Positions 1 through 64,000 of a DNA stretch of 64,000 nucleotides are shown in pieces. The stretch is from Microcyclospora pomicola. Lineage: Eukaryota; Ascomycota; Dothideomycetes; Capnodiales. The notes beneath the pieces were generated by a model. That model did not search any database, was not told where the DNA came from, and saw nothing but the letters and a program-made list of their open reading frames with translations. The DNA lies in assembly GCA_002786065.1 (NCBI GenBank), contig NHNY01000002.1, positions 868,001-932,000 of the forward strand. The letters run 5' to 3'. The first letter of the stretch is position 1. Every line of letters starts with the position of its first letter. The position numbers and the translations under genes were made by a program.

Positions 1-360
1 AACGCAGCTGCTCCCAGAGCGGTGCCTGGCTGGAAAGATATCGTGGCTTCCTGGGGCAGTGTCTGCGTTTTGAAAGATGACGGACATGTCGTTGCTTGGG
101 GAAGAAACGATCACGGCCAGCTCCCGCCTGAGGGTCTACCACCGATCGAAGCAATAGCTGCTGGTAGCGAGCACTTTGTTGCAACCACGACGACTGGACA
201 GGTGTACGTATGGGGCTGGGGTGAGCACGGGAATTGTGGAGTACCTACCGAACTAAACGGGGATGTCAAAGCACGATACAACACAATTGAAGTGTTGGGG
301 AAGACAGCCGCCGTGTTTGCTGGTTGTGCGACAACTTTCCTAGCGACGCGCACTGCCTGA
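1..360 (+). CDS. RCC1-like repeat protein, 3' end (partial)
   Basis: The reading frame is open from the first base of the window to TGA at 358-360, giving about 119 residues of the C-terminal part of a longer protein; its start lies outside. The sequence shows beta-propeller repeats of the RCC1 type, with the recurring pattern of GSVCVLKDDGHVVAWGRN and, some 40 residues on, HFVATTTTGQVYVWGWGEHG. Among fungal proteins this resembles the Ats1 (alpha-tubulin suppressor) branch more than the nuclear Ran exchange factor, but the fragment is too short to decide. The gene ends tail to tail with rad9, 48 bases away, so the two probably share a terminator region. Confidence 0.8.
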   Translation, partial: NAAAPRAVPGWKDIVASWGSVCVLKDDGHVVAWGRNDHGQLPPEGLPPIEAIAAGSEHFVATTTTGQVYVWGWGEHGNCGVPTELNGDVKARYNTIEVLGKTAAVFAGCATTFLATRTA

Positions 361-408
361 GGAATGATTCGATCATGCTAAATTTGCAAGCGCGATTCGC
401 CATCTGTT

Positions 409-1904
409 TCAATCAAACATTCCATGGAGTTGCGATAGCCGTTGCGTGGGCTCTAGTCCTCGTTGGCTTGACTCATCCTCGAGACTCTGCTTTTGCCGGT
501 CTGGTTGGACACTTGCGCTGTCGCGGAATGTCGGATGGAAGCTGGCACTCGAATCATCATTGCTTGCATCCCAGCCCAACATTTCTTCTCCATTCTGGTC
601 ATCATAGTTGGGCGGATCCCAAGGTCGATCATCATCGTCTCTAGGCATGAAAAGACTATCAGGGTCCTGGTTGGTGAAGCTCATGGACTGCTCGGGAATT
701 TCTGGCCCAGTATGCTGCTGCTGCCTATTACCCAGGGCTGGCTTTCTTGTAGCCGGCCGGGTGGGCGGCGGCATGTTTGGCCTGACTTGGCTGGTCGTTG
801 CCTGAGCGGCTGGTACTACAGAGGGTTGTCTGGAGGCGCTCCGCATTGAGACAAACCTCGGCGTTGGCGTAACCTCTGTATTACCAGTCGTCATCAAGGT
901 GAATTCGCTGTAGACACCAAAGTTGTGATAGCTGAACTGGAGGGGCCGCCGAGGCTGCGAGAAATGACACAAGATAGACGTTCTTAATGTCTCCGCGTGG
1001 GTCACGATACTCTTGAAGTCTTTGACACTGATCGTGATATGCATGTTCTCCTGCATGTGGAAGTCGTCAAAGTCCTCGGTGTGGATAGCTATGGCAGTCT
1101 CAAGCGGCTGCTTGAGCACCTCTGAAAAGACGTTAGGCACAGCCACTCGGCCGAGAAATCAAGGACACTCACCTTTACCGTCTTGAATCTTCTCCGTATA
1201 GCTGATGAAACTGGCTTTCTTCTCTGTGGCAACGATATCAAGCTGCTCCGTTCTAGGTCCGAAGAATTCGACATACTCTCTTAATACTCTGGAGCTGATG
1301 GTCCAGCCTTGATCGGCTGTTGTCCTGTCGAAAAGAGCATGCATGACCTCGACCGCTTCATACGTTAAGCGATAAGTCTTGGTCATGCCTATGTGCTGTC
1401 AGAAGTGGGGAGACATCTATCGTTGGTCGACCAAGTGCACTTACCATGTTTGCAAAGCAGCTTGACTACAAGTCTGCATTCTACCTGATCGAGCTGATCC
1501 TGCACGCTCACATTGCAACGCTCGATCATGGAGTCTCGACCACGTCCATCGCTGACTCGGCCCTTAAAGACTGCCTGCAGTGCTTTATTGGAGAGTTGGC
1601 AGGTGAAACGATCGCCATTTTGAGCAAAACTACTCCGTGCATTGAAGTTATAGCTGATGAAGAATGTTTTTGCATCGAAAGCGAATGAGGCATACGCCGT
1701 CCGCGAGCTGTTTAAAGCGGTAATTGTCAGCTAAAGGCATGTTAGCAACATTTGCTATTGTTCTCGATCCTGGAAACAAGCAGTTCAAACCTTCTCGCTG
1801 CGTGCTTCAAGTGACACCGACTCGCCAAATTTCGCAAGACATATCAAGGCTTCGTATAGTCGCGAAGTAGCATCTGGAAGTAAAGAGAAGTGAAGTACCG
1901 CCAT
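409..1904 (-). CDS. rad9: DNA damage checkpoint protein Rad9 (9-1-1 clamp)
   Basis: Four exons on the minus strand (1904-1791, 1730-1445, 1388-1173, 1121-409) encode about 442 residues. Introns are 60, 56 and 51 nt with GT-AG ends. The N-terminus reads like the family signature: a short start, then EALICLAKFGESVSLEARSE, then across intron 1 LTITALNSSRTAYASFAFDA followed by KTFFISYNF. Rad9 is the PCNA-like subunit that pairs with Rad1 and Hus1 to form the checkpoint clamp loaded at damaged DNA; the N-terminal two thirds forms the clamp fold. The last ~180 residues are low in complexity, rich in Ser, Asp, Pro and Gln, as expected for the phosphorylated tail that contacts the Dpb11/TopBP1 class. 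The start at 1904 is the only ATG that keeps the conserved N-terminus. Confidence 0.93.
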
Positions 1905-2143
1905 TCGTGTCGTCTATGCAGTCTTTGCTAGCTGACAAGTTTGTGTTGTCGTGCAACCTTAACAGACGTTCCAGCTTGGCGTCGCGTTCGCGGTCGACTG
2001 GAGGAGACGCGACCTGTGTCAGACGTCATTGTCATGCCTGGCATGTGCACTGCACACTGATGTCTGCCCGTCGCAAACATCGAAGTGAATATTAGCACTT
2101 TGACGGAGAAGTCTTCATATTCGATGATATAGGATTTATCATC

Positions 2144-3883
2144 ATGGTTGGATTCACAACGGAGACGATACCCGCAGATCTCCTGCACGTTCTGTGTCTT
2201 GAATTAGCAGCGCGACTGGACTTTGGCACTCTGTATAATTGTGCGATATCTTCGAGATACCTAGCCAATGCAGGTGCGATCAACGCTTTATATCGGTATT
2301 AATCTCGATTATGAAGTATGTGATGCCGGTACTGACCTTTGTACAGAGTGTGCCATGAATCTGCGTTCGCAGACTTGGACAATCTCCCCGTGGCGCTGCC
2401 TGAGGAGGATTCAGTAGCGAAGTGGTCAATTCTATGGTCATCTATCATCAGGTCCGCCATGGGGACAGCGATGTTTCCATATTGCCGTCATTTACGCGTG
2501 CTTGATCTCCAAGACCTCCAGCTCTTGTTGGAGACCTTGGACGAGGCAAGGTTCCGGAACAAGATTGGCAAGCAGTTTTTCGCCGGCGGATTCACAAAGT
2601 TCCACCACCGACATGACAAAAGCGTAAGATGGCGAGCTGGAAGACTTGACGTCAAACAAATTCTCCTTTCCATTGGTGACGAAGTCATCGGGGGTGCACC
2701 ATTGCTCTCCTCTTTAAGAGAGCCAAATGTGGTGGATCTCTTCTCGGAAGCTTTGCCTCGCTGGGTGCCAAAGCTTAGCCATTTACGTGAACTGTCGTTG
2801 TGGGACGGGCAAGCACTGGCAAACAAGAACCTGCAGACTCTGGTACTCGAGTCCGCTCCTTCACTCGATCGCCTACGCATCTACCATTCCAAAGATCCTG
2901 ATTCTGACCACCATCTGGCTGCTTTCATTGGCGGGATGCGGGAAAACACACTCGCTACATTTGAAAACATCTCTCAGGTTCCTATCGGCAAAGAAACATG
3001 TATTGCTTTGAACCATCATCGAGCTAGTCTGAAAACGTTGAAACTTGCTCTCGGAGAAGACGGTCTTCTTGCTCTTGGACTGTTGCGGGAATGCACAAAT
3101 CTCGAGACACTGTCGATAGCATCTCTGATTCCACGTCTTGGTACAGCGGTAGACCTCAAGACGGCACACAATGACTCGTATCTGGAGATCCTGCAGTGGC
3201 TGAAGGATTGTAGCTCGCTGAAAGATGTCACATTCGCTGATCTACCATCTGCGCCCGACCTCCTCCTACCTCTCCTTCTGAACGCCGATGCGAGACTACA
3301 AAAACTGCAGATCAACTCCAAAGAGGGTACCATGTACATCGCTAATGATCACCACGCCTTTCACAACGCGCTCCAAGCCCAACCTAGTCTCCGTGCGCTT
3401 AGCCTAACAGCTGACCCAGATCCAGCCAGCAGAGATGGTATTGAGACGCTGTTGACCTCGTTGTGCGCATTGAGAGAGCTGCGTGAGCTCCACCTCACCA
3501 ACATATCAGAGTACTTTACAAACGAGCATATCACTATGCTTGCCGATAACCTGCCCCAGCTCAACTCGATATACGTGGGCGGATACGGTATCTCAGATGG
3601 CGTGCTGAAAGCACTCGCCGGATTGAAAACACTTCGTCAGCTGAACTTTGCTGGCATAACATCATTCACCGGCAGTGGTCTCATGGACTTCATTCAAAGT
3701 CTTGGACCTGGTAACCAAGGCTTGATCCTGTCCATTGATAATGCTGACCAGGAGAGTCTCATTTCAGCGGAACTTCAGGACTCTATTAAAGATGCGATAA
3801 ATTCAAAGGTGGCTGGCGTTTTTGAATACCAACCTTATAGGGATCCTGACGTGCCCGAATTTGACCAGAGTGACTCTGATTGA
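2144..3883 (+). CDS. F-box/leucine-rich-repeat-like protein
   Basis: Two exons (2144-2295, 2347-3883) joined by a 51-nt intron give about 562 residues. The first exon reads ETIPADLLHVLCLELAARLD and continues into NCAISSRYLANAG, which has the spacing of a fungal F-box (IP-x-[DE]-[IL]-L ... F-x-[TS]-L-x-N-C). The remainder is a chain of leucine-rich segments such as LRELSLWDGQALANKNLQTL and LRQLNFAGITSFTGSGLMDF, typical of substrate-binding LRRs of SCF-ligase adaptors. The extreme C-terminus is acidic (PDVPEFDQSDSD). I cannot name a specific orthologue. The role as an SCF adaptor is inferred from the architecture; the F-box is degenerate enough that a plain LRR protein is possible. Confidence 0.75.
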
Positions 3884-4040
3884 GTTATGTACAATGTCCT
3901 GAATCTATACAGCACATCACGCACGACGCGGCGAACAATGACGTCAGGCACTGCAATTATGCTCATCTCATGTCGTTGCAAAAGTGTTGAGGTATAACCT
4001 TGAACTACGGAAGCTGCTCAGAAGATCAGAGGTCCACATC

Positions 4041-5991
4041 ATGAAACGCATACTGGTCATTGCTGGATCTGACAGCTCCGGCGGAGCGTAAGTATCTCCT
4101 CTCTTAGTGATGTTCGAGGCTAGCGGAACTAAACTATGTGCCTAGAGGTCTGGAAGCAGATCAGAAAGTAATTGCAGCACATGGCTGTTATGCTATGACA
4201 GCGACCACTGCATTGACAGCACAGAACACCCAAGGTGTTCTCGGAATCCATGAGACACCATCGGAATTTGTGGTTCAGCAGATTGATGCATGCATAGATG
4301 ACATCGGAGTAGATGTTGTTAAGACAGGTACCAAGCACTATAACTAAAGCTGTTCACCATGCTGAAACACACAAGGCATGCTTGCATCTTCAAGTACGGT
4401 GACTGCCGTGGCCTCTGCCCTCAAAAGACACAACATCTCCGTTTCTGTCATTGACCCTGTACGAGCACTTCCAGTATTGAACTGTACTGGGTACTGATGA
4501 ACATAAGGTCATGGTCGCAACCAGTGGAGCTCAATTGTTACCTGAGGCTGCCATAAAGGAGCTTTGTAACACTCTCATGCCTCAAACATACCTACTCACG
4601 CCCAACATCCCAGAAGCCAATCTGATTCTCCAACATGCTGGCCAAAAATCCATCGAGGTTCATGATCTTGACGGTCTCATCATGCTTGCTGCAGCTGTAC
4701 AGAAGTTGGGTCCGAGATTTGTGTTACTCAAGGGCGGACATCTCCCATTGACTTCAGATCTCATGGCCGCGCACAAGCAGAAGGAGAGAAAGGTGATTGC
4801 AAATGTCATTTATGGCGACGCAATATCCGAAGTTGTGCAATTACCTTACCAAGACTCTCGCAACACTCACGGCACTGGTTGCTCCCTTGCTTGTAAGCTG
4901 TGACGTTATGTCGTGCCATGACAGACATTCTGACATGCTTCAGCTGCTATTGCATGTCAACTTGCACGTGGGACCGATGTTGTCGAGGCTGTACGTCTTG
5001 CGTGCCGATATGTCGATGCTGCCATCAGGACCAGCCCAAACCTAGGTCACGGCTCGGGTCCACTCAATCACTTCCATTCGCTCCAGACCTTACCATTTCC
5101 ACCGTAAGGCGTTCTGAAATAAGTGTTACTAGCTCCGCATGTTGGCTAACTAGGTGTTCAAGTGGCTCATTCGTTGACTATGTGCTCGAACGGCAAGACG
5201 TCCGTCCAGTCTGGGATAAATTCACAAACCACGAATTTGTGCGTCGTATGGGAGATGGCAGTCTGCCACCTGAGACTTTCAAATACTACATGATTCAAGA
5301 CTATCTATACTTGATCCATTTCGCGAGAGCTAACGCTCTGGCGGGCTACAAGTCAAAGAAGCTCGACGACATCGCAGGAGTACGTGCTCCCTGAACAGAT
5401 CTGAACCATGGACTGATGACCTGTGTGTGCAGGCGGCACAAATTGTGACCCACATCCGCAGCGAAATCGAATTGCACCTCAGTGAGTGCAGAGACTTTGG
5501 CCTCAGTCAGGAGGACCTCGAGAAATACGAGGAGAGCCAAGGTAGCTAGTCCGTGAGCATTGAGTCTTGAGAGCCTGCCACTGATATGCAACAGCCTGTA
5601 CAGCTTATACCCGCTACGTTCTCGATATTGGCATGTCCGAAGACTGGCTAGCTCTCCAGATTGCATTATTACCATGTCTCCTTGGGTACGCGGTCATTGC
5701 GAAGAGTCTACACGAGCTGCAACCAAGCCTACCACCAGAGTCGGCGCCGAACAGATACTTGACGTGGATCAACAATTATATCGCTGAAGATTACACCACG
5801 GCAGTGGAGAAAGGTCGTGGTAAGTTGTGACCAGACTTGGTGCATACGAAACGGACACTGATCATGCTATAGCGTTGATCGAAAGGCACGCCTCTCAACA
5901 AGCACCGGCTAGAGTGGAAGAACTAGTAAACATTTTTATCCATGCCACGAATATGGAGACAGGATTCTGGGACATGGCTTCCACGCCGTAA
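4041..5991 (+). CDS. THI20: Bifunctional HMP/HMP-P kinase and TenA-type thiaminase (Thi20 family)
   Basis: Nine exons (4041-4087, 4146-4327, 4376-4458, 4508-4892, 4944-5103, 5154-5379, 5433-5541, 5595-5819, 5873-5991) encode about 511 residues; all eight introns are 48-60 nt. The N-terminal half is a ribokinase-fold ThiD kinase: it starts KRILVIAGSDSSGGAGLEAD, which binds the hydroxymethylpyrimidine, and carries the catalytic anion-hole motif HGTGCSLA. The C-terminal ~215 residues are a TenA/Thi-4 domain with the nucleophilic cysteine in ALLPCLLGYAVIA and a late conserved Glu in METGFWDMA. The enzyme phosphorylates HMP to HMP-PP for thiamine synthesis and salvages degraded thiamine. Fusion of the two domains is normal for fungal Thi20-22. 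I saw no thiamine-pyrophosphate riboswitch core in its introns or leader. Confidence 0.95.
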
Positions 5992-6414
5992 AACAATCAG
6001 GCTGCTTGAGATCACTGCTGTGTGAATGTGGCCAGCATTCATGTTTCCGAGCGTGTTTTCAGCAAGACCAGACGCGATAGAATATGCTAAATTACATCGA
6101 TACTTCAAGCAATACATAACGATATCTGGGGCGCATTGATGTCCCTGAAGACCGGAGTTGTGTTTGACACGTGACATGATTGGTCATTTTCAGCAGCGCA
6201 ACGTCAGGATTCCTAGCGCCTTCCGAGATTTTTTGCGCGTTGTTATCCTACTGCGCCCTTTCTCGACAACATCTCTGTTTTACTACAACTTTTGTTCTTG
6301 CTTTCATCACCCACCCAGTGACTGTCTACTTGCAATCGCTGTGTTAATCACTCACTCGATACTTAGAATTTCGTGGATCGTCTTCGACAAGCACACTTCA
6401 CCTTCACTTCAGCC
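5992..6414. other. Intergenic region THI20-DBP2
   Basis: About 420 bases separate the THI20 stop from the DBP2 start. The last ~180 bases are pyrimidine-rich and contain no ATG after the one at about 6177, so they probably form the DBP2 promoter and 5' leader. No RNA gene or repeat is visible. Confidence 0.6.
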
Positions 6415-8819
<2,405 letters not shown>

Positions 8820-9344
8820 AGAGTCCGTGTCTGTTGCAAACCAGACATAGATTTTGTGGAAAGGTGTCGTTGGCATGAGCTCGGCGTTTTGTTTGGGGAT
8901 CAGTATATGGCGTGGCCACTGCTGCTATGGCTGCATGAGGCACATATGCGACAGCGCAGCCTGTTGTAATCTTGCAGGGCCAACTTTCATATTTGTTTTA
9001 GTAAGACTATAGACTGCAGATTCGTGATAGACGGCAATCTGAAAATGCTTCTCGTTGACAAGCCAACTTCGATGAACTCTGAACATGCCCAAGCAATACC
9101 GGAACAAGTTTTGAGGTTATTGCATACTACACCTGACGCTAGGTATGAACATTACCAGATCCTCCCTCACCCCAATAACTTGTGAATAATACCACAGTGC
9201 TTATGTACAGTGTCATGCACGATGAGTCTTCCTGTGGACCAATTAGGAAAGTAGCTGGACCACTAAAGCAGCACACGACTCTGCTGACTATCACATGTTT
9301 CAACCTCATCTCTCGGCCATACCTGTGCTTCACTATACGCGACA
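8820..9344. other. Intergenic region
   Basis: About 525 bases hold the DBP2 3' UTR and the promoter of the next gene. I see no ORF of coding character, RNA gene or repeat. Confidence 0.5.
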
Positions 9345-10910
9345 ATGGCGCCTCACCTGGGTAGCCTCGCGCGCGATGAGGTGCCAGCGAGAGGCCATCC
9401 ATGCTTTCCACGTTTCCTTATCATCGGCGCCGGTTCTCGTGGTAACTCTTACGCTCGAGCTCTACGAGATTCGGGCCTGGGTGAAGTGAGCGCTGTTGCA
9501 GAACCAAATGACTTCAAGCGCCAGCGGTTTGTCGATCGATATATCAAAACGACTGACAATTCACAACCGCGAGAATATGCCTTCCAGGACTGGACGGATT
9601 TCATCGCGTATGAAGACGACCGTCGGCGCAAGCAGGCTTCTGGTGAATCTTCCATAGCCAGCGGTGTGGACGGAGTGTTCGTTTGTGTGAAAGACGACAT
9701 GCACGCACAAGTCGTGGTAGAAGTTGCCAGGTTAGGCTTGCATTTGATGTGCGAGAAGCCGCTGGCAACGACGCTGGCAGATTGCCTGAGGATCCAACGG
9801 ACGCTGAACTCGTACCCGGAGCGCATCTTTGCGATCGGACATGTGTTACGATATAGTCCACACAACATGTTGCTTCGGCACCTGCTTCTGGAGAAGTCTG
9901 TGATCGGGGATGTCCTCTCGATGGAGCACGTGGAGCCGGTAGGTTGGTGGCATTTCAGTCATAGCTACGTGCGTGGCCAGTGGCGAAAAGAGAAGACGAG
10001 CGCGCCGAGCTTGTTGACCAAGTCTTGCCATGATATCGACTTCATCTTATGGATGCTATGCTCCAGGCTTGACGGAAAGGGTCGACCGCACCTTCCCAAC
10101 TCTGTGACGAGTGTCGGCAGCTTGAAGCAATTTCGTCGAGCAAGAAAACCAAAGGAGGCAGGTGATGCGACCAATTGTCTTTCATGTCCGATCAAAGAGA
10201 GTTGTATGTACTCCTCGCCACGCATCTACAACGATCGTCACCTGGCCAAAGGTATAACCCGCTGGCCGATAGACATTGTCAATCCTGAAGCGGAGTCCAT
10301 TTTGGAAGATGAAGGCCCGGAGAAAGCAAAAGCCGCTCTTTTGCAAACCCTATCAGAAGACTACGACGTGCACACCACGCCTGTTCACGACATCGAAAGC
10401 AGGCAATGGTATGGTCGCTGTGTCTGGGAAAGTGACAACGATGTCTGTGACGATCAGGTTGTCACGTTCGCCTGGGATGACGATGAGAATGATCCCACAA
10501 GCATCACCGCCAAAACCGCCACGTTCCACATGATCGCGCAGACTCTCGCCCAGTGCGAGCGACGTGGGCGGATCTACGGCACATTAGGTGAGATCAGCTA
10601 CGACAGCAAGCTCATCACAGTCCATGACTTCCGCGACGGATCAACGAAGACGTATACCCCTGAAGTACCGAAAAATTCGCACCACGGCGGCGGTGATGAT
10701 GGGTTGACGCAGATGTTTGTCAAGGCTGTAGCGGCGGTGATGGCACACGAGAAGAGCATTGCGGACGCCCAGCAAGAATTCCTGGGCTGTACGATGGAGG
10801 ACGTCGTGCGCAGCCATGCAGCTGTCTTCGCGGCGGAAGAGGCTAGGCGAGAGAAGAAGGTGGTAGACTGGGCAGAGTGGTGGAAGAGGAATGTTGAGGC
10901 TGCGATATGA
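9345..10910 (+). CDS. Gfo/Idh/MocA family NAD(P)-dependent oxidoreductase
   Basis: A single exon of 521 residues. After a 23-residue leader it has a Rossmann dinucleotide fold: FLIIGAGSRGNSYARALRDS (GxGxxG-type loop) and, about 100 residues further, the family hallmark MCEKPLATT, whose EKP lysine is catalytic in Gfo/Idh/MocA enzymes. The central part KSCHDIDFILWML carries the conserved HxxD of the substrate site. A Cys-rich insert (ATNCLSCPIKESCMY, around residues 275-290) is typical of a fungal subfamily that oxidises sugar-like or streptomycin-type substrates. The true substrate cannot be read. The short N-terminal stretch before the Rossmann strand is unusual but contains no GT-AG pair that would remove it. 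Confidence 0.9.
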   Translation: MAPHLGSLARDEVPARGHPCFPRFLIIGAGSRGNSYARALRDSGLGEVSAVAEPNDFKRQRFVDRYIKTTDNSQPREYAFQDWTDFIAYEDDRRRKQASGESSIASGVDGVFVCVKDDMHAQVVVEVARLGLHLMCEKPLATTLADCLRIQRTLNSYPERIFAIGHVLRYSPHNMLLRHLLLEKSVIGDVLSMEHVEPVGWWHFSHSYVRGQWRKEKTSAPSLLTKSCHDIDFILWMLCSRLDGKGRPHLPNSVTSVGSLKQFRRARKPKEAGDATNCLSCPIKESCMYSSPRIYNDRHLAKGITRWPIDIVNPEAESILEDEGPEKAKAALLQTLSEDYDVHTTPVHDIESRQWYGRCVWESDNDVCDDQVVTFAWDDDENDPTSITAKTATFHMIAQTLAQCERRGRIYGTLGEISYDSKLITVHDFRDGSTKTYTPEVPKNSHHGGGDDGLTQMFVKAVAAVMAHEKSIADAQQEFLGCTMEDVVRSHAAVFAAEEARREKKVVDWAEWWKRNVEAAI

Positions 10911-11368
10911 TATGGAGTATCCGCTTACATGCTCACTCAGGAAGCTTCAGGGACGCTTTCATCTCACACCAGCATGATCGTGCTTATGTCGTGAACAGTC
11001 ACATCCGATTCGATACTGATATCCCTAAGAAAAACACCCGATGATCGGAAAGAGAGGGCAAGACCACGGCGTTTCTACGAGCGAGACAGGGATTGGATGA
11101 CTAAGACAAGGACCCTGAGTGCACGGAGCATAAGACTGATGACGCCCGACCTCTGAGTCTCGGGTATTCAACGATCTCATCCGTGGAGTCGTTCTCATAA
11201 GGTGTATATCATTTGATACAACCGACTTCTCTCCAGTATCATATGCCTTCCTCAAGTCTACCACCAATTCACGTCCATGCTAACCAGCCAACCGGCCATT
11301 GAGGCGCGCGCGTGCTCAGAATCCCAACATCCCCTGAAACGCCTTATTCGCCTAACGCCCTAATCACA
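10911..11368. other. Convergent 3' region
   Basis: About 460 bases lie between two genes that end towards each other. No coding signal, repeat or RNA gene seen; it presumably carries two polyadenylation regions. Confidence 0.5.
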
Positions 11369-13176
11369 TCAAACGGGATACCCATTGAAGCCGATCTTCA
11401 GATGTCCTCGCAGCGCGCTCTGCTGGTTGGTGCCCCACTGCGACTTCCATCCCAGCTCCATCGCTTTGGCTTCTTCGAAAGCACGACGACAATCCTCGGG
11501 TAGCTCGTCGAGGAGATCAGATGAGACGGAGCCGAGTCCGTTGGGACCGGAGGTGGAGTCGAGGACGTTCCCATCGGGACCGGGGTATCCAGAGTGAGAT
11601 ATGGGCGGCGCGGTGAAGATGGTGTCGATCACGGCAAAATTCCGGGAGATGATAGACGGGACATCTGGGAAGAGCTCGGAGTCTGAGGCATTAAGCCCGT
11701 TTGTGAGTGATGTGTCGCCATTGGTAGTTTCTGTTGTGTTGTTGCTGTTGGCTCCGTTCGCTTGGTTTGGAGGACCGCTTGCTGTCGACACAGGAACATG
11801 TTCCCATTTGGCATGCGTTGGTTGCATGATTTTGGGGTAGAACATCATGTTGGTATGCGTGTCATACACACCATCAAGATTTCTGCGGCGCATAGCTGTA
11901 AGAGCCGAGTTGAAGCGGCTGTGATATGTTAGCATGAATTTCGCAGTCGCTGGTCATCAATGGGCCTTACCTTGCTTCCCGTGCGTGTGCGGCCTGCCAG
12001 TTTTGTAGAGTAATGTTATTCCTCCTCTTCCCAGCTGGGCCTGGCTTTCCCATCGGCTGCTGCCCACCTCCTGCTGCTATTCTATACACGTCACTTGCTC
12101 CGTGCCATGCAACATATCTATTGCGGTTGTATTCATCGTTGTTGGACGGCACTCGATCATTCGGATCGGCCAGCTGACCTTCTAACGCTCCTTCTGCGCG
12201 CGCCTCAGCGACCTTGTAGTCGTCTGTGATCCTGCGCCCACCAACAACAATGCGAGCACCGAATTCTCGAAACACCGATCTTGCTGTGACCACACCAATG
12301 TTTCGCCCCTTGTAGCTGCTAGGAAGAATATCGCGATGGATGAGGTTCATCTTCTCGCCTTCTCCCAGTAAAACCTTGAACAACTTTGGATGTTTCGCAA
12401 AAAACAGGTAGCTGTCCCGGAAGCCACAACACCTTGCCGGCTCGGTGGAAAGCATGTATAGGCGCTCGCCACGTCCAGAAATCTTGAATGTGCGGACCCT
12501 GTATTCTCGTCCTCCATGAAGATTGCCGAGTTTGTCGACCTTCGTCTCACCCTCCTCGTCAAAATCCACGATCGCTTCGTCATCCACGACCTCTAGCTCT
12601 CGGCCTTCCTTATCGACGATGGTTCGAGGCGTTTCAGGTTGTTGCCCTCGACGACGACCACGGAAACCACCTCTTCCTCTTGCGCTGCCTAGACCTGCCG
12701 GTCTGCCACGTTTCCGGCGCATAGGTGTCCCAGACTCACTGCCGTCTCCGTCTTCGCGATCAGGTGTGTCTTCACCTCGTCGCATACTTCTCCGCGCATT
12801 GCCTCTACCTCTACCTCGTCTTCGTGGCATTGATGTGATGGTCGGTGGTGCGTCACTTCCGTCCTCCTCCTCCTCGTCTTCTTCTTCGTCGTCTTGCGCC
12901 GGTGTGCCAGCATCGTCTAACAGGTCGTCACCCATGGGAGTTCCAGCATCGTCGCCACCCTCCATTAGAATGTCTTCATCCTCTTCATCGTCGTATTTTC
13001 GCGTGGGTCTGTCTGCCGAGGTGTCAGTTTTGTCGCAAAGCTCCCGTGTTCTGCTATGGCAGAGGCGCAACCGGATGCTGCGCATTTCTGTTCAAGCATG
13101 TTTGTTGCTTACTCGTTGAAGCGCCTGACAGCCTTCCCCGCTTGCTGCCATATGTGTTGCCCTTACGGAAAGGCAT
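11369..13176 (-). CDS. RSC7: RSC/SWI-SNF chromatin remodelling subunit Rsc7/Swp82 (Npl6)
   Basis: Three exons (13176-13113, 13012-11971, 11918-11369) give about 551 residues. The first exon encodes [18 protein letters not shown]; intron 1 is 100 nt with a CTGAC branch site directly before its AG, intron 2 is 52 nt. After an acidic and then Arg/Gly-rich N-terminal third, the conserved Rsc7/Swp82 domain follows: [20 protein letters not shown], then [19 protein letters not shown], and across intron 2 [20 protein letters not shown] followed by [20 protein letters not shown]. The protein is a subunit of the RSC-type nucleosome remodeller in the nucleus. The C-terminal ~130 residues are variable and Ser/Asn-rich. 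The gene lies 452 bases downstream of RPT5 in the same direction. Confidence 0.93.
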
Positions 13177-13628
13177 TGTTGTGAATATGTGATTGGGCGT
13201 CGCTAGAATAGTGTTCTTGGTAACCGGCTTGCACGTTTGCTGGGAGACGCGAGCTGGAGAGACGAGGCGCGACGCCGCCTTGGTGGATGACTAAGGAGAA
13301 TTTCCACGTGCAAATACATGTAAGCACAGACAGTATGATGAGAGGCACGGGATAGTCTACGAGTGTAACACGATAGTTCATGTAACACTTCTCACGTCTA
13401 AAATGTCGTGAGATGAAGGATCTCCGAGAGAACGCTGTTCGCCACATGAATATACAGATTTGGTTGACCCCATGGAGGCAGCGAAAATGCTTTGAGACAC
13501 TTCCTGCACCGATATGAGTGCCGGGATGAAGAAGAGATACCATTGATACAACACAGTCGTTCTCTAGTATAGTACATGCTATATTGCTCGAGTTGATGTC
13601 GTTCCCATGCTCGATTCCATACCCATGT
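13177..13628. other. Intergenic region RPT5-RSC7
   Basis: This 452-base stretch holds the RPT5 3' UTR and the RSC7 promoter. No other feature could be supported. Confidence 0.5.
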
Positions 13629-15131
13629 CTAAGCGTAAAAGTTGACAGTATCCTACATCGTACAGTTAGCACAAGTTCTTTATTTCCACACCACAAGAGT
13701 AACAGTACCTTCTTCTTGGATTGCACTTCAGCGATGGCATCAACGTAATGTTCGTGACTGATTTTGTTGTGCCCTGACCGAAGCGCAATCATGCCAGCCT
13801 CGACACACACAGCCTTGAGCATGGCACCACCGAACTCGTCCGTACTTCTTGCCAACTCCATGTAGTTGACGCCCTTGTCAACGTTCATCTTTCTGCTGTG
13901 AATACGTAGAATCTCTGATCGGGCTTCTTCGTTCGGGAGCGGGAACTCTATCTTACGATCCAGACGGCCGGATCGTAGAAGTGCAGGGTCAAGGACATCG
14001 ACACGATTCGTTGCTGCAAGCACCTTGATCCGATCATCGGAGGCGAAACCATCGAGCTGGTTCAGCAACTCCAACATCGTACGCTGTACCTCACGATCAC
14101 CACTTTTATCGCTATCGAACCGCTTGGTGCCAATGGCGTCCAGTTCGTCAATGAAGATGATCGAGGGTGCCTTCTCCTTTGCAAGCGCAAAGCAGTCACG
14201 AACCAGCTTTGCACCGTCACCGATGAACATTTGCACGAGTTGGGGACCTGCGAGCTTGAGGAATGTAGCGTCCGTCTGCGCAGCGCACGCCCGAGCCAGT
14301 AGAGTCTTGCCTGTGCCAGGAGGTCCGTACATCAGAGCACCTGTTTGGAGTCAGTATTCAGGTCTGGGGAGAAATTCGTGGACTCGAGAAAGCTATACCT
14401 TTCGGTGCCTTGATGCCAATCTTCTTGAACCGTTCTGCTTCCTTCATCGGCCACACGACCGCCTCCACAAGTTCCTCGATCTGCTTGGTGAGACCACCAA
14501 CGTCTGTGTACTTCTCTGTAGGCTTCTCATCCACCTCCATCGCCTTCACTCTGCTATCGTATTCCGCAGGTAATGTGTCCAGGATAAGATATGAGTCCTT
14601 ATTCACGCCAATCAGGTCGCCTGGCTTAAGCTTCTCGTGGTCCACCAAACCAATGAGGGGTAGAAAGATGGTTTGACGGGTTGAGGTTTTGATTACTGCG
14701 GACTTGCCAACTCGTGTGGCATCAAGATCGATGTTTGCGCCCTCCTCCGCTGCTTCCTTCTCAACATCCAAGTCAAGGATCTCGACCACGTTGCCAACAA
14801 GGTAAGGCAGTTGTCGGTTGTTGTCAATCTTGTCGACGTTGTCCTTGATCTTCTCATGCATCGTTTGCTTCTCATGTGACAGACGCTGGAATTCGCTTTT
14901 CATGATGCGTGTGTCATTCTCCAGTAGCCGTCTTCGAGCAATGATGTCGCGTGTGCTTGAGTTTAGGATCTCAGTGTCGATCATATCCTCCTCCTTCTCT
15001 TCATCCTTACTATCATCTTCAGCGGCATCTTTCATATCGGCATCGCCACCTTCTTGCTTCTTCTTGTCCTCGTTGTTGTCTTCCTTCTTGCCATCACGCT
15101 CCATATCATCGAGATCCTCGAGAGTCGACAT
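13629..15131 (-). CDS. RPT5: 26S proteasome regulatory ATPase Rpt5
   Basis: Three exons (15131-14399, 14340-13709, 13652-13629) encode about 462 residues. The N-terminal ~60 residues are very acidic and lysine-rich, followed by a coiled coil ([20 protein letters not shown]) and the OB domain. The AAA module has Walker A GPPGTGKT (about 250-257), Walker [12 protein letters not shown] and the [23 protein letters not shown]. The last exon is only 24 nt and encodes DTVNFYA plus stop; FYA is the C-terminal hydrophobic-Tyr-X motif that docks into the alpha ring of the 20S core and opens its gate. The acceptor leading to this mini-exon is the only way to obtain this tail. Rpt5 unfolds substrates in the 19S base ring. 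Confidence 0.96.
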
Positions 15132-15479
15132 GATTCAGGGTTTTCAGCAAGGGTAACACAAAGAACGAATTCGCTATGCTAGTATGTAACTGGCCGGTGG
15201 TGAGAGAAAGGAAGAGCAGATGTTAGTCGGTTGGTGGATTGATGATGCTGAGCGATGTCTAGGCGAGCATGTCTACGAAACACGGCCAGCTCGCAGAGCC
15301 GCGGTCTGAATCTGGTTAGCATGTATGGCCTTAGGCCGCCACATGCTCCGCCATCCACTTAGGTCCAGACTTCAGTCTTCCTTCCGTCAACATCATCTAC
15401 GTTTGGCAACTTGGGGACTCAGGCTCGATAGAATACTGGAGTGCAGCACGAGTGTCCATTTTGTTCCGCTCCTGGAGTG
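15132..15479. promoter_or_regulatory. Shared divergent promoter of RPT5 and the trimethyllysine dioxygenase gene
   Basis: The two start codons face away from each other, 348 bases apart, so both promoters must lie here. I found no perfect copy of the Rpn4 site GGTGGCAAA, only weak partial matches. Confidence 0.55.
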
Positions 15480-17045
15480 ATGTTTCCGGCCCAATCGTCT
15501 CAGCGGGCTGTAAGGTACTTGGCAACACTCTTTTCGACCGAAGTACATCAGTTCTGATGTACTCACAGGTCCATTTGGCCAACAGCGAGGTGGGTGGCAA
15601 GAGTGAGCAGAGCTCAGTATGGCCCACCTCAACGCTATCTCTCAAGCACACCAAAGAAGCCTTATGCAACGATAGAGCCCTATATCGAGGTAGAGGCAAG
15701 TGGGCCTATCCATCTTGATGCGGGAAATCATGGACGTAGTGGTGAAAACCCTGCATCTTTCCTACGCCTATACGATGACCAGAGTGCGAGCAAGGTGGAG
15801 TTCAAAAACGGCCGTTTGCACGTCTTGGATCGTAGCGAGAGCTTTGTGCCAGTCTCTGGTAGATGGCTACGTGATATTTGTCCGTGCACTGTCTGCACCA
15901 ATCCCGACACAAGCCAAAGAAACGTCAATGTTTTGAGACTAGGAGCTCAAAGCGAGGTGAGCAGTATCGAAGAAGCTCATCAGCACTCTGGTAAAGCTTG
16001 GTCTGTCACCTGGAGGGACGGGCACAACAGTGTGATACCAGAAGCACTCCTGGCGAAGCGAGCGAGCGATCTTGTTGCGCATCAACGCCATGGATATCTC
16101 AAACCCGCGACCTGGACTTCGTCGATAGATGAGGATCCTCCTGTTGTTTCTCATGGCAAGTCGTCTGGCAAAGAACAGATGGCAAAGCTGACGCGAAAAA
16201 TCACCGAATCTGGCTTTTGTTTTTTCGATGGTGTCCCAGCTACACCTGAAGCCACCCAGGAAATTCTCGAAAAGATTGGGCCCATCCGCAACACACATTA
16301 TGGCGGCTTCTACGATTTCACCGCCGACCTTTCTTTGAAGGATACGGCATACACCAATGAACACCTCGACCCTCACACAGACAACACGTACTTCACTGAG
16401 CCTGCAGGTCTCCAGGCACTGCACATGTTATCCCATACCGAGGGCTCAGGCGGCGAGAGCTCGTTAGTCGACGGGTTCGAAGCAGCAAAACAGCTGAAAG
16501 AAGAAGACTATGATGCGTACTGTCTGCTCAGCGAGACCGGGGTCTATGCGCACGCAAGTGGGAACGAAGGTGTTAACATTCAACCTTCGATGCCGTTCCC
16601 GACTTTCTCCCATCACTCCGAGATGGGATACTTGATGCAGGTGCGATGGAACACGGCCGACCGAGCAGGTGTTGCCATTGATCCAGGACACCTCGATCGA
16701 TGGTACGATGCCGCTAGCAAATTTGATGCTATACTGAGCAAGAAGGAGAACCAATATTGGTTCAAGTTGACGCCCGGAAGGCTACTCAGTAAGACTATCC
16801 ACTCATGATGCGCGAGCAACGCGACTGATCATGCTTGCAGTCTTCAACAATTGGCGTGTCCTGCACGGCCGTGCCTCTTTTACCGGCAAGCGCAGAATGT
16901 GTGGCGGTTACAGTAAGTGCTATGACAGTATAAAATATCGCTTACAAGCTGACGAGAACTAGTAAACCGTGATGATTTTGTCTCTCGCTTCAGAGCATCC
17001 AACCTTGACAGTGCGATCTTGAAGGCTACAACCGTCACTGGCTGA
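15480..17045 (+). CDS. Trimethyllysine dioxygenase (carnitine biosynthesis)
   Basis: Four exons (15480-15514, 15569-16788, 16841-16912, 16963-17045) encode about 469 residues. The first exon has only 35 nt; joined to exon 2 it gives MFPAQSSQRAVRSIWPTARW, Arg/Ser-rich and without acids, as in a mitochondrial presequence. A DUF971-like N-terminal domain with Cys pair RDICPCTVCTNP is followed by the Fe(II)/2-oxoglutarate dioxygenase domain: HTDNTYFTEPAGLQALHML supplies the HxD iron ligands (about H281, D283), and the distal His lies in NWRVLHGRASFTGKRRMCGG. The HTDxTYF signature fits trimethyllysine hydroxylase rather than gamma-butyrobetaine hydroxylase, whose motif reads HTDLPY. It hydroxylates trimethyllysine, the first step to carnitine. 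The upstream exon was chosen because the large exon lacks an ATG before conserved sequence. Confidence 0.9.
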
Positions 17046-17472
17046 CACTGTAAGAGCGACTGCAACACTTGGTGATGTTGTGAGAGCATGAGGGGCACAA
17101 AGGGGTTTCCCTAATAGCATGACAAAAAGGGATGGGTGGCGGCATTGTTACAAGAGCAATTTCGCTGCAAATGTGACATGTACATAGTCCGGGAATGCAT
17201 GGCAATACCACAGGGCATGCATATGATCAAAATCAGATGAAGCAAAAGACTATTCACAACACTCGAAGATCCACCAAGCATGTATGAATGATGTCCCATA
17301 TGGAGTCACTCCTAGCAATATGTCATGCATTATCCTGTAACTTAGTGGTCTGCATGTGAAGCCAAAGCTGCGCAGCCCGACTGTAGTCAAGCCAAGACGT
17401 TACAAGACACAAATATCAACCAAAACGTATCAAAATCTTCCAACGAAGCACGAGACCGATCAAAAAGTCACG
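17046..17472. other. Intergenic region
   Basis: About 430 bases between the dioxygenase stop and the tRNA terminator. Moderately AT-rich, with no ORF of coding character and no repeat that I can recognise. Confidence 0.5.
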
Positions 17473-17480
17473 AAAAAAAA
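17473..17480 (-). terminator. RNA polymerase III terminator of the tRNA-Arg gene
   Basis: A run of eight T on the minus strand begins 10 nt after the discriminator base, preceded by TTTC. This is a strong Pol III stop signal and supports Pol III transcription of the interrupted gene. Confidence 0.85.
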
Positions 17481-17501
17481 GAAAGTCATACGACACCGAT
17501 G

Positions 17502-17512
17502 GGACTCGAACT
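17502..17512 (-). promoter_or_regulatory. tRNA internal promoter B box, rebuilt across the intron end
   Basis: AGTTCGAGTCC matches the B-box consensus GGTTCGANTCC at all but the first base. Its first two bases are the AG that ends the intron; the rest is the T loop. In the spliced RNA the same place reads GGTTCGAGTCC. A poorer B-box look-alike, AGTTCGATTGT, lies at the intron start (17561-17551). Confidence 0.7.
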
Positions 17513-17564
17513 ATTGCACAGTTAGCATATGATCAAAGGGAGAAATGATCACAATCGAACTTAC
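17511..17564 (-). other. Putative spliceosomal intron inside the tRNA-Arg gene
   Basis: The insert starts GTAAGT (consensus 5' splice site), has CTAAC at 17525-17521 (consensus branch site, A at 17522) and ends AATAG (3' splice site), with 11 nt from branch A to the end. Its 54-nt length is that of the protein-gene introns around it. A palindromic TGATCA pair (17551-17546 and 17535-17530) can form a 6-bp stem with a 10-nt loop. It lacks the bulge-helix-bulge position used by tRNA endonuclease introns. Confidence 0.82.
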
Positions 17565-17598
17565 CCCACAATCTTTGCCACCGGAAAGCAACGCCTTA

Positions 17599-17609
17599 CC
17601 ATTAGGCCA
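17599..17609 (-). promoter_or_regulatory. tRNA internal promoter A box
   Basis: TGGCCTAATGG at tRNA nucleotides 8-18 fits the A-box consensus TRGYNNARNNG and overlaps the D arm. Confidence 0.8.
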
Positions 17610-17968
17610 CGGTGCCTCGAATTTCCGAGACAGAGCGTTCTCGCCTGAGGACGAGAGTGGATGGTACGGATATTCCCGAACAAGATTTTGGATAATATAT
17701 GATGATTCCACAATGATGTGCCGAAGATAAGCCGGGTGGCGAAGAGAAGAAGAATGAGAGGACATCCTGCTGATACGATGGTTGGATCTGGCGTTGGAGT
17801 ATTGGTTCTGTGAGATACGAGGTCTACTGCGTAAGGAGACTCTGAACCTTGACGCGTTCCAGCGCGGAGCTACAGGCTCTTAGTGATATGTGCGGTGTCG
17901 AAGTACAGTGATGATCTGCCTCCTTTTTGCCATATAGCTACATCAATTGCGCTCAGCTCGCTTTCAAC

Positions 17969-18556
17969 ATGACCAACATTTCACACGAGTTCAGCGCTGA
18001 ACTATGCGTCACACCCTCAGCGCAAAATCACGGACTGCGCTGTAGAACCATCAGAAGATGTCCCACCAGCCATGAAGTCGGCCAATCGTATGTCGAACCA
18101 GGACACTACCTATTTACGATGAAACCGGGCTGTATAAAGACAGCAGTGGTCACCCTGAGCTTGGGGATGATCGTGCCAACCAGACTCGTTGACCACAGTC
18201 TCAGACCATGCAGCTTCTCATATCCCTCTCTGCCTTTGGCAGTGGTGGAAGCTCTCCTTGTCCGCCGGCCGCCAGGCCCTGAAATCGTTGCCATCAAGCT
18301 TGTTCAGCTCGTCGACCAGGATCGCATAGATCCTTTTGCGTCGGATACCGATATCAAGCGCCGCTTCATGGCGTCTGCATATCTCCCAGTAGACCCCGGG
18401 TACAACTGCAAGACCGAGATCGTGCGATGCATGCCAGCCTTGACAGCCAGCGTCTTCGGCAGCTGGGGTGAGCTGCTTGGTCTACGGCCGCATGTCATCG
18501 AAAGCCTACAGATGGAGATTGATGTGACATCTCTACAGTCGGGAAGCAAGAGATAG
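17969..18556 (+). CDS. Hypothetical protein (195 residues), uncertain
   Basis: An intact frame from ATG at 17969 to TAG. The product has no domain that I recognise; it contains hydrophobic stretches (TAVVTLSLGMIVPTRLV) and seven cysteines scattered along it. The frame is open 14 codons upstream of the ATG as well. No intron signal is needed. Because the surrounding 2 kb is otherwise empty and random frames of this length occur in such DNA, the gene is a guess. Confidence 0.25.
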   Translation: MTNISHEFSAELCVTPSAQNHGLRCRTIRRCPTSHEVGQSYVEPGHYLFTMKPGCIKTAVVTLSLGMIVPTRLVDHSLRPCSFSYPSLPLAVVEALLVRRPPGPEIVAIKLVQLVDQDRIDPFASDTDIKRRFMASAYLPVDPGYNCKTEIVRCMPALTASVFGSWGELLGLRPHVIESLQMEIDVTSLQSGSKR

Positions 18557-20377
18557 TACATGTTGTGTAAGACCTGGCTTAGAATATGACGAGGAGCTGA
18601 GGTGCTTCGCCAGGAAGTATTTGGCAATTGGCGGGGCGTGTTGTCTACATGTGGATGGCCCTACTGAACGGTGGCAATGACTATAGACGGAAACAGCTTG
18701 ACGCGTATCGAACAGATGCGCGCATCCGTGGGCACCCACATTACTGTCCGAGGCATACTCCTGATTTCTATCAAGTACTCGAAGACGTGAGGTTAGAACG
18801 ACACCGACGCAGGCAGCATCACATCGTGACGCACTACCTAGTTATCTCAACAAGGTGATCGCGTCTGGTCTTGGCACTTCCTGAAGGAGCCGTCGGATCG
18901 CATGTGAACGCCGACGAGATATTTTTGGTGCTACCGTCACGATGACTAGGCACGAGCGCATCCGTAGGTAAGCAGACTCGACGAGATTCACGGCCTGAGG
19001 CAGCATACACGTCACGCGTCCGTCTCTGCAGAATCGTGATGCTCGCGACCAGCAAGTTGCAACCGAGTACGAGCGAGGGGCGAAGTGCCTGGGCCGGTAT
19101 ATTGGCATTATACTTGTGCCGTTGTTGCTATACATGTACCGCTGCCGGTGAGCTTCACTGCCTTGCATCCCGGTTCGTCGACAGAGCCATGGAGTTTCAT
19201 TATGATCTGGGATGTGCAACCGTGATACATGATATTGATTCTCCCATATTGGCGCGCGTATCAGGATATACCTAATATTTACGAGGGTGAATGCTAATAT
19301 TCATCTCTCCTCTTTGTCACCCCTACGTTGGGCCGGCAAAGTACGTGGATGGAGTAAGTTACTGTACTGTCCTGTAGGCCGTGGAAGCGATCCACACTGC
19401 CAGTCTGCATCATCGCCGCGATGATCATCAGGATCGTCATCGGATGCTGTTCAAGCCATGCTGCATGAGAATTTTCTTTTCTCCGAGGCTGCAAGGTGTC
19501 GAGACCTGCGGGTAGGCACACTGGTTCTGGAAATTATTATGACATGTCATGTGAGACGATTTTGACACTCTCGTTGCCTGTATGTGGTCTGGACACGTCG
19601 CCCAGCTGAGCACACACGAATCGCAACGAAGGACAGTTGGCTTGTCGCGTCGGTGGTGGGCAGCAAGTGCAAGTGCCTGGTCAAGCCGAGCTGTGGCACC
19701 AAGGACACGCAGGCCATTAAGCAGCCGACCGGAAAAAGGTCGAAAGCCGACGGCAGTTACCACTGGGCCAATGAGAACAGGCGCGGCGCCGGTTTCGATA
19801 GCCCAGCTTGGTCTTGCGGCCATGGCCACTCCTCTCGAAGTCCCTGGCCCGAGGTCTCCTTAAGAGAGACGTCTGACACATGGTCGTAAGATGGTGAGAG
19901 TCCCTGGTATGCATGTTGGGCTTGCCACCAGCCTATGCATCGGGGGAGAAGTAGTAGCAGCCGTCGGAACACCAGGCAGATGTGCATCCGAGACAGGCGA
20001 TCATGTTCGACGACAGATCCATGCAACATAATACTGTTGAGACTGATCTCTCACGATCACGATATGATCAACAACCATAAAGTATGTCGATGATGAGTAG
20101 CTCACGAAACCAGCGTGATGAGACGTTCAACGTCGTCGATGGTAATGATAACTGATGCTGTAAAAGGGGGCGTTTCACGAGAAATAGAGTTTGTTGGCGA
20201 AGGACCGGAGGCAGAGATGACAACAACGTCCAGTCCAGTATCCGGCCTGAGATTTTCTGCTCCCCATCCGCCGGTCCGCCGCTGGTCGCTGGGTTTCAAC
20301 TGGTCGTGCAAAATCGGACGGTCTGCGTCGTGGCCTGTGTGGTGTTGGATAATAGTACAGTACATACACGCCCTTAT
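18557..20377. other. Gene-poor stretch
   Basis: About 1.8 kb with only short overlapping frames on both strands and no recognisable protein, RNA gene or tandem repeat. The longest ATG-started frames, such as 20102-20587 on the minus strand (161 residues, Arg/Pro-rich), look like chance frames. Confidence 0.4.
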
Positions 20378-21612
20378 GCGTGGCGTGGGTGCGCCGATTA
20401 CTGTTATTTGCCCTCGACGGTGACGACCGCCCGATCGCTTCCCTTCCCTGGGCCCGGCCGTCGTATACCTGCGTCGAGTCCATCCATTATTCGACTTGGC
20501 CTGTCTCGGCTGCCGCTTGTGGACTGGCATTTTCTTTCTTCTGCGTGGCTTCTTCAGTGGTGTGGCCAGGTCGTGTATCTGCATCATCCCTCCTTCAGCA
20601 CCTTACCCTCCTATTTGTTGCGCGTCATCGCGATATCACCCAATATCGCGGAAGTTTGCGCAAGACAAGCCACCGGGACCTTCTAAGCGTCGGCGTGGCA
20701 GTTGGGGCCGCGAGATTATTATCATTCGATCTCAAGTGCTGAGGTGCTCGACTGCTGCTCATCATCCAGCGCCGCCAGCCGGCCCAACTAAGCGTCGCTC
20801 CCTCACACCCTCACTCCCGGGCCTTCCACTTCTGCGACTTCATTCATCCATCCACAGTCTCTTCTCCCTCTTCCTCCTCCACCCTCGCCCATCGCCATCG
20901 TCCCCGGCAGGCACCAGTGTATCGCCGCGCAAGCGCATTCACTCGGGCTCTCTTCCTCGGCTCCGTCACCATCACTGGCTTTGCGCGCTCCGCCTGACTG
21001 GACTGGGCTCAGCCACGACCTTCACACGCTTCCGCATCGCTCGACCTACGCCAGCTCATTTCTGCTTCCACGTTCACTGCATCGCGCACTTCGTCGCGCA
21101 ACTCAGTACTGGAAGTGGAATACGCCGTCCTTTCGCGCTGCCTAATCTTCAGGATCTATTAATTTAGCCATCCTCTTCCTTTCGCCACTCCTGCTACCAC
21201 GGCCGTCCCTGGGCACCCGGTGAAGCCGGCTACCTGCGTGCTATTCACCAACGCCAAGCAGTTTTCGCGCCTCACTCCTCCGAACAAACGACCATTTCAC
21301 TGTGGTCTTCTCTCCCGCGACCGAATTGCATCACTTGCGTTGTTAGACGCGCTCCCGGCACGACCGTCGTACAGCAACGCGTGCTTTACCGTTTCGGAGA
21401 GGGACCGTGTGGTCGGTAGTCAATAGGTCAAGCACCTATCCGACCAGCTCGTGAGGTCTTGGTCGCAAAGCTCACGGTGTGAGCTTGTGGGTGAAGAAAC
21501 GGTCCGTCTGCCTGCCTTACCTTTGAGACTCGCCAGTATCGAACCCCGAACTAACGCGCTACCCAGGTCAAATCCACCGTTTCCTCGCTCCTGACTCTTC
21601 GCGCTTGCCATC
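20378..21612 (+). promoter_or_regulatory. Promoter and long AUG-free leader of the cyclin gene
   Basis: The sequence between the ATG at 20376 and the cyclin start at 21613 holds no ATG in any of the three forward frames over 1,234 bases. From about 20760 on it is rich in C and T (CTTCTCC, CCTCCACC tracts). This is best explained by a very long 5' untranslated leader kept free of upstream start codons, with the promoter at its left end. The exact transcription start cannot be read. Confidence 0.55.
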
Positions 21613-23037
21613 ATGCCAGCTTTCTACTCACAACGCTCTGCGGCGAGCCAAATGCCCATCACCCCACCCGATTCAGGCACTGGATATGGCTACAGCAACA
21701 TGCACTACCCGCAGGAACCGTATGCGCCACAACACACTCAAGACGGATGCTTCGATTATCCTCACAGCTACTTGCAGCCCGCGATCGCGCCTGGGCCTAC
21801 GGCATACCACTACCCAAGCAGCTTCCAACCGAGCAACAGCCTCCCTCCGATTCAAAGCAGCTACTACGAACCCATGGCTGCACCGACTCTTCCGCCCTTG
21901 AGGATCAACGACCAGATCCCGTTCGCCGATGACTACCAGCGCCGCCTAGAGCAACAGCAGCAGGATGCGGCTGCAAGAGAGCAGCAACGTCAGACAGCGA
22001 AAGAGGAAAAGGCGACTGGAGGAGTGTCTGCCAAGTTGGATTATGATATGGACCGCATGACGGATTTTGTTGTTGAGGCCACTCAATCAATGTATGCCAA
22101 CTTCGTGCAGATGAACTCTGGTGCAAAGGTTAACATGTTGCGAAGCTTCCAACACTCGATGACCAACCCGACATCATTCCGCAAGTGGGTGCACCAGGTG
22201 CTGTCCGCGACGCGCCTGCCCTCGGCGACAATCCTGCTCAGTCTCCATTACCTGAGTGACAGATTGCACAGCCATCCGACTTCGGTTGTACCGGGTGAGA
22301 ATCAAATCTACCGCTTACTTGCTGTTGCTCTTGTTCTCGGCAGCAAATTCTTGGACGACAACACTTTCATCAACCGATCATGGTCAGATGTGACTGCCAT
22401 CAAGGTGAAGGAGCTCAACGAGCTGGAACGACAATGGCTGAAGCTAATCTCATGGGTCCTGCATGTGGATCCCAAAGAGGTCAACGGTCTTAATGCCTGG
22501 ATCGATGCCTGGAAAGACTACGAACAGAAGGCCATACAGAAACAACAAGCCGCCGTCAGACTTTCGCCACTCGACACGACCAATGTGCACCGTCACAATC
22601 TCGGAGGCCGGGAACGTTTCTCGCCCTACCCAAGCCCATACAGCGCGACATCGGCACGCTCATATGACCAGCACTCTGCTCGGTCATCGCAATACGCTAG
22701 CACGCCTTACAGCTCTGTCGACCCATGGGCCTCGGCTGATGGCCACCAAGGCATCGATGATTTCTACCGACGTCAACACCGATACCCTACACTCACAGAG
22801 TTTGACAGTGTCAACAACCGAGCTTCCGACGAACGTACACTTCAATCATCTTACAACGCTTACCAGCAGTCTGCTACTGCTGCCTACTACCAGTCGCCAC
22901 CATACACGTCAGTCTGGGATCAGCAAGCATGGACTGGTGGTCATCGCTATGATTGCGTTTGTTCGCAATGTGCGTATCAAAACCACTATCGCCCTCACCA
23001 CATGTCGGCCTACTCGGCCCAAACAGTCATGGGTTGA
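21613..23037 (+). CDS. Pho80/PCL-type cyclin (Clg1/Mug80-like)
   Basis: A single exon of 474 residues. A Pro/Tyr/Gln-rich N-terminal region (1-130) is followed by a cyclin box at about 145-290, with FRKWVHQVLSATRLPSATIL, LLAVALVLGSKFLDDNTFIN and SWSDVTAIKVKELNELERQW; the KFLDDN motif is the hallmark of the Pho80 cyclin group. The C-terminal 180 residues are low-complexity, rich in Ser, Tyr and Gln, ending with CVCSQCAYQNHYRPHH. Such cyclins partner Pho85-type kinases, and Clg1 of budding yeast is the closest style. Its unusually long AUG-free leader suggests control at the level of translation. Confidence 0.88.
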   Translation: MPAFYSQRSAASQMPITPPDSGTGYGYSNMHYPQEPYAPQHTQDGCFDYPHSYLQPAIAPGPTAYHYPSSFQPSNSLPPIQSSYYEPMAAPTLPPLRINDQIPFADDYQRRLEQQQQDAAAREQQRQTAKEEKATGGVSAKLDYDMDRMTDFVVEATQSMYANFVQMNSGAKVNMLRSFQHSMTNPTSFRKWVHQVLSATRLPSATILLSLHYLSDRLHSHPTSVVPGENQIYRLLAVALVLGSKFLDDNTFINRSWSDVTAIKVKELNELERQWLKLISWVLHVDPKEVNGLNAWIDAWKDYEQKAIQKQQAAVRLSPLDTTNVHRHNLGGRERFSPYPSPYSATSARSYDQHSARSSQYASTPYSSVDPWASADGHQGIDDFYRRQHRYPTLTEFDSVNNRASDERTLQSSYNAYQQSATAAYYQSPPYTSVWDQQAWTGGHRYDCVCSQCAYQNHYRPHHMSAYSAQTVMG

Positions 23038-24396
23038 ACCATATGAGTATGGACTTGCCACTTTACAGTGACGATACTCCTCACAAAAGCAATTCTGGAC
23101 TTCGCAGTCTGTGCCAGCATCACATACTTTATTGCGTGCCAGCCTTTCTATTTCTTACTACCGGAGTGGCCGCCTCTCAGCATGATGAACAAAACATCAT
23201 CGCAAGACTCGCACCAGCCTCTGGCTCACCTTCGTTCCATCGCCGTTATCCATACGGCCGCACCAGCACTCGACTGGTGATTTTATTCAGCGATAGATAC
23301 ACGTGTTGTCAACGAGTCGTCACTCCTCGGTCTACTATTGATATTTCAACTCACGGCATCGGTTCTTGGCATTTTTTGGAGAGCATCGGGATTCCTCTGG
23401 TTGTGGAAGCGCAGCCCTTTGCTCCTTCTGCTCCTTCTGCTGGAAGACTTATTAGCATGGCGTTTAATTACACGGAATCTGGCATTTTGCTTCATCTTAT
23501 ACCGCGGATGGAAATCATAAAAAGGGATCGGAAAATGGGCTGTTGCAAGAGCGAGTGCTCGAGGTTTTTGTTTGTGCTTTCTGCCTGCTCCTATTTTACC
23601 CAGCCTGCCTTGTTATTTGCTTGGACTTCTTGGACCAGTGGGATCTGGTAGACGATGGGATTTGCGGCGTTCATCTTCGTGCCTTTCCGGCTCTTGCTAT
23701 ACACCTGGCCGCCTTTGTCCCTGAAATGGAACATGGCCTTTGCTCAGCGCTGGACTTTCGATATGAAAGATTCTGGCTCGTCGATCGAGGAAACACATTC
23801 ACGAATCTGCTCTCTTGGTGTTCTCATCTAAAAAAGCGACCCTTGCTTTAGCGTTGCTGTACATATCTATCCTGTGATCATTTCATCTACTATGTAGCAT
23901 GGAGAAGTCGGTCGCTTTTGCTGCGGTTTCTTGATATATCATGTGAATATGGACGCTGGTTGTGGGAGAGTTACCAAGGGATTTGTCCAGGTTTAGTGTG
24001 GTAGCAGACAAGTTACTATTCACGCATTTAATTTCTAGGAGGTATCCTAGTTCACCTACCAACAACCATGTTATGTGCAGTAATTCGAACATACACTCCA
24101 GATGAGGCCAGAACCAATCCATCTAGTACGTGTGAATGCAGCTGATGTCCGCTTCCCTCATTCCACGACTCGACGCATGGAGAGAAATCCCACGTGACAC
24201 GGCAGTCTCCGCTCAACGTCGGAGCCAAACCATCCCACCTCTTGTCGTTCCCACGCCTTCTTCGACGAGAGCGTGTCCACCGCCATCACTTTCTTGCCTC
24301 ACCATCAGGGTCTCCCCTGCCGATCCACCACCCCGTTCCCCGAATACATAAATTGCCCACCACCCGGGAACCTCTTCCACGCGTCTCGCTCGCACG
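23038..24396. other. Intergenic region
   Basis: About 1.36 kb without a supportable gene. The left part is T-rich and probably holds the cyclin 3' UTR; the right ~250 bases are C-rich and probably form the leader of the next gene. Confidence 0.45.
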
Positions 24397-25335
24397 ATGC
24401 CGGGCGCCGGAAAACAAACGCCCGAGATCCAAGCGAGCATCAAAGAGCTGCTCGAGGCCGGCTTCGATCCGACCACCATCCATCGTAAGCTTAAAGTCGG
24501 CCGCAGCTCCATCTATCGCATGAAGCGGTGTCTGCAGAAGCATGGCACCGCGTATATGCCCGTGGAACTGAATAAGAAGAACGGCCGGCCGAAGGTGTTG
24601 ACGCCGGAGCAGGAATTGGTTCGTGATTTCGTTTTTCTTTGCCTTTTGTTTTTGTGCTGCGGATGTAGTCGAGTGAAGTCGGACAAGTGGTTTTATGTGA
24701 GGAGGTTGGTGATGATTTGCTGCATGACTGATCGATATGTCGAACAGGAAGTTAGAGATTGGCTGCAAGATCCCAAGAACCGGACGCGCTATCTCGATGA
24801 TTTGGTCTGGCTGATTCATGACCGCTTCGGCATCGTCTGCAGCACCACGACCATGTCCAAGATGAAGCGGAAATGGCTCAAGGCGATTGAAAGCGAGGAG
24901 ACCGGTCAACCACTGGACGAGTCCACGCGGCAACTCATCATGGAGACGCATCCGGATCTTGCGATTCTGCATCACCAGCCCCCTATGGCGTCGGCGCAGA
25001 TGATGGCCGTACATCTCTCGCCGCAGAACCATGCGCCGCCGCAACAGCAACAACAACATCCGCCACCGCCGGAGCATCAATACCCACAGGAGAACCAGTA
25101 TCCGCAGCCTCCAGAGACCCAACTCGACGCGCGATTACAGGCGCATGAGCAAGTCGCTTATCCGACCGACGCGCAGCTCGATCTGCAGCTGCGACAGCAT
25201 GCCGAGATGGCGCAGCATCATCATCAGCAACAGCAGCAACAGCAGCAATTAGATCAGCAATTCCAACAACAGCTCCAGCAGGAAATGGCCAATCAGCAAC
25301 ATGAGATCGCTGTCGGCGAGCCGCACAACGCGTAG
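24397..25335 (+). CDS. Helix-turn-helix protein with poly-Gln tail
   Basis: Two exons (24397-24618, 24748-25335) encode about 269 residues. The N-terminal half looks like tandem transposase-type HTH domains: IQASIKELLEAGFDPTTIHR, then VGRSSIYRMKRCLQKHG, a GRPKVL hinge, and after the intron EVRDWLQDPKNRTRYLDDLV and FGIVCSTTTMSKMKRKWLKA. This is the DNA-binding front of Tc1/mariner-like transposases without any catalytic DDE domain. The tail is rich in Gln, Pro and His with CAG/CAA runs around 25203-25280. Such free-standing HTH proteins recur in filamentous ascomycetes; DNA binding is likely, the target unknown. The 129-nt intron is a multiple of three and has no stop, so an unspliced form would add 43 hydrophobic, Cys-rich residues. 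Confidence 0.75.
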   Translation: MPGAGKQTPEIQASIKELLEAGFDPTTIHRKLKVGRSSIYRMKRCLQKHGTAYMPVELNKKNGRPKVLTPEQELVRDFVFLCLLFLCCGCSRVKSDKWFYVRRLVMICCMTDRYVEQEVRDWLQDPKNRTRYLDDLVWLIHDRFGIVCSTTTMSKMKRKWLKAIESEETGQPLDESTRQLIMETHPDLAILHHQPPMASAQMMAVHLSPQNHAPPQQQQQHPPPPEHQYPQENQYPQPPETQLDARLQAHEQVAYPTDAQLDLQLRQHAEMAQHHHQQQQQQQQLDQQFQQQLQQEMANQQHEIAVGEPHNA

Positions 25336-25848
25336 AGCTTGATTGTGCGTACGGCGCGAGCGAGATTCATGCGCGATGACCAGCCCGAGTAAAAATGGGA
25401 ATGGGCAGGGCTATCGGCGTTCAGGGGTCCATTAAGCACAGCTGTGCTGCTATTTGACATTTTCAACCTTTATGACTTGTGAATATCCGGCATTGGCGTT
25501 GGGGAGCTTCAATCACGAAAAAGGGAATCACGAAAACGATTCGAGACGGATAATAGTCTCATATGGACGACGCATCATAACGTTCTGAAAAGCCTTCAAT
25601 GATGGCAAAGGGTAATGAGCAAGGAGCGGTGGACAGTGTTTTCAGACATGGCTCCTCTAGACATGCGTATCATGTACATATTATAGATCGTGGACATTTC
25701 TTCGTCACGAATATGATGATGCGAGACTTCAGCTTTTTCCGTGAGCAAGCCATTCTAAAAGTCATATATGTCTAATCTCCTATACGGAACTTACTGAAAC
25801 CAGCCGTACGCCACGGTGACTCCAAACAAATCCCTTCATGACAGCATC
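25336..25848. other. Convergent 3' region
   Basis: About 510 bases between two genes ending towards each other; no further feature seen. Confidence 0.5.
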
Positions 25849-27555
25849 TCAACTCCGTTTCGCTCCACCTCCACCGTCCATTTCCATACCCATGTCATCG
25901 TAATAGTCGTCCCACTCCTCGTTGCCGGCGCCGCCGACTTTGCGCCCGAGCAGGATGCCCGTCGCGGTCAAACCAACAGAGACGAGGAACCAGCTCTCGA
26001 ACCAGGACTCGACGAAGCGGGCGTCGAGGGGGGCGCCGAGGGCGTCGCTGATGACGCCGCGGACCTCGGCGGGCAGGTTGCTGCGCAGCAGCAGGGCGGA
26101 GGAGATGACGTAGGTGCCGGCGACCTGGCTGATGATGAGGGGCAGCGAGGTGCGGGCGTGGCGCAGCAGGGACGGGGTGAAGCGGGCGAAGAGGCGGAAG
26201 GTCTGCCAGACGGCGGAGAAGGAGGCGCACAGCATGATGCCGGAGAGCAGGAAGGAGATCTGCCGCGACCACGAGGCGCGGTCCAGGTTCGAGTCCCAGT
26301 GCGTCGTGATGAGCGCCAGCACGTTGTTGATCGGGTCGCTGGTCGCGAACGAGTGCGACGGCTGCCACCAGCGCCGCAGCGAGGAGAGCGAGGTCGCGCC
26401 GATGCGGTACGCGCAGTAGACGGCGAACGCGCTGTTGCTGAGTTGCAGCAGGCGGCCGGAGGAGGTGCGCGCGCGCTGCTGCTCGGTGCGCCGGGCCCGG
26501 AGCGTGGAGAGGGAGGAGGAGAGGCTGTAGCGCATCGCGTCCAGGCCGGAGATCTCCATCTGTAGCGACTTCAGCTCTTGGGTGTCGGCGTTGCCCCCGC
26601 GGAGCGATCCCATCATCCGTCCCATGAAGCCTTTTTGGTCTGTTGGAGAGGGCGCGTCGGACATTCGGCGCTGGAGAGCGCGGAGCAGGCTCTGTTTCGC
26701 GGCCAGCATCTCCTCCGTTGCGGCGAGCCCGGCTTCCTTCCGCTCGATATCGGCGTCTCGAATGCTCGGGTGGCGGACGCCAAAGGTTTGCCAGAGTGAC
26801 GAGACTGCGGCAAAGCCGGACAGCGACGCCATAAGTGAGATTCCGATGATGCCAATCCGCTCAAGACAGGCCTCGGTGAATCCGTGATCATTTTCCCGGT
26901 GGCCGTTATTGTTCACATCATGTAGAGATTGTTTCAGGATTGACATCTGAGGAATGAACCAGAACACGAGAAGCCATGCGGCCAACAAGCTCGCCTCCAG
27001 GATGTATCGCATCCTCGGTTTCGTCGTCCTCGTCGATGTCGTATCCCCGGAAGGCCTGAACATGGCTGTCGTGAAGCCGTGAATCTCCAATGCGGGGATC
27101 ACCAACACACTCAACACCAACAAACTCCCCAGCACGATTCGCAATGCCAGTCCTCGTGCTGCAGGATGCAGAGTGTTTGCAATCTCGCACAGCAACAGCT
27201 CCACCAGGACTGTCGACAGACCGATACTCGTTGAGAACACCAGACTGGCCAGTTTCTGCGGCGTGGGCTTTTTCAGACGGTACGTCGACGCTCGAAACGA
27301 CTCTTTCCGAAACCATGGCAGACCGTCGCGGCCATTGCTTCCGTTCTCCAGCGTCTCGTTCGATAATGCCGGGAATAGTTTTTGCTGGGCGATGAGAACG
27401 GTCACGATCCAGGTCAAGGCGAACGGGAGCGAGGAGAGGATGATGGTCGAGGCGGAGACGGAATCCAGCCGGCGCTGCAGCAGCCGTGAGGAAGAGGAGG
27501 CATGTCCGGCATGACAATCGGCGCATCCACTGTCAGCAGCAGGGAGGATGGACAT
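25849..27555 (-). CDS. Golgi pH regulator / ABA-GPCR-like membrane protein (GPHR family)
   Basis: A single exon of about 568 residues from the first ATG at 27555; the frame is open without ATG for about 200 bases further upstream. It has four to five N-terminal membrane segments (TIILSSLPFALTWIVTVLIA, IVLGSLLVLSVLVIPALEIH, and others), a long central cytoplasmic stretch with a coiled coil (ADIERKEAGLAATEEMLAAK to LRARRTEQQR), and the C-terminal GPHR domain with SWSRQISFLLSGIMLCASFS and LLIRSNLPAEVRGVISDALG-like sequence (here LLLRSNLPAEVRGVISDALG). The family comprises voltage-dependent anion channels of the Golgi in animals and GTG-type proteins in plants; in fungi the role is little known. 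The C-terminus is acidic and Gly-rich. A short upstream exon cannot be excluded. Confidence 0.9.
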   Translation of the reverse strand: MSILPAADSGCADCHAGHASSSSRLLQRRLDSVSASTIILSSLPFALTWIVTVLIAQQKLFPALSNETLENGSNGRDGLPWFRKESFRASTYRLKKPTPQKLASLVFSTSIGLSTVLVELLLCEIANTLHPAARGLALRIVLGSLLVLSVLVIPALEIHGFTTAMFRPSGDTTSTRTTKPRMRYILEASLLAAWLLVFWFIPQMSILKQSLHDVNNNGHRENDHGFTEACLERIGIIGISLMASLSGFAAVSSLWQTFGVRHPSIRDADIERKEAGLAATEEMLAAKQSLLRALQRRMSDAPSPTDQKGFMGRMMGSLRGGNADTQELKSLQMEISGLDAMRYSLSSSLSTLRARRTEQQRARTSSGRLLQLSNSAFAVYCAYRIGATSLSSLRRWWQPSHSFATSDPINNVLALITTHWDSNLDRASWSRQISFLLSGIMLCASFSAVWQTFRLFARFTPSLLRHARTSLPLIISQVAGTYVISSALLLRSNLPAEVRGVISDALGAPLDARFVESWFESWFLVSVGLTATGILLGRKVGGAGNEEWDDYYDDMGMEMDGGGGAKRS

Positions 27556-27769
27556 CAGGGCGGAATCGGCGAGCGTGGCTGCTGCTGGACGTCGCGCGAA
27601 GGCATTGGGAGGTGTCGACACTATCGGAGTTCCTCTACCGACGAGCAGCAGTCGGCGGGCATTGGCACAGCTGGCTGAAATACGAGGTAATGCACGTCGG
27701 AGCACGATAGTGGACTGGTAAGATGGAAGGTTGGCGATCCCCACTCGGAGTCGGTACCTTGCATGTTAC

Positions 27770-28215
27770 TTATCGGGACGCCAGCCACAGCGGCTTCGAC
27801 AGTAGTGACGTTGAATCCAGGCTTGTGGTGCCGAGGCTTGTCGCGCTCGGGCCTGCGACGTTGCTAGGTCTATAGCTGGGTATCTGTATAGTGCAACAAC
27901 AGTAGTTCGAGACAACCCATATACCTCTTTCAAGAAACGGTATCTTCAGGCGACGGAGATGTAGCTCTGACATTACGACAAGGCGCCCGAACTCACTTGA
28001 ACCCATCCAAGGTTGAGCTCCACAGGCTCATGCCTACTAAGCAGAGAGCTCTTTGACTTCTTCTGTGCTCCATTCTTCCACACCTTCGATATACACTCAT
28101 CCTGATACTGCTCAGCCAGACACGGGCAGCAGTGCGCGCAGAGTGAACAGAAGATTTCGTTGTTGCCAACGCGCAGGGTGGAGTCACGGTGTCGCCCATG
28201 TGATTTGCGCGACAT
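27770..28215 (-). CDS. Hypothetical small Cys-rich protein, uncertain
   Basis: A possible two-exon gene (28215-27997, 27883-27770) with a 113-nt GTGAGT-CAG intron would encode about 110 residues beginning MSRKSHGRHRDSTLRVGNNE and including the cysteine cluster CSLCAHCCPC. The joint is in frame and removes an in-frame stop, but the branch site is weak and I recognise no family. It lies on the same strand as the neighbours on both sides. Confidence 0.25.
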
Positions 28216-28489
28216 GTCTGCTCCGCAGGTGTAAACTGCCGTGAAGATCCCCACGACTCTTCTCGCAAGATTGGCATTGGAATTGGTAATTCAAGTAGGC
28301 TGGAATTGTTGATAAGCCTCAGTTCGATTAGAGTGAACATTCTATTCCATTGTGACCAATGCTGTTTGGCTCCATGCCACAGTTCTGGCTTACACTACAT
28401 TGAAAATTGGCGAGCCGATCGGGCCTCAAGTTTGAGTCTCAATCGGTGCTGTTGACCTGGACTCCTACTTCAAACTCAATATTGACAAA

Positions 28490-30046
28490 TCATGCACTGG
28501 ATCTCACCCAATGCGCATCCGCACAATTCGTCTTGGTCGCCCAATCTCGAATCCTCTCCGTCAACCATCCCGAGATGAATCTCCGTGCGCCGTCAGCTTC
28601 TGGTAGGCGTTTTCGGCCAAGGCGAATACGATTGGAGATGGCGCAGGTAGTGCCATCGAAGACGAATTGGAAACATGATTCGTCTGCTTCACAGGCCAAC
28701 TTGCAATGGCCAGGAGATATGTGAGCTTCCCTTTTCTTGGGGTAGATCTTCATGTGCTCCTGAGTGTTATCCCAATCATCTTGTACACTGGGGATCTGAG
28801 GAGCGATATATTGGAACAAGTCTTTGAACATAAACGGGTGCTGACTTCTGGTCAGTAGAGTGCTCACCACCTTCCCTTGGTCCATGTAACCGGGAGTAGC
28901 AAGAAACGGGAAAAAGCAAGACTTACGAGGCCCTTTGTTTTGGCTTTCCACTCCTCGACCCACTTCCATAGAGCTTCCATGTCACCCTCCCCAACGTGAT
29001 GCAAGGAGATGACTGGCTCACACCACAGATCACTCCCAAAGGTAAGACCAGCCGGTGTCTCGCCGTTGAGCATCGGCCAATAGCCCTTGAGCCTGATACC
29101 TTTTGGTTTCAAGGCCCATGCAAGAGCTAGATCGCCACAGCATAATGCGGACGTGTTGACACCGTACTGGCTGAAATACAGCATATTCGAATCCTGTGAG
29201 CTGGGACTGTTGAGTGCTTTCAGTGCGCCATGTGACAGCGCGTACCCGCTTCCACCGTGTGCGTATTGCAACTCCGGTGTCCGGACCGGACTGCCTATAT
29301 AGATCTTCTCCGCGGCGTCATGATGCTCCAAGAGCGCAAGGATATTGTCCCAATCGATGAACGTGTCTGTGTCCATGAACACATACCAGTTTCTCAATGA
29401 CTTGCCATTCTCGTTGGAACCCCGATGCATCGTCCAGATCTTGCGTATCATTGCTAAATTCATGCTAGCGAAGTACGTGAATTAGCATTCGCATTTGACT
29501 ACCATGTTATATAACACGGCGATGCAGGGTGCTCGGACGATAAATTAGAGAGCTCCAAAAGACTTACTACTTGGCCAAATCCCACTCACCGTTTACTGAC
29601 CTAGTATCCTTCCCTTGACGTTGAAGCTCCTGCTGCAAATCGTACAGCGCAAACTCGGGATACTGCGCACGCTCTCGTGCTGGTATGCCGGCGTAAACAT
29701 CGTGGACACGATAGGAATCAACTTGTTCGTCCATATCAGAGAACAGCAGGAGATTCTCAGGGGGCACCTTGGCTAGGAGTGTGGCAAGTTGGGAGCGAAG
29801 TCTGCTTGTAGGCTCTGAGCCTGCAGTCCTGATCACGATCTGTACGTCGTGAGCGATCTTGGCCCTTAAAGCTGTGCATGATTTGGCAAATGGCGACAGG
29901 CCTGGACAAGGTGTCCAGGGCCAAATATCATAGCGTCGAGTGTTGGAGTCCAAGAGTCCGAGACGATATACCAGGAACACGACGACAAGCAGAGGGGTGA
30001 GGACTTTAACCGCACGCCTGATGGAGCGCGTATACCACAATGCCAT
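28490..30046 (-). CDS. GT31-type glycosyltransferase (Fringe-like), type II membrane protein
   Basis: Three exons (30046-29568, 29464-28927, 28840-28490) encode about 455 residues; introns are 103 and 86 nt. The N-terminus has a signal anchor (VLTPLLVVVFLVYRLGLL, about 15-33), placing the enzyme in the Golgi lumen. The catalytic part contains NWYVFMDTDTFIDWDNILAL with the metal-binding DTD motif, followed by GSGYALSHGALKAL and the acceptor-site region CCGDLALAWALKPKGIRLKG. The C-terminal ~70 residues contain CKLACEADESCFQFVFDGTT, a PAN/apple-like Cys motif often found at the end of fungal GT31 enzymes. The sugar transferred is unknown. An ATG at 30046 follows a GTG, and there is no other in-frame ATG before the anchor. 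Confidence 0.9.
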
Positions 30047-30967
30047 CACAGGGTATTCGGACGATGTTGGTGATCATCGCCTTCGAAACTTGAACACAGT
30101 ATACTACTACATGTATAGTAGACACACTTGAAATAGAGTTGAGTCTTGCGGAGTGTCGACCAATCAATACCCTCCACAGCAGGACTATGGGCGGTGGAAG
30201 CGGCTTCACGCCGACTAGCTCGAGCACAATGAACATAAAAGGTAGCAAGATTTGAGTTCATGGCGGATGTCTGATCAACTCATCGATGACCGCGATTGCC
30301 TGCGCTCCTTAGGCTAGAGATGTTATGACACTTACATCAGGAGAATGCGCTGGCTATTGGGGGCTGAAGTTAATCCTTGAAGCCAAGGCACAGCGCATAT
30401 GCACGTGGTGGTTAGCATCACATCGGAAGTGGCGAGGCTAGCAAGTAAGTTCCGCGACCAACAGACAACGGAGTGCTTGATCAACTTGGATTAAGCGGTT
30501 GGGTCTGCACATCATGCCACCAAGGATATGCTACCCCGTCCACACCCGACAACACTCGTATTGCGTACATGCACGCCCGTCTCTCAAGATGCTTTTCCCC
30601 CCATTTCCTTCGCATCCTTCGACTTGGCAGCCTTGGCAAGCTTCACCGATATCGACTTGCTCGGGATGATCGCACGCGCGCCGTACTTTGACTCAGTGCT
30701 AGGCAGTGGCACGGCCGAACATGTGCATTCCCTGTGGTGCGAGGCCGTGGAGAGTCCTTCGATACTTCGAGGGATCATCGGATGAGAGCAACGAAGACTG
30801 ATGATGTAACTTACCGACTGCTTTGACTTCAACGAAGATCTTCGTGAGGCGCAGCGCTGACCTCTGGGATATGGGTCTGCGGCTCCCTCTTCTGTGCTCG
30901 TCTGTCCATCTTTGACCTCCCACATAGCTCTCCTCCACCGATTGATGATAAGAAGAGATCATACAAC
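30047..30967. other. Intergenic region
   Basis: About 920 bases between divergent genes. An 85-codon frame at 30528-30785 has no recognisable product. No repeat or RNA gene seen. Confidence 0.45.
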
Positions 30968-31919
30968 ATGGGTCCCAGTCTCACATCGATCACATGGATC
31001 TTCACCAGCTTTGCCCTCGCGGTCTTGGCCCAGGACATCCGGATCACTGGGCCATTGCTCGCAGGAGATGCCTCCCCTGAGTCAGCGGCCTTACAAATCT
31101 ACGAGGACGATGGTCGACATCCGAACGCAACCAACATGGTCACATTCAACCGCACCGACGACAATCAAGCTGCGACCTGGGGCTGGCGTGTGAACATGAC
31201 CGAGATAGCTGTCCCCAACCAATCCTGGCGTCTGGGCGATTCTTCCGCCAATAGCTCGGAAGACCTTCACATCGTCAATATTCAGTGGCAGCTGCAATGG
31301 CCTGGTGACCAGACCGGCTCATTCCAGTCGTACCTGGGAGACCAGCAGGAAGTGGTGCATCTGCACGCCTGGGCGGCGACCTTCCCATCCAACGTGACTT
31401 CTCGCCTCACCGATGAAACAAATGGAAACTGCTCGGTCCTTCTGGGCGAGCAGTGCGCCCAATCTCTCGTTGCAGCAGTATCAGGCTCACGCTATTACAC
31501 GACATCAGGACTCGACGGATGCGCGAGCACACTGGATGTGGGATCGCTGACAGGTTTCGGCACCGGTAAGATGAAACTCCATGCTTGTGGGAATTCCAGT
31601 AGATACTGATGACAAGCTCCGTCTAGAGATCAATTCGAATGCGACGAGTACCTCTGCGCTGTACTCCAACGGCACTCTTGCCTTCTTCGCCTCCGAGCCA
31701 TATGCTGGAAGCAACCAGACCAATTTTGACGCCTTCACACACACGGTCCAGATCATGGTGTTGTGGTTCGCGCCTGATACTTCCACCTACGGATCCACCA
31801 GCGACGCATCGGTCGTGTGTCAGGTCGTCGATCAGACTTCGGGCGCACACTGGCTGCAGCCCAATGCCGTCATGTGGGCAGTCGTCCTTCTGAGCACGCT
31901 GGCAATGATGTGGCAGTGA
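30968..31919 (+). CDS. Secreted, probably GPI-anchored glycoprotein
   Basis: Two exons (30968-31565, 31627-31919) joined by a 61-nt intron give about 296 residues. The start carries a signal peptide (ITWIFTSFALAVLAQ, cleavage near residue 22). The body has many N-glycosylation sequons (NAT, NRT, NMT, NQS, NSS, NVT, NCS) and several Cys. The C-terminus is WLQPNAVMWAVVLLSTLAMM, a hydrophobic tail preceded by small residues as in GPI-anchor signals. I recognise no catalytic domain. It is therefore a cell-surface glycoprotein of unknown role. Confidence 0.75.
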
Positions 31920-32336
31920 TGAAGTGGCAGGCGGTTGGCGGTTGCACGGGTGAATGGTTAGATGAGCGAGACGATGACCATAGCTTCTCTAGCACTTCAG
32001 TACTTGCAAGTTTATTCGATGTGGCATAAATGCTGGCTTCGTGTGCGATAATGCGGCACAGCTGTCAAGCTCGATGCACATGGTCATGCGCGCTAAAAAG
32101 GACGCCAGTGCCAACGCCAAGATCTATATGTGTATTCAAACTCGCTATTAGTGCGAGGTGGTCGCTGTGCCGATTGGGCGGGCGGAGCGACCCATCCAAC
32201 CTGATTTGGCAACTTGCAATGACGGTAAACCTCGTTGGTGTTGGACTTTATGATTTATGATTCTACATTGCAGCTTTTATCTGCACGAGATAAGCATTCG
32301 TGAAAGCGTTGCGTCAAGACCGAGTTTTAGGATTCG
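31920..32336. other. Convergent 3' region
   Basis: About 420 bases between two genes that end towards each other; nothing else supported. Confidence 0.5.
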
Positions 32337-34073
32337 TCATGACAATCCTTCAGCAAGGCCCTCGCCAATACTACGGTCCCATTCCGTATTTCGATAGCGG
32401 TGCGGAGTGTGTACGTCTTCCTCTGGACCATCTCTTGAGCGGCCAGTATCACCGGTACTGCCACTGCCTGTTACGGAGATAGAGTCTGATTTGTCTCTTG
32501 TGACGGTGCGAGAGCTCTGTCCGCGACCGAACCAAGCCTTCCGCTTCGCCGCGACGTCAGTACCCGAGGCGTCGGCAACATCAGCAACATCTTGGCCAGT
32601 CGTGTTGCCTTCCGCAAGAATGTCGGCTTCCGTAGACTCAACAAGCTCAGCATCACGGACCCATCTTCGCCGGCGAGTGTAACGACCCCATGTGTCTGTC
32701 TTCTTGGGATCGCGCCACTGCCAGTCGAAGTAGGTCCAGCCAAAGTCGTCGTCTCGCTTGGCGGGTTTGTCCTTTGCAGAAGTCGAGCCTTCAACGTGCC
32801 ATTCGCTACCAGCCACCCAGACCCATTTTGTCGAACCAGAATCGGTCTCAGGCAGCTTGAAATCGCCAGGTTCAGGGCAAGAGTTGTTGGCCTCATCAGT
32901 CCAGGCTTGTCGCTCATGGAGAAGCATGCCGGAAGTCCAACCGACACCGAGCCAGCGACGCTGATTCTCATATAGACCAAAGGTGAATCGAACACTGGCT
33001 TCGTTCGAGGCCTTGCCCTTAGCGATCAGAGCCTTGATATCGATCTTGCGCCATGCCGGCAGGGGTGCGTTCTGTGATAGGCCAGCAAAGTGAAGTCCTG
33101 TGATCTGCGCACTAAGGTATCTGACGGTACGGCTTCGCCAGAGAATGGTTCGAGAAACTCGAGCACTTCGACTGTGCCACGTGAATACAATAGTGCCAAT
33201 GACCAACACCACCCGTTGTGTCGTGATCAATCGTAGTGGTGGCAGCGTGAGAGCCCACCAGATCGGCGTCAATGCCATGAGGCGCATGAACAATGCTGTC
33301 AATGCCGGTCTGGTCGTTGCTGATGTGGGTGACAATTGCGTGCTCAAGAAGTCAGTTAAGATCATGAAAGGCTCCAACAGCACTTCACAGCGCTTCGTGA
33401 AAGTCTCCAGTGTGTCCAGGATTTCGTCTACACTTTTCCTGCTCTCCGTCTCGACAGCTTTTCCAGTCTGTTTCTCGCTCCAGACTTTACTAGAAAGAGG
33501 GCTGTACTTTCGAGAAGACATGCCCGCGATCAATCCACCAGCCAGAGCCAAAGGACCAATCCACCGGATCACATGATCCCCATAGAGCACAACGAACCAG
33601 AACCCCGCTACGAATAAGAAGCTCTCCCAGAGATCGCCAGTGGTCCATGAGATCAATCCGGCAAGATGGTTCAGAGGTAAGATGAATGCATGACTATATG
33701 CTAGTGCTCGCGTGATCTGTGGTGGGGTCGCAACCAGCAGCGGTGTTTTATGGTGTATCAAGATCGAGGTTCCATTCCTTGACCTGCTTAGCCCAGTCTG
33801 TTGGCCAGGAGAGAACGGTGCTATTGTTGGTTCAATTGAGGGAAGAGGAGGAACGGGAGGAGCGCCAGCGCTCGCTGCTTGGATGTCGTCCTGTAGGATG
33901 GGCAGATCTTCATACGAAGACATGTTGGTCCAGGGAGTCTCTGCGAAGGATTTTTTCCTGGTCAGTTTTTGAAGCTTGGATTTGGCTTTGTCGAGAGCCA
34001 TGATTTGCTGCTTGGACCCGCCAGAGAGGAGGTTGAGAAGGGTGCTGGAATCTTGCGTACCAAGCGCTGCCAT
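32337..34073 (-). CDS. DysF-domain peroxin (Pex23/Pex24/Pex30 family)
   Basis: A single exon of about 578 residues from the ATG at 34073; the frame is open 20 codons further upstream but without ATG. Membrane segments lie at about 150-210 (LNHLAGLISWTTGDLWESFL, FLFVAGFWFVVLYG, WIGPLALAGGLIAG) and 290-340. The C-terminal half holds the dysferlin pair: DysFN with FGLYENQRRWLGVGWTSGML and DysFC with DDFGWTYFDWQWRDPKK and RYTRRRRWVRDAEL. Proteins of this build sit in the ER and at ER-peroxisome contacts, shaping membranes and controlling peroxisome and lipid-droplet number. The C-terminal tail is Ser/Thr/Asp-rich. The seipin gene at 51.7 kb belongs to the same biology. Confidence 0.92.
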   Translation of the reverse strand: MAALGTQDSSTLLNLLSGGSKQQIMALDKAKSKLQKLTRKKSFAETPWTNMSSYEDLPILQDDIQAASAGAPPVPPLPSIEPTIAPFSPGQQTGLSRSRNGTSILIHHKTPLLVATPPQITRALAYSHAFILPLNHLAGLISWTTGDLWESFLFVAGFWFVVLYGDHVIRWIGPLALAGGLIAGMSSRKYSPLSSKVWSEKQTGKAVETESRKSVDEILDTLETFTKRCEVLLEPFMILTDFLSTQLSPTSATTRPALTALFMRLMALTPIWWALTLPPLRLITTQRVVLVIGTIVFTWHSRSARVSRTILWRSRTVRYLSAQITGLHFAGLSQNAPLPAWRKIDIKALIAKGKASNEASVRFTFGLYENQRRWLGVGWTSGMLLHERQAWTDEANNSCPEPGDFKLPETDSGSTKWVWVAGSEWHVEGSTSAKDKPAKRDDDFGWTYFDWQWRDPKKTDTWGRYTRRRRWVRDAELVESTEADILAEGNTTGQDVADVADASGTDVAAKRKAWFGRGQSSRTVTRDKSDSISVTGSGSTGDTGRSRDGPEEDVHTPHRYRNTEWDRSIGEGLAEGLS

Positions 34074-34464
34074 GCGATCAAGAGACTGACAAGGTGTAGG
34101 CGACAGAGGCAGGAGCGGGGAGAAGACGAACAAGTTGGCAGAAGGGTAACAAAGTCGTGTAAGTAAAGTGCATATTGTTGCAGCCTGAAACTAATAAGGA
34201 GGTGAAGCAAGAGAAGCAGATGCCTACTTCGAACAATGGCTTGCTAGTAAAGCGAGGTTGTGCGGTTCACCGCGGGGACGAGGCCGCGGCGAGCGCATGT
34301 GATTGAGATGCGCACGGACCAGTTTCATGATTTCTCGTTTCAGACTTTATGCATCAAGACATTATTCCTAAGGGTCATCACTGACTTGATTCATCGAGGT
34401 AGTCATCAGCAGGTCTGGCATTTCAGCAACTTGCTTGAGTCGAGGCTATTTCTGTCGTTTCAGT
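34074..34464. promoter_or_regulatory. Divergent promoter region
   Basis: About 390 bases separate the start codons of the DysF peroxin and PAM16 genes, which point away from each other. No specific binding site is claimed. Confidence 0.5.
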
Positions 34465-34941
34465 ATGGTATGAACATATTGGCTACCCTTCGCAGCTTGC
34501 ACCAAACTAATGAATGCAATTCATCAGGCGCATCGCATCATCACTCAAGTCGTATTCACAGGCGCGCGCGTCTTCGGTCGAGCGTTTGCAGAGGCATGGA
34601 AGCAAGCATCCGCATCACAGAAATACGCGGCATCACAAGGCGGATCTGGGACGTCACAAAACACACTCTCGGCATCAGGTCTTACGCTCGATGAGGCTTG
34701 CCGGATTTTGAACGTATCACCACCGCAAGGCGGACAAGCGAACCTTACCAGAACGCACGAGCAATTCAAACGATTATTCGACATGAACGATCCGAAGAAG
34801 GGCGGCAGCTTTTATCTGCAAAGCAAAGTGTTACGGGCGCGAGAGAGGATTGAGCTGGAGGTACGTCAAGCGGAGCATGCGCGAGAAAGAGAGGCAGAGC
34901 TGCGAGAAGGCTGGAAGCCAAAGGTCTACCGGAATCGATGA
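34465..34941 (+). CDS. PAM16: Mitochondrial import motor subunit Pam16/Tim16
   Basis: Two exons: the first is the ATG alone (34465-34467), then a 60-nt intron (GTATGA ... CTAAT ... CAG), then 34528-34941. The product has 138 residues and begins MAHRIITQVVFTGARVFGRA, the invariant start of Tim16. Reading on from the in-frame ATGs within the intron would add foreign residues (MNAIHQ) before AHRI. The C-terminal half is the J-like domain LTLDEACRILNVSPPQGG to HEQFKRLFDMNDPKKGGSFY, which lacks the HPD of true J proteins, as expected. Pam16 holds Pam18 at the TIM23 channel on the matrix side and restrains Hsp70 stimulation. Confidence 0.95.
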
Positions 34942-37261
34942 GATCTTGCGCACAGCAGTAGCTAAGGAACAATGTTTCGGCATAAGTTGGAGATGGTCTC
35001 TAGAAGATATCAAATGCGGACTGTTACGTGGAACTTATTGGGCATGGCTGATTAAGATCCCGTGAATACAGACGCAAAGACTGAAGCATCAGGCACCTCC
35101 GCCGGAGTCGAAACCATCATCTCAAGAAGGCTCACGGAGTTGACCTCTCAGTGATGCATGACTGTGGCATCAAGCGGCGACGGCCTCCATGTACATATCA
35201 TGAGAGAGTGTTTCATCTCGTTCGGCATCCTGTGGTGGCGTTACTCAGCATTATACCTGGATTCTGAGCGGCTGAAAATTTGCGAAACAGCGTTCCTCGC
35301 GCATCAGAACGGCGTAGATGGTGCAATATCTGGAGTTTGGGTTCCTTCTCGGCGAGTATCTCCGCTCCACGGGAGAATTGTGTTTGTGCTGCATCAAGCT
35401 GGTCAAAAGCTCTGTTTTACAAGATGCTGGGAAACTGGCATTGGCCACCGACAGCAGCAGGGAGAGAAAATGTATGATCAAATATCTGGACTTGGTCGCG
35501 TCGCAGTGGTGACAGGGAGTTCACCATAGAGATCTGTAAGAGTAAGTCAGACGATGTACATAAAGTAAGGTATCAAGACAGATATCGGCCACCTCTTTCA
35601 CCCCTTCGCGCTGCGATCCATGACTAGTGCCCTCAATGTCCTTGTGAACAGATCTCCGATTCAATGGTCTGCAGAGCATCTTTGGCTTCCCTAATTGCTG
35701 AGGATAGTTCTCTGCGTGAGAGATAAGAAAGGATCACATATACTGTACGTCAATGGGATATCAGTATTGCCGAGCGAAATCATGTCTAATGCTACGGTAA
35801 CAAACTCAACCTTGATGCTGATGTATGCGTTTTGATTGCTTCATGTACTACACCTGTCCCCGTTGCGTGCCAGATCGGTCTCCTCTTCGGTACCTGGATC
35901 AGGTTGGTTTAGATCGTCGGACTGATGTCTAAGTATGCAGCCACTGGCCCACGGGCAAGTATCCCGTATGACGTCCGAAGGTCTCTTTTCGGAGACACAC
36001 TTCCGCAATAGGCTGTGCCGCTGTGGGAGAGATGCCTGTCACAAGCGAAATACTGTAGACTGAAATAGAGTATATACATCGCGCTAGCAATGGCCTAGTC
36101 CCTGTCAACCGACATCACATCGTCCATCACGCAACGTTGACCCCTCAGATCTGTGCAACATGGCTCGGTGGAGTCGTTCGGGGAGACAACCGCTCTGTAG
36201 CGATTCAAAAAAATAACCCATTGGACAAGCTTTCGATCTGTCCGCAGCACCTGTATCCACCAAGCTGAAACACCACTTTTGACGCCACCAACGACGTAGG
36301 CGCCTACATGGAAACTCAACTGAACGACTGGCCGTCGGCATCTCCGTCCACATCACCTACAGTACGTGGGGGTCACTACTACGCCGCTGAGGGGATCAAC
36401 GTAAACGCAACACCAACTCAGGTGTGCTCCGGCGCTCTCAATACAGCAGAGTCTTTGTCAGCTTCTGTAAGCATTCGGGCACCATTATGAAGACCGGTGA
36501 GGATCTGAGTTCAGGCTTGGCACCTAAGCGATGGAACGTACCTCCGTCAACTGCGAGCAGTCTGCGAATCGACGTACGTCTATCTCTCGTAGCAACGTTG
36601 CTTGCATATTGGATATCGACATTCACTTGTGTCATCCAAATTGGACATATGCTCTGGCGGATGCGTAATGTTGCCGTTGAGACGACTCACTGGATTCGCT
36701 TAAAGTCCGAAGGATGGCTCCAAGAATCCTTACCGTGCTGTATGTCCACACCGGCAGGATTGCAGACACCCGAGCCTTTGGTGTCTCGACCATGCGGTCA
36801 AGTGGCACAGCCCCAGGCCGTTGACGAAACATGCGTCTCCAGTGTATCACGGCCATCACCCGCGCTTGAGAAGGTCCTCCGTCCTTGTGTTTGACCCCAT
36901 CATCGGCGCAGGATCGACAGGAACGAAACCGCAATGTCCCTCAGCCGAGAAAGGATGTGCCTTGCACATGCATGCAACTGACCGTTGCTCCAAGATTGCT
37001 GCAATTGGTGACCTCTGTGACAAATCTAGGCTGATGCCTGACGGGATGCATACGATCACTTAAGCAAGAGCTCTCGAACGCATGCCACCCGCAAGACAAC
37101 CGCTTATGGCGCCAGCATGTCGAGAATAGAACGGAGGTGTTGTGGGCATAGCCTGTCGTGACCTGTGCCACATTGTCAGCATGTGCCTGGGTATATCAGT
37201 TGTAAGCCTTGCCATTTCTTCCAGCATATATTTCTTTTGGTCAGATCCCGCGCTTTCGACT
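34942..37261. other. Gene-poor stretch
   Basis: About 2.3 kb without a recognisable gene. A 123-codon frame begins at 35158. Around 36308-36620 there are donor- and acceptor-like signals (GTACGT near 36363, a CAG near 36421, GTAAGC near 36468) around a frame containing VCSGALNTAESLSAS, which may be the remains of, or part of, an unrecognised gene. No repeat or RNA gene seen. Confidence 0.35.
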
Positions 37262-38573
37262 ATGGCACCGTTCTGCAGCATTCTTCCCAGTCTCATTATC
37301 GTTTACTCTTTCCTTTGTGGTCCGGCTGCCGGTCTGCTGTTGCCGACCCGGTCTAGTCCAAGTGGTGAAGACTCTCATTTGAACGTTCGGGATGGACTCT
37401 TACCTGTCGACCTGCGGCTTATATGTGTGGGGGACTCCATCACTGTAGGAGTGGATTCCACTGATGGAAATGGCTACCGCCTGGATCTGGAAGATCAACT
37501 CAAAGCCGGTAACGTCAATTTTTGCTGTGCATTTGAGTTGAACGTCAATATGGCTGACAAGAGTTAAGGAGGCATAACAGCTGATTTCATCGGAAACCAG
37601 AGTAATGGAATGAACAACCCCGACAGCAAGTAAGCGAATGAGTGTGGTCATCTACACCAGGTCCGCATAGACTAACACACAACACAGGGAGGAAGGTTAT
37701 GGCTGGTTCCGCATCAGCTGGATTATGAAGAAGCTAGTAGGCGACAACATACTGGCACAACAGCCCAACCTCGTTCTTGTTCACGCAGGTACCAACGACA
37801 ATGACCTCGAAATCCTTGTTCCGTCTGCTTCACAGCCGGTCGAAACATACCAAGACGCACCAAGCCGCCTGGGCACGCTACTGGACTACATCTTGTGCCG
37901 AGATCCAAGCGCCGTCGTTCTTGTGGCCAAGCTCATCCAGAACAAATACAATCAGACGCAGACGGATCTGTTCAACGCTCAGGTCCCGGGTGTGGTTGCC
38001 GCAAGAACGGAAAAGGGCTACAAGGTTCGCGTGGTCGACATGACCTCTATCGGAGGCAACCAGCTGGCTGATCTCCTGCACCCTACCGATGCTGGCTATG
38101 GCGCTATGGCGCAGAAGTGGTATTCGGCGATCCTGGACGTTCCATCGACATGGTGGGCTGCGCCATCCATCGTTCAGACAACCTCTTCCACCAACACGAC
38201 CGATACATGTGCTGCAAAGTTCGTACCTACGGCACTTGCAGCCACCAGCACGTATACTGTGCCCTACAGCTATCAAGCTACGAATGTGCCTTATGGAGAT
38301 CCAGCTACGACGGTGCGTAACGGAGACACAGCTACAACAGTACCCTATGGAGATCCAGCTACAACGGTGCCCTATGGAGATACAACGGCAACGACTGTGC
38401 CCTATGGAGACCCAGCGACGACTACCAGCCATCCCAGCTATACCAGCTGTTCAGTGTCAAGTTGCTCTTCATCAGCCACAGTGACCGGCTCCGCTCGTGC
38501 TGTGTCGGAGCTGGATCGTAGCATATTGTGCTGGACGCTCTTCGCAGCGTTGGGAATGTTGCTCTTCCTGTGA
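37262..38573 (+). CDS. Secreted GDSL/SGNH-family esterase with tandem-repeat tail
   Basis: Three exons (37262-37508, 37569-37629, 37688-38573) encode about 397 residues; introns are 60 and 58 nt with CTGAC and CTAAC branch sites. A signal peptide (ILPSLIIVYSFLCGPAAG) comes first. SGNH blocks are complete: LICVGDSITVG with the nucleophile Ser, GGITADFIG (block II Gly), VLVHAGTNDND (block III Asn) and DLLHPTDAGYGAMA with the catalytic Asp and His. After the catalytic domain come five nonapeptide repeats of the type VPYGDPATT and a Ser/Cys stretch, then the hydrophobic end ILCWTLFAALGMLLFL, which suggests a GPI anchor. It probably hydrolyses esters at or near the cell wall; the substrate is unknown. 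Confidence 0.9.
38286..38423 (+). repeat. Five 27-30 bp tandem repeats inside the GDSL gene
   Basis: Units at 38286, 38313, 38340, 38367 (30 bp) and 38397 encode VPYGDPATT, VRNGDTATT, VPYGDPATT, VPYGDTTATT and VPYGDPATT. All length changes are multiples of three, so the repeat can expand or shrink without loss of frame. The unit is Thr-rich and likely O-mannosylated. Confidence 0.85.
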
Positions 38574-38876
38574 TAGATATGACGAGTTGCAGGTAGCATG
38601 GCACATACAAGCATTCCCGCAGCTTGAGACGTCACTTGGACGTCGTGCTATTCTGCGGATTGAGCGGCCAAGGAACTTGCAGTGGCTGTCCAAGAATGCA
38701 AGATTGGATCTAGTCGACTATCTATCAGCCGGACTCCCCTCCAATCCCGCCGGCATCCCTTGCCAACCTGTATCCAGCTCGCCGTTTGCACTTCCAGTAC
38801 CGGCCATTTGGACGACATGGTTGCTGTGCAGCTCCGCCTTCTTGGGCGCTGCGCCTGTCTCGCTCACAGCTTTTCT

Positions 38877-39164
38877 ATGAGGATCAGTTCCGTCCTTTCC
38901 GTCCTTTTCGTCCTCTGTGTCACAGCTGCAGGTCATCGCCTCCGCCGACCCAGGCCGACGCTGTCACCGGCGGCGCAAGCACCACCAAACGACAAGACGG
39001 GCGACGATCGCCACGTCCGCAAGCACACCACACTTGGGCCCTTGGGTCATGTTGCGAACGAACCACAGCGGCGTCGTCAGGCATCCGCTCACCATAGCAA
39101 AAGAGGACACGACTGGGGACAGAGAAACATATACCTGCTCGCGATTCTCACCTCAGATTCGTAG
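38877..39164 (+). CDS. Possible small secreted basic protein
   Basis: An ATG-started frame of 95 residues opens with MRISSVLSVLFVLCVTAAG, a textbook signal peptide, followed by a basic, Pro/Arg/His-rich chain. The frame continues open upstream of the ATG. There is no homologue that I recognise, and the chain beyond the signal looks unconstrained, so this may be chance. Confidence 0.3.
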   Translation: MRISSVLSVLFVLCVTAAGHRLRRPRPTLSPAAQAPPNDKTGDDRHVRKHTTLGPLGHVANEPQRRRQASAHHSKRGHDWGQRNIYLLAILTSDS

Positions 39165-41690
39165 CATACAGTGAAGATCGTCTAGCAGCATGAGCAGCAA
39201 ATTGTATTCATGCAACCATAGTGAGTAATAGTGCTGATGTGCAACCGGGTCATGTTTTGTCTTCCCCTAACATACCGAGCATAAGAAGATCAGAGAAAAC
39301 ACATCCCTATATCTGCCTATACGAAGTCCTACGTATGTGAGTGTATCTAATCGTTAAGCGCGATGACTACTGTACCTATCTTCGCATCTCGAACCATTGC
39401 CCGAAGTGACGTCTCGAACGATCGTGATGCGAATCGGAGATGAGAAGCTGATGACATCAAACGCATCCGAAGTTCGCCCGACGATCGCTAACGCTGGAGC
39501 ACGTTATGCATGGGAGCTATGATAGCGACGGGGATAGCTGCATGCAAGGTACGAGAGTATACATATCCTTGCATGTACCGTCTGTATGCAGTATGCATGT
39601 ACTTCCATATCTGTACGTGTAGTACGAGTGAAGCGGTGGTGCTACAAGCTGCGTCGCGGTCTGTTCAAAATGACGTGCAACGATCGGCCAAAGGCACAAG
39701 GACTGCATCTCGCAAAAACCTAGCCTATCACGATACACGTCTCCATGACGAACCATAAGGGAGGTACTGTATATTCGTATTCTACCCCGACCAACCGACC
39801 AACCAGCATCTGCACAAAACAATCCAACACCTCTACATAACAATGCCGTTCGCGGGACCCGCGTAGGCGACGGCCTTGCCGATCCGCCTTAAAGATACAA
39901 ACCGCTGCACGTCGGCACATCGGGAAGCAGCCGGGCTGCCAGACCACCGCCGGCCAGGCCAGTCCAGCAGTAGCATGCATGGTTCGGGGAAGCAGAGGCG
40001 GGCGGATCCAGGACGCTGGGACGGATGGCGTCGTCGGGTCGTTGCGTTCGCGCCGGGCGAATGGCCGCGGACGGGCATCGCTGCGACGGGAGACGGTGTG
40101 ATGCGATGTGATGAGGATGGGCGAGGCAGTAGGTTTTGGTGTTGGGGGAGTGGCGAGAGCTGTGGGCGAGACATGTGGGTAAGCGATGGGATGGGGATCG
40201 TGATGAGATGGGTGTTGACAGGCGAGAGAGATGGTATAAGATGGAGTGATAATGTTATGGACATCGGTCTTTGCTGTGTTGGGAAGTTCATTTGGGCGGT
40301 TGTTTGCATGGATAGGCCATGGGAGATAGGGTGAAGTCATATATTGTATGCTTACCTACATCCATCTGTTGTTGCGACTCGCCTTGTGAATTCGTGTCCC
40401 ATGATAGTAGACGCCGTGCGTATGCTGCTATGCCTTTCTTCCATGCTAGTATCCTCGTTCTTCGAGTGCGATATCCTGTCATGTACTACTGATGTACAAG
40501 ATGGAAATATAGAGATGCGACGGCTCTCCATTCTCCTACATGGTTAGGTAGGTGAGTGGGTATACCAGAGGCATCGCTATCGCAGCCTCTTCCGTGTTTT
40601 GTTCGAAGGGTCTAGTCACTTGCTGTTTCGCCATGGTTCTCTTCTGGTCCTGGACGTTGGCTTCCTACCACCGTCAACTTCTCGATGCAGTATAGATGGT
40701 GACATTGTCAGATAGCATACATCCATTCAATCCATGACGGAAGACTAGGAGCGAGCATCTCGTCACCGACTTCCGGATTGTTCAGCTGGGCGGCAATAAG
40801 GTTGCATGCTAATGTGAGGTGAGTGCAGTAGTGACATGTGCGTTTGGGCCGGGTTCGTGGCAGCTGGCCCGACTACTGCACGCCCACAATATCTACACTT
40901 TTTCGTCGCCTCTGCTGCACCCATTTATGCTGCTCAGTCCAGTCCCCGTCGTCCGAATGGATCAGGCCTCCGAGCAATACGGTACCTGCCTAGATTTACC
41001 TGGCTGCTGTAGTGTGCTGTAGTATGTAGTAAAAGTACATTCCTGTAGGCTGTCGCTGGAGCTGGATATGGCCATCTACCGAACCTGAGCGCGGACTCCT
41101 CCAGCTCCCCGCTGCCTAAACCATCCGTTCGCCTCATATTTGACGGTGCAGTGTCACACCACCTTCATGCTTCCTTCAAGATCATCAGACATCATCCGAT
41201 TGATCGTAAAGGATCACCAACCGTCGTAGTACTATCTCGATCTCATCGGGCCAGTCCCCCTCGACCGACTTTTACCGATGCGCGGCTTGTGACGTCTTGC
41301 GTCTGTGCTGATCTGCCCACCCGCCTCCTGAGTCTGTCTGCACAGCAACAACGACGACGACGACGACACAACATCCTCCCCTCGATAACTGAACTTCACC
41401 ATCGCAATACAACGACCAGGCCGTCGACATTGTCACTCTCACCACCACTCCGACCATCGCATCATTCCTCCCCTCTCCGACACCGCCATCACCTGCCCGG
41501 CCTGTCGCATCGCAAGCCAGCCAGCTCCTGCAAGGTCGCGCGCCCGCCAGCCGATTGCCGCTTCCACCCCAGCATTCCCGCGCAACCATCACCAGCAATC
41601 ACATTTCGACCTCTCCACTTCGACCGCCACTCTCGCCGACCTGCTCACGCCCTGTTCGGAGTGGTCGCGCATCACTCACACACCGCAGTC
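39165..41690. other. Long intergenic region
   Basis: About 2.5 kb. The section 39850-40330 is GC-rich and open in several frames on both strands at once (up to 206 codons on the minus strand), a compositional effect. The last ~540 bases are C-rich and lead into the GDS1-like gene as its probable leader, though upstream ATGs are present there. No gene is claimed. Confidence 0.4.
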
Positions 41691-43151
41691 ATGTTGGCGA
41701 CACCCACCACCACCACAAACATGCCTTACAACACCAGACGGAAGTCGCTCAGTCTGTCGGAGCTCGGCATCACCGTCCCCAAACGCTCCCGGACCGCATC
41801 GCATCCTTCACCGCCAAACACCGTCGTCGAGGGCGACGAGTCCGACCGGCCGGTGAAGAAGTCGAAACGAGCGCATCAATCCCTCTCCTCCTCATCCGCT
41901 GGTCTGATGAGCCCGCCGCGCACCACGACCATCCGCATCAAAGACGAACGATCGAAACCGTCGGCGCAACTGTCACCTCCGCCCTCGCCGGATTGTGACG
42001 GCATCCACAAGGTCGATGTTGAAGGGATCAACGACGACATCGTGGTCAGCACCATCCAACAGTTGGAGAAGACCGGCAATCGACCCCACCTTGTCAAAGA
42101 GCTTGGTAGCGTACTTGCGACACAGTTACAATGCGTGGAGAGGTAAGCCTCTCCTCTTGAATCATCGCCCCAATCAAGATCAATGCGCAAATGCTGACAA
42201 CCCCGTTCTAGATCTGCCAATCCCGCGGCTCTCATTTCGTCCCGCTTGACCGCATACCTACATCGATCATGGCCCGCCGTCAGCCCATGCCCGCTAGCAA
42301 AGGATCTGTCGCCGGTCCACCCTCGACGACTGTACTTCTATCTCACCACCATCCCGCGCCAACCGATCCCCGATGTCGTCGCCGAGCCTATCGCTGCGCC
42401 CCGACGGGTGATTAGTCCGTCGCTGTCGTCGGCATCTGCCGCAGATGAGGAGGATGCGCGGTACGACAGGCAGCGTCAAGCGATGTCGCCCTCACCCGAG
42501 GTGGATCTGTCGTCTCCTGAGCTAGACGATGATACAGCACACGCCCACACCCCTGGAGGAGCTCCATTCTCGGCTAGGAATTCTGTTCCACGAGACGCTT
42601 CCATCGTGTCGAACCTCTCCAACAATCGTCGAGGTGGTAGTCCTCAACTGGAGAAGGAAGAGCGAGACTTCAAGCAGACGGCGAATGCATTGTTCGAACA
42701 GGCGCAACAACGGCGCAGCAGCCAGGACAAAGACGTCAACATGGAGCAAGGTCAGACTAGCATTGGAGGAGACGATCCGTCGGACAATTTCAGCATCACC
42801 ATGTCGATCGAAGACTCGGAGGAGAGCGTCGCCTTGAAGAACAGTGACGATGCCGCGGCGTTGTTCGGACCTGAGCACCTCAGCTTGCCCAAAGCTTCGC
42901 ACATGATGGAATTCAGCAGCCCCATCCTCCAAGCGCAAGACAGTGATGCGCGAATGGATGCTATGCTGCAGTCGCCCCGTAAAGGTAGCGATAGCAGCGG
43001 CAGCGCCGTCTTTGCCGCGGACGACATGGCACTCGATCGCAGCAGCACTCCGGAAGCCTTGGACCTGCCTCCTGCTTTTGCTTGGGACAATCTGGAGCAT
43101 CCCGAGCACGTCGAGCTGGATGAGCTGGACGTCATGTTCGATGCCTACTGA
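41691..43151 (+). CDS. Gds1-like winged-helix nuclear protein
   Basis: Two exons (41691-42142, 42212-43151) separated by a 69-nt intron encode about 463 residues. An N-terminal region rich in Ser, Arg and Pro includes a nuclear-localisation-like VKKSKRAHQS. The folded part spans the intron: IVVSTIQQLEKTGNRPHLVK and ELGSVLATQLQ, then SANPAALISSRLTAYLHRSW and SPVHPRRLYFYLTTIPRQPI, the GDS1-type winged helix found throughout filamentous ascomycetes. The remainder is acidic and disordered and ends with EHVELDELDVMFDAY. A nuclear regulatory role is inferred from the domain; the yeast namesake suppresses a mitochondrial-nuclear defect. Confidence 0.8.
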
Positions 43152-44454
43152 GCAGGCGTGATATCGACAACCAACCACTTATTCGTTCCCACGATCACCG
43201 CCGACCTTGATGGAAATGGGTTCTCAACCACACCTCATCTCACTCCAACCTTACCACACCACCACCACCAAAGAAACGAAAACGGTCGATGCAACAATAA
43301 TCCCTGCTTGTGATCTTTAGATTGTATGATTACAAAAGAAACGAAGTGGAAGCCAGCGTGTCTGCATTATCCATCTCTTGTGCTTCCGAGCAAGATAACG
43401 TCGGGGGACGAGGGGGTTCTATCTCCAGTGGAGGGAATAATGTATGCATTCCCACGTCGCGACTTCCGGAGGTCGAGCTTGGGCGTCAAAAGGGAACGAG
43501 GCAGGGGATGAAAGGGGATCGGGAAGTAGGGATGAAAGGATACCAGTCCCGCAGGCGGGATGATGGTTTCTGTTCGGATGTGCCTGTAGTATACAAGATG
43601 AGATGAGATGGTCGAGAGTGTCACAATATACAAAGACGTTTCACGATGATATAAAATTCCTCCGAAAACTCGAAGGAGACACATAGCACAGTGGTTTGCG
43701 CCCGAACGTGTTCTTTCTCCCCTGTTCACATTACACATGTCTGTCGGGGACGTGGTAGGATTGCTGAGATGGTGTGAACGTGCCACACTTTCTCTCCCGT
43801 TTCGTTTCAACGACATGGAGTTGCCGGGATCACAGCAACTCGACGCCCGGTAGGATCGAACATGCCGAGAATGAAGTCTTCTTTCATGTTTTTTGAATAG
43901 TTATTGCTGTTGTTGAAGTGTTGTCAACTCTGTCTGCCTCATCGTCTTGCTCGACATTCCTGCTCCGATCCCCTATCCCCTTGCCCGAATTCACTCGTGA
44001 TCCGCCCTTCCATCAAGGATATCCCATTAAGTATCCCACCGCATCTCGACGTCGCACTTGCGAACGATCGAACGACAGGACTTCCGTCCGATCCGATCAT
44101 GCGGTCCTATGCACAAGGTACCTTGATTGCCAAACGTCAGTCAACTCGCTTGGAACTAGATGCAGAAACGTCTGGACATTCATGACATCGTGGTCGAAGA
44201 TCAGAAATGGAAGGGTTGTAATCAACGAGTTGTGTGAGCAACTCTAAGCCTCGTCTTGAAACATTGATTTTTTTGGTTGAACATCATTTTGGTGGTGAGA
44301 TTTGGGTGAGGGGTGGGTTGGGACTTACTTCTTGCAAAATCGTAGGTGGGGGATGGGCTGGGGCGCTCGATGGGGTCGCTCCGCCTCTAATGGACTGTGG
44401 GATGAGAAATTGGGTGGTCGTCGTTGGGCGTGCTCGATAGCTTTGTGGTTGGTT
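43152..44454. other. Convergent 3' region
   Basis: About 1.3 kb between two genes that end towards each other. Short frames only; no repeat or RNA gene recognised. Confidence 0.45.
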
Positions 44455-45546
44455 TCACTTAGCCCACCCGAACCAGCCGCTGCTCCCCTTGACTGTGTCT
44501 CTGCGTTGTACGATCACTGGCTCTGGCGAAGTCTCCTGCACCGCAACGCAAGCCTTCTTGGGTTTCAACTCAAACAGCCACGTCGTGCCTAAGTGTTTTC
44601 GTCGTTCGCGCACAATCTCCAAGCCGCTGGCCTCCGCGGCGGTCGCGACCAGGCTCCCGATATCGCGGTTGAACCAACAGCCATGGATCTCGGCGTGCTG
44701 TGCTGCGGAATTGTCCAGCACGCGATTGAGCCACGGCATATAGCTCCTACCGTGCTCCAGCAGGTAGATGCGCGACTCCTCACTCTGCATGTCGAGATGC
44801 CGGGCCAGATTCACCAACAGTTCCTGCGGAGACGAGGTAGAGCACAGTCCCATGGTCTGGATGATCGTGTCGTATTTCTTCCCTGCCACAGGCGGCGGCG
44901 GCATTTCCGCCAACGCAGAGCCGGCCAAGAACCGCACCACGAGCCCGGGACGCAGCGTGTGCTCCTTCGACCCGAACAGCACCTGCCACTTCTTCTTGCA
45001 CACGTCCACCATCTGCGGGCTGAGATCCACAAACGTCAAGCTCGCGACCTTGGCATTCGCGCCCATGATGTCGAAGTACGACAGGTTCCGCCCCGTCCCG
45101 CAGCTGGCCTCGAGCACATGGCCGCGACAGGCCGAGGCCAGCCCTTGCCGCGTCCGGTTGATGAGCATCAGCCATTCGCTAATGCCGACCTCCGAATCGA
45201 AGTTGTCCGCCGTGTCGTCGTAGCGCGCCGCAACATCTTTCTGGTGAGAGAGCAGCGCGATGTCCGGGTCCTTCAACGGCTGGTTCGCGGCGATGTAGAG
45301 CTGCGTCGCGTAGAGACCGATGATACCGGCGAAGATCGAGCTGATGACCCATGGCAGTCGACGGGTCTTGGAAAAGGTCGCGGCATGCTGGTTGATCCGG
45401 ATTGAATTCGTTGGTAGGGTTGGCTGCGGTGTAGTGGTTCGTCGTGCGGGTCCTTTCGATGCGAGTGGTGGAGGTGCGCGGGGTTTGGCGTACGAGCGCC
45501 GTCCAAGCGTGGCTGTTACATGTTGAACATGGAATGGACGTGGCAT
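44455..45546 (-). CDS. OMS1-like mitochondrial membrane methyltransferase
   Basis: A single exon of about 363 residues from the ATG at 45546. The N-terminus MPRPFHVQHVTATLGRRSYA is basic and lacks acids (presequence), followed by a Pro/Thr-rich spacer and one membrane segment (LPWVISSIFAGIIGLYATQL, about 80-100). The rest is a class I SAM methyltransferase: VLEASCGTGRNLSYF (motif I), LTFVDLSPQMVDVCKKKW (motif II region) and YDTIIQTMGLCSTSSP (motif IV). The order presequence, one membrane span, methyltransferase is that of yeast Oms1 in the inner membrane. The substrate is not known. Confidence 0.87.
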   Translation of the reverse strand: MPRPFHVQHVTATLGRRSYAKPRAPPPLASKGPARRTTTPQPTLPTNSIRINQHAATFSKTRRLPWVISSIFAGIIGLYATQLYIAANQPLKDPDIALLSHQKDVAARYDDTADNFDSEVGISEWLMLINRTRQGLASACRGHVLEASCGTGRNLSYFDIMGANAKVASLTFVDLSPQMVDVCKKKWQVLFGSKEHTLRPGLVVRFLAGSALAEMPPPPVAGKKYDTIIQTMGLCSTSSPQELLVNLARHLDMQSEESRIYLLEHGRSYMPWLNRVLDNSAAQHAEIHGCWFNRDIGSLVATAAEASGLEIVRERRKHLGTTWLFELKPKKACVAVQETSPEPVIVQRRDTVKGSSGWFGWAK

Positions 45547-45881
45547 CAGGCAGTTGGCAATGGCCTGACCCTGTCGTTGTTTAGTACTTGCTGGGGCGAT
45601 GTCGTGAGCTTGAAGAGCTGTCGAAGTTGACCTGAAGATGTACAGGTGGTATCCACTAGAGCCATCCACTTCTTGGCCTTCACCCCCGAGCTTCCGCACT
45701 CGAAATTGCCGCCATTACGGGTGTGATGGCACCGTCACGCCCTACAGTATGCGTGCCGATGATCAAATTCAATATAGATACAGAAATCATTGAAAACAGG
45801 TAAGGCAGTCTGGTGTACTGCTCAACATTTCATATTGTTCATCATCACTTCCTCCTTATCGTTGCCGCACGCCCATTCAAT
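45547..45881. promoter_or_regulatory. Divergent promoter region
   Basis: About 335 bases separate the divergent starts of the methyltransferase and FAD oxidase genes. No defined sites claimed. Confidence 0.5.
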
Positions 45882-47252
45882 ATGGCTACAGACAAAAGCA
45901 TTCCCTCATCCATCCTGATCGTAGGGTCTGGAGTGTATGGCCTCAGCACGGCCTACGCTCTATCCCAGCGACCAGGGTTCGAGCATTGTAGGATCACTCT
46001 CCTAGAGCGGATGGACTTTCCAGCCCCGGATGCGTCCTCGATCGATTCGTCTCGGATCGTTCGCGCCGATTATGCTGATGGCGCCTACACCAGTCTCATG
46101 GCTGAAGGTATGAAGCATTGGAGGAGTGACTTCGGCGCTGAAGGTCGCTACACTGAGTCTGGACTTTGTATTCTCATGGATCCATCAGAAGCCGACCCCG
46201 AAGGCGTGTACGGTGCCGCGCACACATATATGAGGAAAAGTATGGAGAACGTCAAGAACCGGCTCAACCTCACTGTTGGCAAAAGGGAGGATGGCGGTCA
46301 GATGGAGCTCTTGGAAAGTAAGGAAGATGTTCAGCGAGTCATTGGTGCGAACATGGGTGGAACCTTTGGTGCGCACGGCTATGTCAACTGGACTTCTGGC
46401 TGGGCAGATGCAGAAGCTGGCATGCGACATATGCGCGCAAGACTGGACAAATCAAAGTCCATCGAGTTCCGGACCGCAGAAGTGAAGAAGTTGCATTACG
46501 GTTGCGATCGTGTCGAGAGTGTGGAGCTAGCATCTGGCGAGCAAGTGACAGCAGATCTCATCGTTCTGGCAACAGGGGCATGGACACCTCGATTCGTGGA
46601 TCTTCGTGGTGTTGCCAGCGCGACTGGTCAGATTCTTGCATATATGGACTTGACTGAAGAGGAACAAGACCGTCTTGGTCGTAATCCAATCCTCATCTGC
46701 GAGAACAATGGCATGTTCATCATTACGCCACGCGACCGTATCCTCAAAGTTGCACGACATGGCTACGGGTATGCGAATATGGTGACCATCCCACACCCCG
46801 AGCGTCCTGAAAGTGAGGAAAGCATTACAGTATCCTTGCCGCGGACCAAAACCGATGATCCTGACCTCCAAATCCCCAAAGAAGGTCAAGATGCGTGCCG
46901 AGAATTCCTTGCCAAGACGATACCTTCACTTGCTGAACGTCCTTGGGTGAACACGAGAATCTGCTGGTACACGGACACTCCAAAGGGTGACTGGCTCATC
47001 GACTATCATCCACAATACAAAAACCTATTCATTGCCACAGGTGGCAGCGGGCATGGATACAAATTTCTTCCAGTGATAGGGGAGAGGATTCTGGACGTGG
47101 TCATGAAGACAGATCGGGACGAACTGGGCCAAGAATTACGGCAGAAGTGGAGATGGCCGGCAAAGAAGTTTGCGCATGACCATGTTTGGACCGATGATTG
47201 GAGAGGAGGGAGGAAAGGAATGATCCTGGATGAGGAGCTGGCTAGAATATAG
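45882..47252 (+). CDS. FAD-dependent amine oxidase of the sarcosine/fructosyl-amino-acid oxidase family
   Basis: A single exon of about 456 residues from the ATG at 45882 (MATDKSIPSS). The FAD-binding Rossmann motif is ILIVGSGVYGLSTAYALSQR, followed by SSIDSSRIVRADYADGAY, typical of the sarcosine oxidase group. The Cys in NTRICWYTDTPKGDWLIDYH sits where these enzymes bind FAD covalently, and ATGGSGHGYKFLPVIGE is the second FAD motif. The substrate could be an N-methyl amino acid, pipecolate, saccharopine or a glycated amine; the motifs do not decide. There is no peroxisomal SKL-type ending (it ends DEELARI), unlike many family members. Confidence 0.9.
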   Translation: MATDKSIPSSILIVGSGVYGLSTAYALSQRPGFEHCRITLLERMDFPAPDASSIDSSRIVRADYADGAYTSLMAEGMKHWRSDFGAEGRYTESGLCILMDPSEADPEGVYGAAHTYMRKSMENVKNRLNLTVGKREDGGQMELLESKEDVQRVIGANMGGTFGAHGYVNWTSGWADAEAGMRHMRARLDKSKSIEFRTAEVKKLHYGCDRVESVELASGEQVTADLIVLATGAWTPRFVDLRGVASATGQILAYMDLTEEEQDRLGRNPILICENNGMFIITPRDRILKVARHGYGYANMVTIPHPERPESEESITVSLPRTKTDDPDLQIPKEGQDACREFLAKTIPSLAERPWVNTRICWYTDTPKGDWLIDYHPQYKNLFIATGGSGHGYKFLPVIGERILDVVMKTDRDELGQELRQKWRWPAKKFAHDHVWTDDWRGGRKGMILDEELARI

Positions 47253-48568
47253 GCTCCTAACCAGGTTCCGTTATCATGAAGAATTCAACATGCTCCTCAC
47301 CTGAAGTCTCGTGCTGCTCACTTCTGATGCCAAGTGCCGCACGAGCTTCCTACCTTATGCATTACTCTGTGCCCAATCGATTTACCACCAGACTTCATGT
47401 ATACCGAATGTTATGATAATAATCCATGTGCTTAAAATTCTTGCCCAATGCTAAGTTTATCATCCCTGTTATACTGAAGTATACATCCCTAGAGCTGACA
47501 CTGATCAAAATCCAAGATGTGGCTGGTTGTGGCGAAGCTTCACCTCACCGTTTGTCTTGTTGATACAGCCTCTACCACGACACCACTCGCATACTGGTGG
47601 GGTCGCATATCTATCTACATCCCTGCTTCTCACCCACCAGCTCTCTGAACCTTTCACAAGGTCTGCTGATCGATCACCATGTCGACCATCGTAGCACGCC
47701 TCGTGCTTCCAGGCTATGGCCGATTTCACACAACGAAGACTGGCCTGCATTGAGGTTTCCGAAGGCCTCTGACGAGCAGGAATCGCTAATACATACTAGC
47801 ATTAATTCCGGATGAGTAGCTGGCTGGGGACAAAAGCGCAACTGGATTCAAGCTTGGATCACGCTTCGAACAGATCAAAAGGTCAAGTGAGCAAGCACTT
47901 CGCCATTCCCTCCCACGGAACTTGCAGCCTTCACCACGTTTCCTCAGCCAAAGTGGACCGAAACGAGAGCCAGGATCTGTCTGCGGTCCCACGGCTGCAA
48001 ATCATGCGACAGCCGACATCAGATGGTGTGTAGGGCTGTGACCAGCCCCGAAACAGCTCTTTACTTATGCTTGGCGTTATGGGCTACTTGTACCGTACGC
48101 CTTCTATGGTCGAGGATGTTTTCTGCTCGCTTAAATCTCTGGGCATCGTATCAACCTATGAAGTTGGCAAGCGAAGTCGTCCATCAGTACTAGAACGAAT
48201 GAGACCTTTGTGCTTGCCACCAAGCGCTATCTGACCAGAAGCGGAGCGTACATTGTCTGTAGTCGGTCTGCCGCTAGATCACGATAGGATGCATCGAGCT
48301 CATGCACAAGCGTAGTACTTAGACATGGTACTCGAGCTTCCGGTACGGGACAACCACCAGCATGATCCGACCAGAGGCTCAGCTCCTATGCTGATGGTTG
48401 TCACAGCCCCTCGTTAGGATGCAACTCTTCCTCGACGGCATCAGATATGTCCAGGGTATTGGATACTGTTAAATATCGCCATCCGCCCTCAATCTGAACA
48501 CTCAGCTTCTCTACCATCAATTCCTGCATTTCCGACCCATATCAGTGACTACAATCCTGGCGGAGACA
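47253..48568. other. Intergenic region
   Basis: About 1.3 kb with short overlapping frames only. The last ~80 bases are pyrimidine-rich and probably the leader of the next gene. Nothing else supported. Confidence 0.45.
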
Positions 48569-49889
48569 ATGGCCACATCCCTCCTGACTCTGGTCTGCTT
48601 TACCGGCCTTACCCTGGCTAACCCTTTGACGCCCAAGCCGTCCTCATCAACCTGCACGACGACCATATGCGCGGATTACATCAATAGTTGGTATGAGTTT
48701 TCGATGCCTACACAACGATTGAGCTAGAGGTCTGCATACTGAACGATACCGGAGTATAGCTCGATGTGGTACGGTGGGTGTTACGCCGCATGTCCTGATT
48801 CTCCGAAGCCAACGTTCTCGCCGCCGCCATGCCCAACGACCAGTTCGGCAACTCTGAAGCCTCTTTCGACCTCGACATCGAAGCACTCGAAGACCAAGAA
48901 GACTAAGAAACCCAAAAAGCCGAAGTCGACCGGGAAGTCCACGACAACAGTGGGACCTATCACGACCTCTAAACCTTCGACGACTTGTACACGCAGCATA
49001 TGTGCCGACTTCATGAACAGCTGGTATGTCCTTCGACCTTCTCCCAGTTGCTACAGCCTACTAATTTGAGCGTAGCGGCCAGACCTATGGCGGATGTTTC
49101 GCTGCATGCAGTGGCTATACAACACCCTCTTTCTCGGCACCCCCGTGTCTCACGGCGACTACAATCAGGATGTCGTCCAATCCGCCAGTCACTATCTCAC
49201 CAACACTGACCTCTTCGTCGGTATGCACGTCGACATTGTGTGCAGACTATGTCAATACGTGTGGAGGAGGCTTCTTCACTTGCTACCCGGCATGTCCTGG
49301 GTATACAGTCCCGAGTTTTTCGTTACCGACATGTCCCCCAGCGACTACGCTCAGGACATCTGAGTCGCCAATCATCATCTCACCAATCGATACTTCGCCT
49401 ACCTCGATGACCATCTCGCCCATACTAAGTACGTCGTCGGTGTGCACACGAACGCTGTGTGCAGACTATATCAACAGCTGGTACGTCCCTGCGTTTCTGC
49501 TCCAGTGCTTCGCGATTCTAACGTGGTTTCCTTGGAATAGCGGTATCGGCTACGGCGGTTGCTTCCCTGCATGCGACGGATACACGTTTCCATCGTTCAC
49601 GGCGCCACCATGCCCTTCGACAACGACGACGTCCAGGCTGTCCAGCTCGCCCATAATGATCACTCCTATCACGACCACGCCCATCACGACCACGCCAATC
49701 GTGATCATGCCAATCCCGACTGCATCCACCTCCTGTACGCAAACGATATGTGCAGACTATGTGAACAGTTGTGGTGTCTGGTACGGCGGGTGCTACGCAG
49801 CATGCAGCGGCGCAACTACGCCTTCTTTCACGGCGCCTCCATGCCCTTCGACATCCTCGATGGTTCTAGTCCCCACCACGGTGGGATAG
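48569..49889 (+). CDS. Secreted protein built of five six-cysteine modules
   Basis: Four exons (48569-48690, 48760-49023, 49076-49480, 49541-49889) encode about 379 residues. A signal peptide (MATSLLTLVCFTGLTLANP) is followed by five copies of a 37-residue module with fixed spacing C-x4-C-x6-C-x6-C-x3-C-x12-C. Conserved residues within it are CAD[YF][IVM]N[ST]C, a YGGC-like third segment and P[ST]F[ST]xP[PT]C at the end. Modules are joined by Ser/Thr/Pro-rich linkers; the first linker is also Lys-rich (KTKKTKKPKKPKS). All three introns (69, 52 and 60 nt) split the codon of the third cysteine as TG|C, in modules 1, 2 and 4; modules 3 and 5 have no intron. I do not recognise the module. A disulfide-stabilised extracellular or wall-binding role is inferred. 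There is no GPI-like tail. Confidence 0.85.
48653..49844 (+). repeat. Five copies of a 111-nt coding module
   Basis: Module limits are 48653-48832 (intron inside), 48986-49148 (intron inside), 49224-49334, 49443-49613 (intron inside) and 49734-49844. Without introns each is exactly 111 nt (37 codons). All six cysteines are present in every copy. Confidence 0.88.
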
Positions 49890-50821
49890 GTAGAATGTTT
49901 CGAAGTCAGCTTGGAAATGGTCGACAATGTCCAGAGTGAAGCTGCGTAGAATCGCAGATAGTAATGATACTCATGATTGCAATGTGTAGTCAGAAATACT
50001 ATTCGGAAGCCTTTCCATTTCGCATCTTTCAATACTGATATGAATCCATTTATGCAGCCGACGTCTATGGCACGGGGCCGGCTAAGCACGTTAGGCGGCT
50101 AGCCAGGGCGGCACGCCGGCGTCGCTAGGGACAAAGTCTGATAAATCTGTGCTCGTTCTCTCTGAGCTCTCGTGCTCATACATACACTCATATCTCATTC
50201 CTGTATACTCATCTTCCGAGCAGAGTGATGATTCTGATCATGCCGTTGTTGTGTGCTGGCCTTTTCCAATTCCTGCATGCCATGCCCAAGCTGTGAAGCA
50301 CCGGCTGATCTAAACTTTTCGACTTCATCTTATCCGGCATCATGATGTCGATCGTTTCTCATGCCGATCTTTTGGCCACTATCTAAGGCACATGCCAATG
50401 CGCCGTCAGTGTTACTAGACGGATATTTCGAAGCGGACGAGGTATTCTTTCGTAGTCAGGACGCCACGAATCATCCTGCGGCAGTACGATTGGTACGTAG
50501 CAGAGCATTGCCGCCATGCACTGGCGGTACCATTTCGCATCAAGACACGATTCATGCAAAGCTAGCATGCGCTACTCTCCAGGACGTCACCGACTAGGCT
50601 GCACGAATGCAGCATTGTGACGATCTCTCCAGTCCGTGTGTGCCGGCTCGGCGACTGCACATGCATGTATATCTTGACGATCGCACCTGTTCCTGATCAC
50701 GAATCATCGGATCCTCTGAATTCTACCACGCAGCCTGCAACTTGAACATCGTCGACATAACGACTTGCAAATCGAAACGACTCTAATTTCACCAAAGTTC
50801 AGTAGACCAACAACCGCGAGA
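49890..50821. other. Intergenic region
   Basis: About 930 bases without a recognisable gene, repeat or RNA. Confidence 0.45.
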
Positions 50822-51203
50822 ATGCGCACTGCCGTTCTCGTCTCCACGCTCGCATTCTTTTGCACCACACTCTCGGCCCCGGTGGCCAGCCCTGTCGACT
50901 CCGCCCTCGCGCCTAGAGATTCGTCGTCCTCGTCGTCCTCGACTAGCGGCAGTGGGCTCCTCGGATTGACCGGCGGGTCTGCCGCTTCGTCCAGCTCTGG
51001 CAACAGCTCCAGCTCAAGCACGAGCGAGTGCAGTAAGTCATCTTCGCGCAAGGATCAAATGTTTGCAATAGCGGCTGACGCGCGATGTGGTAGACTTGAC
51101 TGAGTGTTCATCGGGTAGTGCGGCGAGCAGTGACGGGAACAGCTCGAGCTCGTCGAGCTCAAGCGGTATCGTCAACCTGGCCAAGTTTTTGAGGTTGTTG
51201 TGA
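50822..51203 (+). CDS. Small secreted Ser-rich protein
   Basis: Two exons (50822-51032, 51094-51203) with a 61-nt intron (CTGAC branch site) give 106 residues. The start MRTAVLVSTLAFFCTTLSAP is a signal peptide. The mature chain is dominated by Ser with Gly and Asn, contains one short Cys segment (ECNLTEC) created across the splice junction, and ends with a small hydrophobic and basic tail IVNLAKFLRLL. Such proteins are usually heavily O-glycosylated wall or surface proteins. No family is recognised. Confidence 0.65.
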
Positions 51204-51679
51204 GGGAGTTTAGCAGACGGTCGGACGGCAAAGGGGGCATCGGTGGTCTCTAAGCACTCACGAAATGCTTACATGAAGAATTGAATATGTCGACGGACGC
51301 TCTAGATAATGACTAAACACGATGAAATGGACGAATATAGACCTTGCTTATTGCTCATTATCCACTAGGTTGTAGAATCTGGCGGCTGTATGAATGAGGT
51401 GGTCATGATACAACGGTAACCGTTCGTGATGGCCATGTATTGCGACACTTTAAGTGCACTTTCTCGCCGCATGGTCGCTTACTGTCAAGTTTTCAATCGC
51501 TGCATGACAGGAGTCCGGTGAGTAGACACCGAAGAGTTCCTGAGTTTATTGATCTCACACATCCTCCAATGCTTTTCACATGAAAGCCAGACGTGAGCTG
51601 GTCCGTGCAGAACAACGTCGTCACACCTCAGCCATCCCAGTTTCTTTGCGCACGAGACGGTTCACCATGCACCGTCAAC
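51204..51679. other. Intergenic region
   Basis: About 475 bases; probable promoter of the seipin gene. Nothing else seen. Confidence 0.45.
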
Positions 51680-53002
51680 ATGTCTCTCAGTCATAGACTA
51701 AAGGATGAAGAAGAAGAGCCCCAGCTGGGCGGACTGGTTGGCCTGGCAAAGGTATGTGCAACGATCAAGCATAGCTGTCACCAGATCACTCACAAATGGT
51801 CGCAGGACACTGCCCTCAAGCCCTACCGCGTCGCTGTTTCGAAGCCCGCTCGTCGCGCATACCTGACCACTTTCCTGGCCGTCTCGTCCGGTCTGCTACT
51901 GTTCGGTCTCGCCGTGACGGCCTACGTGCTCTTCTACTGGTCGTACATCCCTCGCATCGGCTTTGAAAGAGTAGTGCACCTGCAGTTTCAGGATGTGTAC
52001 AGTTCGACCGACGGCTCGCCGCATGGGATCGTCACCTTGAGCCCGGACATCGTCGGCGGGCAGCGCTATGATGTCGTGGTCGAGCTGGTCGTCCCACGCA
52101 CGCCCAGCAACCTGAATGCTGGCAATTTCATGCTGGAAGCGACCATGCTCGCACCGCTGGAAGCCGCAGGCTCCACCATCATGGATACCGGTCAAGCTGG
52201 AATCGCACCTGGCTCCCAGCCGTCGAAAGTGCTCGCGACTTCTCGCCGTCCGGCCATCCTGCCATACCGCTCGTTCTTGGTTGAGCTCATCCATCAACTC
52301 ACCCGGCTTCACTGGTATGTACTCGGGCTGCGGCAGGAGAAGGAGAAGCTGCGCACCACCTTATTCGAAGGCGTTGAGTTTGCGCGGGGTTGGCGTAACG
52401 TCCCCGCGACGATGCGCGTTGAGCTGCACAGTCGAGAGCGCTTGCAGATCTACTCTGCCAAAGCCGAATTCCGCGCCCGGTTCCGTGGACTGCGATGGCT
52501 CATGTACAACCACCGCGTGCTGAGCGCGGTTGTCTGCATCAGCGCATTCTGGACGACAGAGCTGCTCTTCGCCGGGTTAGTGTGGGCAGTGCTGTCGGCC
52601 TTCATCTCCTCCGACAATAACAAGACAATCAAATCGGACAAGCTAAAGGACGAGGCGAGCTCATCCGTCAAAGATGAATTCGGCGAGGAAGAAGAGCAGA
52701 AACCCATGCTTTCCGACACCGAACGCACATTCCCGACGTTGAGCACGCAAGCCCCGCTGCGGTACGAACACAAATCCCCGCCGCCGACGCAGATCAAGCA
52801 GGAAGATGAGGACGGCGATGACGATCTCGTACGCGTGCCGGAGTCGGTGCGCAAGGCCGTCGAAGCGGACGATGAAGACGAAGAGGCCGACTTCTTCCTC
52901 GACTCCGGCATCGGCACGAGTATGGAGAGCAGCGGCCCCGGGAGGCGGGAGAGCATGCGGCGCCGAAAGGGGAGGATACCTGTGTCCGCAGAGGAGAAAT
53001 GA
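51680..53002 (+). CDS. Seipin (lipid-droplet assembly protein)
   Basis: Most likely two exons (51680-51751, 51806-53002) giving about 422 residues. The 54-nt insert (GTATGT ... CGCAG) is in frame and stop-free, so the unspliced frame also reads through; removing it yields GLAKDTALKPYRVAVSKPAR directly before the first membrane span (LTTFLAVSSGLLLFGLAVTA), as in other fungal seipins. The lumenal domain follows (VVHLQFQDVYSSTDGSPHGI, YDVVVELVVPRTPSNLNAGN, GLRWLMYNHRVLS) and the second span is VVCISAFWTTELLFAGLVWA. The C-terminal ~130 residues are cytosolic, acidic and disordered. Seipin forms ER rings at lipid-droplet birth sites and controls droplet size. Confidence 0.9.
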   Translation: MSLSHRLKDEEEEPQLGGLVGLAKVCATIKHSCHQITHKWSQDTALKPYRVAVSKPARRAYLTTFLAVSSGLLLFGLAVTAYVLFYWSYIPRIGFERVVHLQFQDVYSSTDGSPHGIVTLSPDIVGGQRYDVVVELVVPRTPSNLNAGNFMLEATMLAPLEAAGSTIMDTGQAGIAPGSQPSKVLATSRRPAILPYRSFLVELIHQLTRLHWYVLGLRQEKEKLRTTLFEGVEFARGWRNVPATMRVELHSRERLQIYSAKAEFRARFRGLRWLMYNHRVLSAVVCISAFWTTELLFAGLVWAVLSAFISSDNNKTIKSDKLKDEASSSVKDEFGEEEEQKPMLSDTERTFPTLSTQAPLRYEHKSPPPTQIKQEDEDGDDDLVRVPESVRKAVEADDEDEEADFFLDSGIGTSMESSGPGRRESMRRRKGRIPVSAEEK

Positions 53003-53587
53003 GGTGTTGAGTGTGTGTAAGATAGATGGGCTTGGTGCGGAAAGTCGAGTCACCTACGAATCAATGAATGAACGACAGCGATGCTATTTTGCCTTAGTTG
53101 TCGAAGCCCGTGTCTCTAAAACCTGACGTCTGGTGACATTCGCCTTGGTCGGCCCATCAAGTTCCTGCCTCTCCTCGATTCCGAACCTCCTTGTCACCCC
53201 ATCGTCTACCTTGTCTATATGCGAGTCTTCCAATACCTTCTCCCTGCGATCACTTGAAAGATGCACCCCAAATATCGAGGATCCAAAAGAAGAATGAGGA
53301 TGTAACCTCAACGAAAAAGTCAAAGACCCTGTCATACATTGACCTCACACACGACGCGTAAGACAGCGGCGGACGAAGAAGGAAACGGAATGCATATCAT
53401 CAATGGTCGATCTAGACACCACCCGGGCCACGGACGAGCTTCGGTGACGGATCTTCGGGCTGGCCAAGTAATTCAAGGAGGAAGGGGAGGGAATAAGGTG
53501 GGAGATGGCGGGAAGATCATGGACACCTCATTGCACAATTCTGTGAAGGTGAGTACATACTGGAGAGTAACAAGAGACACGAGGGTT

Positions 53588-53679
53588 TTGGCCACACGAG
53601 CGTGTTGCCCGCGCCACACGGGGATGTTGGCCACAGAACACAGGGATGTTGGCCACACCACCCGGGCGTGTTGGCCAGC
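53588..53679 (+). repeat. 22-nt GC-rich tandem array, left
   Basis: Units begin TTGGCCACA or a close variant: a 17-nt partial unit at 53588, full 22-nt units at 53605, 53627 and 53649, and a partial unit at 53671. Each full unit ends GGGATG or GGCGTG. The length is not a multiple of three, which argues against a coding role. Confidence 0.8.
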
Positions 53680-53754
53680 TTAATAGAACAGTTCCACCCC
53701 ACAACTGTGCTTTTCCCTTACGTACATCAAAAAGTAAAACGTCCACATAGACCG

Positions 53755-54140
53755 AGAAGGTAGGTACCGTACACACAGTCACCCTCCTACCTTACTTTAT
53801 CCGTGGATCGATACACTACTCACCTACTAATAAAACGGATTGTACGTATCTATCTTACCTTATGTTCTAGAAGTCTGTAAATCCAGCATCTAAAGCATTT
53901 TTGAATCTGAAATCTACCTAAGGTAGAGAGCACTTCTAAAGTACCTTTACTTGCCTTAACTTACCTACCTAGCTTACCTTATAGTAGACAAGACAAGATA
54001 TAAGACTTCGTATCCTACCTTACCTTAGGTCATTAGATATCGCTCTGAACTCGTAGAACATCGTCGTTCTATTTACTACCTATTATCTCTATCTACCTAC
54101 AAAACCAATTTGAAGTGAATCGTACCTTGAGATAGATGCT
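53755..54140. repeat. AT-rich block of TACCT/AGGTA words
   Basis: At least a dozen copies of TACCT or its complement AGGTA, often as TACCTTA, are scattered without fixed period. The block is much more AT-rich than its flanks. It is not the TTAGGG telomere repeat. Confidence 0.65.
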
Positions 54141-54210
54141 ATTGTAGCGATGAAGCTCCTAGGTTGGTTCGTTTATTCTAAGCACAGTTTTGGTGTGATA
54201 GCAGACTGGC

Positions 54211-54266
54211 TGGTCAACATGCCCCGTGTGGACAACAGCGTCGTGTGGCCAACCTCCGTGTTTCGC
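54211..54266 (-). repeat. GC-rich degenerate array, right, inverted
   Basis: On the plus strand three diverged units begin TGGTCAACATGCCCCGTG, TGGACAACAGCGTCGTG and TGGCCAACCTCCGTG. These resemble the reverse complement of the left array (TGGCCAACACGCCC, TGGCCAACATCCCC), so the two arrays face each other. Confidence 0.55.
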
Positions 54267-54896
54267 GTCACCGACAGGACGCGATATGTCTCCCGTCGTC
54301 GCTTGAACACGGAACATTGTACCGTACCGGAAAGCCGCTTACCAACACCCGAACTGGTCTCTCTCCTCTTTCATCGTATGCACTGCCCTGCGCCGTACTG
54401 TGCTATCTTCTCCTCGCCTGTCTACCATTCGCCAACCACTAAGGAAAAAACCCCCATCTCAACTCACTCCACCACTCAGTCAATCTACACATGGGTATGG
54501 ATGTCCGACGAAGAAAGGATGATACCTCAATACAAGGTAAGGTAAGGCAACTGACAAGGCATGTAAGTTGCCTGACTACCTACATGACCCCTTTTTCCCA
54601 AGAGGTACTTCCTCCACATCATCATCATCGTCACACATCATGAACCCGCTCAATCAGCCCCCGCGTGCTGAACAAAAATTCAAACATTGTCCAGGACTGT
54701 AGTGAGTCGTATCTCAGTGCTTGCCACCCCCTCGTCGTCCCAAAAGTTCGTATGCATGGAATGTGCTAAGACATATTTTTGCCCAAGTCAAAAAGGCCAC
54801 CTCGCGTCGCGTCGCTACACCAGACGTTTGCCGTCTCCATTCTCACTGATCCGCCGGAATGCTCTTCAGGACGAAAAATGGGCGCACGAGCGATGA

Positions 54897-57554
54897 TTAC
54901 AAGTCCTCCAACATGCCGTGATTAAACTCATTATCCGCGCCAGCATTGCCGCTGTTGTTGCTGGGTTCGATCCCGCTCATGCGATCACCGGCGATCTTGC
55001 TGAAGGATCTGGTAGGATCGTCGTCGTGATCGTGAAGGTGTTCATCATCATCCTCATCATCGTCCCGGCCGGCATACTGCTGCTCGAGCGTGCTTTCGTC
55101 CACGAACGTGAAGCCCTTGAACTGGTTCTGCATCGTAGGGCTGAGAGGCGTGTTGTCCTGCAGACCGCTGGCGAGGGCGGCGGCCCGGGCGTTGAGCGAC
55201 GAGGCGTTGCCCCCGGCGAGCGCGTTGGTGAACTCAGGATCGAAGTTGCTGGTATCCAGCTCGCTCTTCAATTTGGGCTTGAATGGGGGCTGGCTGAGTT
55301 TCTTGCTCAACGCGGTCCAGTCGACGTCGGCGAAAAAGGGATGTGCCATGAGCTCTTCCGCGTCACCTTTGGCGCCCAGACGGTGTGATGGGTTGCGGTT
55401 GAGAAGGCCCTTGACGAAGTTCCGCCCTTCGGCAGACAATGCGTCTCGCGGGAAGCGGACCTTGCCAAAGGCGATGTTCTTGTACATTTGCTGGGTATCC
55501 TCGGCGTAGAACGGTGACCATCCACAGCACATCTCGAACACAAGCACGCCAAGCGACCAGAAGTCCACCATCTTCGTGTATCCTTGCTCGTCGAGAAGAA
55601 CTTCCGGGGCCAGGTACTCGGTGGTGCCACAGAATGTGTTGGTCGTGTCGTTCTTCGCCAGGTTGGCCTTCGACAAGCCAAAATCACACAACGCGATATG
55701 TCCGTTCGCATCGAGCAGGATATTCTCCGGCTTCAGATCGCGGTAGACAATGTCGTGCTGATGTAGATGTCGCAACGCTAAGATGAGCTCGGCAATGTAA
55801 AACTTCGCTCTCGCCTCCCCGAACCGACCCTCCTTTTGAAGATGCCAGAACAGCTCACCCCCAGACATGTAGTCAGTCACCAGGTAGAGGTCCGCAGCGG
55901 TCTGGAATGAAAACTTCAACCCCACAATGAACGGCGACTCGGTCGTGGCGGTGCGAACGAGAATGTTGCGTTCTCCTATCGTATGCTGAATCTCCTTCTT
56001 CTGCACAATGACCTTCTTGGACAGCACTTTCATCGCGTAGATCCGCTTCGTGTCCTTTTTCCGCACCTGAAACACCTGGCCGAACGTCCCTTTGCCGATG
56101 AGCTTCAGGATCTCGAAATCGTCCGGGCCGAAGGTCTTCTTGCCGCTGGGGTGGTATGCGATCTTGAGTCGAATCTCGCCCGACACGGTCCCACCCGACT
56201 CCTTCTCCCGCGGTTGTAGTTTATACCAATCTTCGTGCTGGTGGTTGAATTCCTCGAGATTGAGTGGCAGTCGAACATGCCCGAGGAAGGCCTCGTTGTT
56301 GTGGCGATCGTACACCGACACGTCCATCTCGTTGCTCTCGCCGACCACATCAAACGTGGCGGTGTGCCTCCAGCTTGGTTCGGTGGTTTCGTTACTGTCT
56401 GTCTTGACCGATCCTCGTCTAAGCGCTGCGATGTTCGTAGAACTGGTCTGCCGGCTACGCAGCCCTGGTATCGCCATTGGTGTGCCCGAGCCACTGCCGA
56501 GTCTGCGCATCGCAACACCCTTTGCTAGGTTTGTCTCCGGCTCGTCCACTGCGGTATCCATCTCATCTCCTTGCGGTCCGCCCGAAATGTCTTCATTAAG
56601 CTGAAATATGCAAACGACATATGGATCAACACTAGGTCGCAGCCCTCGCCCTTCTTCTATGCACACCTCCAGTTGCCCCTTGAGCTGCCCCACGGTTGCT
56701 CCATTAGAATTACCCGAATTCGATCGGCTGGACTTTTCTGCCTTGGCAATCTCATTCCCTCTTCTGCTCTCGTGTGAACCAGATCGGGGAGTTTGAGGAG
56801 GGGTGTTCTGATCGCGCGGAGCGCTGGAAGTTAGCCCTCGATTCTCTTTGCTTGCTGGAAGACGTGAGGATGAAGGCGGCAAGCCCGACGCAGCGGTGGA
56901 CTCGACAGGGGATTCGACGACCGAAGAAGGATTGGTGATGTGTGCGGACACCAGCGGGCGACTCAAACCCACTTCGGGCAAGTTGCTCGACAAGGTGTTC
57001 CGCCGGGCGTGGGAACATAGCGAGGCAATACTGGTGGTATTGTCCTGCCGTGCATGTGCAAGGGGAGGTGGAGAGACGGCAGCGCTCATCATGCCGGTGC
57101 GGACCTCGTCGCCGACCAACGCCAGGAATGAGGAGGAGTTTGATAGGGGAGGAGTAGGATATGATTGGACTGGCGGAGACAGGATCTCGTGGGGCAGCAA
57201 AGGTGGCAGGTCGTCGTCGTCGGCGGACGAACTCGACGGTGAGCCCGGCGCGTCCGCATCTCCGGGCTCACCTGCCGACCGCTGTTCTGTAGCTGCGATG
57301 CCCGTTCTCCGTTCCGTGTCCTGGGGCTCCTTCTCTTGTTGTGCAGATGCAGGGCTCGAAGGGTCGCTGGGAGTGTCGCGTTTCGCGAGGAAAGAGTTAC
57401 GAACCTGAGCGAAATAACTGTTCACGATGCCTGGTAACCGTTTGTCGCCCAAATCGGGTCGTGGGGTGGAGATACCGCCCGTGGGAGGGGTATTCGCGCC
57501 GGAGCCGACATGATCATGCTCGTCGTCGTGCGGTTTACTGTGAGGGTGGAGCAT
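54897..57554 (-). CDS. SCH9: AGC kinase Sch9 (TORC1 effector, S6K-like)
   Basis: A single exon of about 885 residues from the ATG at 57554. The N-terminal ~285 residues are Ser/Pro-rich and include the conserved RLPGIVNSYFAQVRNSF. A C2 domain spans about 288-455 (GQLKGQLEVCIEEGRGLRPS, SVYDRHNNEAFLGHVRLPL). The kinase domain (about 478-745) has the Gly loop LIGKGTFGQVF, catalytic YRDLKPENILLD, DFG and the activation-loop site TFCGTTEYLAPE phosphorylated by Pkh/PDK1. The tail carries a turn motif (TPLSPTMQ) and the hydrophobic motif FKGFTFVDES near residue 815, whose Thr is the TOR target. Domain order and length match Sch9. The kinase drives ribosome biogenesis and growth. A short upstream exon is possible. 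Confidence 0.95.
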   Translation of the reverse strand: MLHPHSKPHDDEHDHVGSGANTPPTGGISTPRPDLGDKRLPGIVNSYFAQVRNSFLAKRDTPSDPSSPASAQQEKEPQDTERRTGIAATEQRSAGEPGDADAPGSPSSSSADDDDLPPLLPHEILSPPVQSYPTPPLSNSSSFLALVGDEVRTGMMSAAVSPPPLAHARQDNTTSIASLCSHARRNTLSSNLPEVGLSRPLVSAHITNPSSVVESPVESTAASGLPPSSSRLPASKENRGLTSSAPRDQNTPPQTPRSGSHESRRGNEIAKAEKSSRSNSGNSNGATVGQLKGQLEVCIEEGRGLRPSVDPYVVCIFQLNEDISGGPQGDEMDTAVDEPETNLAKGVAMRRLGSGSGTPMAIPGLRSRQTSSTNIAALRRGSVKTDSNETTEPSWRHTATFDVVGESNEMDVSVYDRHNNEAFLGHVRLPLNLEEFNHQHEDWYKLQPREKESGGTVSGEIRLKIAYHPSGKKTFGPDDFEILKLIGKGTFGQVFQVRKKDTKRIYAMKVLSKKVIVQKKEIQHTIGERNILVRTATTESPFIVGLKFSFQTAADLYLVTDYMSGGELFWHLQKEGRFGEARAKFYIAELILALRHLHQHDIVYRDLKPENILLDANGHIALCDFGLSKANLAKNDTTNTFCGTTEYLAPEVLLDEQGYTKMVDFWSLGVLVFEMCCGWSPFYAEDTQQMYKNIAFGKVRFPRDALSAEGRNFVKGLLNRNPSHRLGAKGDAEELMAHPFFADVDWTALSKKLSQPPFKPKLKSELDTSNFDPEFTNALAGGNASSLNARAAALASGLQDNTPLSPTMQNQFKGFTFVDESTLEQQYAGRDDDEDDDEHLHDHDDDPTRSFSKIAGDRMSGIEPSNNSGNAGADNEFNHGMLEDL

Positions 57555-58034
57555 GTTAGTGGGGAAGGGACGAGTCCACACCTCAAACAGCCATGAATGA
57601 TTGGGATGATGTGAGGGAAGAAAGGCGATGAGAAAGCGAAGGATCGAAGATCGGGAGGCGACAAGTTACATTGCAGATGTGATGTGCATGAGGCCGAGCT
57701 GGACCCGAGCTGTCAACGCAAAGTGATGCCATTTGGCAGTGCCCCACGCGGTCGCCGATCCGGAATTTGCGCGTGGCGAGGGGTTGTTGTTGGAAGATCA
57801 TCAATCTCAAGCGGTTGTCCCAAGAACGACATGGCCGGACGAAACGAATGATGCGTATGTCCGGTGGCAGTGGGTTTGCGGACGCGTCATCAATCATGCA
57901 TCGATTGCTTGTTGTGTTGGTAGATGTTTGATGTTGACGGTGGCGGCGGCGAGGACAAGGAACCATCGAGGCGCCGCTCGACGTGCTGAATAATGCCACG
58001 CAATCGCAACCAATACGAGAGAGCAGGAAGCTGC

Positions 58035-58469
58035 TTACCTATGCATCAAGGACTGGCGCAACAAGTCAGCGGCGGTATGCGGGTGGTGCGGGACAGCGTG
58101 ACCCTCCTGCGCGGCGGCCATGCTGGACGTGCTGGCCTGTCGTCCGAGCCAGTTCCTGGAGAACGAGGTCGGTGGGACCTTGGAGGGGCTCCGGGGAGGG
58201 TTGAGGGAAGCAGACGAGGCGGCGGCGGCAGCAGTGGTGGAGAGGGTAGGGACGGCGCTGGACGACTTGGTCGACAGGTGGGCCGGCCGTCGAGGAGCGA
58301 CGCGGTGAGTGCTGGGCTTGGAGGAGGACGGGGAGATGTCGTCGGTGGTGGTGGTGGTGGTGGGGATGACCGCAGCTGCTGACGTCGAGGGCGCGCCAGA
58401 AAGCTGAGGAGGATGGAGCTGGGCCCCCTCCGGCGATGTGGAGGGCTGAAGCGGCTGGTGAACTGCCAC
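58035..58469 (-). other. Unassigned Ser/Ala/Pro-rich frame ending in a splice donor
   Basis: A 144-codon open frame without an early ATG, rich in Ser, Pro, Ala and Thr and containing SFSRNWLGRQASTSSMAAAQ. At its end the sequence CATAG|GTAAGCAGC is a good 5' splice site just before the stop. It may be an internal or leader exon of an unrecognised gene on the minus strand, possibly part of the SCH9 transcript. I could not find a start codon exon or a convincing following exon. Confidence 0.3.
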
Positions 58470-59200
58470 TTTGGCGGGAGTGAATGAATGCGGCGCCGCG
58501 GCGAGCTCGCGTGGATTACTGGGAGGCTCGGATGTCGAAGAGGAGAATCGGGAGATGGCTCAGACAGTGTCTACTGTATCATGGGTGGGCTAGCGCAGAA
58601 GCGGCATCTGGAGGACGAAGAGATCGGGGCAGAGGAACATGAGAATAGCGGTTCGGCGGGGGTGGGTCGACCGTGTATACACTGAGAGCGGTGATGATGT
58701 GTATGTGTATGGCTCGTATGTATACGCTCGGGTCGAGTAGATAAGATCGAGGAGGGGGCAGTAGAAGAAGAATCGACGAGCAGTCGGGTGGCCTGGGAAT
58801 TCAATGCGGTCCACGGTCTAGGTTGACTGTATGAGGTCACTCGCAGGCCCAGCACTCGACCGCCCTGAACAGACTTTCACGTTTCCACCTGCAGACCGCG
58901 AATGGCCGAGAAATCCCTGGTGAAGGATGCTCGGTGGGATGATAGGTAGGCAGCGGGAGCGAGACAACAGAGCATCAGGGAAGACTTTTCTTGCATCAGC
59001 ATGTGAAAGAAATTTCGGACCGCTCAGCAGTTCCAGCTTCCACAGGCCGGTATCTGATTACTGCATCTGACATGTCCGATGTCAGTCTGCAGTACTTATG
59101 TCCTCGCCGGGTTTCCTGTCATGGATGCGATGTGATATAGATCGTCATCACCAGCCGCCACCATATCGATGTCTGTGTTCACGTCCGTTCGGCTGATTCA

Positions 59201-59225
59201 GGTCAGGTCAGGTCAGGTCAGGTCA
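59201..59225 (+). repeat. (GGTCA)5 microsatellite
   Basis: Five perfect GGTCA units preceded by TTCA. It lies in intergenic DNA and has no evident role. Confidence 0.9.
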
Positions 59226-59996
59226 GCTTTGGTTCCCCCGCCATTGTAACCGCGGACCCGGCGCATTCTTATTGCAATTGATACAAGCGAGGAGTACAAC
59301 TACGAGGACATACTGCCAGTCGATCTGCTGAGCAGTAGAAGTACATCCGTTCTGTATTCAGGTTCCAGTCAACCCATCGCATGTACTCATCACATGTACA
59401 CTATCCATTGACCAGAATCACCACCTCCCAAATCGTTCATCGAAGAACACCGATGAGATTCCCCGCCATCAACTATCCTTCACACCTCACCTCGGTCCCC
59501 GCTTTTTCGCCAGCAGCTGCCTCCTCCCCAGCTCCTCGATCGCGCAGATCCAGATGCCCGTTTGACACGCCTGGGGAGGGGTTGATCGGGCGCGATAGGA
59601 ACACCGGCTTGGGGTATGCAAAGCTTGCGGCAATAGAAAGCGTGCCTCACCTTAGCCTGGATACCTAGTCTACACGTAGGGCAAAGGGAATGGTAAGCGA
59701 TTCGAAACTGTACTGTGCTACAACGATCAACGTCGACATCGGCGCTCCTGCACATCTGTTGATCCTTGGACAGCGGTGCCCACGTGCGCAGGTCATCAAG
59801 GCGTGGTCTTGACGCATGGCACCCAACGTCCATCCTGCATGTATCGACACAATAATTCAAGGGATACCTTACTGTTCAATACTGCCATGTGAATTTCGAC
59901 TGGCTGATTTTCTGGCTCAGGCCACTGCTCCGACGTGATACTAGGTGCTCGAGACATTGTCTGCATGATCCATGCATCCTTGTCTCCCTCGTACAT

Positions 59997-61481
59997 TCAT
60001 CGTAGATCTTGCAGCTGTTCCAAGATTCCCCCTGCCTGCAGCACAAGCTCGTCATCTCCGAATTGCCCGAGCAGCTGCATGCCGACACTGCTCACGTCAC
60101 TGCTTCCCATGTTTCGCCTTTCCTCACTACGCAGAGCTACTGGAATGTTCAGGGCAGGCAGACCGGCCAAACTCGCAGGGACGGTGAATATGTCGTTCAT
60201 GTAGCTCTCCACAGCCGACATCTGCACCACTTCATCCACCGTAGGCGGTAAAGTCGGTGCTGTAGGCGTGAGAAGGACATCGACACCTTCACTAGGTGTA
60301 GATGAGGAATCAACGAGCGGATTGTGCTGAGCAAAGACTCGATCAAAGTCCTGTTGCACCACTCTCCGAACTTTCTGCGCTTGAATGAAGTAGTTGTCGA
60401 TCGCTTCGGAGCTCAGAGTATAAGCTCCAAGGAGAATCCGCCGCTTCACTTCTTCGCCGAATCCTTCTCCACGTGTCTCAGCGTAGAGAGGGAGATTCTT
60501 GGCTGGCGAAGCGTCAGGACCCGGCGTACGATACCCATAGCGAATGCCGTCGTACTTGGCAAGGTTGGAGGACGCTTCAGCCGGAGCTAGCACATAGTAT
60601 GCTGAGAGTGCTTGCTGTGTTGAGGGCAGCGATACCGACTGTAGAGTGTGACCAGCGTCTTGCAATGCCGAGAGCACGCGAGAGTACACAGTTCGGACAA
60701 CCGGCGAGACGGTAGCAACATTGTATTCAGATGGTATGCCAATGCGAAGACTCTGTCGAGATTCCCCCGCTCGCACTTTGATGCGATCACGCAACGACAC
60801 GGACAGAGATGTCGAATCCTTCTCGTCAAAGTGATCCAAGCATCCAAACATCTGCCGTGCATCTTCAACGCTTCGTGACAGTACGCCCACAGTGTCAAGC
60901 GAGTTCGCATACTGGATCACGCCCCATCGCGACAGTCGTCCGTACGAAGGCTTGAAACCCACCACTCCCATGTAAGCAGCAGGAAGCCTGACAGACCCTC
61001 CAGTATCTGTTCCCAAAGCAGCCCAGCACTGCCCCGCAGCCACAGCCACAGCACTCCCTCCACTACTGCCTCCTGGCGAGAGTGCGACTCCATCTCTGCT
61101 GAACAAGCTGCGCACGGGTCCTGCGGCAGAGTATTGAGAGTGCGATCCCATCCCAAACTCGTCCAGGTTGGTCTTCGAGGAGATAACGGCACCATGCTGT
61201 CGAAGTAGCTGGACCACGGTCGCATCGAACGGCGAACGGTAGCCAGCAAGTATCTTCGACGCAGCGGTGGTCGGTAGACAGGTGGTGACTATGTTATCCT
61301 TGATAGCGATTGACCGGCCGGCCAAAGGACCCTGATCTCCAGTATCTGCATCTTTCGACGCGTCCGCGCGGGCAATGATCGCATTGAACTCATCAGACGC
61401 ATTGGCGGCGGTATTGAACCATCGTATTCCGGTTGTGAGGCTCCGCCTCGCAATTGGCCAGGTGGAGTGGACGGAGAGCAT
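59997..61481 (-). CDS. HER2: Mitochondrial glutamyl-tRNA(Gln) amidotransferase subunit A
   Basis: A single exon of about 494 residues from the ATG at 61481. The frame is open further upstream with other ATGs (61601 and beyond), but the chosen start gives MLSVHSTWPIARRSLTTGIR, a good mitochondrial presequence, and is followed at once by family sequence. The amidase signature is complete: catalytic Lys in GRSIAIKDNIVTT, LSPGGSSGGSAVAVAAG, the cis-Ser in LGTDTGGSVRLPAAY. DEFGMGSHSQYSAAGPVRS is typical of GatA. With GatB (and GatF in yeasts) it converts Glu-tRNA(Gln) to Gln-tRNA(Gln) in mitochondria. The C-terminal part has VLLTPTAPTLPPTVDEV and VPASLAGLPALNIPVAL, both conserved. Confidence 0.95.
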   Translation of the reverse strand: MLSVHSTWPIARRSLTTGIRWFNTAANASDEFNAIIARADASKDADTGDQGPLAGRSIAIKDNIVTTCLPTTAASKILAGYRSPFDATVVQLLRQHGAVISSKTNLDEFGMGSHSQYSAAGPVRSLFSRDGVALSPGGSSGGSAVAVAAGQCWAALGTDTGGSVRLPAAYMGVVGFKPSYGRLSRWGVIQYANSLDTVGVLSRSVEDARQMFGCLDHFDEKDSTSLSVSLRDRIKVRAGESRQSLRIGIPSEYNVATVSPVVRTVYSRVLSALQDAGHTLQSVSLPSTQQALSAYYVLAPAEASSNLAKYDGIRYGYRTPGPDASPAKNLPLYAETRGEGFGEEVKRRILLGAYTLSSEAIDNYFIQAQKVRRVVQQDFDRVFAQHNPLVDSSSTPSEGVDVLLTPTAPTLPPTVDEVVQMSAVESYMNDIFTVPASLAGLPALNIPVALRSEERRNMGSSDVSSVGMQLLGQFGDDELVLQAGGILEQLQDLR

Positions 61482-61671
61482 CACATCATCGCGTGAACCA
61501 AAAGATAGGATAGAGAGGTAGCTCGGGGGAGACGCGCAGGGAAACGTCAAAGGTGCGTAGAAGCGGAAAGCTTCCGAAGCTCGAAGTACCGAGCATTTCA
61601 TAGAACTATTTGCTCGTCCTTGTCTACAAACGGCGACACCGCGTCGTCTCGAACACGGTCGTGACCACGCA
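61482..61671. promoter_or_regulatory. Short divergent promoter of two mitochondrial genes
   Basis: Only 190 bases separate the chosen start of GatA (minus) and the start of the next gene (plus). Both products carry presequence-like N-termini, so joint expression is plausible. Confidence 0.5.
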
Positions 61672-62247
61672 ATGTTCCACAAGGCCAACATGTACAGGGC
61701 CATGATTCCCTCCAGGACCAAAGCCCTGCTAGGTCTGCGGCTCTCGCCCAGCTTCCCAGCCCATCAAGCCCTACGAGCCTTCGCCACGACGCGATCCTAT
61801 CGACAAAAGCCCAGCAAATTTCCTCCGGACCAAGACCTAGAAGCCCAGCTCGCGGACCTACAGAAGCATCTCGACGAGCACAAGAATCTCCTGTCCGCCA
61901 CGGCCGCCGACCGCCGCACCCAAAAGCGTTTGCAGGCCGAGCTGGACTTCCTGCAGACGTTTGCGATGCTCCGCACATACGCGCAGGAGATGACCTCGGC
62001 TCCCTCCTCCTCATCCTCTCCCTCCAGCGCACCCGAAGAGGACTCGGTCAAGCGTAACGAGGAGCTGTTCTGGCAGCTGCGCATGCTCTGGCGCACCAAT
62101 GTGGACTCGACATACCACACGCTCATGGCGCCGAGTGGCGAGGTCCCAGTCACGGTGCGCGTGAAGCGGGTTGTTGGGTTTGTGATCATTTCATTTGCAA
62201 CTGGGCTCACGTATCCATTGTCATGGATCATCCGGGCGCTTCCCTGA
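61672..62247 (+). CDS. Probable mitochondrial membrane protein of unknown function
   Basis: A single exon of 191 residues. Several ATGs occur early (61672, 61690, 61702); any of them leaves an Arg-rich, acid-poor N-terminus (RTKALLGLRLSPSFPAHQAL, RAFATTRSYRQK) as in a matrix presequence. A charged coiled coil follows (DLEAQLADLQKHLDEHKNLL), then a Ser-rich spacer, and a C-terminal hydrophobic stretch VVGFVIISFATGLTYPLSWI that could span the inner membrane. I cannot name a family. The divergent arrangement with GatA fits a mitochondrial role. Confidence 0.7.
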   Translation: MFHKANMYRAMIPSRTKALLGLRLSPSFPAHQALRAFATTRSYRQKPSKFPPDQDLEAQLADLQKHLDEHKNLLSATAADRRTQKRLQAELDFLQTFAMLRTYAQEMTSAPSSSSSPSSAPEEDSVKRNEELFWQLRMLWRTNVDSTYHTLMAPSGEVPVTVRVKRVVGFVIISFATGLTYPLSWIIRALP

Positions 62248-62452
62248 GCGTTGAACATCTGTGGCTCCTGGCCATGTGGAATGTTGATGTTATCGTCTGC
62301 AATTCATACGGATGCTCTACCTACGAAGTGCAGCTATCTGGCTTACTATCAAGCGATGGTTCTATTCATGGCCATTCCTCAGGACTTGTCCCTTTGCTTC
62401 ATACAGATAGCTGGTCGCTATCAATGACTTCCGTTTTCTCCGATCCGGACTA

Positions 62453-63997
62453 TCAAGCATTGGATCCTATGCTGGGGTCCGTACGCTCAGTCAATGGATG
62501 GTCCTCGACGGTTGGACTGTCACCTCCCTGGCGATCATGCTCCGTAACACTAAGCACACTTCTGTTGCAGCTCGGGCTATCTTTGACAGACTCTTGTTGG
62601 TCGAAGAGCAGCTCGCTCGCCCCAGAGTAGGCGGCTTGTAAATAAGGCATCAAGCTGTTGAGAGTCGTGAAGGAAGGCTCCTCACTAATTGACGTTGAGT
62701 CTTTCTCGGTCTTGTGGAGTGTATGTGTATCGATTGCTTCTTGATGGCACGCTCCATCAATCTGTGGTTGGTGCAGAGCATTGTAGCGCATATCACGAGC
62801 CGAACGGTGCAACTCGAATTCCAGGCGATCACCCATGCCTCGATGGAGACTAAGGGAGTTGTCCGATACGTCAAGCTGCCCAGGATGCTTGACTTGATTC
62901 GAAAGGACATCTTCCGGCTTGCTCAACCCCTTGTCCATACTCGTTATCAAGGCAGGCTCGCAGACCTGCTTCAGCTTGACGCTGGTTGGCGAGCTGGAAG
63001 GCTCATGGGGCCACTGATCTGAAGAGGATTTCCAGAAGACCTCGCCAACATCAGTCGTGCGGCTGATCGGACTCGAACGTTGTGGGCTCGAGATCGATTG
63101 GTAAAGTTGGGTGACAAGCGCTTGGCCATGAGTAGGTTCAGTCACCCTGGCTACAGCAAAGTCACCATGATCATATTCGATGCCATCATATTCGGACGGA
63201 AATTCGTCGGCATTGTTGTTGCCAAACAGTTGTCGTGTCTTGAACTCGTTGTAATCCATAAAGTCGTACTCGTCATGGTCCTTATCTTGATGATCCTTGC
63301 TCACAGACTGGTTCGGTGGAGGGTTCGGAGTACTAGCTGGCCAAGGGTACAGGCTGCCTTTTGAGGCAGTCGAATCGTGTCTTGTTGGTGTCTCATGACA
63401 TTCATCATGGGCTTGTGCCCCTGTTCCAGGTCGGGATCCTGCGAAACGAGGTTCAGTTGACAGGCAATGGCTGAACATACAGAAAGACAACATACCTTCG
63501 CTCAGCGCATCAGTGCTTACCACATTGAGCACAGTACGCACAGACTTCGTTGCGCTATCGACCAAAGCGCCGAAGGACTCGACGCTAATCATAGGGCCTG
63601 TTCCGTCGAAGGAAGTGAGGTTTTTGCAACGAAAGGGTAGAACTACACGCCTCGTGGGTGAAGGCGGTCCCGAGGACGCCGCATCGTCGGCGGAAGTCCC
63701 GCAGGCTTTAAGACCAGAAACATCGCGCGTATCTGCGTCTGACAATGGTGCACACTCGCGACCTGGTTGACGTGACAGTTCTTGCATATCGCATGGACAG
63801 GGTGACGTCGTGGGAATGGTTCGATGAGAAAAGGAACTGCCTTCTTCCGGCACGTATGGACCTGGACTTTTACGCGGTGTGTGCGCGCTCCAAGATGACT
63901 TTGTAGCTACCGAGCTCCCGAATTTGGGCACCATTGTGTCTTCGTCGTTTTTGTGGGCAAAAGCACAGGCTTCAGCCATGGCGTCCAAAGAACGCAT
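62453..63997 (-). CDS. Hypothetical acidic, Ser/Asp-rich protein (may be 5' partial)
   Basis: The frame reads from an ATG at 63997 (another at 63979) to TGA at 62453. A 57-nt in-frame, stop-free segment (63495-63439; GTATGT ... CGCAG) is probably an intron, giving about 495 residues. The chain is hydrophilic and disordered, with conserved-looking islands SFDGTGPMISVESFGALVDS and DYNEFKTRQLFGNNNADEFP. No domain is recognised. Because the ATG lies three bases from the window edge, upstream exons or an earlier start cannot be excluded. Confidence 0.6.
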   Translation of the reverse strand: MRSLDAMAEACAFAHKNDEDTMVPKFGSSVATKSSWSAHTPRKSPGPYVPEEGSSFSHRTIPTTSPCPCDMQELSRQPGRECAPLSDADTRDVSGLKACGTSADDAASSGPPSPTRRVVLPFRCKNLTSFDGTGPMISVESFGALVDSATKSVRTVLNVVSTDALSEGMLSFCMFSHCLSTEPRFAGSRPGTGAQAHDECHETPTRHDSTASKGSLYPWPASTPNPPPNQSVSKDHQDKDHDEYDFMDYNEFKTRQLFGNNNADEFPSEYDGIEYDHGDFAVARVTEPTHGQALVTQLYQSISSPQRSSPISRTTDVGEVFWKSSSDQWPHEPSSSPTSVKLKQVCEPALITSMDKGLSKPEDVLSNQVKHPGQLDVSDNSLSLHRGMGDRLEFELHRSARDMRYNALHQPQIDGACHQEAIDTHTLHKTEKDSTSISEEPSFTTLNSLMPYLQAAYSGASELLFDQQESVKDSPSCNRSVLSVTEHDRQGGDSPTVEDHPLTERTDPSIGSNA

Positions 63998-64000
63998 CGG

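Follow-up and report, generated by a model that had tools for sequence, protein, structure and literature searches.

Introns of nuclear tRNA genes are held to be removed by the tRNA endonuclease and to lie adjacent to the anticodon. Introns of the mRNA type occur in the U6 gene of Rhodosporidium, as well as in the nuclear 18S rDNA of fungi. The latter is again a non-coding RNA gene hosting spliceosomal-type introns, but it gives rise to a Pol I transcript and to an rRNA. A precedent for the gene described here is provided by the U6 RNA of fission yeast, a Pol III transcript which loses an mRNA-type intron and whose intron is proposed to stem from reverse splicing (PMC10484740). The likeness to the present case resides in a Pol III transcript split by an mRNA-type intron. 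The two cases differ because U6, for which reverse splicing is the proposed source of introns, is itself part of the spliceosome, whereas the host found here is a tRNA; moreover, the U6 gene found in the present genome is intronless, unlike that of fission yeast.

Introns located away from position 37/38 of the tRNA are dealt with in sections of a review (PMC4090602). As told there, non-canonical introns of archaeal tRNAs occupy the same 53/54 position as the insert described here, nucleomorph tRNA introns lie, like it, in the T arm and away from 37/38, and those of Cyanidioschyzon merolae are similarly found away from 37/38. Nucleomorphs and C. merolae are also named, in these sections, as exceptions to the view that inserts in the T arm or D arm of eukaryotic tRNA genes mark pseudogenes. 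The archaeal and C. merolae introns are tied in the same source to BHB motifs, whereas the present insert has no strict BHB in the registers giving the correct product. The inserts of the Guillardia nucleomorph measure 3-24 nt and are spliced in a way that the review calls unknown, whereas the present one is 54 nt long and features GT-AG and branch signals. The main text of the review contains no word starting with "spliceosom-", and none of the papers listed from open-access PMC text (titles and abstract openings) deals with a tRNA gene carrying a spliceosomal intron, in keeping with the initial annotation of this DNA, which knew of no such tRNA. T-arm introns in tRNAs and, in the Pol III RNA U6, spliceosomal introns are separately known; a nuclear tRNA combining the two is, as far as searched, new.

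An interrupted tRNA-Arg(CCG) gene

The window, that is the whole 64-kb stretch of DNA analysed, contains one sequence matching an Rfam family above its cut-off. This is a match to RF00005 at 17491-17616 on the minus strand (40.2 bits, with a window-wide E of 5.1e-05 and a gathering cut-off of 29), which covers positions 1-71 of the 71 of the model. In the alignment, an insert is placed in the T loop, between nucleotides 53 and 54, while the anticodon loop is uninterrupted, and position 37/38, where eukaryotic tRNAs canonically host introns, is empty. ARAGORN, set to permit introns in the anticodon loop only, detects no tRNA either in the whole window or in the unspliced 126-nt stretch. When the 54 nt are deleted, the same program identifies a tRNA-Arg(ccg) of 72 nt in which all stem pairs are standard or G-U. 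The two exons listed in Table 1, joined on the minus strand, make up a complete tRNA-Arg(CCG). The flawless two-segment tRNA of 72 nt with anticodon CCG and unoccupied 37/38 position claimed at the outset is confirmed, in its coordinates as in its exon halves, by the full-model Rfam match and by the ARAGORN call on the spliced sequence. Broken stems or lost promoter elements, which would denote a pseudogene, are not observed, as stems are intact once the 54 nt are removed, and A box, B-box core and T run are all kept. The D-arm and T-arm sequences are presumably the same in vertebrate tRNA-Arg(CCG), in which case both exons would be old conserved tRNA.

Table 1. Position of the elements of the tRNA-Arg(CCG) gene within the window
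Element	Position	Strand	Basis
tRNA-Arg(CCG) 5' exon, 52 nt (standard tRNA positions 1-53)	17565..17616	-	Rfam, ARAGORN, sequence reading
A box TGGCCTAATGG, Pol III internal promoter	17599..17609	-	sequence reading, spacing survey; known motif
Anticodon CCG	17582..17584	-	ARAGORN, sequence reading
Spliceosomal-type intron at 53/54 (best-fitting reading), 54 nt	17511..17564	-	Rfam alignment, splice-site scoring, sequence reading
5' splice site GTAAGT	17559..17564	-	splice-site scoring, sequence reading
Branch site CTAAC (A at 17522; distance to the last intron base 11 nt)	17521..17525	-	splice-site scoring, sequence reading
3' splice site TAG	17511..17513	-	splice-site scoring, sequence reading
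B box AGTTCGAGTCC, formed by the terminal AG of the intron and the 3' exon	17502..17512	-	sequence reading, core match, A-to-B spacing; known motif
tRNA-Arg(CCG) 3' exon, nucleotides 54-73, 20 nt	17491..17510	-	Rfam, ARAGORN, sequence reading
T8 run, predicted Pol III terminator, 10 nt past the tRNA 3' end	17473..17480	-	sequence reading, spacing survey

The tRNA gene adjoins a gene encoding a trimethyllysine dioxygenase, located on the opposite strand. Among the best 120 of 733 matches of this protein, the top two (P0001, 80%, and P0002, 77%) are labelled Quercus suber, and the label probably reflects contamination of the oak genome by a fungus related to the present one. A metagenome protein found among the same 120 matches is 84% identical over 60% of the query, and the best-scoring named fungal matches in this set (P0004-P0013) show 53-58% identity over 79-91%. 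The latter include proteins from Elasticomyces elasticus, Meristemomyces frigidus and Zymoseptoria tritici, Dothideomycetes belonging to the order Mycosphaerellales. On the basis of this single protein, the host would be placed with Dothideomycete-like fungi.

Splicing signals and chance

The insert was judged against the consensus sequences of 5' splice sites, branch sites and 3' splice sites, and scored on a splice-site scale devised for the analysis. The elements of a U2-type intron, a 5' site, a branch site and a YAG 3' site, are all present at fungal spacing, and the insert scores 12 out of 12. The GTAAGT start, the CTAAC close to the end and the terminal TAG initially noticed are all in place. 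The junction may be shifted by one base leaving the product unchanged, and just one of the two registers has GT-AG ends.

Forty first-order Markov surrogates of the window were used as null model. Intervals of 54 nt scoring 12 are found at a mean of 0.025 per surrogate window. The chance of finding one at a fixed place in either of two registers is about 4e-7, a figure good to a rough order of magnitude because the 40 surrogates taken together contain a single interval of this type. Score-12 intervals of any length between 40 and 110 nt are not rare, as nine are found in the 64-kb window versus a mean of 2.5 in the surrogates. The weight of the argument lies in the exact place demanded by the tRNA fold, not in the occurrence of a score-12 interval as such.

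Reference introns were collected by a mechanical scan between long open frames, which gave 20 candidates in the window. Ten of these score 11-12, and have motifs as in the tRNA insert; the likeness is partly built in, because reference introns were ranked by the same motifs. The ten are 51-103 nt long, which agrees, for a set picked by that scale, with the earlier remark that the 54-nt insert is as long as nearby protein-gene introns.

The intron sequence TTCGATT (17559-17553, minus strand), found close to the 5' end, resembles a T loop or B box, and, in the fold predicted for the RNA before splicing, its UUCGA is base-paired to the genuine T loop.

Promoter and terminator

The A-box and B-box motifs of a Pol III internal promoter can both be recognized in the tRNA-Arg(CCG) gene, which is followed by a T run; the T8 previously indicated as Pol III stop is indeed there. 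The insertion point falls within the B box, the core of which, GTTCGAGTC, is preserved in the DNA through the final AG of the intron. Added to TTCGAGTCC, this AG results in AGTTCGAGTCC, and the core GTTCGANNC therefore remains in the DNA. A box and B box are spaced by 98 nt, which is within the range of 44-110 nt measured in other nuclear tRNAs, both boxes being found by pattern in 26 out of 30; in tRNA-Arg(CCT) the spacing is 110 nt. A run of at least four T is found within 60 nt in all 30. To judge from these motifs, Pol III could still transcribe the tRNA-Arg(CCG) gene with the insert in place, and the unspliced RNA would lack a normal T loop.

Copy number and tRNA inventory

Searches of the 23.4-Mb assembly with either the spliced tRNA or the 126-nt gene detected, at incomplete sensitivity, no second copy of tRNA-Arg(CCG). 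The DNA search with the spliced tRNA also failed to return tRNA-Arg(CCT), in spite of 19 shared exact bases, and a diverged CCG gene could therefore be missed too. A 21-mer running from the D arm into the anticodon arm, searched at a tolerance of three mismatches, matched assembly-wide its own locus and one other place (C34:920226, three mismatches). The latter was rejected as second CCG gene: no tRNA is found there by ARAGORN or Rfam, and a control pattern similarly had one match.

The genome was also searched with RF00005, and 63 of 492 candidates were scored. Matches above the cut-off are 49, of which 18 are on C48, a 27.5-kb contig that in our reading is mitochondrial, given its size and tRNA density, and 31 elsewhere, tRNA-Arg(CCG) included. 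The covariance search for other tRNA-Arg(CCG) genes suggested by the initial annotation is answered for the scored candidates, as none is found among the matches. The gene ranks 48th of the 49 by score. Genes with a broken T arm score lower, and may therefore be hidden in the part of the candidate list not scored. A tRNA-Arg(CCG) gene that is intact and free of introns, singled out beforehand as evidence against the role of the interrupted one, was found by none of these genome searches, which were not exhaustive.

The 30 other nuclear tRNA matches were read by ARAGORN. Twenty-five have an intron in the anticodon loop, five are intronless, and an insert outside the anticodon loop is absent in all 30. 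The canonical introns at 37/38 share with the one described here the location in a nuclear tRNA gene, and differ from it in where they lie, in their signals and in the enzyme presumed to remove them. Of the 25, the longest (66 nt) is at 37/38 in tRNA-Arg(CCT) (L035, G000:C16:24570-25307); it includes another stretch resembling a T arm, GGGGGGCTTCGATCCCC, as though the 3' part of a tRNA lay within the intron.

Two isotypes assigned by ARAGORN are doubtful, since L016, labelled Thr(tgt), reads as Arg(TCT), and L022, labelled Ser(aga), reads as Pro(AGG). Arginine tRNAs in the inventory are CCG, CCT and probably TCT; tRNA-Arg(ACG) and tRNA-Arg(TCG) were not found among the 63 of 492 candidates scored. 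A tRNA-Arg(TCG) might read CGG by wobble. In the 22 uncurated ORFs of at least 250 aa found in the window, CGG accounts for 96 of the 657 Arg codons.

Origin of the intron and other Pol III genes

Reverse splicing is a possibility for the origin of the tRNA intron. The intron and six flanking bases find only themselves in the genome; with no detectable copy elsewhere, no recent donor is seen at the sensitivity of that search. An origin by tandem duplication was judged too weakly supported by the 12 identities out of 18 found between the first 18 nt of the intron and the T arm. When intron positions 7-36 are shuffled, 12/18 is reached at the start in 5 of 2000 trials and the same score is reached anywhere in 44 of 300, and segments of 18 nt from the flanks attain 11. 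The sequence AGTTCGA is found twice, at intron bases 4-10 and spanning the 3' junction. Direct repeats close to the borders of all the 213 introns examined are reported in one study (PMC11782384).

Other Pol III genes were monitored for inserts. None was found in the matches to U6 (one above the cut-off and three below; 47 of 1251 candidates scored), to 5S (15 matches, each of 120 nt; 47 of 1218 candidates scored) and to SRP RNA (one match of 271 nt, against the 293 of the model; 26 of 164 candidates scored). There is thus no second Pol III example, and tRNA-Arg(CCG) stands alone among the genes examined. Exon-intron patterns had no match in viral and prokaryotic contig collections, a result which says little about fungal relatives.

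Removal of the insert

The sequence is best explained by a spliceosomal-type intron located between nucleotides 53 and 54, a reading favoured because a clean tRNA emerges only after a GT-AG interval is deleted. The interpretation initially given to the insert is supported by the full set of splicing signals, by the tRNA obtained upon removal and by the lack of a strict BHB in the correct registers. It counts against it that Pol III transcripts do not carry the cap that aids the spliceosome. According to the model that we prefer, a tRNA gene would have gained a spliceosomal intron in the T arm. With A box and B box as promoter, the latter receiving its first two bases from the terminal AG of the intron, Pol III would transcribe all 126 nt of the gene and stop at T8. 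The unspliced transcript would be unable to form a normal T loop, and the spliceosome would therefore have to remove the 54 nt first, ahead of RNase P, tRNase Z and charging. On these grounds it is quite likely that this is a functional, apparently single nuclear tRNA-Arg(CCG) gene which gained a T-arm spliceosomal intron and is matured by the spliceosome. Function of the gene is probable, and making tRNA-Arg(CCG) would probably need the mRNA splicing machinery, not the usual tRNA-splicing enzymes.

In sections of the above review (PMC4090602), T-arm inserts in eukaryotic tRNA genes are said mostly to affect a single one out of many synonymous genes, and to be taken as pseudogenes. The insert might correspondingly denote a recent non-functional copy, a tRNA gene in which an intron landed and whose RNA is no longer matured, CGG being read by another tRNA; the inventory covers 63 scored candidates out of 492, and a tRNA-Arg(TCG) may still be encoded though not found. 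This we regard as unlikely, as no sister copy was found in the genome searches, which were not exhaustive, every stem is intact after removal of the insert, splicing signals are full, and B-box core and terminator are retained. The "very young disrupted copy" proposed earlier as an alternative is weakened by the same intact exons and complete signals, and by no parent copy having been found. Open frames on the minus strand cross the gene, and the tRNA could be spliced inside a longer Pol II transcript, the usual spliceosome substrate, and then excised by RNase P and tRNase Z. Such a route is very improbable: two of the three overlapping minus-strand frames of at least 70 aa were scanned and gave no Pfam match, nor did the adjacent plus-strand frame, the neighbouring trimethyllysine dioxygenase is on the opposite strand, and A box, B box and T8 indicate Pol III.

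Non-canonical tRNA introns may also be cut by the tRNA splicing endonuclease and sealed by tRNA ligase, as in Cyanidioschyzon and perhaps in nucleomorphs, and the same sections of PMC4090602 mention archaeal introns at 53/54 and nucleomorph T-arm introns that are excised. At minimum energy, the unspliced RNA is predicted to have the intron UUCGA paired with UCGAG of the T-loop exon, unpaired bases being found near both junctions. A near-BHB is formed if both cuts are moved two bases further 3', with 4/4 outer, 3/4 central and 2/3 inner pairs, but T54 would be replaced by G, in a column that is T in 19 of 19 aligned tRNAs. In both the registers yielding the right product the central helix has only 2/4 pairs; the arrangement typical of BHB (at the junctions, two 3-nt bulges around a 4-bp helix) is missing, and a relaxed bulge and helix are found in the predicted fold. 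The latter only moderately beats shuffled sequences (z -1.69, 13 of 200 as good), and D and anticodon arms of the cloverleaf are absent from it. Splice-site signals, in addition, would have to be a coincidence. A relaxed endonuclease substrate is less likely than a spliceosomal one, because spliceosomal signals are all present and the central helix is poorly paired in the correct registers, and we deem removal by the endonuclease highly improbable.

Implications

In the parts of the tRNAscan-SE 2.0 paper considered here (PMC8450103), the search for non-canonical introns is described for the archaeal mode, and eukaryotic tRNA genes are called limited to one intron. Genes with introns such as the one described here could therefore escape detection elsewhere, a possible blind spot. 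In the present fungus, it seems reasonably likely that the only nuclear tRNA-Arg(CCG) gene depends on the spliceosome: the intron at 53/54 would break the T loop in the RNA, its terminal AG would keep the B box in the DNA, and decoding of CGG would be tied to mRNA splicing. If this is true, the mRNA machinery is able to perform a step in the maturation of a tRNA, Pol III genes beyond U6 are open to invasion by spliceosomal introns, and an internal promoter can host an intron and survive.
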